A stretch of DNA of 64,000 nt from assembly GCF_021389955.1 (NCBI RefSeq), contig NZ_CP089980.1:557501-621500 (forward strand), given 5' to 3'. The position numbers and the translations under genes were made by a program. This document shows positions 1 to 64,000 of this stretch, piece after piece (within the stretch, counting starts at the first letter, position 1; every line of letters starts with the position of its first letter). Origin of the DNA: Fulvivirga maritima (lineage in GTDB: Bacteria > Bacteroidota > Bacteroidia > Cytophagales > Cyclobacteriaceae). The notes beneath the pieces are model-generated. The model searched no databases, was not told where the DNA came from, and saw only the letters and a program-made list of their open reading frames with translations.

Positions 1-1115
1 TGTTTATTCTTAGCTGCTAATAAAATCTTTTCTCTAAGCTGATCCATATTAATCTTCTTCTCAGCTGATACAAAAACTCTTTCATCGTCACTCGCTATAT
101 TAGCGATTTGCATATTTTCAACACCCTCTCTCACCTCATCATCTAGTAGATCTACCTTATTAAACACATAAATAGTAGGCTTATCAAGCGCATCTAGCTC
201 TTTTAACGTTTCTTTTACCACTTTTATATGGTCTTCAAACGCTGGGTGCGCTACATCTACTACATGTAATAAAACATCAGCCTCTTTCACCTCTGCCAAA
301 GTAGACTTGAAAGACTCAATTAAGTGGTGAGGAAGTTTGCGTATAAAACCTACCGTATCTGATAATAAGAATGGAATATTTTCAAAAACCACCTTTCTAA
401 CAGTGGCATCTACAGTAGCAAACAGTTTATCCTCCGCCTTTACATCACTCTTACTCAACAATGTCATTAAAGTAGATTTACCTACGTTAGTATACCCTAC
501 TAAGGCTACTCGTACTATTCCACTTCTAGACTTTCTCTGCACCTCATTCTGCTTTTCTATTTTTTCAAGCTTTTTCTTAAGCACAGAAATCTGATTCCTA
601 ATATTTCTTCTATCAGTTTCTATTTCTTTCTCTCCAGCTCCGCCTCGAGTACCTGTTCCTCCACGTTGTCTTTCAAGGTGAGTCCACATTCTGGTTAACC
701 TAGGCATCAGGTATTGATACCTCGCTAATTCTACCTGAGTTTTTGCCTGAGCGGTTTGTGCTCTATTAAGAAATATATCAAGGATTAATAAACTCCTATC
801 ATACAACTTGCACTTTAGCTCTCTTTCCAGGTTTCTAAGCTGACTAGGAGAAAGATCATCATCAAATATCACAATATCGATCTCTCGGCTAGTGATATAT
901 TGTTTTATTTCCTCCAGCTTACCTTTACCTACAAAAGACCGTATATCGGGTTTATCTAGTTTCTGTATAAAAACTTTCTCAGTTGTAATATGTGCGGTAG
1001 AAGCTAAAAACGCTAACTCATCCAGGTGCTCATTAATAACCACCTCATCGAGTCCCTTTTCTGCCACTGTAACCAGCACACCTTTCTCATTTTTATTTCT
1101 ACTCACTGTCTCCAT
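1..1115 (-). CDS. hflX: GTPase HflX, 3' end cut by window
   Basis: Ribosome-associated GTPase that splits or rescues stalled ribosomes. The reverse strand reads from an ATG at 1115 (METVSRNKNEKG) to the window edge without a stop, about 371 residues. Visible elements are the N-terminal HflX domain, the glycine-rich linker RGGTGTRGGAGEKEIETDRR, then the G domain with G1 VGYTNVGKST, G3 DTVGF and G4 NKVD. The C-terminal few dozen residues lie outside the window. It is divergent from the polysaccharide operon, with a 206-base spacer holding a perfect inverted repeat. Identification is secure from the linker and G motifs. Confidence 0.95.
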   Translation of the reverse strand, partial: METVSRNKNEKGVLVTVAEKGLDEVVINEHLDELAFLASTAHITTEKVFIQKLDKPDIRSFVGKGKLEEIKQYITSREIDIVIFDDDLSPSQLRNLERELKCKLYDRSLLILDIFLNRAQTAQAKTQVELARYQYLMPRLTRMWTHLERQRGGTGTRGGAGEKEIETDRRNIRNQISVLKKKLEKIEKQNEVQRKSRSGIVRVALVGYTNVGKSTLMTLLSKSDVKAEDKLFATVDATVRKVVFENIPFLLSDTVGFIRKLPHHLIESFKSTLAEVKEADVLLHVVDVAHPAFEDHIKVVKETLKELDALDKPTIYVFNKVDLLDDEVREGVENMQIANIASDDERVFVSAEKKINMDQLREKILLAAKNK

Positions 1116-1187
1116 ATTCTATTAAAGATAATGATAAATTAATTTACAATGTTATGGAATATGTTTAACTTATATAATATTCGAACC

Positions 1188-1207
1188 TTCTTACGATCAT
1201 GTAAGAA
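1188..1207. promoter_or_regulatory. Perfect inverted repeat between divergent hflX and polysaccharide operon
   Basis: TTCTTAC, six bases (GATCAT), then GTAAGAA: a perfect 7-bp inverted repeat about 115 bases upstream of the glycosyltransferase start and 73 upstream of hflX. No T-run follows, so it is not an obvious terminator. Its position between divergent genes suits an operator. The binding protein is unknown and the site is an inference. Confidence 0.35.
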
Positions 1208-1321
1208 ATGGTTACTTTGAAAACATTTTTGATATAAAACCAAAATAAGTTTCTTAGAGGTTCAAATTTATAAAATAACATAAGGAATTTTATTTAGTTA
1301 AAAGAATTACTAGTTGGTGGA

Positions 1322-2428
1322 ATGAAGGTTGCTATTGTATTAAACACATCTTGGAATGTCTTCAACTTCAGAATGAACCTGATCAAGGCATTACAAGAGC
1401 AGAATCACACGGTCTATGTTGTTGCTCCTGCAGATGATTATACCCATAAGCTCAAAGAGGCTGGGTGCATTTTTCATCCTGTAAAAATGGATAGCCGGGG
1501 CGCTAACCCAATCAAAGATTTTGCTTTATTTTTTGAACTAAGAGGCATCTATAAAAAGATTAAGCCTGACATTATTTTACACTATACCATTAAGCCCAAT
1601 ATTTACGGTACCATGGCAGCGGCTTCATTAAAATTACCTGCCATAAACAACGTATGCGGCTTAGGAACAGTCTTTCTACAAAAAGGAATTGTGTCTAGCA
1701 TTGCTTTAATGATGTATAAAGTAGCTTTTAAATTCCCTAAAAAAGTTTTCTTTCAAAACCACCATGACTACGATCTATTCATAGAGAAGAAGCTCATCAA
1801 GAAAGGCATCAGCGATGTTATTCCCGGATCTGGCATTGACCTATCTCACTTTCCGCCCATGGCCTTTCAAAGAAATACACCTTTTACGTTCCTTCTCATA
1901 TCAAGACTTATTCATGACAAAGGAGTGATTGAATTTATAGATGCGGTGAAGCAATTAAAGAAATCAGGACTTAATGCACGCTTCCAAATACTGGGTGCAA
2001 AAGACCCTGAACACAGGCGAGGTATTAAAACTGAGATCATAGATGAGTGGATAAGCTCAAACACCATTGAATATCTGGGCACTACTAACGATGTAAGATT
2101 TTTTATAAAAAATGCGGATTGTATAGTATTACCATCTTATAGAGAAGGCACGCCGCGCACCTTACTTGAAGCAGCCAGCTCAGCTAAGCCTATTATAGCT
2201 ACAGATGTACCCGGATGTAATAACGTAGTAGAAAATAACTATAACGGCTTTTTGTGTGAACTAAAAAGCGCTGAAGATCTGGCTCAAAAGATGCGCAATA
2301 TGAGCATTTTATCAGATGGAGAAATAGAAGCTTTTGGTTTAAATGGCAGAAAAAAGGTAGAAAATGAGTTTAGCGAACAAATAGTTATCGAAAGATACCT
2401 AAAATCCATAGCAGAATTTAACAGATAA
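1322..2428 (+). CDS. GT4-family glycosyltransferase
   Basis: Retaining GT-B glycosyltransferase, 368 residues, expected to add a sugar to a lipid-linked exopolysaccharide or O-antigen precursor at the cytoplasmic membrane face. The N-terminal half carries the acceptor domain (VLNTSWNVFNFRMNLIKAL). The C-terminal half has the sugar-nucleotide site with the E-x7-E type motif in YREGTPRTLLEA followed by KPIIATDVPG. The N-terminal sequence resembles PglA/WbpH-like enzymes. ATG follows a GGTGGA ribosome site. It is the first gene of the polysaccharide run. The sugar and linkage cannot be read from sequence. Confidence 0.88.
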   Translation: MKVAIVLNTSWNVFNFRMNLIKALQEQNHTVYVVAPADDYTHKLKEAGCIFHPVKMDSRGANPIKDFALFFELRGIYKKIKPDIILHYTIKPNIYGTMAAASLKLPAINNVCGLGTVFLQKGIVSSIALMMYKVAFKFPKKVFFQNHHDYDLFIEKKLIKKGISDVIPGSGIDLSHFPPMAFQRNTPFTFLLISRLIHDKGVIEFIDAVKQLKKSGLNARFQILGAKDPEHRRGIKTEIIDEWISSNTIEYLGTTNDVRFFIKNADCIVLPSYREGTPRTLLEAASSAKPIIATDVPGCNNVVENNYNGFLCELKSAEDLAQKMRNMSILSDGEIEAFGLNGRKKVENEFSEQIVIERYLKSIAEFNR

Positions 2429-2498
2429 ACTTTAATTCTCAGAACACTAGTGCTAACTTAGTAGTTTATTGTGCACAAATCGATAAACTAATCTAACC

Positions 2499-3044
2499 AT
2501 GACCATTAAAGAAACCGGCATTTCGGGGCTATATGAAATATATCCCAGCATTTTCAATGATGACAGAGGCTTTTTCTTCGAATCATATAATGATAAAAAA
2601 TTAAGCGAATCCGGAATTAACTATAATTTTGTTCAGGACAACCAATCCTTTTCAAAGAAAAATGTAATCCGAGGATTGCACCTACAGCATGCGCCATATG
2701 CACAGGCAAAGCTTGTAAGGGTAATTACCGGAAAAGTGCTGGATGTAGTAGTAGATTTACGTCCTGACTCAAAAACTTACAAGCAAGTTTATTATTGCCT
2801 GTTAGAAAGCGATAAAAACAATGCTCTCATGGTGCCAGATGGTTTTGCTCATGGCTTTGCCGCGCTGGAAGACAGTATTTTTAGTTATAAATGCAGTAAT
2901 CTGTATAATAAAGAATCAGAAAGTGGAATTATATATAATGACACAGATTTAAACATAGATTGGCAAGTAAGCACGCCTATTGTTTCAGACAAAGACTTAG
3001 AACTACCTAGTTTGGCTGAATTTGAAAAGGCTGTTTTAAATTAA
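2499..3044 (+). CDS. rfbC: dTDP-4-dehydrorhamnose 3,5-epimerase
   Basis: RmlC cupin enzyme, 181 residues (the usual length), converting dTDP-4-keto-6-deoxyglucose to its L-lyxo epimer on the way to dTDP-L-rhamnose. Seen directly: FNDDRGFFFESY near the N-terminus, the active-site stretch VIRGLHLQ, VVVDLRPDSKTY and VPDGFAHGFAAL. The companions rmlA, rmlB and rmlD are not in this window, so they must be elsewhere or the product feeds another deoxysugar. It lies 70 bases after the glycosyltransferase and 14 bases before the export lipoprotein. Confidence 0.93.
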   Translation: MTIKETGISGLYEIYPSIFNDDRGFFFESYNDKKLSESGINYNFVQDNQSFSKKNVIRGLHLQHAPYAQAKLVRVITGKVLDVVVDLRPDSKTYKQVYYCLLESDKNNALMVPDGFAHGFAALEDSIFSYKCSNLYNKESESGIIYNDTDLNIDWQVSTPIVSDKDLELPSLAEFEKAVLN

Positions 3045-3058
3045 ACACTTTCAATAAT

Positions 3059-3826
3059 TTGAAGAACTTATTTTTTTTTGGGGTCATTCTTACTTTATGC
3101 TCATGTGGAGCTTCTAAGAACACTGTAATGTTCAAAGAATATGATAATAAGCTTTCTAAACTTAACGAAGAAGTATTAAAGGCTGAAAGCAATTACATCA
3201 TAGAAAAGAATGACTACCTTAAGCTTTCTGTATATACACAAAACGGGGAACAATTGATTGACCCGGAAAATCAATTATCACAAACCGCAAAAAGCCCAGA
3301 AAGCAGCACTTCAACAACCACTATAGGCATTAGGTATCTTGTAAATATTGAAGGCTTTGTCAACTTCCCTATGTTGGAACCTATAAAACTGGAAGGCCTC
3401 TCTATTGCTGATGCAGAACAGATAATTGCTAAGAAGTATGCTACTTTTTACACAGAGCCATTTGTAAGACTAACGTTTTTAAACAAGAGAGTAACATTAT
3501 TAGGTACAAATTTAGGAGGAGAAGTTATACCTCTGGAAAATGAAAATTTAAAGGTCACTGAGGTTATAGCGCTCTCAAAAGGCATAAAGGAAACAGCTAA
3601 AGTCAATAACATCAGGTTACTGAGAGGAGATGAAGTATATTTGATAGATTTATCTACCATAGATGGGTATTTAAACTCTAATATGATAGTGCAAAACGGC
3701 GATATTATTTACCTAGAACCTTTGAGAAAGCCATTTACTGAGTTTATCAGAGATAATGGACCGGTTATTTCAATTTTAAGTAGTGTAGCATCTCTCATAG
3801 CTGTTGTAATCAGCCTCAATAATTAA
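3059..3826 (+). CDS. Polysaccharide export lipoprotein (OPX/Wza family)
   Basis: Outer-membrane polysaccharide export protein, 255 residues. The TTG start at 3059 is chosen because it gives a lipoprotein signal (KNLFFFGVILTLCSCG) with lipobox LCSC; the next ATG would delete it. Then come a Poly_export domain (YIIEKNDYLKLSVYTQNG, VNIEGFVNFPMLEPIKLEGL) and a SLBB-like segment (VTLLGTNLGGEVIPLENENL). The C-terminus ends in a hydrophobic helix, as in other OPX proteins. The downstream kinase gene starts one base after the stop, so the two are surely co-translated partners in one trans-envelope export machine. Confidence 0.9.
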   Translation: MKNLFFFGVILTLCSCGASKNTVMFKEYDNKLSKLNEEVLKAESNYIIEKNDYLKLSVYTQNGEQLIDPENQLSQTAKSPESSTSTTTIGIRYLVNIEGFVNFPMLEPIKLEGLSIADAEQIIAKKYATFYTEPFVRLTFLNKRVTLLGTNLGGEVIPLENENLKVTEVIALSKGIKETAKVNNIRLLRGDEVYLIDLSTIDGYLNSNMIVQNGDIIYLEPLRKPFTEFIRDNGPVISILSSVASLIAVVISLNN

Positions 3827-3827
3827 C

Positions 3828-6167
3828 GTGGAAAAGGACGCTAACAAATCTTTAGAAGCTTTTGACTTAGATAAAGCATATGCAGTATTCAGAAAAAGTA
3901 TTATCTGGATTATGCTTATACTTCTTACCACAAATGTTATTGCCTATTTATATGTAAGGTGGACCAAACCACTCTATGAATCTCAATCAGAATTAAAGTT
4001 AGACGTAAAATCAGAAGCATCAGAATTAGGTCTGCCTGGCATCAATGACAATTCAAGTTTAAATGTCATTTCTGGAGAAATTGAACTTCTTAAATCAAGA
4101 CTGTTCTTCGATAAGGTTATCCAAACCATTGATTTGAGCATTAGCTATTATACATCGGGTAATGTACTGATAGATGAAAAATTCAAAACTTCGCCCTTTA
4201 TTGTTGATTATAATCTAAAAGATCCATCATTATATGATAGGAGAATTTATTTAACCATCATTGATGATCATAATTACACTATTAATTTCACAGGCTCCGA
4301 AAATGAAGATAGTAATCAAAAATTCAGATTTGGTCAAAAAGTAAGCAATAATCAAATAGATCTAAGCATATATCTTACTGATTACTATGAACCCAAAGGA
4401 GATAAAAACTTCTTTTTTGTGATTAATAGTAAAGAAGCTCAAATACAATACATCGCCAGAAATATTTCCGTAGAACCGTTAAACCTTAACGCCAATACCA
4501 TAAAAGTAGGCTTCAGAGATTATAATGCTCAAAAAGCCAGAGACCTTGTCAACGCTATTGACACACTATATCTTAACTATACTGAGCAGGAAAAGAATCT
4601 TGAAAACAACCAAAAGATAGAGTGGCTAAACAAAGAGCTAAGACAAATAGAAATGCAACTCGAAGGTTATGAGAATTACTTCGAAAACTTCACCATTGAG
4701 AACAGAACTAATAACCTTGATGTAGACCTGCAACAAACTATACTAGCGATTAATATGCTAGATTCTCAAAAATATGAGTTAAACAAAAAGATCAACATTA
4801 CCTCAGAGTTACTTACTAAAGTAAAAAATGAATCCAGTGAAGAGCTTCTTAATAACAACCTAAATGTATTTCCTATCTCTTTTCAAGATAAGCTTGTTGA
4901 ACTTCAGGAGTTAGTTAAGAAAAAGAAAAGCATACAACTATCTTACAGTGATAGCACCTTTGCTGTAAAACGGTTGAACCTGCAAATTACTGAACTACAA
5001 AACAGTTTAATTTCGCACCTGGAAAGCCTCAAGGAATCATATCAAAAAGACAGAATAAACCTAAATAACAGGCAAAATGCTCTGGAAAAAGACTTCATAG
5101 AATTACCAGAAAAAAGCACTGAATTTAACAAAAACGAAAGGTTCTTTAAACTTTACGAAGAGTTTTATTTGTCTTTAATGCAAAGTAAAGCTCAATATCA
5201 AATAGCTCAGGCGGGCACTACTACAGATTTCAAAATTTTATCCCCTGCTTTTATCCCCACCGCTCCTATTTCGCCAAATGTAAGAATTATTCAAGGCATA
5301 GGAATGGTCTCCGGGCTGGTGCTCAGCTTATTATTTGTAATGCTGAGATATGTTTTGCATAATAGTATAAATGGAGTTAAAGAACTTGAAAGACTCACCA
5401 GCGCACCAATACTGGGCAGTGTACCAAAAAGCCAGGAAAGAATAGTAGAGACACAGTTAATCATTCACAAAAGACCCAAATCAGCTGTTAGTGAATCTTT
5501 AAGAACGATAAGAACCAATATCGAATTCCTTATACCAAAAGACAAAAAGAAAGTAATAGCTGTCACCTCCACCGTTAGTGGTGAGGGTAAAACTTTCATT
5601 TCGGTTAATCTTAGTGGCATTATAGCTGCTTCTAAAAAGAAGGTGATCGTATTAGACCTTGATATGCGTAAACCTCGGGTTCACTCTGCCTTTAATAGTG
5701 AAGAGTCTTCCAAAGGAGTAAGTACCATACTAATAGACAGACATACCATAGCCGAATGTATTCAAAAATCTGCTGTAGAAAACCTGGATTTCATCCCTGC
5801 AGGACCTACTCCTCCTAACCCGTCAGAATTGCTTATTAATGGTGAATTTGATCAACTACTAGAACAGTTAAAGCTGCAATATGACATAGTAGTACTTGAT
5901 ACTCCTCCCGTTGGTCTAGTTACTGATGGAGTAATAGCTATGAAAAAAGCAGATGTGGGCTTATACATTGTTAGGTCTAACTATTCTAAAAAAATCTTCA
6001 TGAACACTTTAAACAAATTGGTTAAAGTGAATAACTTCAATAATTTGGCTGTTATCATGAATGCCACTTCAATAGTAGGCGCAAGAAGCTATGGTTATGG
6101 CTATTATGAAGAAAAACCAAAAGGGTTCATTAACAAAATAAAGCACGCATTTACAAAAGGTGTTTAA
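3828..6167 (+). CDS. Wzc-type chain-length regulator and tyrosine autokinase
   Basis: Inner-membrane polysaccharide co-polymerase fused to a BY-kinase, 779 residues, GTG start. TM1 lies near residues 26-46, followed by a Wzz domain, coiled-coil segments in the periplasmic part, TM2 near residues 488-508 (IIQGIGMVSGLVLSLLFVML), then the kinase: Walker A STVSGEGKT with Lys about 588, Walker A' VLDLDMRKPR, Walker B VVLDTPPVG. The tail has a small tyrosine cluster (SYGYGYYEE), the usual autophosphorylation region. It overlaps the PHP phosphatase gene by 8 bases. The kinase/phosphatase pair would cycle phosphorylation to control polymer length. Confidence 0.93.
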   Translation: MEKDANKSLEAFDLDKAYAVFRKSIIWIMLILLTTNVIAYLYVRWTKPLYESQSELKLDVKSEASELGLPGINDNSSLNVISGEIELLKSRLFFDKVIQTIDLSISYYTSGNVLIDEKFKTSPFIVDYNLKDPSLYDRRIYLTIIDDHNYTINFTGSENEDSNQKFRFGQKVSNNQIDLSIYLTDYYEPKGDKNFFFVINSKEAQIQYIARNISVEPLNLNANTIKVGFRDYNAQKARDLVNAIDTLYLNYTEQEKNLENNQKIEWLNKELRQIEMQLEGYENYFENFTIENRTNNLDVDLQQTILAINMLDSQKYELNKKINITSELLTKVKNESSEELLNNNLNVFPISFQDKLVELQELVKKKKSIQLSYSDSTFAVKRLNLQITELQNSLISHLESLKESYQKDRINLNNRQNALEKDFIELPEKSTEFNKNERFFKLYEEFYLSLMQSKAQYQIAQAGTTTDFKILSPAFIPTAPISPNVRIIQGIGMVSGLVLSLLFVMLRYVLHNSINGVKELERLTSAPILGSVPKSQERIVETQLIIHKRPKSAVSESLRTIRTNIEFLIPKDKKKVIAVTSTVSGEGKTFISVNLSGIIAASKKKVIVLDLDMRKPRVHSAFNSEESSKGVSTILIDRHTIAECIQKSAVENLDFIPAGPTPPNPSELLINGEFDQLLEQLKLQYDIVVLDTPPVGLVTDGVIAMKKADVGLYIVRSNYSKKIFMNTLNKLVKVNNFNNLAVIMNATSIVGARSYGYGYYEEKPKGFINKIKHAFTKGV

Positions 6168-6890
6168 TATATTCAAGAAAAAAAATACTGCCTCAAAAAG
6201 GTTTCTTAAAACAGATCTCCATTCTCACTTGCTACCTCAGTTAGATGATGGTGTAGAAAGCTTTTCAGAATCACTAGAAATAATAAAAGGCCTTAAAAGC
6301 TTAGGTTATAGTAAAATCATAACGACACCACATGTTATGTATGATTTTTATGATAACACCCCTGAAACTATTTTGGAAAAATACAATGCCTTACTAAAAG
6401 CACTTAAGGAAAACGAAATAGACATAGAATTACAGGCCAGCGCAGAATATTACTTAGATGAAAACCTGGTTGAAATTGTAACCAAAACTCCTGAGAAGCT
6501 CCTGACCTTTGGAGACAACAATTTTCTTTTGAAACCTCATTTATGAATGAGCCGTTTTACCTTCAAGAATTCATCTTTGAAGCTAAATCAAAAGGACTAA
6601 ATCCTATTATGGCACATCCGGAACGCTACGCTTATATTCATAGCGATTTTTCTAAAATAGAAGACCTGATTAATAGAGGCGTACTTATGCAAGTAAACAT
6701 AAACTCGTTTTCAGGCTATTATTCTAAACAAGTAAAAAAGACCGCTGAAAAAATAGTAGACAAAGAATTAGTGCATTTTATTGGTAGTGACTGCCATAAC
6801 CTAAAGCACTTTGAAGTAATGAAAAAATCTGTGACCGAGAAATATTATAAAAAGGCGTTAGATTTGCCATTACTAAACGAGCGTCTATAA
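6160..6890 (+). CDS. PHP-family tyrosine-protein phosphatase, broken by a 1-base frameshift
   Basis: CpsB/YwqE-type metal-dependent phosphatase that dephosphorylates the BY-kinase. As given, frame one (from GTG 6160) ends at 6546 and the rest continues in another frame. Adding one T to the T4 run at 6527-6530 joins them into 243 residues, the family's normal length, reading GDNNFLFETSFMNEPF across the joint. Metal motifs lie on both sides: DLHSHLLP and TTPHV before it, MAHPERY and GSDCHN after it. So the fold is preserved apart from one base. Either a sequencing error or a recent inactivation. Confidence 0.88.
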
Positions 6891-7870
6891 TGATTTTAGT
6901 AACAGGAGCTAATGGTCTGGTCGGTAGTTATGTGTGCAGAATGCTCTTACAGCGCAACATGCCTTTTATAGGCTTGGTGAGAGAAACTAGCGATCTAAGC
7001 CTTTTAAATGACATTAAAGATTCTATTCAGTTAGAGTATGGAGACCTGAGAAACCCTCAGGAGCTGGAGCCTATCATAAATAAAGTGAATACCATTATTC
7101 ATTGTGCGGCTATAGTATCTTACTCGCCTAAAGAAAAAGATAAAATATACAGGGTTAATGTTGAAGGAACGGAAAACCTTGTCAACCTCTCACTGGCAGC
7201 TAATATTGAATATTTCATTCACCTCAGCTCTGTAGCTGCTATTGGCAGATCTAAGCCCAGCGGCACCATTAATGAATCAGAAAAATGGGACAATGGAGCA
7301 TGGTCTACTCGCTATGCTGAAACCAAATACCAGGCAGAACTAGAAGTTTATAGAGGTATAGCTGAAGGTTTAAATGCCGTAATTCTAAACCCCTCTCTTA
7401 TTCTAGGTCCCGGTGATTGGGAGAAAAGCAGCGCTAAGCTCATAAAATATGTCTGGGATGAAAAACCGTTTTATACTGAAGGCACATTAAACTATGTTGA
7501 CCTCAGGGATGTTGTTAACATAATAATAAAAATGCTTGACACCCGTTTAAGTGGGAGTAGATATATACTTAACGGAGGAGCCCTGAGTTACAAAGACTTT
7601 TTTGTGCTGGCAGCTGAAAAATTAAACAAAAAAGCACCTCACATAAAAGCGGGAAAATGGATGACCACCGCTGCTCTGTTACTACAAAAAATAAAATCAT
7701 TATTCACTAATAAAGAACCTGTTATAACAAAAGAGACGGCAAGACTTAGTAAAAACAAAATATACTTTGATAATAGCAAGATCAAGAGTGAACTAAATTA
7801 TACCTTTGCCCCTCTTTCCGATACCATTGATTGGATCTGCGAGTTTTATTTGAAGAAGAATACAAATTAA
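6890..7870 (+). CDS. NAD-dependent epimerase/dehydratase (extended SDR)
   Basis: Extended short-chain dehydrogenase, 326 residues. The N-terminal Rossmann motif TGANGLVGSYV binds NAD(P), and YAETK provides the catalytic Tyr/Lys pair. The sequence resembles the dihydroflavonol-4-reductase-like branch rather than a classical UDP-sugar epimerase, so the substrate is not clear. ATG overlaps the end of the phosphatase gene (TAATG), placing it as the last gene of the polysaccharide operon. A nucleotide-sugar substrate is inferred from context only. Confidence 0.8.
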   Translation: MILVTGANGLVGSYVCRMLLQRNMPFIGLVRETSDLSLLNDIKDSIQLEYGDLRNPQELEPIINKVNTIIHCAAIVSYSPKEKDKIYRVNVEGTENLVNLSLAANIEYFIHLSSVAAIGRSKPSGTINESEKWDNGAWSTRYAETKYQAELEVYRGIAEGLNAVILNPSLILGPGDWEKSSAKLIKYVWDEKPFYTEGTLNYVDLRDVVNIIIKMLDTRLSGSRYILNGGALSYKDFFVLAAEKLNKKAPHIKAGKWMTTAALLLQKIKSLFTNKEPVITKETARLSKNKIYFDNSKIKSELNYTFAPLSDTIDWICEFYLKKNTN

Positions 7871-7944
7871 AATTCACCTTTAGTCTTTTTTGAAAAAATT
7901 AAGATTATTTTAATTAAATTGTTTAAACTTTTTGAGGTGATTGA

Positions 7945-9347
7945 ATGGCTGAAAACTTTAAGAAAAAAGAAGAAAACGAACTCCTAAAAAGGTTCGAAGA
8001 TCATATAAAAAACAGAGCTAATTATTTTTTGAACTCGAAGGATTTGAGCAAATAATTGGCATATACCTCGATAGAGGACAGTATAAAAAGGCTCTGACAG
8101 CAGTAAACATAGCCGGTGATCAGTATCCATTCTCCACAGAACTACTTATTACCAAGGCACAAATACTGTCTAACCTGGAAGAATACAATGAAGCTTTAGA
8201 GTTACTTGACAAGGCCGAATCTTTCCAGCCTAATGATGCTGAAATATACTTTCTACAAGGCTCCATATTTTCTTTAAGAGCAGATTATGACGCGGCTATA
8301 GAAGCTTACCTTAAGGCTCTTCCTTTTACTGAGGAAAGAGATGAGGTGTTTTATAGCATTGGCTTAGCTCATCAGAGTAAAGAAGAATATTTAGAGGCTA
8401 TTAAAGCTTACAAGATGGCCATTGAAGAGAACATCCTTCATGATGGAGCGCTATATGAGCTGGCCTACTGCCTGGATCTTTGTGGCGAGCTGGAAAGTAG
8501 TATATCCTATTATAAAAAATTCATTGACGCTGATCCTTACTCACAAGCCGCTTGGTATAACCTGGGTATAGTATATAATAAACTCGGGGAATACGAACAA
8601 GCAGTAGAAGCCTATGAGTATGCGGTAGTAATAGAAGAAAACTTCTCTTCTGCTTACTTTAATATGGGAAACACCTACCTGCAAATGGAAAAGTTTCCTA
8701 AGGCGCTTGATGCATATGTTAAAACCCTTGACATAGAAGGACCTAGCCCTGAAGTATATTGCCAAATAGCCATTGTTTATGAAAACATGGAGCAATATGA
8801 GCTAGGGTTAAAATACTTCCAAAAAGCAACAAAACTCGATAATTTATACGATGAAGCATGGTTTGGTGCAGGAAAATGCCTATTTCAACAAGAAAAGTGG
8901 TATCAATCCTTGCATTTCTACAATAAAGCACTGAAACTTGACCACGAAAATGCAGAGTATTGGAAAGCTGTGGCACAAACAGAGTATAATATAGGTAATA
9001 TAGTATCTAGTATAGATGCATACGAAGAAGCTAGTATGTTAAATCCGGACGACAAAGAAATCTGGATGGACTGGTCCTATATTTATTACGAGCAAGGAGA
9101 ATATGAAAAAGCAATTGAACTCATTTTAAGTGGCCTAGAAGAGGCTCCAGACGCCCCTGAGTATTTTTACAGGCTTACCGCTTATCTAATAAGTGCCGGA
9201 AAATATAAAGAAGCCTTTAATTATCTAGAAAATGCCTTAATTTTGGACTTTGATATGCATGAAGTTCTTCTTGAGTTTTTCCCTCGGCTAGAAACTCAAA
9301 AAGCATTGTATAAAATCATTAACCAATTTAGAAAAGAAAATTCATAA
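7945..9347 (+). CDS. Large TPR-repeat protein, frameshifted near its N-terminus
   Basis: Made almost wholly of tetratricopeptide repeats (for example AWYNLGIVYNKLGEYEQAVE and AYFNMGNTYLQMEKFPKALD). From ATG 7945 the frame closes after about 32 codons. Adding one T to the T6 run at 8025-8030 restores 467 residues, reading RANYFFELEGFEQIIGIYLD. The long open frame seen from 8346 is therefore only the C-terminal part, not the true start. No signal peptide, so cytoplasmic. It sits directly before comA (TAATG overlap at 9347). The function is scaffolding in general; partners unknown. Confidence 0.82.
8025..8030 (+). other. Homopolymer indel site in TPR gene
   Basis: Run of six T where seven are needed to keep the TPR reading frame open. 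All downstream repeats are intact in the restored frame, which argues that selection kept the gene until very recently or that a base was missed in sequencing. Confidence 0.75.
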
Positions 9348-10120
9348 TGAATTATACTTTGAAAAACGTTCCTGAGCGCACTGTTAAGCCCAGGCAATAT
9401 GGCTTTACTATGGCCATGGACAAAGGTCTAAGCATAAGAGAAGCAGAAGATTTTATTAGCATCTGCGGTGATTATGTAGATATCGTGAAATTTGGCTGGG
9501 CCACGTCCTATGTTACTCCAAATCTTAAAGAAAAAATCAAAGTCTATCAAGATGCAGGCATTCCTGTATATTTTGGCGGCACTTTATTTGAAGCTTTTAT
9601 AACCAGGGGTCAATTTGACGACTACCGAAAAGTTCTAGATAAATACGATTTGCAGTATGCAGAAGTTTCAGATGGCTCTATTGAATTAGATCATGATAAA
9701 AAATGTGACTACATCAATAAACTTTCTGAGCAAGTAACTGTACTTTCTGAAGTTGGCTCTAAGGATGAAGAAAAAATCATTCCTCCTTACCAATGGATTA
9801 AATTGATGCAGGAAGAACTAGATGCAGGAGCCTGGAAGGTAATAGGCGAAGCAAGAGAAAGCGGAAACGTAGGCCTATTTAGATCTACGGGTGAAGTAAG
9901 ATCAGGTCTGGTTCAGGAAATCTTAACAAAAATACCTTTTGAAAAAATCATTTGGGAAGCTCCTCAAAAAGCACAGCAAGTGTGGTTCATTAAGCTATTA
10001 GGCTCTAATGTTAACCTTGGTAACATTGCTCCAAATGAAATCATACCACTAGAAACAATTAGATTGGGATTGAGGGGAGATACTTTTAGCCATTTTCTTT
10101 CATTACAAAATAACTTATAA
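9347..10120 (+). CDS. comA: Phosphosulfolactate synthase (ComA family)
   Basis: TIM-barrel enzyme, 257 residues, adding sulfite to phosphoenolpyruvate to give (2R)-phospho-3-sulfolactate. Family features seen: GFTMAMDKGLSIREAEDF, YVDIVKFGWATSYV, YFGGTLFEAFITRGQ, AEVSDGSIEL and VIGEARESGNVGLF. In methanogens this is the first step to coenzyme M. In Bacteroidota its product is less clear; sulfolactate or sulfonate metabolites, perhaps linked to sulfonolipids, are possible but unproven. Starts within the stop of the TPR gene and is followed by the PopT gene. Confidence 0.9.
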   Translation: MNYTLKNVPERTVKPRQYGFTMAMDKGLSIREAEDFISICGDYVDIVKFGWATSYVTPNLKEKIKVYQDAGIPVYFGGTLFEAFITRGQFDDYRKVLDKYDLQYAEVSDGSIELDHDKKCDYINKLSEQVTVLSEVGSKDEEKIIPPYQWIKLMQEELDAGAWKVIGEARESGNVGLFRSTGEVRSGLVQEILTKIPFEKIIWEAPQKAQQVWFIKLLGSNVNLGNIAPNEIIPLETIRLGLRGDTFSHFLSLQNNL

Positions 10121-10132
10121 TCCCAATAAACA

Positions 10133-11074
10133 ATGAGCAAATATAAAAAGAGCTTACTCATATATCTTAAAGGTTTAGGTATGGGAGGAGCTGACGTAGT
10201 GCCGGGTGTATCAGGTGGTACTATCGCTTTTATAACAGGTATCTATGAAGAACTGCTAGACTCTATCAAAGCCGTCGATCTGGATGCATTGAAGTTATTG
10301 CTCAAGTTTAACATAAAAGAGTTTTGGAAAAAGATCAATGGCAACTTTTTGTTGCCTCTTTTTCTGGGCATTATCACCAGTCTGGCCACTCTATCAAAGA
10401 TCATTCTGTACCTTTTGGAAAATCACCCAATACCAATTTGGTCATTTTTCTTTGGTTTAATTATTATCTCAGCCATTTTAGTGTTGAGAGAAGTTAAAGA
10501 GTGGAAAGCAGGTGTGTTTGTGTCCCTCATTTTAGGGATCATCATCGCTTACATCATTACAGGCGCTACGCCAGCAGAAACGCCAACAGCTCCATGGTTC
10601 ATTTTTATATCAGGAGCCATTGCTATTTGCGCCATGATTTTACCTGGTATTTCCGGGTCATTCATCCTTTTGGTTTTGGGTAAATATGAATACATATTCA
10701 AAGCCCTAAGCAATCTGGATATTACCACCATACTCATATTCATAGCGGGTTGTGTTACCGGACTACTATCTTTTGTAAGAGTAATATCATGGCTATTAAA
10801 AAAATATCATAACCTGGCTATATCTCTACTTGCAGGTTTTATGCTAGGGTCGCTTAACAAAGTTTGGCCATGGAAGATACCCACAGCCTACAGAGTTAAC
10901 CATGATGGTGAACAAGTAGTATCTTTCACTAAAAACGTTCTCCCTACAGAATACCTGGAACACTTTAATAAAGACCCTCAAATATTGATCTCAATCATAT
11001 TCTTGGCAGTAGGTATCTTCGTAGTAGTTTTAATTGAGAAAGTAGCCAATTACAAAGTAAAACCTGCTCAGTAA
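10133..11074 (+). CDS. DUF368 membrane protein, probable undecaprenyl-phosphate translocase (PopT)
   Basis: Polytopic inner-membrane protein, 313 residues, roughly eight hydrophobic segments. The hallmark GMGGADVVPGVSGGTIAF lies at residues 17-34 and a second, inverted-repeat copy MILPGISGSFILLVLGKYEY follows mid-protein. DUF368 proteins (PopT) recycle undecaprenyl phosphate across the membrane for peptidoglycan and surface glycan synthesis. That fits a locus just after a polysaccharide operon. The stop overlaps the start of aroE by one base. Confidence 0.88.
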   Translation: MSKYKKSLLIYLKGLGMGGADVVPGVSGGTIAFITGIYEELLDSIKAVDLDALKLLLKFNIKEFWKKINGNFLLPLFLGIITSLATLSKIILYLLENHPIPIWSFFFGLIIISAILVLREVKEWKAGVFVSLILGIIIAYIITGATPAETPTAPWFIFISGAIAICAMILPGISGSFILLVLGKYEYIFKALSNLDITTILIFIAGCVTGLLSFVRVISWLLKKYHNLAISLLAGFMLGSLNKVWPWKIPTAYRVNHDGEQVVSFTKNVLPTEYLEHFNKDPQILISIIFLAVGIFVVVLIEKVANYKVKPAQ

Positions 11075-11814
11075 TGGTTGAATTTGGTCTGATAGGAAAA
11101 AAGCTCACTCATTCCTTCTCTAAGGATTACTTCTCTAAGAAATTCATGGAACTAGGCCTCAGTGATCATGCTTATGAGCTTTTTCCTTTGGCTGATATTA
11201 GTGAGCTAACTGCTTTAATCAAAAACCACAAAGACCTTAAAGGCCTGAATGTAACCATTCCTTATAAACAAGAAATTTTGCCATTTCTAGATGCTATTGA
11301 CCCTAATGCAGAAACTATAGGAGCGGTAAATGTAGTGAAGATAGAAAAGGGTAAGCTAAAGGGGTATAACTCTGATTTTTTCGGATTTAAGCAATCTTTA
11401 GAAGAATGGCTTCCCGATAACTTTCAAGATCCTGCTCTTATTTTAGGTACTGGTGGGGCTAGTAAGGCTGTAGCCGCGGCACTAAACGCCATAGGCATAC
11501 CGTTTCAATACGTGTCCAGAACAGCCTCTTCTTCAACTATAAGTTATTCTGATCTTCAAGAAAATCAGCATGTTTATAAAAGCCACAAGCTTATAATTAA
11601 TACCACCCCTCTTGGTATGTCTCCTAAAACGGATGAATATCCTGATATACCTTATCATCAGCTTACTTCAGATTATTTTCTTTATGATCTAATCTATAAT
11701 CCTGAAGAAACTCAATTTCTAATTAAAGGTAAGGCCCACGGGTGCCACACCAAAAATGGATTAGAAATGCTACACCTCCAGGCTGAAAAGTCTTGGGAAA
11801 TATGGAACTCATAA
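11074..11814 (+). CDS. aroE: Shikimate dehydrogenase
   Basis: NADPH-dependent reduction of 3-dehydroshikimate in aromatic amino acid synthesis, 246 residues. Substrate-binding residues are seen in LTHSFSKDYF, NVTIPYK (catalytic Lys) and GAVNVV, and the nucleotide site in LGTGGASKAV. The NTTPLGM motif and the C-terminal NGLEMLHLQAEKS are also canonical. Short for the family but complete. Translationally coupled to the PopT gene. Confidence 0.95.
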   Translation: MVEFGLIGKKLTHSFSKDYFSKKFMELGLSDHAYELFPLADISELTALIKNHKDLKGLNVTIPYKQEILPFLDAIDPNAETIGAVNVVKIEKGKLKGYNSDFFGFKQSLEEWLPDNFQDPALILGTGGASKAVAAALNAIGIPFQYVSRTASSSTISYSDLQENQHVYKSHKLIINTTPLGMSPKTDEYPDIPYHQLTSDYFLYDLIYNPEETQFLIKGKAHGCHTKNGLEMLHLQAEKSWEIWNS

Positions 11815-11863
11815 GTTCTTTCCTATTAAAGCAAAACTCCACAAGTAATTTGTAGCCAAATAG

Positions 11864-11890
11864 TTGAGAAATATCAAGCTATATTCTCAA
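11864..11890 (+). other. Imperfect hairpin after aroE
   Basis: TTGAGAA..ATAT pairs with ATATTCTCAA over about 10 bp with one bulged A and a six-base loop (CAAGCT). There is no downstream T-run, so it is only a weak terminator candidate. The rest of the 295-base gap before the polyketide synthase is AT-rich with no gene seen. Confidence 0.3.
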
Positions 11891-12109
11891 AAGCTTCTAT
11901 AACTTTCTTGACCTCCATTTACATTTCTTCCATTTATAAGTACAATTTTTCACACTTCACCAATTGAAGTAATATTGAATATTTCATCTTCATAAATCTC
12001 TATTTCTGGTTTGTTTAATGTAGGGTATTTATTACTTAAGTAGAGTTTAACAAAACTTAGATATAAGGTTTAATTCTTAAGCTTATAATTTCATAGGTGG
12101 ATTATTTAA

Positions 12110-15100
12110 TTGCCATCGACGATGATATCAGGGAGAAGTGAAAATGTGGGGAAAAGTGTTAAACCTATTGCCATTGTTGGTCTGTCCTGCAGATTTCCTA
12201 AAGCTCATAACTTACAAGAGTTTTGGAATATGCTGGAAAAGGGAATTGATGCTGTAGAAAAAATCCCAATTAACCGCTGGGATATTGAAGAGTACTACGA
12301 TGCTGATAAGTCAGTTCCAGACAAAACACATCAAAGGCATGCCGCCATGCTCGATGATCTGGATAAATTCGATCCATTCTTTTTTAATATCTCTCCTGCT
12401 GAAGCCTCAGAAATGACACCTTCCCAAAAGCTTATGATGGAGCTCACTTGGGAATGTATAGAAAACAGCAATATCGCTTATAACCAATTGGCAGGGCAAA
12501 AAATTGGAGTATATATTGGCAACATATGGAATGATTTTGAACATCTGAGAAAGCATAAAAACGCAGAAATTTCCTCTCACTCTGCTATGGGGCAATCTGC
12601 AAATATCATTGCTAACCGTATTTCATATTTCTTTGGCTTCACCGGCCCAAGTTTGGTGGTAGATACCGGATGTTCGTCATCATTGGTAGCCCTTCATTTA
12701 TCTTGCCAGGCACTGTGGGATAACAGTATAAATCATGCCATAGTGGGTGGTGTAAATCACACGCTAGATCCAGATCAAAACATTCTTTTATCTAAGTTTG
12801 GAGGGCTTTCAGCCAAAGGGAGTTGCAGCACCTTTGATGCTGCTGCTGATGGCTTTGTACGCGGCGAAGGAGGTGGTATCATACTCTTAAAAAGGCTGGA
12901 AGATGCTGAAAGAGATGGAGATAAAATTTTCGCCGTGATTAGAGGTAGTGCCATGAATAACAATGGTTTTAATGTAAACTTACCTGCCACCAGTACTGCC
13001 GGACAAAAAAGTGTATTGAAAGATGCTTATAAAAACTCAGGAATAGTTCCTGAAGAAGTTCATTACGTTGAAGCTCATGGTACGGGCACTAAACTAGGAG
13101 ATCCTACCGAATGCCGTGCATTAGGCGAGTTTTTTGGAGAAAATAGGAAATCTCCACTTCATATTGGCTCAGTAAAAACTAACATTGGGCACCTGGAAGG
13201 AGCAGCCGGAATTGCAGGGTTGATAAAAACCATCCTAGCTATAAATAATCGCAAACTACCCAAAAACCTTCATTTCAATAATCCCAATCCTAATATTGAT
13301 TTCGAAAATCTTAAGCTCAAAGTACAGCATGAATTAACCGACTGGCCTTCCTCTACTATTGAAACTCTAAAAGCAGGAATCAATTCTTTTGGCTGGGGAG
13401 GCACAAATGCTCATACTGTGATAGAAGAGTATAATCCTAAATCATGTAGTGTTAGTATTGAAAATCACAATCATGCTAAATATATTTTACCCATCTCAGC
13501 CAGGTCTGAGCAGGCATTCTTTAAAAACATTGAAAACCTACTCTACCATCTAAAAACACAAGTTAACGGTGTAGCTTATCAGTTTAAAAACATCTGCAAG
13601 TTAGCCGCCACCAGAAGGCAACATTTTGAATACCGAACAGCCTTTTCTGCCTCTGATAAAGATGGAATGATCGAGCAGATAAGCACGTTTTTAAATACTA
13701 ACAAGCAGTGGTCTGCTTCTACTCCTGCCTCTAAAGAAGATAAGACAGTATTTATATTTCCCGGGCAAGGTTCACAATGGCTGGGCATGGGAAAGCAGCT
13801 TTTCGAAACCGAACCTGTTTTCAAAAAGGCGATACTAGCTTGTAATGAGGAATGGAAGAAATATACTGACTGGTCACTTATTGAGCAGTTATATGCCTCC
13901 GAAGAAACTTCCAGACTATCTGAAATAGATGTTATACAACCATTACTATCAGCTGTACAAATTGCCCTGGGAAAACTATGGTTATCTCTTGGAGTTATTC
14001 CTGATGCGGTGGTAGGCCATAGTATGGGAGAAGTGGCCGCAGCCTATATTGCAGAGGCTATATCATTAAATGAAGCCGCTCAGATCATTTGCACAAGAAG
14101 CAAACTAATGAAAACTGTAAGTGGCAAGGGTGGAGCCATGGCTGTAACCGAGCTCACAGTAGAGCAAGCAGAACGATTTATAGAACAGTACCCATCAGTA
14201 TCTATTGCAGTTAATAACAGCCCCAAATCTACAGTAATAGCCGGAAATGAGTTAGCCATTGAAGAAATAATAGAAGCCTTAGACAAGCAAGGCAGGTTCG
14301 CCAAACGCGTTAAAGTAGATGTAGCTTCTCACTCATCTCAAATGGACGACCTAAAAGAACCATTAAAAAACAGCTTAACTGTTAATCCCCAAAAAAGTCA
14401 GATTGATTTATACTCAACAGTTAGAAACCTAAAGGTGGACGGCCCTGAGCTCACAGAAGATTACTGGACTGATAACCTTAGAGAAAGTGTGAAATTTGCA
14501 TCTGTAATGGAGCAGTTGATAAAAGATGGTCATAAAACTTTTATTGAAGTTAGCCCCCACCCTGTGCTTATCACTTCTATACAGGAGTGCCTCGAAGCTC
14601 ACCAGCAAAAAGGAGCAGTTACCTACACACTTTACAGAGACAAACCTGAGCTAAATGAACTTTATAACAACTTCAATAACCTGTATGAAAATGGAGGGTA
14701 CATCCAATGGGATAAGTTTTACAAAAATGTAAATTCATACCATACTTTCCTTCCTAATTATGCTTTTGACAGAGCTAATTACTCGCTTATAGAACGTATT
14801 ATCATTGATAAGAACAAACAAGGTCACCCTTGGATAGGCAGAGAGATAAAACTCGCCAACCTACCTGAAATTCACTTTTGGGAAGCTCATATTAACATTA
14901 ATCAGTTTCCATTTCTTAGAGATCATCAGGTAAACAATGTGGTGGTACTTCCTGGTGCGAGTTATGTAGAAATGCTTCTCGCTGCCTTAACAGAGTTCTC
15001 AGGATCCAACCATTGTGAAATAGTAAATCTGGAATTTAAAAATGCGGTGACTTTTGACAATAATGAGTCAATCAAAATTCAACTTAAAATCCATGATGAA

Positions 15101-18100
15101 GACAGCGGGCTTTCATCTTTTAAATTTTATCATGAGAGCCAGGATCAATGGATATTAACCGCACAGGGCCAATATCATATTAAAGATGAAGTAAGAAGTT
15201 ATAATATACAAAAGTTTAAATCTGTAGCAGGAGAAATTATTGAAGGGAAAGACTATTATGACAAACTCCAAAATATAGGACTCCAATATGGCCCATTATT
15301 TCAGGGGATTTCTCAAATTATAATAGATGGTGAAGACATTAAAACAACTGTAAAAGTAGATTCCAGACTTGCCGGCAAGCTCAAGAAATACCATTTTCAT
15401 CCGGCCATAATGGACAGTTGTTTTCAAGCCATTTTTGCCAATTCAGTAAATAACAGCAATGATGATTACCGAACTACCTACCTCACAAAAATCGGCAACA
15501 TAGAAGTTTTTAATGACATACCTGCCAATTCAGAATTACAGGTAAACGTAAAACTATATCCTCAAAAATCTAATGATCATCATAGCGAAATAGTAGCGGA
15601 TCTATTTATTTATGATCAAAATGGCACTGCTTTATTGAAAGCCGACAAGGTATCAGGTAAGATTCTAACAGTCTCGGATTTCCATCAGGAAGATTCAGAA
15701 TGGTTTTATCAAATTAATTGGTTAAAAACAGAACTAATTAAAAAACAGGCACCATCAATTTCGAAAAAATATCTCATAATTACTGATGCCTACACTACTG
15801 TGCACCAGCTTGCAATTAAACTGATTAAAAATGGGCACTCTGCCGATATCATATGCAGCAAGGTAGACCACCATGTCATTCCAGAAGTAAAAGTACATAG
15901 GGTAGACTTTGAAAATCATGAACATATTGCGGCTACTATCAGTAACCTCCATATTGACAGCACCGATGATATTATATTCTTTTTCAACAAAGAGCTTCGT
16001 CATGAGAAATTTCAGCCCAAAACAGAATCAGCTTTTTATCTTATAAGCATATTAAAATCTATTAACGAGCTGCATTTCAAAAGATACCCCAGGCTTACGC
16101 TAGTTACTAATGGAGGCAAACCTATAGAAAGCTCTATGTTAAATGTAGAGCATGGCCCATTGGTAGGTATAGGAAGAGTTACCGCTAATGAATTACCACA
16201 ATTCGAGACTCAACAGGTGGACCTCAGTCTGCATCCCAATAATGTTGAGATAGATGCTCTTATAAATTTGCTACAAAATAGATTAACTAAAGAACCTGAA
16301 GTAGCCATTAGAAATAACAACACCTATGTAGCCCGATTAGAAAGAACTAAGCCTGATGTATTTAAAATACAAAACACAAAATTCAACGGTGAGGGTTATT
16401 ACTTCATAACCGGATTCAATGGTATTGCTTTCAGACTAGTAGAGTGGATGTATGAGAAAGGTGCCAGAAAATTTGTGCTGGCCAGCCGCAGTGGAAAAGT
16501 AGATGAATATGTCAAAGAAAAAATAGATCTACTATCTTCCCAAGGTGCCAGTTTTGATGTAATTGCTTGTGATGTAGCTGAATATTTTTCATTAAAAAGT
16601 GTCTTTGAAACTAAGTTTGAAAGAAATACACTGAAAGGCATTGTCCATGCGGCAGGCCTTATCAAAGCCTCTCCTTTAGTAGAACTTGAAAGTTCAGAGT
16701 ATTCTAATATTCTAGCTCCTAAAGTAAAAGGAGGATGGAACCTGCATCTACTTTCACAAAATTATGATTTAGACCTATTCCTATTATTCTCCTCCGCCTC
16801 ATCTATGATAGGCCTCAGTGGACAAGCTAGCTATGTGGCAGCTAATGCGTTTTTAGACGCTTTAGCGCAATACAGGGTTATGCTCGGTCAAACAGCCATT
16901 TCAGTTAACTGGGGAGTAATGAAAGACGCAGGCATGGTCGCTAATGCACAAGACATGGCCAAATATGCTGAAGCAGAAGGCTTCACCCCTACTCCCATGC
17001 AGGATGCCGTACATGCTTTAGAGCATATCATTTTTATGAATCCAACCAATATTGGAGTATTTAAGCTTAATGCTGAGCAGACTGCTGACTTCTTCCCGGT
17101 CTTAGGTGCCAGCAACTACTTCAGCAATCTCCTAAAAAAACAAGTGCAAAACGCAAATGGTCAAAACCTACTTCAGACACTTGAATTACTTCCTAATAAA
17201 GAAGAGAAACAGCTGGCTCTGGAAAACCACCTTAAACAGCTAACGGCACAGATAATAAAAACCACTGCCGATAAACTCTCTCCTGATATGAAATTTAAGA
17301 GCTTGGGCATTGATTCTATTATGGCAGTACAACTCAGAAATAAGTTAGAGAAAGATTTATCTCTTAAGCTGTCTGTAACCAATATATGGGAATATCCTAC
17401 TATCGCTGAATATGCCGAGTTTTTGCTCAACAGAATTATTCCAAATGAAAATGCAGACATTGCTTCCAACACAGAAAATAATACTGCACCAAAAGGAATA
17501 ATTATTCCAAAATATAACCCAGAAGCCAAATTCCGTGTAATTTGTATTCATGATGCAGGAGGAAGTGCTTCCCTATTTCATGGCTGGGAGAACCAATTAG
17601 TAAACGAACTAGAACTAATAATTGTAGAGTTGCCTGGCAGAGGCAAACAACTATCTCAAAAGCCATTTAATGATATACAAATAGCAGTAAACAAAATAAT
17701 GCTAGATCTGCAGGGTTATTTAAATAAGCCTTATATCCTGTTTGGTCATAGTATGGGAGGATTAATCGCCTTTGAACTTATGCGTTTATTAAGGCAGAAA
17801 AAGCTCAATCTTCCGCAGCAACTTTTTGTGAGCAGCACGCCACAATTAGCAGTGTATGAAAAAGCATACCTGAACCCGAAGCAGGACACAGACCAACTAA
17901 TGTCTTCTTTTCCTCATTTAAAACCAGAAAACATCCCTGATCCAGAACTTAGAAAAGTACTTATCAGCCTATTACGAAATGACCTGAGCCTAATAGACAG
18001 TTTCAGCTACCAATTTGAACCTCCGTTTGACTTGCCCATTACGGCCATTCACGGAGTTCAGGACAACAATATTACTCCTGCTCAAATGCAGAATTGGAAA

Positions 18101-18235
18101 AATGAAACCACCCAAACATTTAAGCTAATACAGCGAAAAGGCGGGCATCACTACCTACACCATGACAGTGAATTCGTAACTCACCTTATTAATTCTGAGG
18201 TATCTCAGGCTATAAAAATTTTAAGTAACAGGTAA
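12110..18235 (+). CDS. Single-module type I polyketide synthase (KS-AT-DH-KR-ACP-TE)
   Basis: Multidomain synthase, 2041 residues. KS (about 17-440) has the full triad C188 (DTGCSSS), H323 (EAHGTGT) and H361 (NIGHLEG). AT (545-860) has S638 (GHSMGE) and VASHS at 739-743, which is neither the clear malonyl (HAFH) nor methylmalonyl (YASH) signature. DH has H939 and D1102 (HPAIMDSCFQ). KR has Y1575 in GQASYVAANAF, with a degenerate nucleotide loop (GFNGIAF). ACP serine is S1736 (GIDSIMAVQ). The C-terminal TE is of type-II style, S1881 (GHSMGG). No ER or methyltransferase. The TTG start is favoured by AGGTGG nine bases upstream; ATG 12122 is the alternative. Confidence 0.93.
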   Translation: MPSTMISGRSENVGKSVKPIAIVGLSCRFPKAHNLQEFWNMLEKGIDAVEKIPINRWDIEEYYDADKSVPDKTHQRHAAMLDDLDKFDPFFFNISPAEASEMTPSQKLMMELTWECIENSNIAYNQLAGQKIGVYIGNIWNDFEHLRKHKNAEISSHSAMGQSANIIANRISYFFGFTGPSLVVDTGCSSSLVALHLSCQALWDNSINHAIVGGVNHTLDPDQNILLSKFGGLSAKGSCSTFDAAADGFVRGEGGGIILLKRLEDAERDGDKIFAVIRGSAMNNNGFNVNLPATSTAGQKSVLKDAYKNSGIVPEEVHYVEAHGTGTKLGDPTECRALGEFFGENRKSPLHIGSVKTNIGHLEGAAGIAGLIKTILAINNRKLPKNLHFNNPNPNIDFENLKLKVQHELTDWPSSTIETLKAGINSFGWGGTNAHTVIEEYNPKSCSVSIENHNHAKYILPISARSEQAFFKNIENLLYHLKTQVNGVAYQFKNICKLAATRRQHFEYRTAFSASDKDGMIEQISTFLNTNKQWSASTPASKEDKTVFIFPGQGSQWLGMGKQLFETEPVFKKAILACNEEWKKYTDWSLIEQLYASEETSRLSEIDVIQPLLSAVQIALGKLWLSLGVIPDAVVGHSMGEVAAAYIAEAISLNEAAQIICTRSKLMKTVSGKGGAMAVTELTVEQAERFIEQYPSVSIAVNNSPKSTVIAGNELAIEEIIEALDKQGRFAKRVKVDVASHSSQMDDLKEPLKNSLTVNPQKSQIDLYSTVRNLKVDGPELTEDYWTDNLRESVKFASVMEQLIKDGHKTFIEVSPHPVLITSIQECLEAHQQKGAVTYTLYRDKPELNELYNNFNNLYENGGYIQWDKFYKNVNSYHTFLPNYAFDRANYSLIERIIIDKNKQGHPWIGREIKLANLPEIHFWEAHININQFPFLRDHQVNNVVVLPGASYVEMLLAALTEFSGSNHCEIVNLEFKNAVTFDNNESIKIQLKIHDEDSGLSSFKFYHESQDQWILTAQGQYHIKDEVRSYNIQKFKSVAGEIIEGKDYYDKLQNIGLQYGPLFQGISQIIIDGEDIKTTVKVDSRLAGKLKKYHFHPAIMDSCFQAIFANSVNNSNDDYRTTYLTKIGNIEVFNDIPANSELQVNVKLYPQKSNDHHSEIVADLFIYDQNGTALLKADKVSGKILTVSDFHQEDSEWFYQINWLKTELIKKQAPSISKKYLIITDAYTTVHQLAIKLIKNGHSADIICSKVDHHVIPEVKVHRVDFENHEHIAATISNLHIDSTDDIIFFFNKELRHEKFQPKTESAFYLISILKSINELHFKRYPRLTLVTNGGKPIESSMLNVEHGPLVGIGRVTANELPQFETQQVDLSLHPNNVEIDALINLLQNRLTKEPEVAIRNNNTYVARLERTKPDVFKIQNTKFNGEGYYFITGFNGIAFRLVEWMYEKGARKFVLASRSGKVDEYVKEKIDLLSSQGASFDVIACDVAEYFSLKSVFETKFERNTLKGIVHAAGLIKASPLVELESSEYSNILAPKVKGGWNLHLLSQNYDLDLFLLFSSASSMIGLSGQASYVAANAFLDALAQYRVMLGQTAISVNWGVMKDAGMVANAQDMAKYAEAEGFTPTPMQDAVHALEHIIFMNPTNIGVFKLNAEQTADFFPVLGASNYFSNLLKKQVQNANGQNLLQTLELLPNKEEKQLALENHLKQLTAQIIKTTADKLSPDMKFKSLGIDSIMAVQLRNKLEKDLSLKLSVTNIWEYPTIAEYAEFLLNRIIPNENADIASNTENNTAPKGIIIPKYNPEAKFRVICIHDAGGSASLFHGWENQLVNELELIIVELPGRGKQLSQKPFNDIQIAVNKIMLDLQGYLNKPYILFGHSMGGLIAFELMRLLRQKKLNLPQQLFVSSTPQLAVYEKAYLNPKQDTDQLMSSFPHLKPENIPDPELRKVLISLLRNDLSLIDSFSYQFEPPFDLPITAIHGVQDNNITPAQMQNWKNETTQTFKLIQRKGGHHYLHHDSEFVTHLINSEVSQAIKILSNR

Positions 18236-18678
18236 TGGAAAATTCTATGACAGAAAAAATAATAGGCACGTGGAAACTGGAATCCTGGTATTATGAAGAT
18301 GAAAACGGACAAAAGATTGATTATTTCGGAAAATCGCCGGAGGGCATTCTTATTTATGATAAAGTAGGCTACATGAGCGTTCATATCATGAAGCATGACC
18401 GTCAACTTTTTCAGCTCAATGGAATGTATGAAGGCTCCTCAGAAGAATTAAGCTCCGCCTTCAGAAGCTATTTCGGTTATTATGGAAGGTATTATTCTGA
18501 CGAAACAGGCACCTTAACCCATATTGTAGAAGGCAGTGCTTTTCCTAACTGGAAAGGCAATATTGAAAAACGGTATGCCAAAATTGAAGGTGACAGGCTG
18601 ATCATATATACACCACCTATAGAAACAGAAAACGGAAGTATTATATTTTTCATCACTTGGGAAAGATGTAAGAAATGA
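18235..18678 (+). CDS. Lipocalin-like protein coupled to the PKS
   Basis: 147-residue protein of the lipocalin-like (Lipocalin_5) type: N-terminal IIGTWKLESWYYED, then GILIYDKVGYMSVHIMK and the C-terminal strands RLIIYTPPIETENGSIIFF. No signal peptide, so cytoplasmic. ATG overlaps the PKS stop (TAATG), so it is co-translated. Such small beta-barrels are found beside polyketide genes and may bind, release or cyclise the product; the exact role here is inference. A second in-frame ATG four codons on is an alternative start. Confidence 0.82.
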   Translation: MENSMTEKIIGTWKLESWYYEDENGQKIDYFGKSPEGILIYDKVGYMSVHIMKHDRQLFQLNGMYEGSSEELSSAFRSYFGYYGRYYSDETGTLTHIVEGSAFPNWKGNIEKRYAKIEGDRLIIYTPPIETENGSIIFFITWERCKK

Positions 18679-18948
18679 ATTAAATACATGGATTTTAATC
18701 ATAAACAATCATTGATGCTACAACATATTAAAATGGCATATTATCACCCATGAACACACCATTTATGTTCAACGCACCTAAATCCTGTAAATCAACACGT
18801 TAAAGAGATATCAATATTTCAGAAAACGTTAGAAATAATGAACTTTTATTAATTTCTGATGTAAATATTATTAGCGCACATATTGATTCTTTTTTTATAA
18901 TAAAAAAATGAAAATTAGATAAATCATTAACTTATAAACAAGAAGGAA

Positions 18949-19356
18949 ATGGACAGGGAAATTTTATTAAAGCAGTCAAATTTGGAAGTTAGTTTTGATA
19001 AAACCAATAAAATCATGTACTGCACATGGTTAGGTTTTCAAAACAAAGAAAAGATAATGACCAGTGGTGAAAAAATCATTGAACTTCTTAAAAGCAAAAA
19101 ATGTGGTAAAGTTTTAAATGATAATACCAGCGTATCTGGCCCATGGCAAGATGCCGCAGAGTGGACTGCTAAAAACTGGTTTCCCAGAATGGAAGAAGCT
19201 GGGCTTAAATACTTTGCATGGGTATTCTCCCCTAATATTTTCGCTGAACTTTCAGCTCAAAAAGCAAAACCCGATTCTGAAGTAGTCACAACTTTTCATT
19301 CAGTATATGATGCCGAGCAATGGCTAAAGTCCAATGAGGTAGTATTTGATGAATAA
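18949..19356 (+). CDS. STAS/SpoIIAA-like small protein
   Basis: 135-residue cytoplasmic protein of a type common in Bacteroidota. The pattern LEVSFDKTNKIMYCTWLGFQ, KIIELLKSKKCGKVLNDN and YFAWVFSPNIFAELSAQK is that of the SpoIIAA/STAS-like fold used for binding or sensing rather than catalysis. ATG follows a good ribosome site (AGAAGGAA). It stands alone between two gaps and is followed by a strong terminator at 19403. No specific function can be given. Confidence 0.6.
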   Translation: MDREILLKQSNLEVSFDKTNKIMYCTWLGFQNKEKIMTSGEKIIELLKSKKCGKVLNDNTSVSGPWQDAAEWTAKNWFPRMEEAGLKYFAWVFSPNIFAELSAQKAKPDSEVVTTFHSVYDAEQWLKSNEVVFDE

Positions 19357-19402
19357 TTATTACTACCTCTAAAACAGGTTCCCAAAAAAATTACATCACA
19401 AT

Positions 19403-19433
19403 ATCCGGTGACACCTAACGTCATCGGATTTTT
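19403..19433 (+). terminator. Rho-independent terminator
   Basis: ATCCGGTGAC / GTCATCGGAT stem (10 bp with one G-T pair), seven-base loop, then TTTTT. Ends the transcript of the STAS-like gene before uvrB. Confidence 0.85.
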
Positions 19434-19511
19434 CATGTTTGCTTGAGCGCCAAAAGCACTGATAATTACAAACATTTTTAATCCTAGCCGTATTATAAGA
19501 TATCAGTTCTT

Positions 19512-19519
19512 TAGATTTG
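19512..19519 (+). promoter_or_regulatory. Possible -7 box (TAGATTTG) before uvrB
   Basis: Matches the Bacteroidota -7 consensus TAnnTTTG and lies 17 bases before the uvrB ATG. No convincing TTG -33 box is found at the usual spacing, so this is tentative. Confidence 0.3.
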
Positions 19520-19536
19520 AATAGAACGATTAGCTT

Positions 19537-21564
19537 ATGCAGTTTAAAATTTCAAGTGAATACGAACCTACGGGTGACCAGCCTAAGGCTATAGAAGAAT
19601 TATCGTCAAACATAGAATATGGAGAAAATTTCCAAACTCTATTGGGGGCCACAGGTACCGGAAAGACGTTTACTATGGCTAATGTTATTGCTAAAGTAAA
19701 CAGGCCTACTCTTATACTTTGCCATAATAAAACCCTGGCAGCGCAGCTATACGGAGAATTTAAAAGGTTCTTCCCGGAAAATGCCGTAGAGTATTTCATT
19801 TCTTACTATGACTATTACCAACCGGAAGCGTTTATACCTTCTTCTAATGTATATATTGAAAAGGATCTTTCCATTAATGAAGAAATAGAAAAGCTAAGAC
19901 TAAGCGCTACCTCCTCTTTGCTTACGGGGCGTAGAGATATTATTGTAGTAGCTTCGGTTTCTTGCATTTATGGTATCGGAAATCCTGATGAATTTGGCAG
20001 AAACATCATTAAACTAAAAGTGGGTGAAAGCATCCCAAGAAACAAGCTACTGTTTTCTTTGGTAGACATCCTCTACAGTAGAACGGAAGGTGAATTCAAA
20101 AGAGGAAATTTCAGAGTGAAAGGTGATACGGTTGATATTTTCGTAGCTTACGGAGATTTTGCCTACAGAATCATGTTTTGGGGTGATGAAATTGAATCTA
20201 TTCAGCAAGTAGATCCTATTAGCGGAAAAACTATCTCCAACGAAACCAGCATTACCATTTTCCCGGCTAACTTGTTTGTAACGGGTAAAGAACTTTTGCA
20301 TAAAGTGATCCACGAGATACAAGATGACATGGTATCTCAGGTGGAACATTTTCAAATCGAACAAAGGCACCTGGAGGCCAAACGACTTCAAGAACGTACC
20401 GAATTCGATATAGAAATGATGAGAGAACTCGGCTACTGTTCAGGTATAGAAAACTATTCCAGATATTTTGACAGGAGATCTCCCGGCGCACGACCTTTCT
20501 GCCTTTTAGATTATTTTCCTGATGATTATCTAATGTTTATAGATGAGAGCCATGTAACTGTGCCACAGGTAAGAGCTATGTGGGGCGGTGACCGTGCCAG
20601 GAAAGTCAATCTGGTAGACTTTGGCTTTAGACTTCCTGCTGCCCTGGACAACAGACCTCTCACTTTTAATGAGTTTGAAGGTATGCTTAATCAGGTGGTG
20701 TATGTCAGTGCCACTCCGGCTGAGTATGAGCTGCGGAAATCTGAAGGTGTAGTGGTAGAGCAAATTATTAGACCTACTGGCCTATTAGATCCTAAAATAG
20801 ATGTAAGACCAAGCCTTAATCAAATAGATGATTTACTTGAAGAAGTAGATGAACGCACTAAGAAAGATGAAAGAACGCTGGTAACTACTCTTACCAAAAG
20901 AATGGCTGAGGAGCTCACGAAATTCCTCGAAAGAGCTGGCGTAAAATGTAGGTACATACATAGTGAAGTAGATACTTTGGATCGTGTGGAAATTCTACGG
21001 GAACTTAGACTGGGGGTATTTGACGTTCTGATAGGTGTAAACTTACTTAGAGAGGGACTTGACCTGCCAGAAGTGTCTTTGGTAGCGATATTAGATGCTG
21101 ATAAAGAAGGATTCTTAAGAAACCAAAGGTCTCTGATACAGACAATAGGTAGAGCGGCACGTAACGTAAACGGTATGGTTATCATGTATGCTGATTCTAT
21201 AACCCCTTCCATGAGAGCATCTATTGATGAAACCAATAGAAGAAGGAGCATACAGATGGCATATAATGAAGAACATGGCATCACTCCTCAAAATATTATC
21301 CGTTCTAAAGATTCTATACTGCAACAAACTAATGTAGCAGACAAGAACAAGAAACATAAAAAATACTATACTGGTGAAGAAGCTCCTTCTGTAGCTGCCG
21401 ATCCTGTTATAGAATACATGGGTAAAAATGAGCTTGAAAAACTCATCACCAAAACTCAGAAAAACATGGAAAAAGCAGCCAAAGATTTAGATTTCATTGA
21501 AGCTGCAAAACTGAGAGATGAGTTAACAGAGTTAAAAAAACTAGTGAGCGAAAAAGAGAACTGA
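19537..21564 (+). CDS. uvrB: Excinuclease ABC subunit UvrB
   Basis: Damage-verifying helicase-like subunit of nucleotide excision repair, 675 residues, family length. Walker [11 protein letters not shown] near residue 40, the beta-hairpin region [20 protein letters not shown], the DEAD-like box MFIDESH, helicase motifs [14 protein letters not shown] and QTIGRAARN, and a C-terminal UVR domain that contacts UvrC. Eight bases separate it from the following HtrA gene. Confidence 0.98.
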
Positions 21565-21572
21565 TAGAATAT

Positions 21573-23003
21573 ATGAACAAACGTAGCTATTTCCTGGGAA
21601 TGTTTTTGTCTTCCATATTAGGAGGCCTTATCGCGGCCTCTGCCATTTTCATATACCTGGAAAGAACGCCTCAAAAAACATATAATTCAATCTCTGAAAG
21701 ACAAAAACGCATAAGCTTATCTTCTAAAAAAGATACCGCCTACATTGTTCCTCAGGGGCTCGATTTCATCTATGCGGCGCAAGAAGTTACCACTGGCGTA
21801 GTCCACATCCGAGCTATATATTCTTCAGGAAAATATAGTCTAAATCCACTAGAAAGCTATCTGGGAGGCCCATCACAATCTTCAGGCTCTGGGGTAATCG
21901 TATCTGATGATGGTTATATCGTCACCAACAACCATGTAATTGAAGATGCCAGCCAAATAGAGGTTATACTCAATGATAACCGCACTTACTTCGCTAAGGT
22001 AGTGGGCACCGATCCTACCACTGATCTGGCACTTATAAAAATCGCCGCTGAAAGCTTAAATTTTGTAGAGTATGGTGATTCGGATAATGTGAAAACCGGT
22101 GAATGGGTTCTGGCTATAGGAAACCCGTTTGATCTTAACTCTACCGTTACTGCTGGCATTGTAAGTGCAAAAGCAAGAAATATTGGCATATTAAGAGATA
22201 AGAACAACCTACAAATAGAATCATTCATCCAAACAGATGCTGCTGTAAACCCTGGCAACAGTGGTGGCGCATTGGTAAACCTAAAAGGTAAACTCATAGG
22301 CATTAATACTGCTATAGCTACTCCTACCGGGAATTATACAGGCTACTCATTTGCAGTTCCTGTATCTCTGGTGAAAAAGGTTATTGATGATTTACTAGAG
22401 TTTGGTGCGGTACAAAGAGCCTTGCTGGGCATTAGAATCGGAGATATGAATTCCAGGATAGCTGCCGCTGAAAATCTGGATATATTCAATGGCGTTTATA
22501 TTAGCAATGTTAATAAAAACAGTGCCGCTGAAAAGGCCGGCTTACTTCCTGGTGATGTCATTATATCAATTAATGGCACTTCTATTAGTAATGTTTCTGA
22601 ACTACAGGAGATGGTAGCCAGAAACAGACCTGGCAATAAAATAGAAGTGACCTACATAAGAGATGGTAAGAAAAGCTCCACTCAAGCCACACTTCAAAAT
22701 ACAGCTGGAAACACTGAAATTATCACTAAAACCTTTGACGGTGTTATTGAAGGAGCTACTTTTCAAAACTTCACTCCACAGGATGAAGATCCATCATTTA
22801 AAGGAGTCAAAATAATTGAGCTCCAAGAAGGTAAATGGAAAGAAGCCGGTATTAAAAAAGGCTTTATTATCACGGCAATAGATAAAACTACTATTGAAAG
22901 CATAGAAGATCTCAACAGGGTACTCACTAACAAGCAGGGAGGCATTCTTGTAGAAGGCATTTACCCTGATCAATCTAAAGGAGTCTATGGTGTAGAATGG
23001 TAA
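21573..23003 (+). CDS. HtrA/Deg-type periplasmic serine protease with two PDZ domains
   Basis: 476-residue envelope protease/chaperone. The N-terminal hydrophobic segment (about residues 7-27) exports or anchors it. Trypsin-like triad: H in VTNNHVIED, D in TTDLALIK, S in NPGNSGGAL. PDZ1 lies around GDVIISINGTSISNVSELQE; a second, weaker PDZ is at the C-terminus (GFIITAIDKTTIESIEDLN). It probably clears misfolded envelope proteins. Pairing with uvrB suggests a stress-linked operon, but that is inference. Confidence 0.93.
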   Translation: MNKRSYFLGMFLSSILGGLIAASAIFIYLERTPQKTYNSISERQKRISLSSKKDTAYIVPQGLDFIYAAQEVTTGVVHIRAIYSSGKYSLNPLESYLGGPSQSSGSGVIVSDDGYIVTNNHVIEDASQIEVILNDNRTYFAKVVGTDPTTDLALIKIAAESLNFVEYGDSDNVKTGEWVLAIGNPFDLNSTVTAGIVSAKARNIGILRDKNNLQIESFIQTDAAVNPGNSGGALVNLKGKLIGINTAIATPTGNYTGYSFAVPVSLVKKVIDDLLEFGAVQRALLGIRIGDMNSRIAAAENLDIFNGVYISNVNKNSAAEKAGLLPGDVIISINGTSISNVSELQEMVARNRPGNKIEVTYIRDGKKSSTQATLQNTAGNTEIITKTFDGVIEGATFQNFTPQDEDPSFKGVKIIELQEGKWKEAGIKKGFIITAIDKTTIESIEDLNRVLTNKQGGILVEGIYPDQSKGVYGVEW

Positions 23004-23026
23004 ATGCCATTCTTTCTATTTAAAAA

Positions 23027-23056
23027 TTGCACCTAAGGCTCATTTTTTTAGTTTTG
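23027..23056 (+). promoter_or_regulatory. Bacteroidota-type promoter for the ALDH7 gene
   Basis: TTG at 23027-23029, a 19-base spacer, then TAGTTTTG at 23049-23056, matching the TTG-N19-TAnnTTTG consensus of the primary sigma factor in this phylum. The start codon is 18 bases downstream. Confidence 0.6.
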
Positions 23057-23074
23057 TAAGCAAAATATAATCTC

Positions 23075-24622
23075 ATGAATATAACAGCATCAGGTATTCA
23101 AGAAACTCTTGAAGCACTCAACATACAATCTAATAACAAGGGAGCCTCTACCGGATCCAACTGGCTTTCCGGAAGTGGAGAATCAATAGAATCACAGTCT
23201 CCTGTTGATGGTTCACTCATCGCCACAGTAGAAATTTCATCTCCTGAAACTTATGATGAAGTAGTAAAGCAAGCCGCAGCTGCATTTGAGCAATGGAGAA
23301 TGACTCCTGCACCTAAAAGAGGTGAAATAGTACGCCAAATCGGAGATAAGTTAAGAAAGCATAAGGCTGATCTGGGGAAACTAGTTTCCTTTGAAATGGG
23401 TAAATCATACCAGGAAGGGCTAGGTGAAGTACAGGAAATGATAGATATCTGTGACTTTGCAGTAGGCTTAAGCCGTCAGTTGCACGGCTTTACGATGCAC
23501 TCAGAGCGTCCCAGCCATAGGATGTATGAACAATATCATCCCTTAGGCATTGTAGGCATTATATCGGCTTTTAACTTCCCTGTAGCCGTATGGTCCTGGA
23601 ACACTATGCTAGCCTGGGTATGCGGAGATGTGTGTATATGGAAACCTTCTGAAAAAACACCTCTATGTGGTATTGCTTGTCAGAATATTGTAGCTGAGGT
23701 TTTTAAAGAAAATGATGTACCAGAAGGTGTTTCATGCCTACTTAATGGTGATGCTAAAATAGGCGAATTGATTTCTAATGATAGTCGCATACCTTTAGTT
23801 TCTGCTACAGGATCTACCAGAATGGGTAAAAAAGTAGGAGCAGCAGTTGGCGCCAGACTAGGCAAGGCCTTATTAGAATTAGGAGGTAATAACGCTATGA
23901 TTATCACTGAAAACGCTGATCTTAAAATAGCCATTACAGGGGCTCTTTTTGGTGCTGTAGGTACCTGTGGACAAAGATGTACCTCTACCCGCAGACTTAT
24001 CATTCATGAAAGTATCTATGATCAGGTGAAAGAAAAACTGGTGAATGCTTATGGCCAACTGAAAATAGGTAACCCGCTGGACGAAACTAATCATGTAGGT
24101 CCACTTATAGATACTGATGCTGTAAAAATGTACTCAAATGCCATTGAGCAGATTAAAGATCAGGGTGGAAACATTTTAGTAGAAGGAGGCACATTAACTG
24201 GCGAAGAATATTCATCTGGCTGTTATGTTAAACCAGTGGTAGCAGAGGTGAAAAATGACATGCCTATAGTGCAGCACGAGACTTTCGCCCCTATTTTATA
24301 CCTTATCAAATACAGTACTTTTGACGAAGCCCTAGCCATGCAAAATGGTGTTGCTCAAGGACTATCTTCAGCGGTAATGACCAACAACATGAGAGAAGCA
24401 GAGCGTTTTCTTTCTCATGCCGGCTCAGACTGTGGTATTGCTAATGTAAACATAGGAACCTCTGGTGCTGAAATAGGTGGAGCCTTTGGTGGCGAAAAAG
24501 AAACCGGAGGAGGAAGGGAGTCTGGATCTGATGCCTGGAAGGTATATATGAGAAGACAGACCAACACAATTAACTACGGCACAGAACTTCCTCTCGCTCA
24601 AGGAATAAAATTTGATATTTAA
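23075..24622 (+). CDS. Family 7 aldehyde dehydrogenase (alpha-aminoadipic semialdehyde dehydrogenase)
   Basis: 515-residue NAD-dependent dehydrogenase of the ALDH7/antiquitin group, oxidising alpha-aminoadipic semialdehyde in lysine breakdown. Seen: ISAFNFPVAVWSWN cofactor loop, LELGGNNAMII with the general-base Glu, nucleophile Cys in GQRCTSTRR, and the group-typical C-terminal GGAFGGEKETGGGRESGSD. It has its own promoter. No other lysine-degradation gene is close by. Confidence 0.92.
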   Translation: MNITASGIQETLEALNIQSNNKGASTGSNWLSGSGESIESQSPVDGSLIATVEISSPETYDEVVKQAAAAFEQWRMTPAPKRGEIVRQIGDKLRKHKADLGKLVSFEMGKSYQEGLGEVQEMIDICDFAVGLSRQLHGFTMHSERPSHRMYEQYHPLGIVGIISAFNFPVAVWSWNTMLAWVCGDVCIWKPSEKTPLCGIACQNIVAEVFKENDVPEGVSCLLNGDAKIGELISNDSRIPLVSATGSTRMGKKVGAAVGARLGKALLELGGNNAMIITENADLKIAITGALFGAVGTCGQRCTSTRRLIIHESIYDQVKEKLVNAYGQLKIGNPLDETNHVGPLIDTDAVKMYSNAIEQIKDQGGNILVEGGTLTGEEYSSGCYVKPVVAEVKNDMPIVQHETFAPILYLIKYSTFDEALAMQNGVAQGLSSAVMTNNMREAERFLSHAGSDCGIANVNIGTSGAEIGGAFGGEKETGGGRESGSDAWKVYMRRQTNTINYGTELPLAQGIKFDI

Positions 24623-24694
24623 TCCGTATATTCTATATATAAAGTAAAAATCTTATTAAAAGTAGCCGTAATATACTTTTTTATCTTGTATTGA

Positions 24695-24702
24695 TAATTT
24701 TG
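24695..24702 (+). promoter_or_regulatory. Probable -7 box before response regulator
   Basis: TAATTTTG fits TAnnTTTG and lies 48 bases before the ATG at 24751. A matching -33 TTG is not evident. Confidence 0.35.
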
Positions 24703-24750
24703 TAATTACTGCGGTATGAATTATATTTAAATATACATTAAATCAACTCC

Positions 24751-25167
24751 ATGTCTGAGAACGAAAAAAAATACATTTCAGTAATGTTAATCGACGATAA
24801 TGAGATAGATAATCTCATTAATCAAAAGATGATTGAGGCAGCAGATATTTCTAAATATATTTATACTCACACTGGTGCCAAAAGTGCAATTGAATTTTTA
24901 AAAAACATTGAAAAGGTAGAGGAGATCTCTGCCAATGTACTACCTGATGTGATCTTTCTGGATATCGACATGCCCCTTATGGATGGTTTCCAATTCTTAG
25001 ATGAGTTCGAAAAACTTTCAGAAGAAACCAGAAACAAATGTAAAATTGTGATGCTCACCTCCTCTATTAACCCTCAGGATGTGAATAAATCCAAAAAGTA
25101 CAGCTACGTAAAACAATACATCAACAAGCCATTATCTCAGGAAAACCTTGAGAAACTAAATATTTAG
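24751..25167 (+). CDS. Single-domain response regulator (CheY-like)
   Basis: 138-residue receiver with no output domain. Acidic pocket in MLIDDNEIDN, phosphoacceptor D71 in IFLDIDMPLMDGF, Thr/Ser in VMLTSSINP and the late Lys in YINKPLSQE. The extended DDNEIDNLINQKMIE start is typical of Bacteroidota stand-alone receivers, often relayed from hybrid or TPR histidine kinases. No kinase is adjacent; one lies at 30921. A strong terminator follows. Confidence 0.93.
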   Translation: MSENEKKYISVMLIDDNEIDNLINQKMIEAADISKYIYTHTGAKSAIEFLKNIEKVEEISANVLPDVIFLDIDMPLMDGFQFLDEFEKLSEETRNKCKIVMLTSSINPQDVNKSKKYSYVKQYINKPLSQENLEKLNI

Positions 25168-25190
25168 CGGCTAACTTGATAAAGAAAAAC

Positions 25191-25220
25191 AAAGGCTGAT
25201 TAAATTAATAATCAGCCTTT
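25191..25220. terminator. Bidirectional terminator between convergent genes
   Basis: Perfect 12-bp stem AAAGGCTGATTA / TAATCAGCCTTT with a six-base loop. A/T-rich flanks serve both the response regulator on plus and the unknown gene ending at 25248 on minus. Confidence 0.85.
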
Positions 25221-25247
25221 ACTTCACATCTGTAAATGTGATTTATA

Positions 25248-26696
25248 TTATGGTTGCGTGCTTAATCTACTTATAAAGTCCTCATCTAACCTGATAAGAG
25301 CTGTAGGCGAAAAATGATCAATCTTCACACTCTCCGTCTTTTCTATTAAAGACTTAATCTTATCTACTTTATTCCTTTTTATATCACTGATAGACACTTT
25401 CATTATCTTAGATAAAAGAAGAATGTGTTCGCAGTTCTCTTTTCCAAGTAATCTTATTTGCCGTTGTATACTGTTTATCAGCTGATTAAATAGATCATAA
25501 TCATTCATAAGACAATACTGTAAAGCCAGCACTATCTTAATCTCTAACTGCATAAACGGAAATTTCTTAAGACTTATCTCGTTTAGCAAGTTGTTAATCC
25601 ATTTACTGGCTTCATCATATTTCTCTACGTAGTAACAAGAAATAGCCCTGTACATGGTGTAAGTAACATAGGTAGGCACATCCTGTTTATCAATTTCAAA
25701 ATCATGGAAAATGCCTTCGTTCTCCTCATATACCTTTCGCACATTACCTATTCTGATATGGCGCTCCATTTTGGTTGCCAAAAACTGAGCCGGATAGGTA
25801 TATAAAGTATAGTTAGTGAGCAAGTTACTGGCAGCATCATTCACCTCTTCATAAAATCTTTCAGCCTTTCTAAACACTCTATAGTGAGTATAATATTCGA
25901 ATTTCAAAAATTCAAACACCAGATTAAGATGATAATAGATGGAATCTAGTTGATAAGAGTTGAAGATCTTCTGTACATTCTCCAGGATATCCTCTATTGG
26001 CTCATTATCTTCATCCATAGAATCTTGCTGATCCACAAATAGACGATGGAATATAACCATACAGCTGTAGTAAACATATAGCCTGTGAGATTCATAAAGT
26101 ACGCTCACATTATACATTTCCTTTAGTAACAGCGTCAGTCCTAGTTTATCCGTTTCATCTCCTGATAAAGAATAGTTGCCGTACTTTTTAAAGTACTCCG
26201 CTAATAAATCTTCTGACTTATCTACTGCCAGCATATAAGCCACATGGCGGTTATACAGCTGAGAGTAACTATAATAATCAGGTGAATTGATATGCAGCTT
26301 TTTCAGAGATTTATAAACAATGGTAAGCTCATTAGAAAGATCGTAATCCAAAAGCTCCTTTTCTAACTTTTTCAGGGTGGCTACAGCAATGGCTCTTTTC
26401 TTAGTAAAGATGATCTCATTAATATTAGCCACCTTTTTCAGAATGTCCGTTCTAGGACTCTCCATTTGCTGAAGCAGATATTCCTCAATCTTTTGATTCA
26501 GACGAGACCTCAAAGTATAATACGCATTAGTATTTACTTCCAGCTCCAGCATAATTTTGGTATCAGAAAGCTGACGCTCACGCATTGCCTGAATCAGATA
26601 AGCTGATTTATCTGCATTACTTTCTAGTAACGAATCATGTATAGCTTTATAATCCCTTGTCGAAAGTTGTTTAATAATGTTCTTCAGCTTAGCCAT
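25248..26696 (-). CDS. Conserved helical protein of unknown function
   Basis: 482 residues, not recognised. Strongly helical with many Tyr, Leu and Lys residues and a pattern like degenerate TPR/HEAT helices (SYSQLYNRHVAYMLAVDKSE, AISCYYVEKYDEASKWINNL). No signal peptide or membrane segment, no catalytic motif. Monocistronic, upstream region long and carrying an inverted repeat, so it may be regulated. Likely a cytoplasmic scaffold; function not assigned. Confidence 0.75.
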   Translation of the reverse strand: MAKLKNIIKQLSTRDYKAIHDSLLESNADKSAYLIQAMRERQLSDTKIMLELEVNTNAYYTLRSRLNQKIEEYLLQQMESPRTDILKKVANINEIIFTKKRAIAVATLKKLEKELLDYDLSNELTIVYKSLKKLHINSPDYYSYSQLYNRHVAYMLAVDKSEDLLAEYFKKYGNYSLSGDETDKLGLTLLLKEMYNVSVLYESHRLYVYYSCMVIFHRLFVDQQDSMDEDNEPIEDILENVQKIFNSYQLDSIYYHLNLVFEFLKFEYYTHYRVFRKAERFYEEVNDAASNLLTNYTLYTYPAQFLATKMERHIRIGNVRKVYEENEGIFHDFEIDKQDVPTYVTYTMYRAISCYYVEKYDEASKWINNLLNEISLKKFPFMQLEIKIVLALQYCLMNDYDLFNQLINSIQRQIRLLGKENCEHILLLSKIMKVSISDIKRNKVDKIKSLIEKTESVKIDHFSPTALIRLDEDFISRLSTQP

Positions 26697-27248
26697 AGAC
26701 TCTAATTATTTCAAAAAAATTTATGTTATCAATATTAAAAGAAATATGTAAGCCTTACAACTTACATATAATATGAAAAAGTTACTAAATATATTGCTTA
26801 CTTACATTATAGCCACCATATAATTTGATATTCTTATTAACATTACTATCCAAAGTAAGGCAAAAAAATACAACCCCTCATGTAAGATTTACTCGGCAAC
26901 GATTCGAAAAAAAACAAAATAATAAAACCCAATTTAGTTAATTCAAATCAAAAGATTGCTGCAATGCTAAAATTTACTGCAATCGCACTATTTATAAACC
27001 AATATTAGCCGCCATCTTAATTTTTAATTAAACCCTACACAAAAACATACAACGTAACAAATCAGGAAGGTATTGCTCACCTCTATTCAAATAGGCCAAA
27101 TACATTACAAGATGAGATGAATGTATATTCCTTTGATGAAATAGTTTTCCAAAGGAGAATGGTCATTAACCTTACTTTGAGAATAGAATAATAAAATTTA
27201 ATTGGATTGGACGGAATATAGAATTGAGTATTCCGAAAAGAAAAATTG
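26697..27248. other. 552-base gap without a gene
   Basis: Very AT-rich, no credible reading frame. Holds the inverted repeat at 26744-26769 and further GTAAG/CTTAC copies near 26802 and 26883. It is the promoter region of the 482-residue minus-strand gene and the downstream side of the tRNA. Confidence 0.6.
26744..26769. promoter_or_regulatory. Inverted repeat, possible operator
   Basis: ATATGTAAG, eight bases, then CTTACATAT: a perfect 9-bp inverted repeat about 50 bases upstream of the minus-strand gene start at 26696. The half-site shares GTAAG with the repeat at 1188-1207. Confidence 0.4.
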
Positions 27249-27322
27249 TGGAGAATACCGGATTCGAACCGGTGGCCTCTACACTGCCAGTGTAGCGCTC
27301 TAGCCAACTGAGCTAATTCCCC
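27249..27322 (-). tRNA. tRNA-Ala (GGC)
   Basis: Full cloverleaf on the reverse strand, 74 bases. Acceptor GGGGAAT pairs with ATTCTCC (one G-T), D-arm TTAGCTCAGTTGGCTAGAGC, anticodon stem CTACA/TGTAG around loop CTGGCAG (anticodon GGC, alanine), and T-arm GGTTCGAATCC. The 3' CCA is not encoded. Confidence 0.95.
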
Positions 27323-27350
27323 ATTTTTCAATTTCCCTGTAAAAGGAGTG

Positions 27351-27358
27351 CAAATATA
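27351..27358 (-). promoter_or_regulatory. -7 box of the tRNA-Ala promoter
   Basis: Reverse strand reads TATATTTG, an exact TAnnTTTG match, 29 bases upstream of the tRNA 5' end. No clear TTG -33 box. Confidence 0.45.
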
Positions 27359-27373
27359 TTAATTTTATAAATA

Positions 27374-27844
27374 CTAAAAAGGCCTTCTGGCAGTAATAAA
27401 TCTTTTTTTGTAATATTTTGTATCCATATCACTTTCTACCACTCCCAGAGAGGATGAGCTATGGATAAAACGCACGGTACCGCCTCTGGAGTAAGTCACC
27501 AAACCCACATGTGTTATTTTCCTTCTCTTTTTGCCGGTAGCAAAGAAAACCAGATCCCCAGCTTCAATTTTGTTTTTACTTACCTTCTTGCCAAGCTGAC
27601 TTTGCATAGCTGAGGTTCTGGGCATATTAAACCCAATAGATGAATAACTATTATAAAGTAGTCCTGAACAATCCATTCCCCCTCTGGTAGTTCCTCCCCA
27701 TTTATAAGGAGTACCCATAAAACTTTTTGCAGTTTTAATAACAGTCTGAATTTTATCCTGCCTAACTTTAGCCTTTCTGGCCGATGCACAGGAAGCAAGA
27801 AAAATGATCAAGGCCAACCAAATAACGATGCGGTTTTGCTGCAT
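27374..27844 (-). CDS. NlpC/P60 (C40) cell-wall peptidase lipoprotein
   Basis: 156-residue lipoprotein: signal with lipobox LASCAS, then the C40 domain with Cys in GGMDCSGLLYNSY, His in ITHVGLVTY and the third polar residue in FIHSSSS. It cleaves peptidoglycan stem peptides from the periplasmic side of the outer membrane. Divergent from the FAD/Fe-S oxidase, with a 111-base shared control region. Length is normal for minimal NlpC proteins. Confidence 0.92.
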   Translation of the reverse strand: MQQNRIVIWLALIIFLASCASARKAKVRQDKIQTVIKTAKSFMGTPYKWGGTTRGGMDCSGLLYNSYSSIGFNMPRTSAMQSQLGKKVSKNKIEAGDLVFFATGKKRRKITHVGLVTYSRGGTVRFIHSSSSLGVVESDMDTKYYKKRFITARRPF

Positions 27845-27955
27845 TTATAAGGTATAGTTTAAAAAATTTATTTTTCCTTTAACTTAAATGGTTAAGATCT
27901 TTTTACAAAAGACAAAAGGTTTTAATTTTCGAAAAAAAATAATTTACCAAGGAAG

Positions 27956-30883
27956 TTGGATACGAAGATAGATTTTACAGCATTAAAAGCTCAATTTGAA
28001 GGTGAATTTTATACTGATGATACCATGCGAACCTTATACGCAACGGATGCATCAGCTTACCGCGAATTTCCTTTGGCAGTAGCCATACCTAAGCATAAAA
28101 AAGATATTAAAGCGCTCATTACTTTTGCGCATAAAACCCAAATACCGCTTATACCGCGTACGGCAGGTACTTCGCTTGCTGGTCAGGTAGTAGGTGCAGG
28201 CATAGTGGTAGATGTATCTAAAAACTTCACCAAAATACTAGAAGTAAATGAGGAAGAAAGGTGGGTAAGAGTAGAACCAGGTGTCATAAGAGATGAGCTA
28301 AACATGCACCTGAAACCTTTTGGACTGTATTTTGGTCCGGAAACGTCCACTGCAAACCGAGCTATGATCGGTGGAATGATAGGCAACAACTCTTGCGGCT
28401 CTAACTCCATAGTGTATGGCAGCACCAGAGATCACCTTATTTCTGTTAAAAGCTTCCTATCTGATGGCTCAGAAGTAGAATTCGGCTCTCTTAGTAAAGA
28501 GGCCTTTGAGTTAAAAACAGCTCAGATAGATCTAGAGGGCAAACTTTATAAACATGTAAAAACAACCCTTTCTGATCCTCTTATTAGAAAGCAGATAGAA
28601 GATAACTTCCCTAAAAAATCTATTCATAGAAGAAATACAGGCTATGCTATTGATCTACTTAAAGACCTGGCTCCCTTTGCTGAAAATGGTGAAGACTTTA
28701 ACTTCTGTAAACTGATAGCTGGCTCTGAAGGCACCCTAACCTTTGTTACAGAAGCCAAATTGGCGCTTCAGCCCTTACCAAAAGCGCATCAAGGCCTGCT
28801 ATGTGTTCACTTTGAGTCTGTATACGAGGCTTTAAAAGCTAACCTTACCGCTCTAAAATATGAGCCCACAGCTAGTGAGCTGATGGATAACTATATATTA
28901 GAGTGTACTAAAGAAAATGTAAACCAAAGACAAAATCGGTTCTTTGTAGAAGGAGATCCTCAAGCCATTCTGGTGGTAGAGCTCAGAGAAGATAGCGAAG
29001 AGGAGATGCAAAAAAAGGTACTGGCGCTAACTGAGGAGTTAAAAGCTGAGGGGCTAGGCTATCATTTTCCGCTAGTGACCGGAGAAGACACCAAAAAAGT
29101 TTGGACGCTGCGTAAAGCAGGCTTAGGGCTTTTAAGCAACCTGCCGGGTGACGCTAAACCCGCACCTGTTATAGAAGATACAGCGGTAGATGTAAATGAC
29201 TTACCAGATTACATCAACGATTTTAACGAAGTACTCACTAAGCACAACTTGTTTTGCGTTCATTATGCGCATGCAGGATCAGGAGAGTTACACTTAAGGC
29301 CTATTTTAAACCTGAAAACAGCTGAAGGGCATGAGCTTTTCAGAACTATTCTGGATGAAATAGCCAAATTGGTAAAAAAATATAAAGGTTCTTTAAGCGG
29401 AGAGCACGGGGATGGTAGACTGAGGGGAGAATTTATTCCTTTTATGATCGGTGATGCCAACTACCAGCTCCTCAAAGAGCTTAAAGCAGTATGGGATCCT
29501 AATCATGTCTTAAACCCAGGCAAAATAGTAGATACTCCTGCCATGAATACCATGCTACGGTATGAAGCAGGTCAGGAGACCAGGCAGTTCAATACTACCT
29601 TAAACTTTGACCAGTTTAAAGGCTACCTGCGAGCTGCTGAGCAGTGTAATGGTTCTGGTGACTGTAGGAAAACACATCTCTCTGGAGGAACCATGTGCCC
29701 GTCTTACATGGCCACTAAAAGTGAGAAAGACACTACCAGAGCACGAGCTAACATATTAAGAGAGGTGCTCACTCATTCTAAAAAGGAGAATCCATTTGAT
29801 AGTGAAGAGATAAAAGATGTAATGGACCTCTGTCTTTCTTGCAAAGGCTGTAAATCAGAATGCCCCTCTAATGTAGATGTGGGTAAGCTTAAAACAGAAT
29901 TTCTACATCAATATTATAAGTCAAATGGAGTGCCTTTCCGCACCAAGCTGATATCCAATTTCTCTGCTTTAAATAAATTGGCCTCTATTGCACCAGGTAT
30001 TTATAATTTCACCTTCACCAATAGCATCACCGCCCCTATCGCCAAGTCCATGACAGGCTTTGCGAAAGGAAGAAGCATGCCTCTATTGCATAAAAAGTAT
30101 ACGCTCAAAAAATGGTTCGATAAAAAATTCACCCCTACAGGCAATAGAAATAATGGATCTGTTTACCTGTTTATGGATGAGTTCACCAACTATAATGACG
30201 TAGACCTGGGTATAAAAACAATTCAGCTTTTGGATAAACTGGGTTATGAAATAAAAACCGTAGAACACGAAGAAAGCGGCAGAACTTATCTTTCAAAAGG
30301 GCTTTTAGATGAAGCTAAAGTGGTAGCTCAAAAGAACTACGATATATTTAAAGATATCATTACTTCAGAGGTTCCGCTTATAGGTATAGAACCATCGGCC
30401 ATACTGTCTTTTAGAGATGAGTACCCCGATTTAGTTAATCCTGCTGAGCGCAAACAAGCCCAGCAGCTGGCCAAGAACACATTAATAATTGATGAGTTTC
30501 TTGATCAGCAAATGGCCGCAGGTAAAATAAAAGCTGACCTATTCACTGATGAGCCAAGGTTAATAAAACTTCATGGACATTGTCATCAAAAAGCTTTATC
30601 ATCTCTGGTGCCAACTAAAAAAATATTATCATTACCTAAAAATTATCAGGTACAATTAATTCCTTCTGGCTGTTGTGGTATGGCTGGTAGTTTTGGCTAC
30701 GAAAAGGAACACTTTGATATTTCTATGAAAATAGGCGAATTAGTACTTTTCCCTACGGTAAGAAAACAAAAGGAAGATGTGATCATAGCGGCTAATGGAA
30801 CCAGTTGTAGACATCAAATAAAAGACGGCACCAAAAGAAAAGCTATGCACACGGTTGAAATTCTTTATGAAGCATTGATTTAG
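27956..30883 (+). CDS. Fused FAD-linked oxidase and Fe-S protein (D-lactate/glycolate dehydrogenase-like)
   Basis: 975 residues joining a GlcD-type FAD domain to a GlcF-type Fe-S domain, as in YdiJ-like enzymes. FAD motifs: PRTAGTSLAGQVVG and GGMIGNNSCGSNSIVYG; C-terminal FAD-oxidase motif SGEHGDGRLRGEF. Fe-S: CNGSGDCRKT with later MCPSY, and CLSCKGCKSECPSNVDV, then CCG motifs HGHCHQKAL and SGCCGMAGSFGYEKEH. Oxidises a D-2-hydroxy acid and passes electrons to the membrane chain; substrate not fixed. TTG start is chosen because no ATG precedes the FAD domain; AAGGAAG lies immediately before it, closer than usual. Confidence 0.9.
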   Translation: MDTKIDFTALKAQFEGEFYTDDTMRTLYATDASAYREFPLAVAIPKHKKDIKALITFAHKTQIPLIPRTAGTSLAGQVVGAGIVVDVSKNFTKILEVNEEERWVRVEPGVIRDELNMHLKPFGLYFGPETSTANRAMIGGMIGNNSCGSNSIVYGSTRDHLISVKSFLSDGSEVEFGSLSKEAFELKTAQIDLEGKLYKHVKTTLSDPLIRKQIEDNFPKKSIHRRNTGYAIDLLKDLAPFAENGEDFNFCKLIAGSEGTLTFVTEAKLALQPLPKAHQGLLCVHFESVYEALKANLTALKYEPTASELMDNYILECTKENVNQRQNRFFVEGDPQAILVVELREDSEEEMQKKVLALTEELKAEGLGYHFPLVTGEDTKKVWTLRKAGLGLLSNLPGDAKPAPVIEDTAVDVNDLPDYINDFNEVLTKHNLFCVHYAHAGSGELHLRPILNLKTAEGHELFRTILDEIAKLVKKYKGSLSGEHGDGRLRGEFIPFMIGDANYQLLKELKAVWDPNHVLNPGKIVDTPAMNTMLRYEAGQETRQFNTTLNFDQFKGYLRAAEQCNGSGDCRKTHLSGGTMCPSYMATKSEKDTTRARANILREVLTHSKKENPFDSEEIKDVMDLCLSCKGCKSECPSNVDVGKLKTEFLHQYYKSNGVPFRTKLISNFSALNKLASIAPGIYNFTFTNSITAPIAKSMTGFAKGRSMPLLHKKYTLKKWFDKKFTPTGNRNNGSVYLFMDEFTNYNDVDLGIKTIQLLDKLGYEIKTVEHEESGRTYLSKGLLDEAKVVAQKNYDIFKDIITSEVPLIGIEPSAILSFRDEYPDLVNPAERKQAQQLAKNTLIIDEFLDQQMAAGKIKADLFTDEPRLIKLHGHCHQKALSSLVPTKKILSLPKNYQVQLIPSGCCGMAGSFGYEKEHFDISMKIGELVLFPTVRKQKEDVIIAANGTSCRHQIKDGTKRKAMHTVEILYEALI

Positions 30884-30920
30884 AAATAGAATTTTTTCTA
30901 TATTAAAGAAATTTGTCTCT

Positions 30921-33029
30921 ATGAAAATAAGAGGACTCTTCTTTATAATATTATTTTTTTGTCTTTCTATTGCTAAATCACAGGATAGCACGGTTATTCC
31001 TGATTTTATATTAAAAAAGGAAGACGGTAACGAGCTTCAGGTTCATCACTATTTTGATAGTATCCAGTCCACTCAGGATTCGGCTATGCTATCAGAAATT
31101 TATAATACCCTGGAAAAGCATGGCAACAAAAACAAGTGGCCACTGCTCCAGGCTGCATTATATAAAAGCCGAGGAGACCTATACTTTAACCAAAACAGCT
31201 TTGTAAATGCTATCCATAGCTATCAAAAAGGCTTAGACCTATGTGAAAAATATGAGCTAGAACTCACACAAGGCCTCATTCTTTTCGAAATGGCACAAGT
31301 ATATGAAGCTATCGATAAAAAACCCGAAGCGCTTGAATCACAATTAAAAGCCTATTCTTTATTAATTAAACATGATTCAGAATATGCTTACAATAGCCTT
31401 TCTCATATGGCAGACATTCATTATAGTTCAAAAAACTATGATGAAGCCATTGAAATAGGAAAGCAAGCCATAAACCTGATAGAATCACTACCTCCACATC
31501 AAACCGATTATTCAAAATACATTAGTGTATTAAATACCATTGGCATTGCCTACCGAGAGAAGAATGAGCCTGATAGTTCTATTTTCTACCTAAATCATGC
31601 CGCGGTTTTAGCTAAAGAAAAAGGTTTTGAATTCTGGGAAGGATTAGCACTCGGCAACCTTGGTTTAATGTATCAGAAAATGGGCAAAATCAATATTGCC
31701 AGAGAGCTGGTTTTAAAAGATTACAGAATAAGTCTTTATCATGATCAAAATAGAAGTGCTATTAAATCAGCCATTGAAATTGGAAAAATGTATCAAACAG
31801 AAAAGAATTTCAATGATGCCAAACACTATTATGATACCGCTCTATTCCTCATAGATAATGAGATCATTCAAAACAAACTACCATTATATGTAAGACATGC
31901 AAAGGCTGTGGCTTCATGGTATGAAGCTCAAGGCGATTTTATTAACGCCTTTAAACTTCAAAAGCAATACATAGCTATGTCAGACAGCCTTAGCGCTCAG
32001 GCCATACAGCTTAAGCTAGCAGAGATTAAGGCTACTAACGATTTTGACACTCAGGTAAATGCCATAAAGCTACTTACAAAGAATGGTGAACTTCAAAAAC
32101 AAAAAATACAAAAGCAAAACCTTATTATAATAGCTTCTATCACCTCTTTGCTATTCATTATCACTACAGCTATACTTATATACAGACAGTTGATCCTCAA
32201 GAAAAGAGACCATCTTCTTTTGGAGAAACATAAAGATAAAATTGAAGCCCAAAACACTGAACTAGAGGCCCAAAGTGAGCAGCTAAGCCATCAGAACAAG
32301 CTCATTCAGCACATTAACACCAACCTGGAACAAGAAGTACAAAAGCGTACTATAAAGCTTAAAAAGCTCAATGAAGAATTAGATACCTTCATTTACAGAT
32401 CTTCACATGACATCAGACAGCCTATTGCTACTATATTAGGCTTAGAAAATATAGCACGGACTTATGTTAATGATGGCAGGGTACTAGAGGTGCTAGCAAA
32501 AATAAAAGCTACTGCCGCCAGCATGGATAACATGCTATGGAAACTACAAATGAGTTATTTGCTTAACCATGACCATAACCAGCTGGCTGAAATACAAATA
32601 GAACCCTTCCTGCTGGGTATTATAAGCATCTATAATGATTACATTACCCACAGGAACATAAACCTGACTACTCAAATAACACCATTTTCGATTACCAACA
32701 ATCCGGAACTGCTTAAAATAGTTCTTAGAAATATAGTTGAAAATGCCCTGCATTTTAGTGATGAAACCTCTCCTGAAGTAGAAATTACTGGATATGAACA
32801 AGAGGGAGAATATATATTGAAGGTTTCTGATAATGGAGAAGGGATTAACCCTAACCAGGTAGAAGATATTTATAAAGCCTTTTATAAAGCCAATACAAAA
32901 TCACAGGGAAATGGCTTAGGTTTGTATCTGGCAGCCAAAGCTGCAGATATTCTAAATATTAATATTGACGTTAACTCTAGTTTTGATAAAGGCACCACTT
33001 TTACTTTATCAATCCCTGTAAAAGCTTAA
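30921..33029 (+). CDS. TPR-sensor histidine kinase
   Basis: 702 residues. Signal peptide (residues 1-20), periplasmic TPR array to about 380, one membrane helix (LIIIASITSLLFIITTAILI), a coiled coil rich in Gln/Glu, then the kinase. H496 sits in YRSSHDIRQPI. N box IVENALHF, G1 VSDNGEGI and G2 GNGLGLYLAAK follow. No fused receiver, so the phosphate must go to a separate protein; the stand-alone receiver at 24751 is one candidate. The H-box carries Asp after His as usual but RQPI rather than RTPL/KNPL, a Bacteroidota variant. Confidence 0.92.
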   Translation: MKIRGLFFIILFFCLSIAKSQDSTVIPDFILKKEDGNELQVHHYFDSIQSTQDSAMLSEIYNTLEKHGNKNKWPLLQAALYKSRGDLYFNQNSFVNAIHSYQKGLDLCEKYELELTQGLILFEMAQVYEAIDKKPEALESQLKAYSLLIKHDSEYAYNSLSHMADIHYSSKNYDEAIEIGKQAINLIESLPPHQTDYSKYISVLNTIGIAYREKNEPDSSIFYLNHAAVLAKEKGFEFWEGLALGNLGLMYQKMGKINIARELVLKDYRISLYHDQNRSAIKSAIEIGKMYQTEKNFNDAKHYYDTALFLIDNEIIQNKLPLYVRHAKAVASWYEAQGDFINAFKLQKQYIAMSDSLSAQAIQLKLAEIKATNDFDTQVNAIKLLTKNGELQKQKIQKQNLIIIASITSLLFIITTAILIYRQLILKKRDHLLLEKHKDKIEAQNTELEAQSEQLSHQNKLIQHINTNLEQEVQKRTIKLKKLNEELDTFIYRSSHDIRQPIATILGLENIARTYVNDGRVLEVLAKIKATAASMDNMLWKLQMSYLLNHDHNQLAEIQIEPFLLGIISIYNDYITHRNINLTTQITPFSITNNPELLKIVLRNIVENALHFSDETSPEVEITGYEQEGEYILKVSDNGEGINPNQVEDIYKAFYKANTKSQGNGLGLYLAAKAADILNINIDVNSSFDKGTTFTLSIPVKA

Positions 33030-33035
33030 GATCTC

Positions 33036-34936
33036 ATGTGTGGCATTACTGGTATTTACGCGTTTAACATGGTCGGACGAGTAAGCATGATTAATGTGGC
33101 TAAGGCCACTTCTGCTTTAGAAAAAAGAGGCCCTGATGTACAAAACACATATAATGATCATTCGGTAGCCTTAGGCCACAGAAGACTATCTATTATAGAC
33201 CCCACACCCGAAGGCCATCAACCCATGTATGATGAGTCGGGCAGGTATGTAATAGCCTTTAATGGTGAAATATTCAATTACAAGAGTCTTAAGGAAGAGC
33301 TGCAAGCTCAAGGCCATACTTTTTCGCTCACAGACTGACACTGAGGTACTGCTGCAGCTGTTTATCAAAGAAGGGAAAGAATGCCTTCAAAAACTCAATG
33401 GCTTCTTTTCTTTTGCCATCTGGGACACTCAAGACAAGTCTTTATTTATAGCCAGAGACCGAATTGGTATAAAGCCACTCTACTATATGATGGATAATGA
33501 CAGGCTGCTTTTTGGTTCAGAAATGAAAGCCATAGAAGCTTATGGCATTGAAAAAGAATTAGATTACACTTCACTCAACACTTACCTGCAGCTTAACTAC
33601 ATACCTGCCCCCAGAACCATATTTAAGTCAGTAAAAAAGCTGATGCCCGGTCATTACATTGAGGTTACCCCAGAACGCTTTTATATAAAAGCCTACTATG
33701 ATATACCTACACCAGACAAAAATAATAGCACTAAAAGCTATGAAGAACAAAAAACTGAGCTAAGCCAACTTCTGGAAGGTTCAGTGCAAAAAAGACTTAT
33801 GGCTGATGTTCCGCTAGGTTCCTTTCTCAGTGGCGGTATTGACTCATCAGTAGTAGCTACTCTGGCTGCAAGACACAAACCCGATCTGCATACTTTTTCT
33901 ATAGGCTATAAAGATGAAAAATTCTTTGATGAATCTGACTATGCCCGGCTAGTTGCCAAGAAAATAGGTACGGATCACACGGTTTTCTCACTCACTAATC
34001 AGCAGATGTATGCACACTTGCATGACATACTTGACTATATGGATGAGCCCTTTGCAGACAGCTCTGCCATTGCGGTGTATGTACTCTCTCAGGAAACCAG
34101 AAAGCATGCTACAGTAGCTCTTTCTGGAGATGGAGCCGATGAGCTATTTGCCGGATATAATAAACATGCCGCTTTCTTTAAGATTATTGAAGGTGGGCAA
34201 AAAGCGGAATGGGTTAAAAACCTTGGCCCCGTTTGGGGATTGATGCCCAAGTCAAGAAACAACAAGCTCACCAATCTTTTCAGGCAATTACACAGATTCA
34301 GTGAAGGCATGAAGCTTAACAGTCGGGAAAGATACTGGCGATGGGCTGGCTTTGCGACTGAAAACCAGGTCAGTAAATTATTAACTCCTGAAAGCCGGCA
34401 GAAAATAGATCAGGAAGAGTATTTAACCTTTAAAAATAGCATTCTTCAGCATTTACCAGACCAAGAGTCTATCAATGACATTTTATATACAGATGTAAAA
34501 TTAGTTTTACCAGACGACATGCTGACCAAAGTAGACCGCATGTCTATGGCAAATAGCCTGGAGGTGAGAGTGCCTTTCCTCGATCATGAAGTGGTAGAGT
34601 TTGCCTTCAGCATCCCTCCTTCTTCCAAAATCAATAAAGACATTCGTAAGCGAATACTTCAGGATACTTTTAAGGGTATTTTACCAGAAGAGCTGTATAA
34701 CAGGCCCAAAAAAGGGATTTGAAGTACCGCTTTCTAAGTGGCTCCGTACCGATATGAAATCAATGATTACCGATGATTTGCTAAACGATAAGTTTATTGC
34801 CGATCAAGGTGTTTTTGATGTAAAAGCCATAAAATCATTAAAAAAGCAACTGTTTTCCAGCAACCCGGGAGACGCACATGCCCGGGTTTGGTCAATTATT
34901 GTATTTCAATGGTGGTGGAAAAGGTATATGGCCTAA
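33036..34936 (+). CDS. asnB: Glutamine-dependent asparagine synthetase, broken by two frameshifts
   Basis: Ntn-glutaminase with Cys2 (MCGITG) releases ammonia that the synthetase domain adds to aspartyl-AMP. As given, the gene is in three frames. Removing one T from T5 at 33320-33324 restores GHTFRSQTDTEVLLQ; removing one base from the A6G3 run at 34708-34716 restores RPKKGFEVPLSKWL. The result is 632 residues, the usual length. PP-loop LSGGIDSSVVA and LSGDGADELFAGY are intact. Both faults are single extra bases in homopolymers. Starts six bases after the histidine kinase. Convergent with the OmpA gene. Confidence 0.9.
34708..34716 (+). other. Second indel site in asnB (A6G3)
   Basis: One A or G too many for the synthetase frame. 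The C-terminal 70 residues are fully conserved in the shifted frame (FEVPLSKWLRTDMK, DAHARVWSIIVFQWWWKRY). Confidence 0.75.
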
Positions 34937-34956
34937 GCCTATAATAGGCCTATGCT

Positions 34957-36231
34957 TTATTCTTCTAGAATTTCTATCTCTACCCTAACGTTTTCGCGAG
35001 CTTTAGGGCTGTTTTTATCATAAAGCATGCGTCTGCCGCCCCATGCTTTTATTTGGATGCGATCTTCATCTATACCCTCATTTAAAAGGTATTCTTTTAT
35101 AGTTAGTGCTCTTTGTTTAGAAAGCTCTTTGGCTGAGCCAAACCCTTCCTTATTCTCTTCATTAAGCGCAAAAAACTCTTCTGAATCCCCTTTAGAAATT
35201 ATCTTACCTGGTCTTCTACCATTAGTATGCCCGTGAATCTTAATGGTATATCCCTCGTTTTCTTTTAACATTTCTAACAGGCTATTCACTTCATATCTGG
35301 ACTCTGGCCTCATTAGCGTCGCGTCATTATAAAAATGCACATTAAACATGGTAACAATATCGCCTATATGATATCTTACCAATTCAAAGTTCACTACATA
35401 AACATCTGATAGCAGCTCTACATCTTCAGAAACCGTGTCCTGCAAAGGGTGGTAATAGTTGATTTCCTTTTGTACTTTTCTATATCCAAAAATATCACAC
35501 AAAAGCGTGATATCTCCGCTGCCATTTTCAGGATCAGACAGCTTTATATAATCCCCACCTTCCTCTTTCCTTAGCAGCTTGGCCCTTTCAGTATCAATTA
35601 TTTTTACTTTGCCGTCTACATCTTTATGATTTCTGCCATTAAACAGATTTATAAACAGGGAATAATTAGAAAGACTGAGCGAATCCTCTTCCTCTTCAAT
35701 ATCTTCAATCTCAATCTCTTCTGTCACATCATTTTCAGCTATTACAGTAAGTGAATCGACTGCATCTTCTACAAGATCATTTTCTTGACCTTTGTTTTCA
35801 GTCAAATCATCAGTCTTATTGATGTCATCTGTATCTGTTTCTTTCGGAGACTCTTCAGCAGCGGCTGTTTGCCCGGACTTCACCGGCCCTGTTTTGCATA
35901 CAAAAACCCAGGCATCCTTATATGAACTACTCTTTCGGATTTCTCGCATTTGCTGAATAGAGGCCCCGTAATTTTCAGAATAGTGTAGATACACAAAAAG
36001 AAGATTTTTCCTGGCATTAAAACCATATTGAGCGCCAAGACCTGATTTATTCACCTCATTAACAAACCGTTGCGCTAAATCTTCTTTATTAGGTGAGTAA
36101 GCTCCAATAACTACATAATAGCCCTGAGCCATTGTGAGATCATCCTGAATCTGAACAGACTGAGACTGACTATAAAAAGAAGAAGCAAGCACTACAAGTG
36201 CTGTTAACCAGATTCGGGTAGATAATTTCAT
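34957..36231 (-). CDS. Envelope protein with SPOR-like and OmpA domains (copy 2)
   Basis: 424 residues. Signal peptide (1-23), N-terminal SPOR-like repeat (YYVVIGAYSPNKEDLAQRFV), an acidic low-complexity linker (about 115-190, Asp/Glu/Thr), a middle beta region (VKIIDTERAKLLRKEEGGDY), and a C-terminal OmpA peptidoglycan-binding domain with GHTNGRRPG, LSKQRALTIKEYL and WGGRRML. It would tether the outer membrane to peptidoglycan. Close paralogue of the next gene upstream; role within gliding or secretion machinery is possible but unproven. Confidence 0.85.
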   Translation of the reverse strand: MKLSTRIWLTALVVLASSFYSQSQSVQIQDDLTMAQGYYVVIGAYSPNKEDLAQRFVNEVNKSGLGAQYGFNARKNLLFVYLHYSENYGASIQQMREIRKSSSYKDAWVFVCKTGPVKSGQTAAAEESPKETDTDDINKTDDLTENKGQENDLVEDAVDSLTVIAENDVTEEIEIEDIEEEEDSLSLSNYSLFINLFNGRNHKDVDGKVKIIDTERAKLLRKEEGGDYIKLSDPENGSGDITLLCDIFGYRKVQKEINYYHPLQDTVSEDVELLSDVYVVNFELVRYHIGDIVTMFNVHFYNDATLMRPESRYEVNSLLEMLKENEGYTIKIHGHTNGRRPGKIISKGDSEEFFALNEENKEGFGSAKELSKQRALTIKEYLLNEGIDEDRIQIKAWGGRRMLYDKNSPKARENVRVEIEILEE

Positions 36232-36309
36232 TAAGATAAAATCGATTTATACGCTAATTAATGCTAAAAATAATATTATGGAAGCAAAAATATTATTTTT
36301 ACAAATATA

Positions 36310-37557
36310 TTAATCATCGGTAATTTCAATCTCAACCCTTACGTTTTTATATGCCTGAGCATCAAACTTATCGTAAAGCATTTTTTTACCACCCCAGCCC
36401 TTCACCTCCATTCTTTCAGGATCAACCCCTTGCTCTATCAACCATTGCTGAATGGTGCTAGCTCTGTAAAATGAGAGTTTTTTAGCACTTCCTTTAGTTT
36501 CCTTATGCTCATGATCTAAGCTAAAGTAATTCTTATTCTCTTCATCCAGATGAATAATTTTTCCCATCGAGTTTCCATTAGTATGGCCATGAATAGTCAC
36601 TTTAAACTTTTTGTTTTCATTGAGCATATCTAGCAAGCTATTCAACTCAAAGATGGATTCGGGCTTCATTATAGCAGCATCTTTAAAAAAATAGACATTG
36701 TACATCACCAGTACATCTCCCTTTTTAAACCGCTGCATATCAAAATTAACAATGATAGAATCACCTTGAGTTTCTACGAATGTTTCTGTAGAATCATTGA
36801 TTGGGTTATCAAGATACAAGTTATGTTGCACCTCTTTAAATCCGAAAATATCAGTAATCAGTTGTATCCTTTCTGTGCCATTATTAGGATCTCGCAGCTT
36901 CACCAGTTCATGCGTTTTTACTTTATCGAGTTCTTTTAACCTTTCAGAATCAATGATTCTCACTTTACCTTTTACTTCCTGATAATTTTTAATGTTTACA
37001 CTATTCAAATACAAATAATAATAGCCTTCTTCAGGCACCAGATTGATTGATTTTGCCTCCTTTCCCTTTATGTCAGTACCAAAATCTGTAATTTGCTCCT
37101 CGGGTACTGACATAGGCTTAGCTTCTGTGTCATCCTCCTCTTCAGCTATAACTGAAACAGGCTTTTCTTCCGCAATATCTTCTGAAGGCAACATGGTTTC
37201 CGGCTGTTCATTAAAGCTGCCGGTAAAGACCCATACATCATTAAAATCATACATATTACGTATCCTGTTAGCCTCGCTTACGGCCTCTTCTTTATCATCA
37301 GAAGAAAATACATATACATAATAAAGGTCTCTATCTGTTCGCTTTTCGTAATGAGCAACCAAGTCATTCTGCTGAGCATAATTCATCAGCTTGATGGCAT
37401 TTTTCTCATAAGCAAATGCTCCTATTACTACGTAACTCTTATCGGGATTTGGCTCACTGATTATGCTACCCTTCATATCATATGAACACAGCACCAGCAA
37501 CACACTTAAATAAAGAGGGGTGAACCTGAACCTCTTAAGGTATTCTTTCCAAAACAT
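36310..37557 (-). CDS. Envelope protein with SPOR-like and OmpA domains (copy 1)
   Basis: 415 residues, same plan as its downstream neighbour: N-terminal hydrophobic segment (about 13-30), SPOR-like YVVIGAFAYEKNAIKLMNYA, acidic linker, VRIIDSERLKELDKVKTH, then the OmpA domain with GHTNGNSMGK, RASTIQQWLIEQ and GWGGKKMLYDKF. The two share the same domain order and much of the C-terminal sequence, so a tandem duplication is clear. 78 bases separate them. The signal segment of this copy begins later because of a basic N-terminal stretch. Confidence 0.85.
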   Translation of the reverse strand: MFWKEYLKRFRFTPLYLSVLLVLCSYDMKGSIISEPNPDKSYVVIGAFAYEKNAIKLMNYAQQNDLVAHYEKRTDRDLYYVYVFSSDDKEEAVSEANRIRNMYDFNDVWVFTGSFNEQPETMLPSEDIAEEKPVSVIAEEEDDTEAKPMSVPEEQITDFGTDIKGKEAKSINLVPEEGYYYLYLNSVNIKNYQEVKGKVRIIDSERLKELDKVKTHELVKLRDPNNGTERIQLITDIFGFKEVQHNLYLDNPINDSTETFVETQGDSIIVNFDMQRFKKGDVLVMYNVYFFKDAAIMKPESIFELNSLLDMLNENKKFKVTIHGHTNGNSMGKIIHLDEENKNYFSLDHEHKETKGSAKKLSFYRASTIQQWLIEQGVDPERMEVKGWGGKKMLYDKFDAQAYKNVRVEIEITDD

Positions 37558-37654
37558 TGCAAAGTTTCAAATGGTATCTTACTCAATATAACAGATAAAA
37601 AGCTTAATTTAAAATGAAACAGAACAATCTATTAATCAATATTTTACAGAAACG

Positions 37655-40009
37655 CTATTCTGATATCACTTTAAAATGGCGAGTTACTGTTTCGCCAGCT
37701 TCGTCTACAAGGGTTAGTGTATAGTCTCCTGCCCCGGGATTAATAGACATTTGATGTATACGTTTGGTCTCTCCGAGGTATTGATCATTCAAATGCCAGT
37801 AAATAGTGGTTTCAGGTCTTCTGTGAGCCACCTCTAGCACGGCACTACCTGGGCTGCTATCCAACTCTCTGGGAATGAATATTTCTGCATTAGCCTTGGG
37901 ATAAATGATTTCCATAGCCTGTCTTCCGTTCTCCTCAGCCATGCAATCACTTCTATATGGAGGTAATTTTTTATATGATGGATTATTAGACCTGTAATAA
38001 TATTCCTGCACCGGAGGAAGCACAAACCAGCTTACATGCTCCATATTATTCACTGATTCGCAATTAGAGTTCACTCTATAACCATTATGATCCAGATGTA
38101 TTCTATGATGAAAAGGGCAAGGAGACATCTTTTGACCAGCAGATATCACCTCCAAAGTATCTACTTCAGGGCACACATCAGAAGCCTGATAACCAGACAC
38201 AAGACATATCGGCAACTTTATCATTTCAGAAGAAGGAGACTTAAACCATTCTGCTTTAGGCAAAACATCAAAAATATCGAACAAAATGGGAGCTGCCGCT
38301 TCAACTCCTGTAAGTCCGGGGCGGCCTTCACCATCAGCATTACCTACCCAAACACCTACCACATAATCGGCAGTGGTACCTACTGCCCAGGCATCTCTGT
38401 AGCCAAAGCTGGTTCCTGTTTTCCATGCGATCTTCTGAGAAGACTCAAAAAGCTGCCAGGGCCCTTCATCTACCGGGCGATAGACCTCAAGCATAGAGGT
38501 TAGTGTATGATAAATAGCGGCCGCGCTCAGCTCTCCTGTCTTGGTTCTCTTGCCTTCTCTTTGCTCTTGAAGATAAGTGAGCGGCATGAAGTTATTAGTT
38601 GCATATTTATAACTGTCTGTCTGCTCGTAGAAAGATCCTAATGTTCTGGATAGCCCGGCATACATACCCGAAATATCCCACAGAGTACCTTCTGCACCGC
38701 CTAGCACTAGTGCCAAGCCATAATGATCTGGTGATTTGGTAAGGGTGGTCATGCCTAATTCTTTAAGCAGTGAATGAAATTTCTCATACCTATACCTTCT
38801 TAAGAGCTGTACGGCAGGCACATTTAAAGATCTGGCCAGGGCTCTATCTGCTGCTACGGCACCATCATAAGTTTTAGAGAAATTTTTAGGAGCAAAGCCA
38901 CTAAAAAACACAGGCACATCAGGAATTAACATTTTAGGAAGCAACTGCCCCTCATCCATCATAGCAGCATATAAAAAAGGCTTGAGAATGCTGCCTGTAC
39001 TTCTAGGCGCTGTAATTATATCTACCTGACTATCATGATTAGCACCCGCAGAAGAAACATTACCTACATAAGCCAAAACCTGACCAGTACGTACATCTGC
39101 CACCAAAGCCGCTGCATTATGCACTTCATTACCCTTCAAGTGTCGATGGTGCGTTTCTAAAATTTGAGATACTCTATCCTGCAAGCCTGGTCTAATGGTG
39201 GTATGCAAATTTTGCTGCGACTTACCATCATTAATAGCTCGGGTAAGCAGATGAGGAGCCTTTTGAGGCAATGGCAACGGTTCTTCGGGAATAGGCTCAG
39301 CCATAGCCAATGAGCATGTCATTTCATCTATAACACCATCATCTCTTAGTTTCTTTAACAGCCGATTGCGTTTACTTTCCAGCTCATCTCTATTTCTACC
39401 AGGATGTATCAAAGCTGGGCTATTAGGCAGAACCGCCAGGAGGGCCGCTTCTCCCCAACTCAGCTCATCTGGCTCACGATTAAAATATCGCCAGGTAGCT
39501 GCTCTGAGTCCAACCACATTACCTCCAAATGGCGCATGAGAGGCATACATAGCCAAAATCTCATCTTTAGAATATTTTACTTCCAAACGAGTAGCCAGCA
39601 CTATTTCTATTATCTTTTCCCAAATGCTTCTAGGCCTATCTTTTCGACTCAGCCGCATTACCTGCATGGTTATAGTACTACCTCCACTCACTACATGCCC
39701 TGCATTTATATTTTGCCAGGTGGCACGCACCATAGAAAATGGATTCACCCCGGGGTGCCAGTAAAAAGATTCATCTTCAAAATAGGTGACCGCAGTTGCA
39801 TATTTCTCAGGTACCGAATCTAATGCAGGGAATCGCCATTGACCATCAGGAGCCACAGAAGCGGAGAGCAGCTGACCGTCTGCGGCGGTAATGACGGTAG
39901 AATAAGGATCATTGAAAAGCTTGCGCGGAAGAATTAGGCTATACGCCAACAATAATACCACAATACCACCAACCCAATAATACTTATACTTTTTAAAATG
40001 CTGTTTCAC
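37655..40009 (-). CDS. pbpC: Penicillin-binding protein 1C
   Basis: 784-residue bifunctional peptidoglycan synthase. One TM (about 11-27), GT51 transglycosylase with EDESFYWHPGVN and GGSTITMQVMRL, then the transpeptidase with SxxK in STGSILKPF and KTGTSFGYRDAW, and a C-terminal BiPBP domain (HLNDQYLGETK). Length fits PBP1C. The alpha-2-macroglobulin gene often paired with pbpC is not next to it. A 7-bp hairpin lies just upstream. Confidence 0.95.
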   Translation of the reverse strand: MKQHFKKYKYYWVGGIVVLLLAYSLILPRKLFNDPYSTVITAADGQLLSASVAPDGQWRFPALDSVPEKYATAVTYFEDESFYWHPGVNPFSMVRATWQNINAGHVVSGGSTITMQVMRLSRKDRPRSIWEKIIEIVLATRLEVKYSKDEILAMYASHAPFGGNVVGLRAATWRYFNREPDELSWGEAALLAVLPNSPALIHPGRNRDELESKRNRLLKKLRDDGVIDEMTCSLAMAEPIPEEPLPLPQKAPHLLTRAINDGKSQQNLHTTIRPGLQDRVSQILETHHRHLKGNEVHNAAALVADVRTGQVLAYVGNVSSAGANHDSQVDIITAPRSTGSILKPFLYAAMMDEGQLLPKMLIPDVPVFFSGFAPKNFSKTYDGAVAADRALARSLNVPAVQLLRRYRYEKFHSLLKELGMTTLTKSPDHYGLALVLGGAEGTLWDISGMYAGLSRTLGSFYEQTDSYKYATNNFMPLTYLQEQREGKRTKTGELSAAAIYHTLTSMLEVYRPVDEGPWQLFESSQKIAWKTGTSFGYRDAWAVGTTADYVVGVWVGNADGEGRPGLTGVEAAAPILFDIFDVLPKAEWFKSPSSEMIKLPICLVSGYQASDVCPEVDTLEVISAGQKMSPCPFHHRIHLDHNGYRVNSNCESVNNMEHVSWFVLPPVQEYYYRSNNPSYKKLPPYRSDCMAEENGRQAMEIIYPKANAEIFIPRELDSSPGSAVLEVAHRRPETTIYWHLNDQYLGETKRIHQMSINPGAGDYTLTLVDEAGETVTRHFKVISE

Positions 40010-40029
40010 AGCCGCAAATGTAGGCGAAC

Positions 40030-40047
40030 CACCTTTATTTAAAGGTG
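40030..40047. promoter_or_regulatory. Inverted repeat in the pbpC leader
   Basis: CACCTTT, four bases, AAAGGTG: a perfect 7-bp repeat 21 bases before the pbpC start. Could act as an mRNA hairpin or operator. Evidence is the symmetry only. Confidence 0.3.
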
Positions 40048-40139
40048 CTTATAATGAATAATTTAAAGAATGAATAGGGTGATAATCTCTTCAATCGCAT
40101 CTCACTAAAAGCGCTAATTTCATGTATTCTGCGAAATAA

Positions 40140-40589
40140 CTAGAGCTTTTTCTGAAAACACCGGCTATTATCAACACCTATATACTGTCCATAATTAGGG
40201 ATCGGTGAATAACCACACTTCTCGTATAATCTTATTGCTTCAGGCTGTCTTATGCCTGTTTCCAGCACACACTTCTTATAGGAAAGTTCTGCTGCCCACT
40301 TTTCCAATTCACTTAGAATTTGTACTGCTATCCCTTCTCCACGGCATTCGGGTGCGGTAAACATCCGCTTCACTTCCATAGTAGACTCATTAAATTCTTT
40401 AATAGCACCACAGGCAACAGGCTTGTCATTTTTATAGGCTACCAATGCATATTTAATGCTATCCAGCTTATTATATTGATCATAAAATGCATGTTCATCT
40501 CCATCTCTTACCGCCAGATCAGCATCTAAAATGGATACCAAGCTTTTAAAAGCCGAATCAGAAGCATCAGTTCTAACTATTTTAATCAT
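40140..40589 (-). CDS. GNAT-family N-acetyltransferase
   Basis: 149 residues, acetyl-CoA dependent. Motif A is RGEGIAVQILSELEKWA with a slightly altered R-x-x-G-x-A loop; motif B is YEKCGYSPIPNYGQY. The substrate cannot be told from sequence. Free-standing on the minus strand between pbpC and a gene remnant. Confidence 0.85.
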   Translation of the reverse strand: MIKIVRTDASDSAFKSLVSILDADLAVRDGDEHAFYDQYNKLDSIKYALVAYKNDKPVACGAIKEFNESTMEVKRMFTAPECRGEGIAVQILSELEKWAAELSYKKCVLETGIRQPEAIRLYEKCGYSPIPNYGQYIGVDNSRCFQKKL

Positions 40590-40625
40590 CTCAATATAAT
40601 TATAAATTCATGAATTAACTAAGCT

Positions 40626-40853
40626 CTACCTATTCCGCCTTTTCTTCCTTTTTGACTTTTTCTCAATACTATCGGAAGAATCCTCGATTCGGTAACAAAA
40701 GGAAATGGGTATAATTTGTACTACTTCAACTATTCTACCTTCATGTACACCTGGCGTAAACTCAAACGGCATTTTGCCAATTACATTTAGGCAAAAAGTA
40801 ATAAAATTCTCATTCAAGTGTCTTTTTAGTCCATAATGACGTAAACTAAAAAG
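40626..40853 (-). pseudogene. Remnant of a TonB-type C-terminal domain
   Basis: About 75 codons open in one frame, without a proper start. The reading LNENFITFCLNVIGKMPF then FTPGVHEGRIVEVVQIIPIS resembles the end of energy-transducer TonB C-terminal domains (MP-x-FTPG...G-x-x-V-x-V-x-x-x-IPI). The upstream half and any membrane anchor are gone; a stop precedes at 40854. A decayed copy is the best explanation. Confidence 0.5.
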
Positions 40854-40892
40854 TCACATAAAGCCTTATTAAGTCGTATAGCTAACCTAAAA

Positions 40893-41366
40893 CTACTTTT
40901 TCAGTACTATTTCTGCTTTACTAATTTTTAGGGTAGGATTTTCTGAAGTAACCAAAATGGCCTGAAAAGTATAATTTCCATCTTCTTCTATGGTGAGGTT
41001 TGCATTTCTAGCATTAAACTGCCATTTTGTTAGACCTCCTGCCTGCACTTTGGTCTCAGACATAGTCATATCACTCTCAAAAGGATCAATTTCCATACCT
41101 CCGAATTTGGCTCCATCTTTAAGCACCTCCATTCTGAAACTCATTACCACATCACCTTCATATTCTACGTCTATATCAGACCAAATACTCAGTTCATCTC
41201 CCTTTTCCAGGTCAATGGATGTTTCTTTAATGATGAGGTTATTGTCATCAGTGCTTACTTCATTAACGGGTATACGCGCCACTTCTTTGCCAGTAAGGGC
41301 ATCACAGCTTGCTAAAACCAGTACTACTAAAATTATTGAGAGTGTATTAAATATCTGTTTCATCAT
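40893..41366 (-). CDS. Small lipoprotein of unknown function
   Basis: 157 residues. Lipoprotein signal with LASC lipobox, then a beta-rich domain (VVMSFRMEVLKDGAKFGGME, YTFQAILVTSENPTLKISK). No match recognised. It sits just downstream of the resorcinol cluster on the same strand, 72 bases after the ketosynthase-like gene, and may be either its last gene or a neighbour. Confidence 0.6.
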   Translation of the reverse strand: MMKQIFNTLSIILVVLVLASCDALTGKEVARIPVNEVSTDDNNLIIKETSIDLEKGDELSIWSDIDVEYEGDVVMSFRMEVLKDGAKFGGMEIDPFESDMTMSETKVQAGGLTKWQFNARNANLTIEEDGNYTFQAILVTSENPTLKISKAEIVLKK

Positions 41367-41438
41367 ATTTGCTTTTGAGAAAACAAAATTAGTATTCCGA
41401 TAAGGAAAAACAATTGGCGAGTCCTTATTTTAAAAAAA

Positions 41439-42494
41439 TCACTTTTTTAGCAGGATGAAGCCGTGCTGCTTCCCTTCGCAATTGTTATATAACAATATAT
41501 GCTTAAATTCTTTTTTGCCCGCATTTTTCCATAGACAAATATCAGGCAATGCACTTCCTGTTATCAACATAGCTGCAATCCACAAAGAAAAGGCTGGCAC
41601 CGAATAATAATCACCTGAAAGGTGCTTATAAACATATAAATTCTGCTCTTTAAACAAATGCTTTTCTACGTGATCATAAAACCTGTCTGCCACCACATCT
41701 CCATTTCTGCCCAGCACTAAAGCATCAAGGTCATTAACATCGAGATGATTTCTGCTCAAAAACTGTTTTATCTTATCCTCAACCATAACCTCATCTACAT
41801 GCTGAATGGAGTCTACATCCACCACCTCGGCTATACTTCTATCACTTCGGTTAGCTTCAGCCACAAACATGGTTACCCCTTCACCAGGCAACGTACCTTG
41901 AGTGCCTGACTTCAGCAGATGTTCCGTGGAGATCTCCTCCTTTTTAAAAAGATTCCTTTGAGATTCTATATTGTAGTTACTCGAAGACTGTTCTTCACCC
42001 CCTCCAATTAATAATGCTTTGCAGTTGCCTTCTTCCAGCAACATTTTGGCGTCTAACACTGAAGATTCAAAGCACAACCCTTGGTTTACATGCGTAGTAT
42101 TATAACCTCTCTTCTTGCCCATTAAGGCCAGCATACCCGCTACACAATTAGGCGTAGACTGCACAAAATCAGTTGGTGTGAGTGTTCCTTCGTTATAATC
42201 TATGATTTGATTTAAAAAGCGCAATGAATGGTCTACACTTCCATTTGACGAAGCAAATATTACGGCATCTACATCGTTATTCTGCTCCATTAGCGGCATA
42301 CCTGTAGCTACGCTCATGCGCACTAACTTGCTCATTCTGCGCAGCAGCCCCATAGGAATAATGCCTTTGTAGCTAGGCTCATTGGCCAGCAACTGAGGAT
42401 CATTATAGAATTTTACACCTTCCGTGAACAGAGCTCCATAATAAGTCTCCTGAGGTGAAATGCATGACATATCCCGGATAAACATACTACTCAA
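41439..42494 (-). CDS. Ketosynthase-like protein, probable chain-length-factor type
   Basis: 351 residues of thiolase fold. The segment NQGLCFESSVLDAKMLLEEG followed by LLIGGGEE aligns with the KS nucleophile elbow, but the expected Cys position (counted from the GG of IGGGEE) falls on Gly or Gln and not on the nearby Cys. The paired KS histidines are also absent (LGRNGDVV and KHLSGDYYSVP take their places). This suggests a non-catalytic partner of the adjacent FabF-type enzyme, overlapping it by four bases (ATGA). Needs a structural alignment to confirm. Confidence 0.75.
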   Translation of the reverse strand: MSSMFIRDMSCISPQETYYGALFTEGVKFYNDPQLLANEPSYKGIIPMGLLRRMSKLVRMSVATGMPLMEQNNDVDAVIFASSNGSVDHSLRFLNQIIDYNEGTLTPTDFVQSTPNCVAGMLALMGKKRGYNTTHVNQGLCFESSVLDAKMLLEEGNCKALLIGGGEEQSSSNYNIESQRNLFKKEEISTEHLLKSGTQGTLPGEGVTMFVAEANRSDRSIAEVVDVDSIQHVDEVMVEDKIKQFLSRNHLDVNDLDALVLGRNGDVVADRFYDHVEKHLFKEQNLYVYKHLSGDYYSVPAFSLWIAAMLITGSALPDICLWKNAGKKEFKHILLYNNCEGKQHGFILLKK

Positions 42495-43688
42495 ACTTTA
42501 GAAAATATTAATGAAGAACAATTACCGCCAAATCCAAATGAATTAGAAAGGACATGATCTACTGCTTGCCTTTGCTCATACTTCATTACCGGAACTAAAC
42601 CATACTCTGCTATTGGTTTAGCACAATGAAGACTGGGATACAACTCTTTATTATTCAAGACCAGCAAGCTAAAAACAGCCTCTATGGCTCCTGCTGCGCC
42701 AAGTGTATGACCAGTATAGGTTTTGGTGGATTGAAAGGCGGGCACTTTACCTGCAAAAACTTTATTCATACCGGTTTGCTCGGTAATATCATTATTGGGA
42801 GTGCCAGTGCCATGCGCGTTAATGTAGTCAATTTTCTCAGGCGATAAGCCAGATACTTGCAAGGCGTTGGATATTGAAGCCACTACGCCAAAGGCTTCAT
42901 CTGAAATGGAAGACGGATGAAAAGCATCATTAGCATTACCATAGCCAGCCACCTCGCCATACACTCTTTTATCACCTGCCAGCTCTTCAGATTCAAGAAT
43001 AAGATAAGCGGCTCCCTCTCCAAGATTCAATCCTACCCGATCTTCATCAAAAGGCTTACTCTCTTCTTGCGATAAAATCTGCAATGAATTAAATCCATTT
43101 ACTGTAAACTTGGCCAGAGCATCGGCACCACCTACTATGGCTCTGTTGGCTCTGCCTGACTTTATGAGCTTGGCGCCAAACATAATGGAATTAGCCGATG
43201 AAGAACAGGCCGTATTAAAAGTAGTAGAAGCACCTTTAATCTTTAACCTTCTGGCAATATTGCTAGTATGCTCCCCTACATTATACGAAGCCAAAAACTG
43301 TGATGGGGGGCCTATTAAGTGAGCATCTTCATATAACTGATCGGTTCGTGACATACCTCCCACTGTACTGGCAGAAATAAAGGCTGTTTTAAAGTCCTGT
43401 ACCTGTTCTGAGGAAAGCCTTGCATCAGCAATAGCCTGAATTACGGCATAAGAAGCCAGGGCTTCTGTTCTGGATATACCCTCCTCATTAATCTGACACC
43501 TGCCCAGTAGTTCATCAGTAGAAATGGGCACCTCCCCCGAAAGGAAACACCTCAGTATAGCGCGTCTTTAAGATACTGGCCTTTTTCACTCCACTGATCC
43601 CATGCCTCAGGTTCTCCCTGTTTTCGTCCATATTACTTCCTATGGCAGAGATAATACCTATACCAGTAATAAAAACACGCTTACTCAT
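42491..43688 (-). CDS. FabF-type beta-ketoacyl-ACP synthase, broken by a frameshift
   Basis: From ATG 43688 (SKRVFITGIGIISAIGSN) the frame closes after about 55 codons; removing one base from the C5 run at 43534-43538 restores 398 residues reading VFPFGEVPISTDELLG. Catalytic triad intact: Cys in NTACSSSANS, His in INAHGTGTPNND, His in YTGHTLGAAG. It condenses ACP-bound units for the cluster product with the ACP upstream and the KS-like partner downstream. The fault is a single extra base in a homopolymer. Confidence 0.9.
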
Positions 43689-43696
43689 AAATTAAC

Positions 43697-43966
43697 TTAT
43701 GCTTTTTGGTTTTCGGTTATAAAATCAGCTAGCTGACCTACGCTACCCATAATTTTTTTACCCTGCTTAGAATCTGTGATCTTAAGACCATACTCTCTTT
43801 CTAACAGCACACTCAGCTCTATGGCATCAATAGAATCTAATGCAATATTGCTATCAGGTCCAAATAATGGTTCATCAGCTTCGATATCTTCTGGCTGCAT
43901 ATCCATTAAATTAAGATACTCAATGATCTGCTTTTTTAATTTTAAAATAAGTTCTTCACTAGCCAT
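43697..43966 (-). CDS. Acyl carrier protein
   Basis: 89-residue carrier. Phosphopantetheine site S45 in IALDSIDAIEL. An unusual GPDSNIALDS loop replaces the common shorter loop, as in carriers of resorcinol and aryl-polyene clusters. Eight bases precede the ketosynthase start. It is expected to carry the growing chain and hand it to DarB or to the BtrH-like enzyme. Confidence 0.92.
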   Translation of the reverse strand: MASEELILKLKKQIIEYLNLMDMQPEDIEADEPLFGPDSNIALDSIDAIELSVLLEREYGLKITDSKQGKKIMGSVGQLADFITENQKA

Positions 43967-43999
43967 AGTTATGCTATTAAAATAAAAATTGATATTAAA

Positions 44000-45277
44000 T
44001 TAAACTATTCTATTCTTCTTCAATTGAAAGAAGGTAATTACAAAACAAACTAAACAAAAAATAAACAGCCCCAGCAAATCGGACCAAAGTGCCTGCCAGT
44101 TTCCTCCTTTTAGAAATAAAGTGTAAAAACATTCCAGGCACCAATATAATGGAGAGCCATGACTTATAACTTGCATGTATTCTGGCATAACAAAACTGGG
44201 CACCAGCACCCCGCCAATAGCGGCAAAAATAACAATAGCCACCGCCCCAAAGCCATTGGCCTGCTCCTGTGTTCTTGCTGACATACCCACGGCAGCCGAA
44301 AAACTGATAGCCGAAAGCCCTGTCATAATAACTACGACAAGGCAAGCCAATAAATTATCAGGAAGTACTAACTCCGGCAACCCAAGTGATGGAAAAGTAA
44401 ATCTTGCCAGAGAGAAGATAACTGATACCTGAAGTATAACCGCCAAAAGGTATATAAAAAGCTTTGCCCATAGCACCAGTGTGAAATTGGTAGGCATAGT
44501 CTTTAGTCTCATAAAGCTACCGTTCAACCGCTCCTTTACCAGATTATTACCCATAGGGATCACCATAAAAAATATAGCAAAAATGGTCCATGCGGGTACA
44601 TTATGCTGGGTAGAGTTAGGCGCTAATTCATTTTCAGAAAGGGTAGCTGCATACTGTTCTATGGTTACCTGGTTAGAAGTAAGCGCCTTTTCCAGCCGTT
44701 CTGGAGCCTTATCTAATTGTAATTGCGCTGATATTTCTTTTATTAACAAGTCGCCTTCTATACTTTTTACAAAGGCATTGACCACATTAATAATAGAAGA
44801 GCTGAAATTTTCTTGCAACACAGGATCATGATAAAATAAGAGCGAAGGCATATTTAACTCTGTAGAAGCCTGAGATTCTGCTTTTACCTCTAGCTCTTCC
44901 AGCATGATATCACTCACTAAGCGAGATTTTTGGGTAAGCTTATCAGAAAAATCAACAGGAATAATTAAACCTGCTATTTGACTTTCTGCATTCATGGCCT
45001 GTTTAATATTATCTTTACTGAGGCTATCACGCTCAGTAATAGTGAAAAAGCGTGACTCATCAAGCAGCTTCACTAGCCGCTGTCCTTGCTCGCCGGTATC
45101 TTTATTGGCTACTATTAGCGTAACCTTGTTTTCATTAACTATTTGAAAAGCACTATCCTGAATGATGGTAATAATAAAAACCAGCAGCACAGGCATGAAA
45201 AACATGAGTGCCAATCCTGTTTTATCATTCCACAAGATCAGAAGTTCCTTCTTACAAGCTATCCAAAATCTAAACAT
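44000..45277 (-). CDS. ABC-2 type transporter permease
   Basis: 425 residues. TM1 near 20-40 (ALMFFMPVLLVFIITIIQ), a large extracytoplasmic domain (about 45-225), then five further TM segments ending in the ABC-2 fold (AISFSAAVGMSARTQEQANG, IGGVLVPSFVMPEYMQ). This is the DrrB/YhhJ-like layout used for lipids and natural products. Ends 34 bases before the ACP. With the next gene it forms an exporter for the cluster product. Confidence 0.88.
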   Translation of the reverse strand: MFRFWIACKKELLILWNDKTGLALMFFMPVLLVFIITIIQDSAFQIVNENKVTLIVANKDTGEQGQRLVKLLDESRFFTITERDSLSKDNIKQAMNAESQIAGLIIPVDFSDKLTQKSRLVSDIMLEELEVKAESQASTELNMPSLLFYHDPVLQENFSSSIINVVNAFVKSIEGDLLIKEISAQLQLDKAPERLEKALTSNQVTIEQYAATLSENELAPNSTQHNVPAWTIFAIFFMVIPMGNNLVKERLNGSFMRLKTMPTNFTLVLWAKLFIYLLAVILQVSVIFSLARFTFPSLGLPELVLPDNLLACLVVVIMTGLSAISFSAAVGMSARTQEQANGFGAVAIVIFAAIGGVLVPSFVMPEYMQVISHGSPLYWCLECFYTLFLKGGNWQALWSDLLGLFIFCLVCFVITFFQLKKNRIV

Positions 45278-45279
45278 AG

Positions 45280-46020
45280 TTAATCCCTGTACGACTCCCC
45301 TGTTAAGTTAATGAGTAATCCTTTTAAGTCTACTTCGTGCTCTTGCAGCAGATGCTGAGTATTGCCTTTAATAATGATTTCTCCATGATCTATGAGTGCC
45401 ACTCTATTACAAAACTCTTCCGCTTCATCAAGGTGATGAGATGTGTAAATAATGGTAGCACCTTCTTCGTTGAGGTGCTCCAGAAGTTTTATAATGGCCA
45501 TTTTACTCTGCACATCTACTCCCACGGTGGGTTCATCTAAAAAGATAACTGCCGGCTGGTGTATAATGCCAATTGCCAGATTCATACGCCTTTTCATACC
45601 TCCTGAAAAAACGCCTACCTTCTTATTCTTCACCTCACTAAGCCCTAGTATATTGAGAATATCCAATGACCGGGATTTTATTTCTGCTCTTGACAGTTTG
45701 TACATAGCCCCGAAATATTCGAGGTTTTGCATAGGAGAGAGCTCTCCATAAAAGGCATATTCCTGAGGCACGAAGCCCAGTTGCTGTTTTACTTCTATTT
45801 TATTGATCTCACTATCACCCCAATAGTAAAAATGCCCGGAAGAGGGCTCTTGCAGACCACATAATATAGATATTAGCGTGGTTTTACCCGCTCCATTTGG
45901 CCCAAGTATACCGTACCGATCTCCCTTAGCTATAGTCAAATCTATGCCTTTCAGGGTGTCTTCTGTCTGCCCCGGGTATCGCTTAGTAATGCGCTCTATA
46001 GTTATGCAACTGTCTGCCAT
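45280..46020 (-). CDS. ABC transporter ATP-binding protein
   Basis: 246 residues, one nucleotide-binding domain. Walker A GPNGAGKTTL, Q-loop FVPQEYAFYGEL, signature FSGGMKRRMNL, Walker B VIFLDEPTVGVD and H-loop TSHHLDE. Three bases separate it from the permease gene. Powers export of the cluster product; the direction is inferred from the ABC-2 type. Confidence 0.93.
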   Translation of the reverse strand: MADSCITIERITKRYPGQTEDTLKGIDLTIAKGDRYGILGPNGAGKTTLISILCGLQEPSSGHFYYWGDSEINKIEVKQQLGFVPQEYAFYGELSPMQNLEYFGAMYKLSRAEIKSRSLDILNILGLSEVKNKKVGVFSGGMKRRMNLAIGIIHQPAVIFLDEPTVGVDVQSKMAIIKLLEHLNEEGATIIYTSHHLDEAEEFCNRVALIDHGEIIIKGNTQHLLQEHEVDLKGLLINLTGESYRD

Positions 46021-46023
46021 AAA

Positions 46024-47061
46024 CTACAAACGAAGCTTACGTAATTCTTTGAAAGTTTTTAATTCTAGCGCAGAGATTTCTGACATGGCATCAGCTACTT
46101 CATCAAAGTTTTGCTGTGCAGTGGCTCTGCCTTTTATAATACTAGCCATGCGCACAGCATTATATCTTAGCAAGTCACCTGATTTAGTCATTTCTTCTGA
46201 AAAGCGAATGAGCTCATCTTTGCCTAATATCTCAGCGGCCTGCTCTAAAAAGGCAGCATATATAAAACGGAAGCCTCCACCGCCGGTTCCTATCTCCTCT
46301 TGCATACGCACAATCTGAGCCAGATACAAGGCTGCTCTACGCTCACCCAGCTGATCTCTCCACTTCCTTATTTTCTTGGCAGTGTAATTAAAGCCACTAG
46401 CCCCTACTTGCTCCATAGGCACTTGCGTCATCCACCAGGTAGTTTTTTTAATTCCTTTTTTAATGGCCTTTTTAAGCTTGGCTTCGTCTATTTCTCCCAC
46501 ATTTATGGGGTAGTACATTTGTCCGTTAGGCGCTAATGGTCCTCTGGCGAAGCGTACCTCATCTAACTGCTCAGGGGTGAGCTTAGTAAGTGTTTCCATA
46601 ACAGGATCACTCACTATGTAATGGCCATCTTCAAAGCCATGCACAATGATATTATGCGCATTAAAATGGAAACGGTATTCTCTGGGGAAATAAGGCAGAT
46701 GAAAAACCCCTACCTGACATCCTACAGGATCACCATCTTCCAATTTTTTATCTAGATAAGCCCTGGCCGTAACTGGAGATCTGAATTTTTTTCTGGAAAC
46801 TTTTACCCCCAGCGCCTTACAGGTATCTCTAAAAATATAGCCCGGCATAATTCTAAAAGCTATCGCGGGAGCATTATTCACCTTTAAAAAAGGGAGATGT
46901 ACATAAAACATACCGGCTCCGATACCGAAAGCCAGCGGCTCATTCATAAAATCAACTCCATGATGCCTTAGTAATGTAGTAACTACTCCATTCTCACAGT
47001 GAGCAGTTTGTATATGTTTTATGTTATTTTCTGATGTATTTGTCAATATTCCCTCCATCAA
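46024..47061 (-). CDS. BtrH-like ACP-dependent acyltransferase (BtrH_N + DUF4872)
   Basis: 345 residues. The BtrH N-terminal domain shows a possible papain-like set: C22 (TAHCENG), H136 (FNAHNIIVHG) and D152 (IVSDP). The C-terminal part is DUF4872-like. In butirosin synthesis BtrH moves an acyl group from an ACP to an amine, so here it could take the chain from the cluster ACP to an amine or hydroxyl. That is inference from the family. It overlaps the neighbouring 141-residue gene by 38 bases and precedes the ABC exporter. Confidence 0.82.
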   Translation of the reverse strand: MMEGILTNTSENNIKHIQTAHCENGVVTTLLRHHGVDFMNEPLAFGIGAGMFYVHLPFLKVNNAPAIAFRIMPGYIFRDTCKALGVKVSRKKFRSPVTARAYLDKKLEDGDPVGCQVGVFHLPYFPREYRFHFNAHNIIVHGFEDGHYIVSDPVMETLTKLTPEQLDEVRFARGPLAPNGQMYYPINVGEIDEAKLKKAIKKGIKKTTWWMTQVPMEQVGASGFNYTAKKIRKWRDQLGERRAALYLAQIVRMQEEIGTGGGGFRFIYAAFLEQAAEILGKDELIRFSEEMTKSGDLLRYNAVRMASIIKGRATAQQNFDEVADAMSEISALELKTFKELRKLRL

Positions 47062-47449
47062 ATCTTTTCAATTCTTCCACTGAGATTTTGAATGCAGCAG
47101 CATATTTCCCCAGCTTTTTATCACTCAGCTTTTTAAACACAGAAGGTTTTATATGTCTTTTTATAGTCCACTTCCAAAATCCGGTATATCCAGATAAGGT
47201 AGGGTAATCCATGATGTTTACTTCCATAAAAAACAGCACCGGGCTTTTCTTCCCAGACTTCACCTCCTCTGCAGCTTCTCTTACCCTGTCATTAATATCT
47301 GCCCAGGCTTCATCTAAAGCATCAGCCTTTACCTTCCAGCCAGTACTCAGGCTCTGCCCGTATTTACCGTCATCATCTTTAACATAGCACACCTCTCTGG
47401 TAACATCTCTCAGTGCTGACGAATCTTGTGGAAGGTCTTCTTTTTTCAT
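47024..47449 (-). CDS. Small conserved cluster protein of unknown function
   Basis: 141 residues, soluble. Polar start with many Asp/Lys, then a tryptophan-containing core (YTGFWKWTIKRHIKPSVF) and a helical tail. No recognised catalytic motif. Its place between DarB and the BtrH-like gene, with overlap on the latter, suggests a partner of one of them. Confidence 0.65.
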   Translation of the reverse strand: MKKEDLPQDSSALRDVTREVCYVKDDDGKYGQSLSTGWKVKADALDEAWADINDRVREAAEEVKSGKKSPVLFFMEVNIMDYPTLSGYTGFWKWTIKRHIKPSVFKKLSDKKLGKYAAAFKISVEELKRFDGGNIDKYIRK

Positions 47450-47460
47450 AGCAAATTATA

Positions 47461-48606
47461 TTAACAAACAGTTAACCAGGCGTATACATACGAAAACCTG
47501 GAACTCTCCGGTACCATTAATAATAGTTTATCGCCCTCTTTTAGTTTCCCACTGTTAAACAATTCTTCTACCATAAGGTAAATAGAACCTGAACCTACAT
47601 TACCTTTAGTAGCCAAGTTAGTAAACCATTTTTCTTCAGGGATGCTCAGTCCATCAGCAGCTAAAACATCTGCTATTTGCTGTTTAAAGAAATAGCTAGA
47701 CATATGAGGAAGGAAATAATCTACCTCTTCAATATTTATATTATGCTTTTTAAGTGATGTTAAAAGCAGCTCATTACCTAATTTAACAATATTATCACCC
47801 AAAAGCTTCACATCCTGCTTTATGCTCATTAATGATTTATTAATAAGGTCAGCAGGTTCATAATCTTTATACGATTGAAAATCTCCATTTTCTAATCTAT
47901 CGCCGCCCATATACATGCATGGCTCTATTTTATGCGCGAATGAGCAGGCTTCCATCCAATCTATTCTAAGGGAAAGGCCTTCTTTACTTTTCTCTGTCTC
48001 CAGTAAAAATGCTCCGGCACCATCAGATAGCATCCATCTTAAAAAGTCCTTCTCAAATCCGATGTAAGGGTTTTCTTCCAACTCCTGCATCTTCTGAATT
48101 TCTTCTTCATACTTATCAGCAGTCATGGCTATGGCTATTCTCTCTGATCCACTGGTTACCGCTTTGCTCTTATCTCCTAGTTTGAGAGACATATAGGCAT
48201 ATTTTAAAGCGTGCATTCCTGAGCAACATACTCCTGATGGAGATACCACTTCTATATTACTGGTCTCTGGCAAGCAGCCATGCACCATTACAGCATGTGA
48301 AGGCATGATCTGATCCGGGCTTGAAGTACCACAGCTCAAAAGCTCTATTGTAGTAATTTCATCCGGATCATTTTTAAACAATCCCCTAATGGCATTGGCC
48401 ACCATTTCAGCATTTGTATGGGTAGATTTACCTTCTTTATTTACGGCATAGTACCGCTCTTTGATACCATTCCTTCTTAAGATTATCTCTTTAGATCGAG
48501 ATTTTTTTCCATTAATGTACCCCAGGTACTCTTCCAAGTCTGCATTATAAACCGGGTCATTTGGAAGAAAAGCAGAAGCCCTGGTGATAAAAACATCTTT
48601 TAACAT
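47461..48606 (-). CDS. darB: DarB: beta-ketoacyl-ACP synthase III-type enzyme of dialkylresorcinol synthesis
   Basis: 381 residues, KAS III fold. Nucleophile C128 in SGVCCSGMHALKY; His in FLPHMSSYFFKQQ; Asn in TKGNVGSGSIYL. In DAR synthesis DarB couples two beta-keto fatty acyl chains to give a cyclohexanedione, which DarA aromatises. ATG at 48606 is favoured (a TTG one codon upstream is possible). Together with DarA in the same operon this fixes the cluster type. Confidence 0.9.
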   Translation of the reverse strand: MLKDVFITRASAFLPNDPVYNADLEEYLGYINGKKSRSKEIILRRNGIKERYYAVNKEGKSTHTNAEMVANAIRGLFKNDPDEITTIELLSCGTSSPDQIMPSHAVMVHGCLPETSNIEVVSPSGVCCSGMHALKYAYMSLKLGDKSKAVTSGSERIAIAMTADKYEEEIQKMQELEENPYIGFEKDFLRWMLSDGAGAFLLETEKSKEGLSLRIDWMEACSFAHKIEPCMYMGGDRLENGDFQSYKDYEPADLINKSLMSIKQDVKLLGDNIVKLGNELLLTSLKKHNINIEEVDYFLPHMSSYFFKQQIADVLAADGLSIPEEKWFTNLATKGNVGSGSIYLMVEELFNSGKLKEGDKLLLMVPESSRFSYVYAWLTVC

Positions 48607-48753
48607 CAAAAAAATATTTAGGGGATTTAACCAATTGTTGTATTCGTAAAACTATCTCTTTTTTTCATTAATCAGATCAAAAAATAACCTTTTCATCAAT
48701 ATCTAAAAATGAGAAATCTGTAATATGCTAATGATTATCAATATATTAATCTT

Positions 48754-50443
48754 TTATTTAGCTACTACTGACTCTAGCCATATGACTGAAAGCGCTTCTC
48801 TGATTATGGGTGTGGCAGGAATAGCTGACGAACCATTACTTTGATTCATTAGCTCATTTTTTCCTGATTTTAAAGACATCATATATGGATCTACAGCCAT
48901 ATCTTCTGGAGTTCCTAATAGCTGATGACTCACTACCCTAAAAAGCTCTGCCGCCATTTGCTCCAGCAAAGAAAGGTTTTTTTCTAGTTTCATAAGCAAT
49001 TCTTTATCCGAAGGGTAAATTTCTTCAATACCTTTCTGTAGATCATTCATAAACGGTACAGACATAGGGTCTAGATATATTTCTTTAATCTCTTTGTTCT
49101 CCATCCGGCCCCAGTCTAAATAGAAGTCTTGTACATTTCTATTTAGCTTACCGAGTCGCTCTCCGAAACTGTTTTTGGTAGTAAATAATTCTTTGAGAAC
49201 ATTCATATTTACAAAGGCTTTATTTGTAAACACTAATGAGGGCACACTCCAGTAGAAAGCAAAATCCCACGTGATTTTAGCAGCCATCACTTGAGTATTA
49301 CCAAAGAGCTCGTATTTCTGAAAATAAATAGGAATCCAGTTTTGAAATAGCCGTGCATGCACCTGATCATACACTTTAGTGCGCGTATAAACATCTTCTC
49401 CCTGATAATCTCTCAATATCAGGTCGGCTGTCCAGCAGTTACTCATGGAGATAAAATCAGTGCCAGGAGAGTAAAAAGGATCTAAAAAAGCGCCTGATTC
49501 GCCCACTACAGCCCATTTATCAGTAGAATAGAAGAGCTGCGAGTCATAGGAAAATTTTTTCAACACTTTAAAATCCAACACATCATCTAACCTACCTTCC
49601 AGCTGATTAGCACATTGGGGTTCGTTCTGCTTAAGCCACTCAAAGGCCTTTTCTAATTTATTAAAACAGGCAAAATCATGAAATCGAGGGTCTGCCACTA
49701 TACCTATGCTGGTATTACCTGATGACAATGGAATAAGCCAAACCCAATAGCCTTTGCTCATTAAATGAACTGTACTCAACCTTCTTAGTCCGGGAGCAAC
49801 ATAATTAATCCATTGCGGATTAACTGACCAATCTGAAATATCTACTTCGCCTTTAATCCTAAACCAGGCAGCGTTAATATGATGCTCTATTTCCTTACCT
49901 AAGCCGAGCTTTCTTTTCAAAAAGCTAGCTCTTCCGGTAGCATCTACCACCCAGCTGGCCATTATGGTATGCAAATCTTCTCCTTGCTGATAAGTTACTG
50001 TGTGGCAATCTTCTGATATATCTACCTCTTTAACCGTGCTGTTCATGATCACATGAACGCCGAGGTTGGAGATCATACCTATCAGATCATTTTCAAAAAT
50101 GCCTCTATCAATCTGATGACTGGGCACAAAAAGCTTATTTACTGCACCGAATTCCATCCGCCTGTCTATGGAATTACTCTCATTTGGTGAGATAAAAAAA
50201 CCTCAACCCATGCTTATACAGATGTGTTTTATCCAAGTAATCTTTAAGACCAAGCTCCTCTCTTAGATAGTACGTGCCCAGCTCTACCGTTGATTCTCCT
50301 ACCTTATGGGCTGCATCAGGAGCCGTGTCGGCCCTACGCTCCAGCAAAGCTACATTTAACCTTGGTTCACTCTTCTTCAGCTGCATGGCGAGCGTTAAGC
50401 CAGCCATGCCACCACCCATAATAATCACATCGAAATCAGGCAT
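48754..50443 (-). CDS. FAD-dependent halogenase-like monooxygenase, broken by a frameshift
   Basis: As given, two frames; removing one base from the A7 run at 50194-50200 restores 562 residues reading LRFFISPNESNSIDRR. FAD motif GGGMAGLTLAM; KVGEST near the substrate Lys; the halogenase signature WVWLIP (W-x-W-x-I-P) and DPFYSPG (Fx.Px.SxG). Predicted to chlorinate or brominate the phenolic ring, consistent with known chlorinated flexirubins. It follows darA by 7 bases. The regioselectivity and halide cannot be predicted. ATG 50443 is favoured over an upstream TTG. Confidence 0.88.
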
Positions 50444-50450
50444 CAGCAAT

Positions 50451-51359
50451 CTATCTTTTTATCCCAAGATATAAATAATGCTGTTTATTTCTTCTAATTT
50501 TTAAAAACATTAAGGGTCTTAGCAAGGTAAATATCACTAAAACAGGAGGAGAAACTACAAAAAGAGCAATTATAAGATACCATTTGAACCTATTTACCCA
50601 TACTGCTCTTTTTTCAGGATTAGTACCTTTTTTTCTTATTAGGTTAGCCCAAATGTTAAATAGCATTTTTCCTCTGGACTCTACCAGCATAAGCGCAGCT
50701 GACACTTTTATGCCCCCTTTTTGCAATATTTTTCTCTGTAAGCCTAAATAGTCACAGTGATTAATGGCCTCTGCCACCGGCTCTCCATATTGACGTGCGG
50801 CCTTAATATCTTCATCACTTACCCCTGGTAAAGGCAGAAATCCCCATTTGCGTGTTTTCTCACCTGTAAGCAGCCAGTGTAAAATAGTGAGGGCACTGAT
50901 ATGATTTTGAGCTCTGTCTATCAGGGGCACATTACCTACCATATAACCTCCTGCTGCATTTACCTCTCTTACTATGCTTTTCTGAGACTGAAGCCACATA
51001 TTTCTGGCTCCTATTACAGTAACTACAGGAGTATCTTTAAGCACTTTCCTGAATTTTTCATCCTGCAAAAGTGCCATGGCTGGTTGTGACGGGGAAAGAT
51101 ACCAGGGCTGGTATCCAAATATTATGAGTTGATATTCTTCTTTGGCTAGTGAATAAGGAGCCAGCTTACGCGGATGCTCCAATACCGTTTCAGGCATAGC
51201 ATCAAAAAAGGTAGGAGAAGTCCAGGGAAAGGGGAAATCATCTTCAGGTTTTACCTTAACCCTATCAATGTTCACCCCTTTAAATGGCAATAAAAAATTA
51301 TCTAAAATACTATCTAGCTGGCCCGATTGGCTATAGCTGATAACAAGAATGTTCTTCAT
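50451..51359 (-). CDS. darA: DarA: dialkylresorcinol-condensing/aromatising enzyme
   Basis: 302 residues. N-terminal flavodoxin-like segment (NILVISYSQSGQLDSILDNF), LIIFGYQPWYLSPSQPAM and VVTVIGARNMWL, ending in hydrophobic segments (LIIALFVVSPPVLVIFTLL) that should anchor it to the membrane. In DAR synthesis DarA oxidises the DarB product to the aromatic resorcinol. First biosynthetic gene of the operon, immediately before the halogenase. Confidence 0.9.
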   Translation of the reverse strand: MKNILVISYSQSGQLDSILDNFLLPFKGVNIDRVKVKPEDDFPFPWTSPTFFDAMPETVLEHPRKLAPYSLAKEEYQLIIFGYQPWYLSPSQPAMALLQDEKFRKVLKDTPVVTVIGARNMWLQSQKSIVREVNAAGGYMVGNVPLIDRAQNHISALTILHWLLTGEKTRKWGFLPLPGVSDEDIKAARQYGEPVAEAINHCDYLGLQRKILQKGGIKVSAALMLVESRGKMLFNIWANLIRKKGTNPEKRAVWVNRFKWYLIIALFVVSPPVLVIFTLLRPLMFLKIRRNKQHYLYLGIKR

Positions 51360-51378
51360 AAGAGTAATAAAAATTACC

Positions 51379-51843
51379 CTAATCTATCAAATCTTCCGCT
51401 TTTAACACAGTAGAATGTGACACATAATCCTTGATGTAATTTTTCAGATCTTTATCCAGCTCAGGATAGCTCTTTAGAATCAATGCTTTATCTTCTTCTA
51501 TTTCATTATTATAGTTGAGAATTTTAGGGGCATGCTCCTGTATGGTTAACCTCAAAAATCTATATTCCACATTAGCATTTTGACTATCAATAGCGTCTTC
51601 AAGCAGTTCATGACCTTCTTTAAAAAGCTCCAATTTATTAGCTGGTCCTTTTACCAAGCCGGCCTTGGTCATAAGTAGGGTTCCTTTATAAGCTTTTATA
51701 TCTGTTTCATCTCCTTGTAAAGATGACAGTGCATGCTCTATTTTATCTAAAGATCCATCGTTAAGCGCATTAAACACTACCGCTCTGCTACTGGCAAAGA
51801 AAAAAAGACTGGTTAAGAATATACTTGATATTATTTTCATCAT
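51379..51843 (-). CDS. Exported protein upstream of darA
   Basis: 154 residues with an N-terminal signal (MKIISSIFLTSLFFFASS). The mature part is helical with a TPR-like spacing (GTLLMTKAGLVKGPANKLEL). It starts the operon 19 bases before darA. Function unknown; a periplasmic factor for pigment or lipid handling is possible. Confidence 0.6.
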   Translation of the reverse strand: MMKIISSIFLTSLFFFASSRAVVFNALNDGSLDKIEHALSSLQGDETDIKAYKGTLLMTKAGLVKGPANKLELFKEGHELLEDAIDSQNANVEYRFLRLTIQEHAPKILNYNNEIEEDKALILKSYPELDKDLKNYIKDYVSHSTVLKAEDLID

Positions 51844-52030
51844 TTTTCAATTATAAGGTTACTCTACTCTTTAGCTAAACAATTATTTATCCAAACTTTA
51901 AAAAGGAGAAATACACTCAAAAAATATAGCTAATAAGCATACTGATCACACTTAAATAGAAGATATCCCTCTAAATAAATGAAATGTGGGGAAAAATCCC
52001 CACAGTTACCTTCCATATCGTTATAAAAAA

Positions 52031-52049
52031 AGGGAAGACTTGCTTCCCT
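52031..52049 (-). terminator. Terminator of the large exported-protein gene
   Basis: AGGGAAG, five bases, CTTCCCT, with a T-run on the minus strand (A-run at 52024-52031). Ends the 52064 gene and isolates it from the resorcinol operon. Confidence 0.75.
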
Positions 52050-52063
52050 CTTGTTATATCAGC

Positions 52064-54388
52064 TTAAACTGAAGTGTAATACCTAAAGAAACTACACTCT
52101 TCAATAATTTCCTTATAAAATTGAGTATTATCATATTCGTTTTGGAGCCTTCTAAAACTTCGTTTATAAGGCCTTATTTCATCCGTTACATCTCCGTTAT
52201 ATCCCCAATATTTATAGCTTTTCACTTCATTATACATGCTATTAAGCTCGCATTTGGCCATCAGATAAAGGCAACGGGCGTTTAGTTCTCTGTCAGTAGA
52301 GTTTTCTATTACTTTTTCATAAAAGCCATATGATTTTTTAGAAAGCTTGTTATAAACATCATAATGATCATCTAAATCATACAGGTTGTAACCTCTATTC
52401 GACTCAATAATGGTTGAAGCTCTATTCTTCTCATCATAATCACTTAAAAAGAAATTATAGTTACAGCAATTGCCGCCACCTATGAGCACATCTCTATAGT
52501 AGCCTGAATTAGAAGCATTATAATAGAAATTTCCTAATAGATAAAACGCCAGCTTTCTCTTCCACTGTGCTGTATTATTTTGAGCCATATCTTCCAGTTT
52601 AGCAACGTAATCAGCAAGCTCAGCCTTAGTGAAGTTACTTTTAATAAAACTAAAAGGAGAGGCCAGGTATACAGAGTCAACCATTACCATATCTTCTGAG
52701 CAGCTAAAACATTCCATAATATTATTGCTGAATATTTTTGCCGACACTTGATATGACACCATATTATCCCCTTCGTTTACCTTTGATTCTTTTAACCAGG
52801 CATAAGCCTCCTGAGGATTGGCCTTTTTTAAATAATACAGCCCTTTTATATATTTTATGTAATCAACAGCCGAATATCCGCCATCTATATTATTAGTCTT
52901 CCTCATTAGCATTTGCTCAAAAGCATTCTTCTGCGGCTTCTGCACAAAGGCCAAAATATCATCTATAAGAGGCAATGAGGCTATGCGACGAATGCTTTCT
53001 ATGTCATTATGCACAAAATAGGATTGAGCCAATTTACCATCTTTATAGTACAGATGAGCTACCTGATCCATGATAAGGTACTTCCAGGAAGGCTCTGAAG
53101 TCTGCCAATTGCTTACTTCTACAGAAGTCATTTCACCATCTAAAAAATTAGCAAGATAAGCCTCATGGTCAACCGTCATTTTACTCCACGTAAATACTTC
53201 ATAAACTTTAGTGAGTTCAGCTTTCTGACCTTGAAGACTATTATCATTTACTTTTGTCAGCTCAGCTTGTGCTTCTTTTATGTTCCCTTCACAAAAGGCA
53301 AGGTATGAAGAAGCCATTTGCCAGAATGCCTGGTTCTTAATTTGCTTATTTTGTTTTGCCTTACTAACAAAAGCAGTCAGGTATTCTAAGGCCTCTCTAC
53401 CTTCTTCTGGGTTTGGCAAGCTCATATCTTTAACCCCAATGTGGGTAGGCCAAATGGTTCTTTCTAAATCATTTAAGGCTCGCATAAATATTAACTCCAC
53501 CTTCTCATCATTAGGAGCTACCTCATATAATCTATCTAGCGTTTCCTCATCTCCAGCCATACTGCGTACTCCGGTAATGGTAATGTAAGCTGCCTTATCC
53601 TGATTATCTTTGAAAAAAGATTTACCTTCTGCCCCATTTCGGGTACAATACTGGTAACTCAGAAATGCGGATGTTTTTCGGTCTATGCTGTTGTTAAAAA
53701 TATCTATAAAGAAATAGGCCGCTTTCTCATATTGATATAATGAATAATAGCACCCCGCTACCTGATCTTTAGCGTAATAATATAACTCTGATTTTTCAAA
53801 CTGATCAGCCACCTGTTCTTCATAAAAATCTATCGCCTCCTGATACTGTGAGCCATAATGAAAAGCCCTGATGATTTGGTATGCATACCTTAGCTTAAGC
53901 TGATCATTTTTAGCACTAGCGAATAATTTACTTCCCTCTTCTATCAACGCTGAAGTATTTTCAGTCTCAACTTTCATGATATCACGATACTCCCATGAAT
54001 TCGTTCTTCTATCAGAAAAGGTTGCACTGCATTTACGAGCAAAGTTCATGTATGCTTTCACCTGAGCATCTAGATCTGACTTATGCTTGCTTAATAGTAC
54101 TTTAAACTCTGCATCAGTAGCATGAAAAGTCTTTCTAATATCCTCTTCAGACCACTCTGTAAGCAGCTGTTGCCATAAAAGCACATTACCCTCATGGTAC
54201 TCTTGATCCCAGTCGGCATTATAGAAATGGTTAGCATCTTCTCGCAGAAAAGGATAATAAGCTTTAGCGGAAATATTAGTCTGCTCAAACAGATTATAAA
54301 AAAAGTAAAGATCATCTACCGGCCCCCAGCCACAGCTAAAAGCACCCGTAGTAACCAAAATCAGAAGTAATGTTAATTTTCTCTTCAT
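52064..54388 (-). CDS. Large exported protein of unknown function
   Basis: 774 residues. Signal with SCGWG after an alanine/threonine-rich stretch, which also looks lipoprotein-like (AFSC). Rich in Tyr and Asn, with TPR-like helical pairs (YYAKDQVAGCYYSLYQYEKA, AFWQMASSYLAFCEGN) and several Cys in the second half (ECFSCSED, GGNCCNYNFF). ATG overlaps the stop of the upstream lipoprotein gene (ATGA), so the two are co-translated. Not assigned to a family. Confidence 0.75.
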   Translation of the reverse strand: MKRKLTLLLILVTTGAFSCGWGPVDDLYFFYNLFEQTNISAKAYYPFLREDANHFYNADWDQEYHEGNVLLWQQLLTEWSEEDIRKTFHATDAEFKVLLSKHKSDLDAQVKAYMNFARKCSATFSDRRTNSWEYRDIMKVETENTSALIEEGSKLFASAKNDQLKLRYAYQIIRAFHYGSQYQEAIDFYEEQVADQFEKSELYYYAKDQVAGCYYSLYQYEKAAYFFIDIFNNSIDRKTSAFLSYQYCTRNGAEGKSFFKDNQDKAAYITITGVRSMAGDEETLDRLYEVAPNDEKVELIFMRALNDLERTIWPTHIGVKDMSLPNPEEGREALEYLTAFVSKAKQNKQIKNQAFWQMASSYLAFCEGNIKEAQAELTKVNDNSLQGQKAELTKVYEVFTWSKMTVDHEAYLANFLDGEMTSVEVSNWQTSEPSWKYLIMDQVAHLYYKDGKLAQSYFVHNDIESIRRIASLPLIDDILAFVQKPQKNAFEQMLMRKTNNIDGGYSAVDYIKYIKGLYYLKKANPQEAYAWLKESKVNEGDNMVSYQVSAKIFSNNIMECFSCSEDMVMVDSVYLASPFSFIKSNFTKAELADYVAKLEDMAQNNTAQWKRKLAFYLLGNFYYNASNSGYYRDVLIGGGNCCNYNFFLSDYDEKNRASTIIESNRGYNLYDLDDHYDVYNKLSKKSYGFYEKVIENSTDRELNARCLYLMAKCELNSMYNEVKSYKYWGYNGDVTDEIRPYKRSFRRLQNEYDNTQFYKEIIEECSFFRYYTSV

Positions 54389-55386
54389 AGTTGCTCTGCT
54401 AAAGTTCTAATATCCACATTGTTTACTATTTCATCATCCAGGTGATAGAAAATCACCCCTTTTATTTTCAATTGACTTTTCTTAATCATCTGGTAGGCGT
54501 TTAAAATCTCTTCTGTCTTTACCCTTTCCAATTTTATCTTAAAACCTGGGGTGAGATAAAAGCTATGAAACAAAGTATCTTGCTTTACACCATATAAATT
54601 CTCTCCTATCTTTTCGAAATAGGCAGACTCAGATGTAAAGGCAGCTTTATCTACATGATTTATCAGTCTTATTTCATTGGCCTTATTTTTCACTACCATC
54701 TGCGAAAACACTGGTAAGGCCAGTTGCAGCTCCATAGGGTAAGAGGATTCAGCATTGATGTAATCAGCTACGGTTTTAGATTCTAAAATGGAATTATTGT
54801 TATCATCATCCAGCTTACCCATATTATAGAGCATGAGCACGCCTTCATCTACCGGAGGCACACCCGTTTCCTTCGGATATTTGATCTGATGAAGCCGTAT
54901 GGTAGCACTTAGCTGATAGTACTTTTTAAGCTCCGTAAGTAGTTCAAAGTATTTCTCTCTGGTCGATGGCGTCCAATCACAGTCTACTTGGATATGTTCT
55001 AAGCGCTTACTGAAATGATGCTCGCTAATCTGATCAGTAAGTTTATGTATGCGATCAGCCAGCGCTACTACATCCGATTTCTTAATGGCCTCATTGGTTA
55101 TAAAAACCACTGGAATAATATCATAATTTTTATAGGCGCTATCTACCTCTCGGAGTACATACACAGGGTAAAGACCGTCGTTAGTTCTGGAAGGATTGGC
55201 TACATCATCTACATCAAAATAATGAAGGAATATCCGCTTTGCTTTTACTTCTTCCAGCGTTTGTTTTATGGAATTGCTATACTGAGCCCTGGCCTTCCAA
55301 TGATAAAAGGCTATTTCAGGCTTACTTTGTTGCTCACAAGAAAGTAACATCAATAAGCCCCCCATCACTAATAAAATCCGCTGCAT
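54385..55386 (-). CDS. Lipoprotein, DUF3142-like TIM-barrel
   Basis: 333 residues. Starts at the ATG giving MQRILLVMGGLLMLLSCEQQ, a lipoprotein signal; an upstream ATG would add 12 residues before it. HIQVDCDWTPSTREKYFELL and YPMELQLALPVFS resemble the barrel strands of DUF3142 glycosidase-like proteins, and IKGVIFYHLDDE is barrel-like near the C-terminus. The resemblance is by motif only. Coupled to the 774-residue gene, so the pair probably acts together at the cell surface. Confidence 0.6.
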   Translation of the reverse strand: MQRILLVMGGLLMLLSCEQQSKPEIAFYHWKARAQYSNSIKQTLEEVKAKRIFLHYFDVDDVANPSRTNDGLYPVYVLREVDSAYKNYDIIPVVFITNEAIKKSDVVALADRIHKLTDQISEHHFSKRLEHIQVDCDWTPSTREKYFELLTELKKYYQLSATIRLHQIKYPKETGVPPVDEGVLMLYNMGKLDDDNNNSILESKTVADYINAESSYPMELQLALPVFSQMVVKNKANEIRLINHVDKAAFTSESAYFEKIGENLYGVKQDTLFHSFYLTPGFKIKLERVKTEEILNAYQMIKKSQLKIKGVIFYHLDDEIVNNVDIRTLAEQL

Positions 55387-55526
55387 CTGCTCTGTATGAT
55401 TTAAGAATGGCATAATTACCAATTAATTACAGAGCTAAGAAATGATACCCTGAAAAAAATATAGATTCAATGAATTTTAGCTATATTTACATCGCGCACG
55501 ATTTAAAAAATTAAAATAAGAGTAGC

Positions 55527-56006
55527 ATGGAATTTTATGATTTAAAAGCCGAAACACCTCAAGGCAAAGAAATACCTATGTCTGACTTTAAAGATAAAGC
55601 AGTATTAGTAGTAAACACGGCCACGCAGTGCGGTCTTACCCCTCAGTTTGAAGGACTGGAAAAACTTCATCAAACCTATGGTTCGAAAGGACTGGTAGTA
55701 TTAGGCTTTCCTTGCAATCAGTTTTTAAGTCAAGAGCCTTTAAGTAATGATGAAATGGAAAAGACTTGTAAAATCAATCACGGCGTTACTTTCCAACTCA
55801 CTAAAAAGGTAGACGTTAATGGCTCTAACACACACCCTGTTTTCAAATATCTGAAAGATACACTTGGTGGTACTTTAGGCAAAAAAATAAAATGGAACTT
55901 CACCAAATTTCTTATTACCCCTGAAGGAAAGCCATTTAAACGCTATGCTCCTACCACTAAGCCTGAGAAAATTGAAGATGACATAAAGAAAGTGTTGCCA
56001 AGTTAA
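55527..56006 (+). CDS. Glutathione peroxidase family peroxidase
   Basis: 159 residues, thiol peroxidase detoxifying hydroperoxides. Peroxidatic Cys35 in NTATQCGLTPQF, Gln in FPCNQF and Trp/Asn in KWNFTKF complete the active site. EKTCKINHG carries a possible resolving Cys, so thioredoxin rather than glutathione is the likely reductant. Monocistronic, followed by a strong terminator. Divergent from the DUF3142-like gene. Confidence 0.95.
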   Translation: MEFYDLKAETPQGKEIPMSDFKDKAVLVVNTATQCGLTPQFEGLEKLHQTYGSKGLVVLGFPCNQFLSQEPLSNDEMEKTCKINHGVTFQLTKKVDVNGSNTHPVFKYLKDTLGGTLGKKIKWNFTKFLITPEGKPFKRYAPTTKPEKIEDDIKKVLPS

Positions 56007-56026
56007 GGCTCCTTTATAAACACTAA

Positions 56027-56062
56027 AAGCCGGTGAGATTCTTTAAACCGGCTTCTTTTTTT
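56027..56062 (+). terminator. Terminator after glutathione peroxidase
   Basis: AAGCCGGT / ACCGGCTT stem with a 12-base loop, followed by CTTTTTTT. Strong intrinsic terminator. Confidence 0.88.
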
Positions 56063-56276
56063 GATTCCCCCTAATCAATGAGACTATCCTGACGGACTAG
56101 CTCCAACACTTCCACATGGCTTAACAGGTAATTTTAAAGCTAAAATTTAAAGAAAGCATCTCTTCTCTAACTGATCTTTAATATGCACCGCCTTTCACAT
56201 TGCTTATTTTAGAAGCAATATATTTTTATTTTATACTTTTCTATGAAGGTTTACATAAAGATGACTAAACTATCTC

Positions 56277-56289
56277 ATGTAATTTACAT
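56277..56289. promoter_or_regulatory. Palindrome upstream of the PL9-type lyase
   Basis: ATGTAA-T-TTACAT, a perfect 6-bp inverted repeat about 75 bases before the start at 56364. It resembles the GTAAG-type repeats elsewhere in the window but lacks the G. Confidence 0.3.
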
Positions 56290-56363
56290 TAAGAATTTAA
56301 TGAGGACCGGCCAATCGTTTTTAGGAAGCTTTGCACTAAAGTTCAACCTAAATTCAATTAAAA

Positions 56364-57296
56364 ATGAAAAGACTACAGTATTACTTTTCACTATGTCTAA
56401 TGACATTGGCGATTTTATCATGTAATGAAAATGAGGTAAATCCAGATAATGAGCAAAAGGAGCCTCTTTCATCAGCGGCAAAACTAGAAGCCGTAAACAA
56501 ACAGAATTTATCCGTTCTGGCCAACGCCGTACAGTCAGCATCTGTTACCGTAAGTGATGAATCATCTCTTAGGTCAGCCATCAGAAATGCCAGCCCGGGA
56601 GATATTATCCGTGTAAATGGTACCATCAGGCTTACCCAAACTTTAGAACTGGCCAATAGTGGCACTTCTAGCAACAAGATTAATTTCACTGGCGGTGTGC
56701 TTGATTGCTCGCTCATTCCTTCAGGCTGGGGCGTAAAAGTGAATGGAAGCTACTGGAATATCAGCTACATGACTATTAAAAATGCGCCAGACTGCGGTTT
56801 AGTATTCCAACATGGCGGGTATAACTGGGTGTATGAGGTTATTACACATGGCAACCAGGACTCAGGTATTCAGATTTACAATGACTCGCACCATAATAGC
56901 ATTAACTATTGCACCTCTTATGATAATTATGATGTAGCCAATGGAGGTGAAAATGCTGATGGCTTTGCCTGTAAGCTTTCTGCCGGCCCAGGCAACCAGT
57001 TTGACCACTGCTGGGCAGAACACAACTCTGATGACGGATGGGATCTTTACGGACAGCCATACAGTGTGTCTATCACTAACTGTACTGCCAAAAACAATGG
57101 TTATGGTAGCAATGGAGATGGCAACGGATTTAAACTAGGTAGTGCTGGTCAGAATGTGCCACACACAGTTACTAACTGTACTTCTGGCAATAACCTAGCT
57201 GCAGGATATGATGGCAATGGAAACACCGGACATATTAATACTACAGGCAGTGGAGGTTATGGTAACGGAAAAGGCCTTTGGGTAAGAATTTATTAA
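56364..57296 (+). CDS. Secreted PL9-type pectate lyase-like lipoprotein
   Basis: 310 residues. Lipoprotein signal (LMTLAILSC), a linker, then a right-handed parallel beta-helix. ENADGFACK and NSDDGWDLYGQ supply the Asp cluster that binds calcium in PL9 enzymes, and GNGFKLG the catalytic-type Lys. Shorter than most PL9 enzymes but the core is present. It would cleave an acidic glycan at the surface. No SusCD pair or other carbohydrate genes sit beside it. Confidence 0.85.
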   Translation: MKRLQYYFSLCLMTLAILSCNENEVNPDNEQKEPLSSAAKLEAVNKQNLSVLANAVQSASVTVSDESSLRSAIRNASPGDIIRVNGTIRLTQTLELANSGTSSNKINFTGGVLDCSLIPSGWGVKVNGSYWNISYMTIKNAPDCGLVFQHGGYNWVYEVITHGNQDSGIQIYNDSHHNSINYCTSYDNYDVANGGENADGFACKLSAGPGNQFDHCWAEHNSDDGWDLYGQPYSVSITNCTAKNNGYGSNGDGNGFKLGSAGQNVPHTVTNCTSGNNLAAGYDGNGNTGHINTTGSGGYGNGKGLWVRIY

Positions 57297-57319
57297 TTGT
57301 TCTCTTCATTCAGCATAAG

Positions 57320-57349
57320 AGGGCTGCTACTTTGCAGCCTTCTTTTTTT
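57320..57349 (+). terminator. Terminator after the lyase gene
   Basis: GGCTGC, six bases, GCAGCC, then TCTTTTTTT. Also lies at the end of the convergent minus-strand cyclase gene. Confidence 0.8.
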
Positions 57350-57356
57350 ACTTACT

Positions 57357-58430
57357 TTACTTCTGCTCTATAGTGAATATTTTCACATCATTGGTTTTAC
57401 CCTTTAAGGGAGTTTCTGCCACAAAAGAGACATCGTAACCATTATTACCATTAAAAGCATTCGCCACTTCCTCCGTAACTAACAGCGGACAATGATAGTA
57501 ATTACAAAGATCCTGAACCCTGGAAGCTGTATTAATCACATCACCATGATAGGCCACTTCGGACTTCAGCTCACCTACTTCAGCCACCGTAATTTTTCCC
57601 ATATGCAAGGAAGCTTTAAAAATAGGACAGTGGTCATATTTAGCTAGATAGGCGCTGCTTTTCGCTTCTAATAAATTCCTAAAACTAAAGAAAACTTTAA
57701 GACAATTAGCTGAAGATAATCCATGCTTGGTCTTCCAGGTAAGTACCGCTTCATCACCCACAAACTGATAAATAGAGGCATTATACTCCATCACTATGCC
57801 TGAAAGATCTCTAAAGCAGTCTTGCAACAAACTACTAAATTTCAAATGCCCCAACCTTTCTGCTATTGATGATGAAGACTGCAGGTCTAAAAACATAAAA
57901 ATACGATCCTCCTCTCTCGGATGTCTGTATTTACCTGTCATCATGTTATAAATCATGCCTGGCCCCACCCGCTTATCAAACTGTAATATAAAATCCATGG
58001 TTATGGAGGCCACACTAATAAAAAGGCATAAAGACAAAAAGCTCCATGACCATAAAAAATTAGCAATAGCAACTAAATTTTCGGTACTGGCATTAAAATA
58101 AAAGACCAATAGTATTGTTACCATAGCCAGAATTACCAGCAACATAAGTATAGCAAAACGGTAGATACTATTCACCAAAAATGACTTGCTATTAAGTAGT
58201 TTAGGATAAACAAAAGATTCCAAAGAACCCAACGTAGTACCTATAATAAGCCCCAGCATAGCGGCTTGCGCCAGCATATGATCAAAGCCAATAATATACG
58301 TAAGCTCACTCTGCTGCGGAAAACGCCCCACATGCAAGTACCTGACGATAACGTATAAATCGGCTACAAATATCCAATAGACTATTATCACCAATAGCCT
58401 TTGTAATTTATATCTAATGATTGCTCTCAC
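57357..58430 (-). CDS. Membrane-bound class III adenylate/guanylate cyclase
   Basis: 357 residues. About four N-terminal membrane helices (VIIVYWIFVADLYVIV, AAMLGLIIGTTLGSL and two more to about 150), then a single catalytic domain. Metal-binding Asp in FLDLQSSSSIAE and Asp in QFVGDEAVL; homodimer loops in GDVINTASRVQDL. The base-specifying residues are not clear enough to choose cAMP over cGMP. It acts alone, facing the cytoplasm. Confidence 0.88.
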   Translation of the reverse strand: MRAIIRYKLQRLLVIIVYWIFVADLYVIVRYLHVGRFPQQSELTYIIGFDHMLAQAAMLGLIIGTTLGSLESFVYPKLLNSKSFLVNSIYRFAILMLLVILAMVTILLVFYFNASTENLVAIANFLWSWSFLSLCLFISVASITMDFILQFDKRVGPGMIYNMMTGKYRHPREEDRIFMFLDLQSSSSIAERLGHLKFSSLLQDCFRDLSGIVMEYNASIYQFVGDEAVLTWKTKHGLSSANCLKVFFSFRNLLEAKSSAYLAKYDHCPIFKASLHMGKITVAEVGELKSEVAYHGDVINTASRVQDLCNYYHCPLLVTEEVANAFNGNNGYDVSFVAETPLKGKTNDVKIFTIEQK

Positions 58431-58958
58431 TGTTCAATATTTTATTAGGACCACCCAAAAGCAACGGCCCCTGGCAAACCTACACATTCAAAGGTTAGTA
58501 AATCTTTAAGTAGTGAAAAGTAATCAACTTTTGAAACGGACAATTTTCACAACGAACAGCACACTCTTATTGACAATTACCAAATATGATAATCATTATT
58601 TCAATTGAAAGCCTTACTCCTCTCTTGACTGGTCAACTACACCCTCCCCATTATTAACAGAATGTTACGTGATTTTGATTTCGAATTTACCCTGAATAAC
58701 GATTAAATATTTGGAGGAAACTCACAGTACTTTTTAACCACATCGCTCTTCACTAAGAAGTCAGTATTCTATTTTTTACCCTAAAAGTTTAGTAAAAAGT
58801 AACATTTAAAAGATTAGTAACAACTCCCTCTAAAAAGGCTCTTTCATTCATAAATCCTTAAAGATTACATGAATATTGAATAAATACCTAAACCAAAAAT
58901 ACTTGGCAGATTTGCATCGAAATAAAATTTCAGACAACAACAAAAACTCAAACAAGTC
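58431..58958. other. 528-base gap without a gene
   Basis: AT-rich region between the divergent cyclase and secreted-protein genes. No reading frame or RNA seen; a short TTGAC-TG-GTCAA symmetry at 58625-58636 is probably chance. Holds the promoters of both flanking genes, not precisely placeable. Confidence 0.5.
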
Positions 58959-59531
58959 ATGATAAAAACAATGAAATTAATCGCTGCACTCCTAATAGTT
59001 TCGAGTACAGCTTTTGCAAGTACAGAACTAGACAAATCAAAAGTCAATATTTCTCTTTCTTCTGACAAAGAAGTATACACGCTGTCATACAAAGGGGGAG
59101 ATTCTAAAAAAGTATATGTTGAAATAATCTCATCTGAGGGTAAAACCATATTTTCAGAATACATTAAGGTGGATGGTGCTTTTAACAGACCTTATAACCT
59201 AAGCGAGTTACCTGCAGGTGAATACACTCTAAAATTGAGAGATCGTAATGGAGTAACTACCAGAACCATAAACCATGGCATCAGCAACACAAAAGAAACC
59301 AAGCATTTCATAAACTTAAGAGCTAAAGACAGAAAGTACCAACTAACTATTGCCTCTACTGAAAAAACCGCTAAGGTACGCATCTTCAAAAACGGACAGG
59401 AGATTTACTCTGCCCTTAAGGATATCAAAAACGGATATAGCGAAATATTCAACTTAGAGCAACTAGACCCTGCTCAGCAGTATGAATTACAAGTAATTAT
59501 GAATGACGAAGTGAAATCTTTTTCCCTATAA
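58959..59531 (+). CDS. Secreted beta-sandwich protein
   Basis: 190 residues. Signal peptide (MKLIAALLIVSSTAFAS), then repeated Ig-like strands (VYVEIISSEGKTIFSEYIKV, RPYNLSELPAGEYTLKLRDR, VRIFKNGQEIYSALKDI). The N-L-S-E-L-P-A-G-E-Y-T-L pattern is that of DUF3244/secretion-signal-like Ig domains in Bacteroidota. No enzyme motif. Single gene with its own terminator. Confidence 0.75.
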   Translation: MIKTMKLIAALLIVSSTAFASTELDKSKVNISLSSDKEVYTLSYKGGDSKKVYVEIISSEGKTIFSEYIKVDGAFNRPYNLSELPAGEYTLKLRDRNGVTTRTINHGISNTKETKHFINLRAKDRKYQLTIASTEKTAKVRIFKNGQEIYSALKDIKNGYSEIFNLEQLDPAQQYELQVIMNDEVKSFSL

Positions 59532-59553
59532 TATATTTTAGTTTCCTCGATTT

Positions 59554-59586
59554 AAGCTCAGGCTCCCATAGGTCTGAGCTTTTTTT
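59554..59586 (+). terminator. Terminator after the secreted protein gene
   Basis: AAGCTCAG / CTGAGCTT stem with a 12-base loop, followed by TTTTTT. Confidence 0.8.
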
Positions 59587-59772
59587 GTACACCTCAAACA
59601 CACTAGTACATTAAATCACAGACAATTAACTCTTAGGTATTACAAGAGATTTAAATGGCAAATCCAATGAATATTATAATATTAACAGCCGTTTTATTGT
59701 CCTGAAATATGAAAATATTATCAATCTTAATTTCAGATATTTCCACATTAATTTTGAAGAACCAGCAGAAAT

Positions 59773-59805
59773 AAAAAAATCGCCTACTTTGGGTAAGCGA
59801 TTTTT
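59773..59805. terminator. Terminator of the DUF3347/Cus operon
   Basis: AAAATCGC and GCGATTTT flank an inner pairing (TAC/GTA) with one mismatch. A- and T-runs on each side allow it to act on both strands; it ends the minus-strand transcript at 59847. Confidence 0.75.
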
Positions 59806-59846
59806 AAATTTATTCAAAGCTAATTCATAGGCCTCTAGCCTTAGAA

Positions 59847-60398
59847 TCACTCAATAGTCTCCTCTACCTTACCGCAGTGAAGCATTTTATCTCCGAAGTA
59901 AGGGTTATTCACTTGCTCTTCCATGCTCAGCCAGTAGGCTCCTTCATTATTAAACGCCATAGGACAGAACTGACGATAAACGGTGCTTTCATTAGCTTTA
60001 GTGGACTTCACTAAATTGTAAATATCTTCAGAAAGGCCGTTGAAAAACTTACGCTGCGCTTCTATATCTTTTTCATTAGCTATGTTTTGAGCAGCAGCGT
60101 AAATAGCTTCTGCGGTACTAATCCCTTTAGCCTTCAATACAGCAGCTATTTCACTCGCAGCAGCACTAGCTTGCTCAGCATTGGTTTGTACTAGTGCATC
60201 TTTCACTTGCATATAGGCTGCAAGCACCTTTTGCGCTTCTTCTTTAGAGACATCTCCTTCTTGCTCCATTTCTTCTGATAACTCTTCGGCTGTTACTTCA
60301 GGCTCTTCAGTAGAGGTGGCTTCCTGCTTGCCTCCTCCACATGCTACCAGACTTACTGTGAATACTGAAGCCAATAATAATGTTAATAGTGATTTCAT
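59847..60398 (-). CDS. DUF3347 lipoprotein, probable periplasmic copper-binding protein
   Basis: 183 residues. Lipoprotein signal (LVACGGG), an acidic linker, then DUF3347 with FCPMAFNNEGAYWLS and NNPYFGDKMLHCG. The Cys/Met/His pattern suits Cu(I)/Ag(I) binding. The same domain ends the CusB-like adaptor just upstream, so this is a free copy of a CusB module and may shuttle metal to the pump. Last gene of the efflux operon in this window. Confidence 0.87.
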   Translation of the reverse strand: MKSLLTLLLASVFTVSLVACGGGKQEATSTEEPEVTAEELSEEMEQEGDVSKEEAQKVLAAYMQVKDALVQTNAEQASAAASEIAAVLKAKGISTAEAIYAAAQNIANEKDIEAQRKFFNGLSEDIYNLVKSTKANESTVYRQFCPMAFNNEGAYWLSMEEQVNNPYFGDKMLHCGKVEETIE

Positions 60399-60472
60399 TG
60401 TTTTAAAGTATTTGGGTTTGTTTTATTTCTATTATTTATTCTTCCTACGGCAGATTGAAACCTGCCAATTGT

Positions 60473-62173
60473 TTAATTCATTACCTGAGTTACCTCTCCA
60501 CAACTGAGCATAAAAGCCCCGAAATATGGATTTTTCACTTCCTTTTCAGCACTAAGCCAGTCTGCACCCTGATTATTATCAGCCATAGGGCAGTGCTGCA
60601 CATATAAGGTTGATGACTCAGGCTTCATTTGCTGTGTTAAAGCTATTATATTCTTAGATACAAGGATAAATTTTTCTCGCAATTGATCGATATCTTTTGA
60701 CTCTGCCATCGCTTCAATTGATGTCTTTAAGGACTTCACATATTTCATCCAAATCATGTGTGCATCTCCTTCAAAAACCTCCATTTCTACGTTATTAACA
60801 GTTTGCTGTAATGATTTGGTTTCAGCCTGAGCTTGATTAAAATCATCATTAACCAAAGCATTTTTTACTAAAAAGTATTGCTTAATTATAGACTGCAATG
60901 CCGCATTAGCTCCGGCAGAAAGCTTTACACTTTCTGTTTTTTCCTTTGGGTTCATCATACTGGGTTTACCGGCCAATTGAGCGGCAGCGTCTATACTGAA
61001 AGTGCCATTTACCACTATTCTGTCTCCTGCACTCAAACCACTTTCTACCAAATATTGATTCCCTTTCTCTGGCCCAAGCACCACTTCTCTATATTCAAAG
61101 GTGGGCTGATCATAGCCTTCCAGCTTCACATAGACTAAAGAGCGCTTCCCAGTCCATAATACCGCTGACTGCGGAATAGTAATGACTTCTCCTGATTCTT
61201 GCTTCTCACCATTCAAAACAGTAGCCTTAACAAACATTTCAGGTTTCAATTTACCTTTTGCATTCACCACTTCAGCCCTAATGCCAGCCACCCTGTTAGA
61301 TGGATCTATAAAAGGATCTATAAATGTCACTTTAGCTTTAAAGCTCTCTCCTGGTAATGAAGGAACGGTAAATGTAATTACATCACCTTCTGAAATACGG
61401 CCCAAATCCTGCTCATATGCATCTAAGACCACCCAAAGCTTGCTCAGATCTACAATCCCGAATAAGGGCTCTCCTTTTTTCACATGCTTTCCTGAAGAGG
61501 CATAAAGCTTCTGCACCACCCCAGAATAATGAGACCTCAGCGGCAAAGCCATACTCACCTTACCTTCTGCTTCAATCTTATTAATCTCGCTTTCGGCCAA
61601 TTGAAAATTCTTAAGCTTATTTCTCACCGCATTATAGAGCTCCGGATTTGAATCTTTGTTTTTAGCAGCCTCCAACAGCTCCTGCTGAGCCATTATGAAT
61701 TCAGGAGAATAAATAGACGCCAATACCTGACCTCTTTTCACCTTTTCACCAGTAAAATTCACATATAACTTCTCTATTCTACCATTAAAGTGAGCTGAAA
61801 TAAGAGAAACATTCCTTTCATCAGCCTCAATCTTTCCGCTTAGTTGAAGGTTCTTTGAAGCCGCTTCACCAGATCCTACTACTACGGTCTGCACATTAGC
61901 CAGCGCTATGGCCGATTCACTCATTTGCAAAGCATCATTAGCCACCAGCTTACCCTTATTTTCACTAAGCGGTATAAGCTCCATACCACAAATAGGGCAC
62001 TTGCCCGGCTTATTCTGCCTTATTTGAGGATGCATAGAACACGTCCAGACTGTTGCCTCCCCTCCTGAATGCTGATGCTGTTCTGACTCTCCTCCAAAGA
62101 GTAAGCTGCCCAGCACAACCCCTACAACCAGGGCTGCCAGCATAAATAGTATTGTTGATTTATTTAGTTTCAT
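60473..62173 (-). CDS. cusB: CusB-type efflux periplasmic adaptor with metal-binding domains
   Basis: 566 residues from ATG 62173. N-terminal TM, a heavy-metal-binding module (TCSMHPQIRQNKPGKCPICG), HlyD-like hairpin and barrel domains (SGKIEADERNVSLISAHFNG, VVDLSKLWVVLDAYEQDL, GLSAGDRIVVNGTFSIDAA), and a C-terminal DUF3347 with HCPMADNNQGADWLS. It links the RND pump to the outer-membrane channel and hands metal over. Starts inside the TolC-like gene (14-base overlap). Confidence 0.92.
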   Translation of the reverse strand: MKLNKSTILFMLAALVVGVVLGSLLFGGESEQHQHSGGEATVWTCSMHPQIRQNKPGKCPICGMELIPLSENKGKLVANDALQMSESAIALANVQTVVVGSGEAASKNLQLSGKIEADERNVSLISAHFNGRIEKLYVNFTGEKVKRGQVLASIYSPEFIMAQQELLEAAKNKDSNPELYNAVRNKLKNFQLAESEINKIEAEGKVSMALPLRSHYSGVVQKLYASSGKHVKKGEPLFGIVDLSKLWVVLDAYEQDLGRISEGDVITFTVPSLPGESFKAKVTFIDPFIDPSNRVAGIRAEVVNAKGKLKPEMFVKATVLNGEKQESGEVITIPQSAVLWTGKRSLVYVKLEGYDQPTFEYREVVLGPEKGNQYLVESGLSAGDRIVVNGTFSIDAAAQLAGKPSMMNPKEKTESVKLSAGANAALQSIIKQYFLVKNALVNDDFNQAQAETKSLQQTVNNVEMEVFEGDAHMIWMKYVKSLKTSIEAMAESKDIDQLREKFILVSKNIIALTQQMKPESSTLYVQHCPMADNNQGADWLSAEKEVKNPYFGAFMLSCGEVTQVMN

Positions 62174-63494
62174 GATCAATATCAATGTTTTTAGCCCATA
62201 ATTTTTCTAATAATGCTATAGCTATTTGTAAGTCGGCCCCGGCTTTATCTAAGGCCAATTCATAGCGAAGCACCTGCTGCTCTATATCCAGCACTTTCTC
62301 ATAACTGCCTTCACCACCAGCATAAGCCTGAGTGATGATGTTTGAGGCCTGCCGAGACTGAACCAGCAACTCTGCATATAATAGACGCTTGCGATCAGCA
62401 TCTTTATATTGATTAATAGCTTGCACCAGCTGAGCCTCTAAAGAATTCTTCTTTTGCTCAATTTCTTGCTGCAAGCTCTGCTGCATATAATCTACTTCGC
62501 TAATTTTTGCCTTGTATTTTTTCCTGTAAATAGGAATACTCAGAGTAGCCATAGGCATTAAAATATCTTGCCCGTTGTCCGGTACGTCCATATCTGTTCT
62601 TGGAGTTACTAAACCATAGCTTATCCCCACTCCAAATGAAGGCTGACCCTCTTTCTGCGCAATAACCTTTTGAGAATTTAAAGCGGCATTTCGTTGATAT
62701 AAAGCATTCAATTTAGGGTTATTCAATAGAATACTATCCATCAGCACCTGATCATCCAAGGCTAGCTCTGTACTAACCAGACTATCCTGCACCTCTACTT
62801 TTTGGTTTACAGAATGGTTGAGCAAGGCATTAAAGCGAGCGGATTGGGTTTGCTGTATATCGAGCAACATTTCTAACTGAGCTTGCCTTTCTTTTGCTTC
62901 CATTTGTACTTGCAGCACATCTACCATAGAGCCTTCTCCTCCTTCTATTCTGCTTAAGCTTACTTTCTCGTCTCGCTTCAAAATATCAAGATAACGACGC
63001 GTGGTGTTTATACTTTTTTGAGTAACGTAAAGCTGATAATAAGCTAATTTCACCTCATAGAACAGTTCATTTTTCACTTTTAGAAACTCTTGATAACTCA
63101 CTTCAGCCTGCTGTGAAGCGGCATCTTTTTTAGCAGCAAGAGTACCAAACCATGGAAATGATTGTGAAAGCTCTATGCCCATTACCCTTTCTCCTACCCG
63201 CGTTTCTGTAGGTAAGATGGCATAACTCAAGCTGGCTTTAGGATCTGGCAAAGCCCCCACTTGTGGCACTTTTTGAAGATCAGCATAATAGCGATTAAAC
63301 TGAGCCTGCAACCCGGGATTATGCTCTGCGGCTTCTTGCAAATACTCATTTAACTGACCAAAGGACATATTATTGATGAATAAGAAGAATAACGTTAGCA
63401 TTATTCCCTTTACCCGAATCAGATAATTGCTCAATGTATTTTTCCTTAGCTGAAAATAACCATTCATGGTATCGAATTTTTTAAATCTATTCAT
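62160..63494 (-). CDS. TolC-family outer-membrane efflux channel (CusC-like)
   Basis: 444 residues from the ATG giving MNRFKKFDTMNGYFQ. Signal-like hydrophobic segment at about 31-48, then two repeats of the OEP helical-barrel pattern (EYLQEAAEHNPGLQAQFNRY, LLNNPKLNALYQRNAALNSQ). Carries copper/silver out of the cell together with CusA and CusB. Overlaps the CusA stop at 63487 by a few bases. Confidence 0.9.
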   Translation of the reverse strand: MNRFKKFDTMNGYFQLRKNTLSNYLIRVKGIMLTLFFLFINNMSFGQLNEYLQEAAEHNPGLQAQFNRYYADLQKVPQVGALPDPKASLSYAILPTETRVGERVMGIELSQSFPWFGTLAAKKDAASQQAEVSYQEFLKVKNELFYEVKLAYYQLYVTQKSINTTRRYLDILKRDEKVSLSRIEGGEGSMVDVLQVQMEAKERQAQLEMLLDIQQTQSARFNALLNHSVNQKVEVQDSLVSTELALDDQVLMDSILLNNPKLNALYQRNAALNSQKVIAQKEGQPSFGVGISYGLVTPRTDMDVPDNGQDILMPMATLSIPIYRKKYKAKISEVDYMQQSLQQEIEQKKNSLEAQLVQAINQYKDADRKRLLYAELLVQSRQASNIITQAYAGGEGSYEKVLDIEQQVLRYELALDKAGADLQIAIALLEKLWAKNIDIDHETK

Positions 63495-64000
63495 CTTTAA
63501 CCCTCCTTTCTTGCCACACACTGTACAGCACGGGCACTACAAACATGGTCATTACTTGTAGCAGCATACCGCCAAAAGCAGGAATAGCCATTGGCACCAT
63601 AATGTCAGAACCTTTACCGGTAGAAGACAGCACAGGAAGTAACGCTATGATAGCCGTAGCGGCTGTCATCATTGCTGGTCGTACTCGCATCATTCCCGCA
63701 TGTAATACTGCCTTTCGCACTTCTTTTTTGGTGGCTGGCTTCTCCCTTTCAAAAGTTTGAGTCAGGTAAGTACCCATGATTACGCCATCATCAGTAGCTA
63801 TTCCAAATAAGGCTATAAAGCCGACCCACACCGCCACGCTGAGGTTAATAGTGTGCATCTGAAAGAGATCTCTGAGATTAGTTCCGGCTACGGAAAAGTT
63901 CATAAACCAATCTTGACCATAAAGCCAAACCATTAAAAAACCTCCTGAGAAAGCCACGAATATGCCGCTAAAAACCATAGCCGACATAGTCACTGATTTG
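63487..64000 (-). CDS. cusA: CusA/CzcA-type heavy-metal RND pump, C-terminal part
   Basis: Only the last about 170 residues lie in the window; the gene runs off the right edge. Seen: FIALFGIATDDGVIMGTYL, the conserved R-x-R-P-x-x-M-T stretch in RVRPAMMTAATAIIALLP and TGKGSDIMVPMAIPAFGG, all typical of metal RND permeases. With CusB and CusC it forms the tripartite pump; the ion is probably Cu(I)/Ag(I) because of the metal-binding modules on CusB. Confidence 0.93.
   Translation of the reverse strand, partial: KSVTMSAMVFSGIFVAFSGGFLMVWLYGQDWFMNFSVAGTNLRDLFQMHTINLSVAVWVGFIALFGIATDDGVIMGTYLTQTFEREKPATKKEVRKAVLHAGMMRVRPAMMTAATAIIALLPVLSSTGKGSDIMVPMAIPAFGGMLLQVMTMFVVPVLYSVWQERRVKDE

What the first reader, a model, noticed from the sequence alone, without database searches (positions are those of the whole stretch)
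41439..51843. Compact dialkylresorcinol-type cluster with a halogenase, a BtrH-like acyltransferase and its own exporter
Nine or ten minus-strand genes with short or overlapping junctions: exported protein, darA, halogenase, darB, small protein, BtrH-like protein, ABC ATPase and permease, ACP, FabF-type KS, KS-like partner. The DarA/DarB pair identifies resorcinol chemistry. Unlike full flexirubin loci, no tyrosine/histidine ammonia-lyase, ketoreductase or dehydratase of an aryl polyene is present. A halogenated, possibly N- or O-acylated and exported resorcinol is a reasonable prediction that I cannot name from known compounds.
Basis: partly seen in the sequence, partly recalled or inferred. 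Interest (0 to 1): 0.78.

Follow-up and report, generated by a model that had tools for sequence, protein, structure and literature searches.

The report
Resorcinol half of flexirubin pigment genes
This gene cluster makes one half (the resorcinol) of flexirubin, a known yellow-orange bacterial pigment; the genes for the other half sit elsewhere in the same chromosome, so the cluster is largely ordinary apart from an extra halogenase-like gene and a close relative that has lost nearly all of the cluster and is reported to lack the pigment.

Summary
The gene set is real: exported protein, darA, halogenase-like gene, darB, darG, darH (BtrH-like), ABC ATPase and permease, ACP, KS and an inactive KS partner. 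It is not a stand-alone halogenated-resorcinol pathway. The missing polyene genes, including curated FlxA, FlxY and LolA2, form a flexirubin cluster 1.9 Mb away. Chromosome length equals that of Fulvivirga maritima SW1-E11T, reported KOH-positive for flexirubin. The operon order is that of the published Azoarcus dar operon. DarH occurs in 18 of 247 phylum genomes, each with FlxA. In ten Fulvivirga strains of one paper, dar presence matches the KOH test in all ten, whereas five KOH-negative strains carry FlxA. The closest relative, probably F. sediminis (KOH-negative), keeps the polyene genes but only scraps of the dar operon. Unusual: a halogenase-like gene between darA and darB, rare in the phylum sample and frame-broken here, perhaps by assembly error. 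Its activity and target are untested. New member of a known kind.

The parts
51379..51843 (-). small exported protein (154 aa), first gene of the operon
   Evidence: kept in G004 67%, G010 51%, L013 46%, L014 43%; only a sub-threshold Pfam match; export signal judged by eye
50451..51359 (-). darA, DAR aromatase/condensing enzyme, flavodoxin/WrbA-like fold with a long C-terminal helix
   Evidence: (74% to G004 copy), alignment, model pLDDT 90.4, Foldseek mostly WrbA/flavodoxins; role from PMC3949708 Table 1
50180..50449 (-). halogenase-like flavoprotein, N-terminal piece (GGGMAG motif, KHG lysine)
   Evidence: intact 566- and 563-aa copies in G004 and G010
48754..50157 (-). halogenase-like flavoprotein, remaining piece in another frame (WVWLIP, FLDPFYSPG motifs)
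47461..48609 (-). darB, DAR cyclase / ketosynthase III-like
   Evidence: NF053539 610.7 bits, cut-off 550
47024..47449 (-). darG, small conserved protein of DAR operons; predicted helical C-terminal domain resembling XRE/SinR HTH folds (weak)
   Evidence: NF053545 187.2 bits, cut-off 170
46024..47061 (-). darH, BtrH-like acyltransferase (BtrH_N + DUF4872)
   Evidence: NF053550 440.9 bits, cut-off 300; PF14399, PF16169
45280..46020 (-). ABC transporter ATPase (DrrA-like)
44000..45277 (-). ABC-2 type permease
43697..43966 (-). acyl carrier protein
   Evidence: PF00550
42491..43688 (-). FabF-type ketosynthase; ORF 42491-43531 plus an N-terminal stretch in another frame up to 43688
   Evidence: Cys-His-His active site kept
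41439..42494 (-). KS-like partner (chain-length-factor type; catalytic Cys and His positions replaced)
   Evidence: PF13723, alignment

Best explanation
The operon is the dialkylresorcinol (DAR) and assembly half of a two-locus flexirubin pathway. DarB condenses two fatty-acid intermediates and DarA aromatises the product to a 2,5-dialkylresorcinol (published for homologues; inferred here). The flx cluster 1.9 Mb away makes the 4-hydroxyphenyl-polyene acid from tyrosine via FlxA and FlxY. DarH, related to the BtrH acyltransferase, most likely moves the polyene acyl group from an ACP to the resorcinol to form the flexirubin ester (inferred). The ACP, KS and inactive KS partner supply or finish an acyl chain, and the ABC pair moves the pigment or its resorcinol half across the inner membrane (inferred). 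The halogenase-like gene is an addition seen at this place only in this genus; it probably halogenates the resorcinol or the finished pigment (inferred, and frame-broken in this assembly).
For: Curated DarB, DarG and DarH models over cut-off. FlxA, FlxY and LolA2_flexi over cut-off at the second locus, beside ketoreductase, KS, thioesterase, FabZ-like and exporter genes. DarH over cut-off in 18 of 247 phylum genomes (0 of 14 control genomes) and FlxA in 20 of 247; all 18 are among the 20 and the two genes lie within 25 kb in 16 of the 18. In L015 the dar operon sits between FlxA (62%) and FlxY (52%) homologues. Order equals darA-B-D-E-F-I-C-J-K of Azoarcus, leaving aside two toxin-antitoxin-like genes there. 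Genome length 6,392,613 bp equals CP089980, F. maritima SW1-E11T, reported KOH-positive. Ten Fulvivirga strains of that paper: the two with the operon (G000, G004) are KOH-positive; the eight without a DarH match are negative, though five of those carry FlxA at 69% identity or more. Nearest relative G006 keeps the flx genes at 76-96% identity, FlxY included, but has only fragments of darA, KS and CLF; F. sediminis, its probable identity, tested KOH-negative.
Against: No chemistry was done here. KS and halogenase-like gene are frame-broken as read, and SW1-E11T colonies are only pale yellow. DarH as ester-forming enzyme rests on BtrH kinship and co-occurrence; the C. pinensis authors proposed a ligase-like FlxW instead. 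FlxA is not specific to flexirubin makers: it was over cut-off in one of 14 control genomes (Bacteroides ihuae) and in two phylum genomes without DarH. Ten related strains are not independent (1 in 45 by label shuffling). Strain names are exact by length only for G000 and G004; the other eight are matched by rounded size. Of the seven negative reference strains, I saw only F. sediminis named as retested by the paper; SS9-22T is the paper's own isolate.
Confidence: 0.93

Rival explanations
1. One reading: a stand-alone cluster for a halogenated, acylated and exported resorcinol, unrelated to an aryl polyene.
For: Locally there are no polyene genes, and the operon carries its own ABC pair and a halogenase-like gene. 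DarA and DarB of C. pinensis alone give a free DAR on heterologous expression (PMC3992019 passage).
Against: Flx cluster in the same genome; DarH found only with FlxA in the phylum sample; dar presence tracks the KOH pigment test.
Confidence: 0.04
2. The operon is decaying: the halogenase-like gene and KS are true pseudogenes, as in the sister species where only a scar remains. (Not exclusive of the best explanation.)
For: Two frame breaks in about 10 kb; scar in G006; pale yellow colonies; the published assembly used Nanopore plus Illumina reads, which should leave few errors.
Against: Other genes in this assembly also carry breaks: 4 in 24,382 aligned aa outside the operon, giving P of about 0.11 for two or more here; FabH is broken too. 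The four junctions inspected (FabH, flx KS, dar KS, halogenase) lie at homopolymers of 5-7 bases; three further window breaks were not inspected. Operon genes keep 67-90% identity to G004, and the strain is reported KOH-positive.
Confidence: 0.2
3. The dar-linked flavoprotein does not halogenate but acts as a flavin monooxygenase or reductase on the pigment. (Not exclusive of the best explanation.)
For: It also matches LodB, QhpG and geranylgeranyl-reductase-type models, all below cut-off, as is its best model, CmlS; its best PDB match by sequence is named only flavoprotein/dehydrogenase (3nix).
Against: Next PDB matches include PltA, ChlB4 and CmlS; Trp_halogenase is its best Pfam family, over cut-off; WxWxIP, KHG lysine and FxxPxxSxG motifs are kept (motif meaning recalled).
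Confidence: 0.3

Closest known systems
dar operon of Azoarcus sp. BH72 (arcuflavin), azo0283-0293 (PMC3949708, section 18 read)
   Same: darA, darB, small conserved protein, BtrH-like protein, ABC ATPase, ABC permease, ACP, KS, hypothetical last gene, in the same locus-tag order; locus tags apart from the polyene loci
   Different: Azoarcus has two toxin-antitoxin-like genes (prevent-host-death, PilT) in the operon and no halogenase listed there (its halogenase arcA is in a polyene locus); it uses a XanB2-type enzyme making hydroxybenzoates instead of a tyrosine ammonia-lyase; its pigment shows no colour shift with alkali
Chitinophaga pinensis flexirubin loci flxA-Y and darAB (PMC3992019, passages read)
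   Same: tyrosine-derived polyene cluster and a separate dar locus
   Different: the C. pinensis dar neighbourhood was not inspected here; the main text has no occurrence of halogenase
Flavobacterium johnsoniae flexirubin cluster (as described in PMC3992019)
   Same: same pathway
   Different: dar and flx genes lie together in one 37-kb cluster
FAD-dependent halogenases PltA / ChlB4 / CmlS
   Same: sequence similarity over the flavin core and kept motifs
   Different: low similarity, longer than PltA and ChlB4, substrate unknown

Membership tests
flexirubin biosynthesis (flx + dar) | DarB of the curated dialkylresorcinol family | tested here: met
   610.7 bits, cut-off 550
flexirubin biosynthesis (flx + dar) | flexirubin-type tyrosine ammonia-lyase FlxA in the genome | tested here: met
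   842.7 bits, cut-off 700, at G000:C1:2497672; the model also rings in one of 14 controls
flexirubin biosynthesis (flx + dar) | FlxY ligase and flexirubin LolA2 | tested here: met
   586.3/520 and 224.5/125 bits
flexirubin biosynthesis (flx + dar) | polyene KS and ketoreductase genes | tested here: met
   L011 ORFs; one flx KS is frame-broken in this assembly
flexirubin biosynthesis (flx + dar) | polyene dehydratase gene | tested here: inconclusive
   FabZ-like protein 36.2 bits against cut-off 155.15; a 156-aa ORF at L011:14378 has no Pfam match
flexirubin biosynthesis (flx + dar) | KOH-shifting aryl-polyene-DAR ester made | not testable with these tools
   published KOH-positive for SW1-E11T (PMC10113389); no pigment structure in the passages and sections read
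arcuflavin/flexirubin-type dar operon | order darA-darB-small-BtrH-ABC-ABC-ACP-KS-last gene | tested here: met
   against Table 1 of PMC3949708, by annotation and order; Azoarcus sequences were not compared
FAD-dependent halogenase | GxGxxG, WxWxIP, FxxPxxSxG and catalytic lysine motifs | tested here: met
   present across the two window pieces and in intact copies; motif list recalled
FAD-dependent halogenase | one intact reading frame in this genome | tested here: not met
   frame changes at about 50160-50200; intact copies in G004 and G010
FAD-dependent halogenase | halogenating activity | not tested
   needs an assay

The most novel reading that the evidence does not exclude
In Fulvivirga the dar operon is the on/off switch for flexirubin, and its extra halogenase chlorinates or brominates the resorcinol half. 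That would be a flexirubin halogenated where the text read here reports none (it describes chlorination at the polyene ring). F. sediminis would then be a natural dar knock-out showing that the polyene does not accumulate without its resorcinol partner.
Probability: 0.25. Interest if true: 0.45.

Novelty: new member of a known kind. Interest (0 to 1): 0.3.

Why it matters
It turns an apparently new resorcinol pathway into a named pigment pathway by looking outside the window. It also offers a natural experiment: two closely related species, one with and one nearly without the dar operon, both with the polyene cluster, and opposite published pigment tests. The halogenase-like gene inside the operon is a concrete lead to a halogen position not described in the papers seen here.

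Tried and rejected
Considered and rejected: (a) a stand-alone resorcinol pathway, because the flx cluster was found; (b) that the second ammonia-lyase gene (6024005) belongs to it: its neighbours are not polyene genes and it is only 34% identical to FlxA, so I take it for histidine ammonia-lyase (not tested against a curated model); (c) the long DarB-like proteins (617-658-aa open frames, 10 of 58 relatives) as replacement DAR genes: the one tested (L112) carries a C-terminal iron-redox-like match just under the Pfam cut-off (27.6 against 28.9), and the three Fulvivirga strains of the paper that have such a protein (G001, G008, G014) are KOH-negative. DarG fold search gave only weak HTH-like matches (none at E 0.001 or better), so no function is claimed. 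DarA sequence search of the PDB found nothing useful. One genome-contig scan with DarB returned 80 loci, many distant; 33 of the 80 were examined for gene content. Flexirubin with halogenase: 2 papers, of which passages and a section of one were read. Flexirubin with chlorinated and resorcinol: 1 paper, where 'chlorinated' is about aquimarin peptides. Fulvivirga sediminis with flexirubin: 1 paper, whose main text does not use the word resorcinol. So in these searches of the held library I found no print report linking dar loss to that strain's pigment test.
Full report
What is there. The minus-strand operon at 41439-51843 holds eleven genes: a small exported protein, darA, a halogenase-like flavoprotein, darB, darG, darH, an ABC ATPase, an ABC-2 permease, an ACP, a FabF-type KS and a KS-like partner. 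DarB, DarG and DarH exceed the curated NCBIfam cut-offs, and the DarG model is itself named 'flexirubin biosynthesis protein DarG'. The KS keeps its Cys-His-His set, whereas the partner has lost the catalytic Cys and His positions, as a chain-length-factor type subunit would. DarA has no convincing family match. Its model (pLDDT 90.4) finds mostly WrbA and flavodoxins in the PDB, at modest TM-scores (0.3-0.4 by query length); the first-ranked row is a receptor chain.

The rest of the pathway is in the genome. The window lies in a single 6,392,613-base contig. Of two aromatic ammonia-lyase genes, the one at 2497672 scores 842.7 bits against the FlxA model (cut-off 700). It is followed by a ketoreductase, KS, ACP, acyltransferase, thioesterase, KS, a second ACP, a second KS with KS-like partner, a polysaccharide-deacetylase-like protein, LolA2, a FabZ-like protein (below cut-off), a glycosyltransferase-like protein, a large RND-like exporter and FlxY.

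Co-occurrence. In an even draw of 247 genomes of the phylum, DarH is over cut-off in 18 and FlxA in 20. All 18 DarH genomes are among the 20; the chance is near 2e-25 if genomes were independent, which they are not. Controls: DarH rang in 0 of 14 named genomes, FlxA in 1 of 14 (Bacteroides ihuae), so FlxA alone does not mean flexirubin. The two genes lie 8.6-24 kb apart in 16 of 18; the other two are this genome (1.89 Mb) and G074 (186 kb). Among 58 relatives, DarH is over cut-off in four (G000, G004, G010, G029). All four have FlxA-like proteins at 55% identity or more, a group of eleven. In G004 and G029 the loci are about 490 and 285 kb apart, and in G010 on different contigs. [quoted passage not shown] C. 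pinensis has separate loci (PMC3992019, passages read). In the named locus L015 (Cyclobacteriaceae MAG) the dar operon lies between FlxA (62%) and FlxY (52%) homologues.

Same operon as arcuflavin. Table 1 of PMC3949708 lists, for Azoarcus, darA, darB, a small conserved protein (darD), a BtrH-like protein (darE), ABC ATPase (darF), two toxin-antitoxin-like genes (darG, darH), ABC permease (darI), ACP (darC), KS (darJ) and a hypothetical (darK). Apart from the two toxin-antitoxin-like genes there, and the halogenase-like gene and exported protein here, the order is the same. The published gene letters differ from the NCBIfam names used here. The whole set through the KS-like partner is also seen in L013, L014 and L015, the last with broken ABC frames; L016 carries it up to the KS near its contig end.

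Identity and phenotype. PMC10113389 (passages, then sections 5 and 9 read) lists a genome of exactly 6,392,613 bp, CP089980, F. maritima SW1-E11T, and one of exactly 6,523,894 bp, CP089979, F. ligni W9P-11T, the contig length of G004. Both are listed as positive for flexirubin-type pigment; the eight other Fulvivirga strains in the table are negative. By rounded size, and single-contig status for the two CP accessions among them, these eight fit G014, G006, G002, G005, G001, G008, G007 and G011. None of the eight has a DarH match; five (G014, G006, G002, G001, G008) carry a FlxA-like protein at 69% or more. So the dar operon, not the polyene cluster, predicts the test in ten of ten. The strains are related, and label shuffling alone gives 1 in 45. 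A separate paper on F. kasyanovii 48LL (PMC12565237, passages) reports an arylpolyene cluster matching flexirubin and a separate resorcinol cluster without a characterised counterpart. F. kasyanovii (type strain) is KOH-negative, and G001, which I match to it, has no DarH but does have a long DarB-like protein. I think that protein explains the published resorcinol call, but I did not test this; if it were a true DAR locus it would weaken the ten-of-ten match.

A natural deletion. G006, probably F. sediminis (84.3% ANI to SW1-E11T in the paper), is collinear on both sides of the operon. Between the flanks only fragments remain: darA residues 1-96, KS 239-346 and CLF 1-130 and 283-351. No tblastn match was found there to the halogenase, darB, darG, darH, the ABC genes or the ACP; the few weak hits of such queries (E above 0.1) lie elsewhere in the fetched stretch. 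Its flx genes are kept at 76-96% identity, FlxY (84%) included. The paper reports F. sediminis as negative in its own test. That makes it a candidate natural dar knock-out.

The halogenase-like gene. Intact copies of 566 and 563 aa lie at the same place in G004 and G010; the G029 operon lacks it. Relatives at about 45-48% identity lie divergently within about 1.2 kb of darB in L022, L023, L026 and L028, four of 33 loci examined out of 80 returned. At E of 1e-60 or better, only G000 itself of 247 phylum genomes had a match; in the rows shown that search scored at most five candidates per genome, and G000 is the only carrier known to me that I saw in its sample. The flx cluster has its own Trp_halogenase-family protein (L011:8273-9508), only about 21-25% identical. 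Known chlorination is described at the polyene ring (PMC3992019 passage), so the dar-linked enzyme is a candidate for the resorcinol side; this is inference. It also resembles flavin monooxygenases and reductases.

Frame breaks. In this assembly the halogenase-like gene and the KS are each in two frames. Outside the operon, comparison with G006 found 4 split proteins in 24,382 aligned aa (3 in the window, two of which may be one gene cut by my fetch boundary; 1 in L011; 0 in L012), and none of 46 G000 proteins was split in G006. FabH is also broken. The four junctions inspected all lie at homopolymers of 5-7 bases; the three other window breaks were not inspected. Expected breaks in the operon at that rate are 0.57, with P of two or more about 0.11. 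Assembly error is the likelier reading. Against it stand the Nanopore plus Illumina assembly and the pale yellow colonies.

Judgement. This is a flexirubin dar operon in a two-locus arrangement: a known kind, with an uncommon halogenase-like insertion and, as far as one search shows, an unreported loss in a sister species. Steps after DAR formation (DarH esterification, ABC export, role of ACP/KS/CLF and DarG) are inferred.

Noticed in passing
L131:7335-8533 (G006:C33): Scar of the dar operon in the nearest relative: fragments of darA, KS and CLF only, with the polyene cluster kept elsewhere.
   Followed up: yes
L111-L114 (G001, G008, G014, G027): A longer DarB-like protein (617-658 aa open frames in 10 of 58 relatives). 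The one tested, L112, has a C-terminal Haem_oxygenas_2-like match just under the Pfam cut-off and lies between a fatty acid hydroxylase and a DUF6999 protein; pathway unknown.
   Followed up: partly
window about 6534 and 33283-34716; L004:1380-1500; L011:15418-15431: Frame breaks in other genes of this assembly, FabH and a flx KS among them; those two lie at short homopolymers, the window ones were not inspected.
   Followed up: partly
window 47024-47449: DarG, conserved in DAR operons, is predicted to end in an XRE/SinR-like helical domain; weak matches only.
   Followed up: partly
L118:9196-10176 (G029): A second, distant DarH-like protein (182 bits, under cut-off) with no dar neighbours in 20 kb.
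   Followed up: partly
L011:8273-9508: Trp_halogenase-family protein divergent from flxA, a candidate for polyene-ring chlorination.
   Followed up: partly
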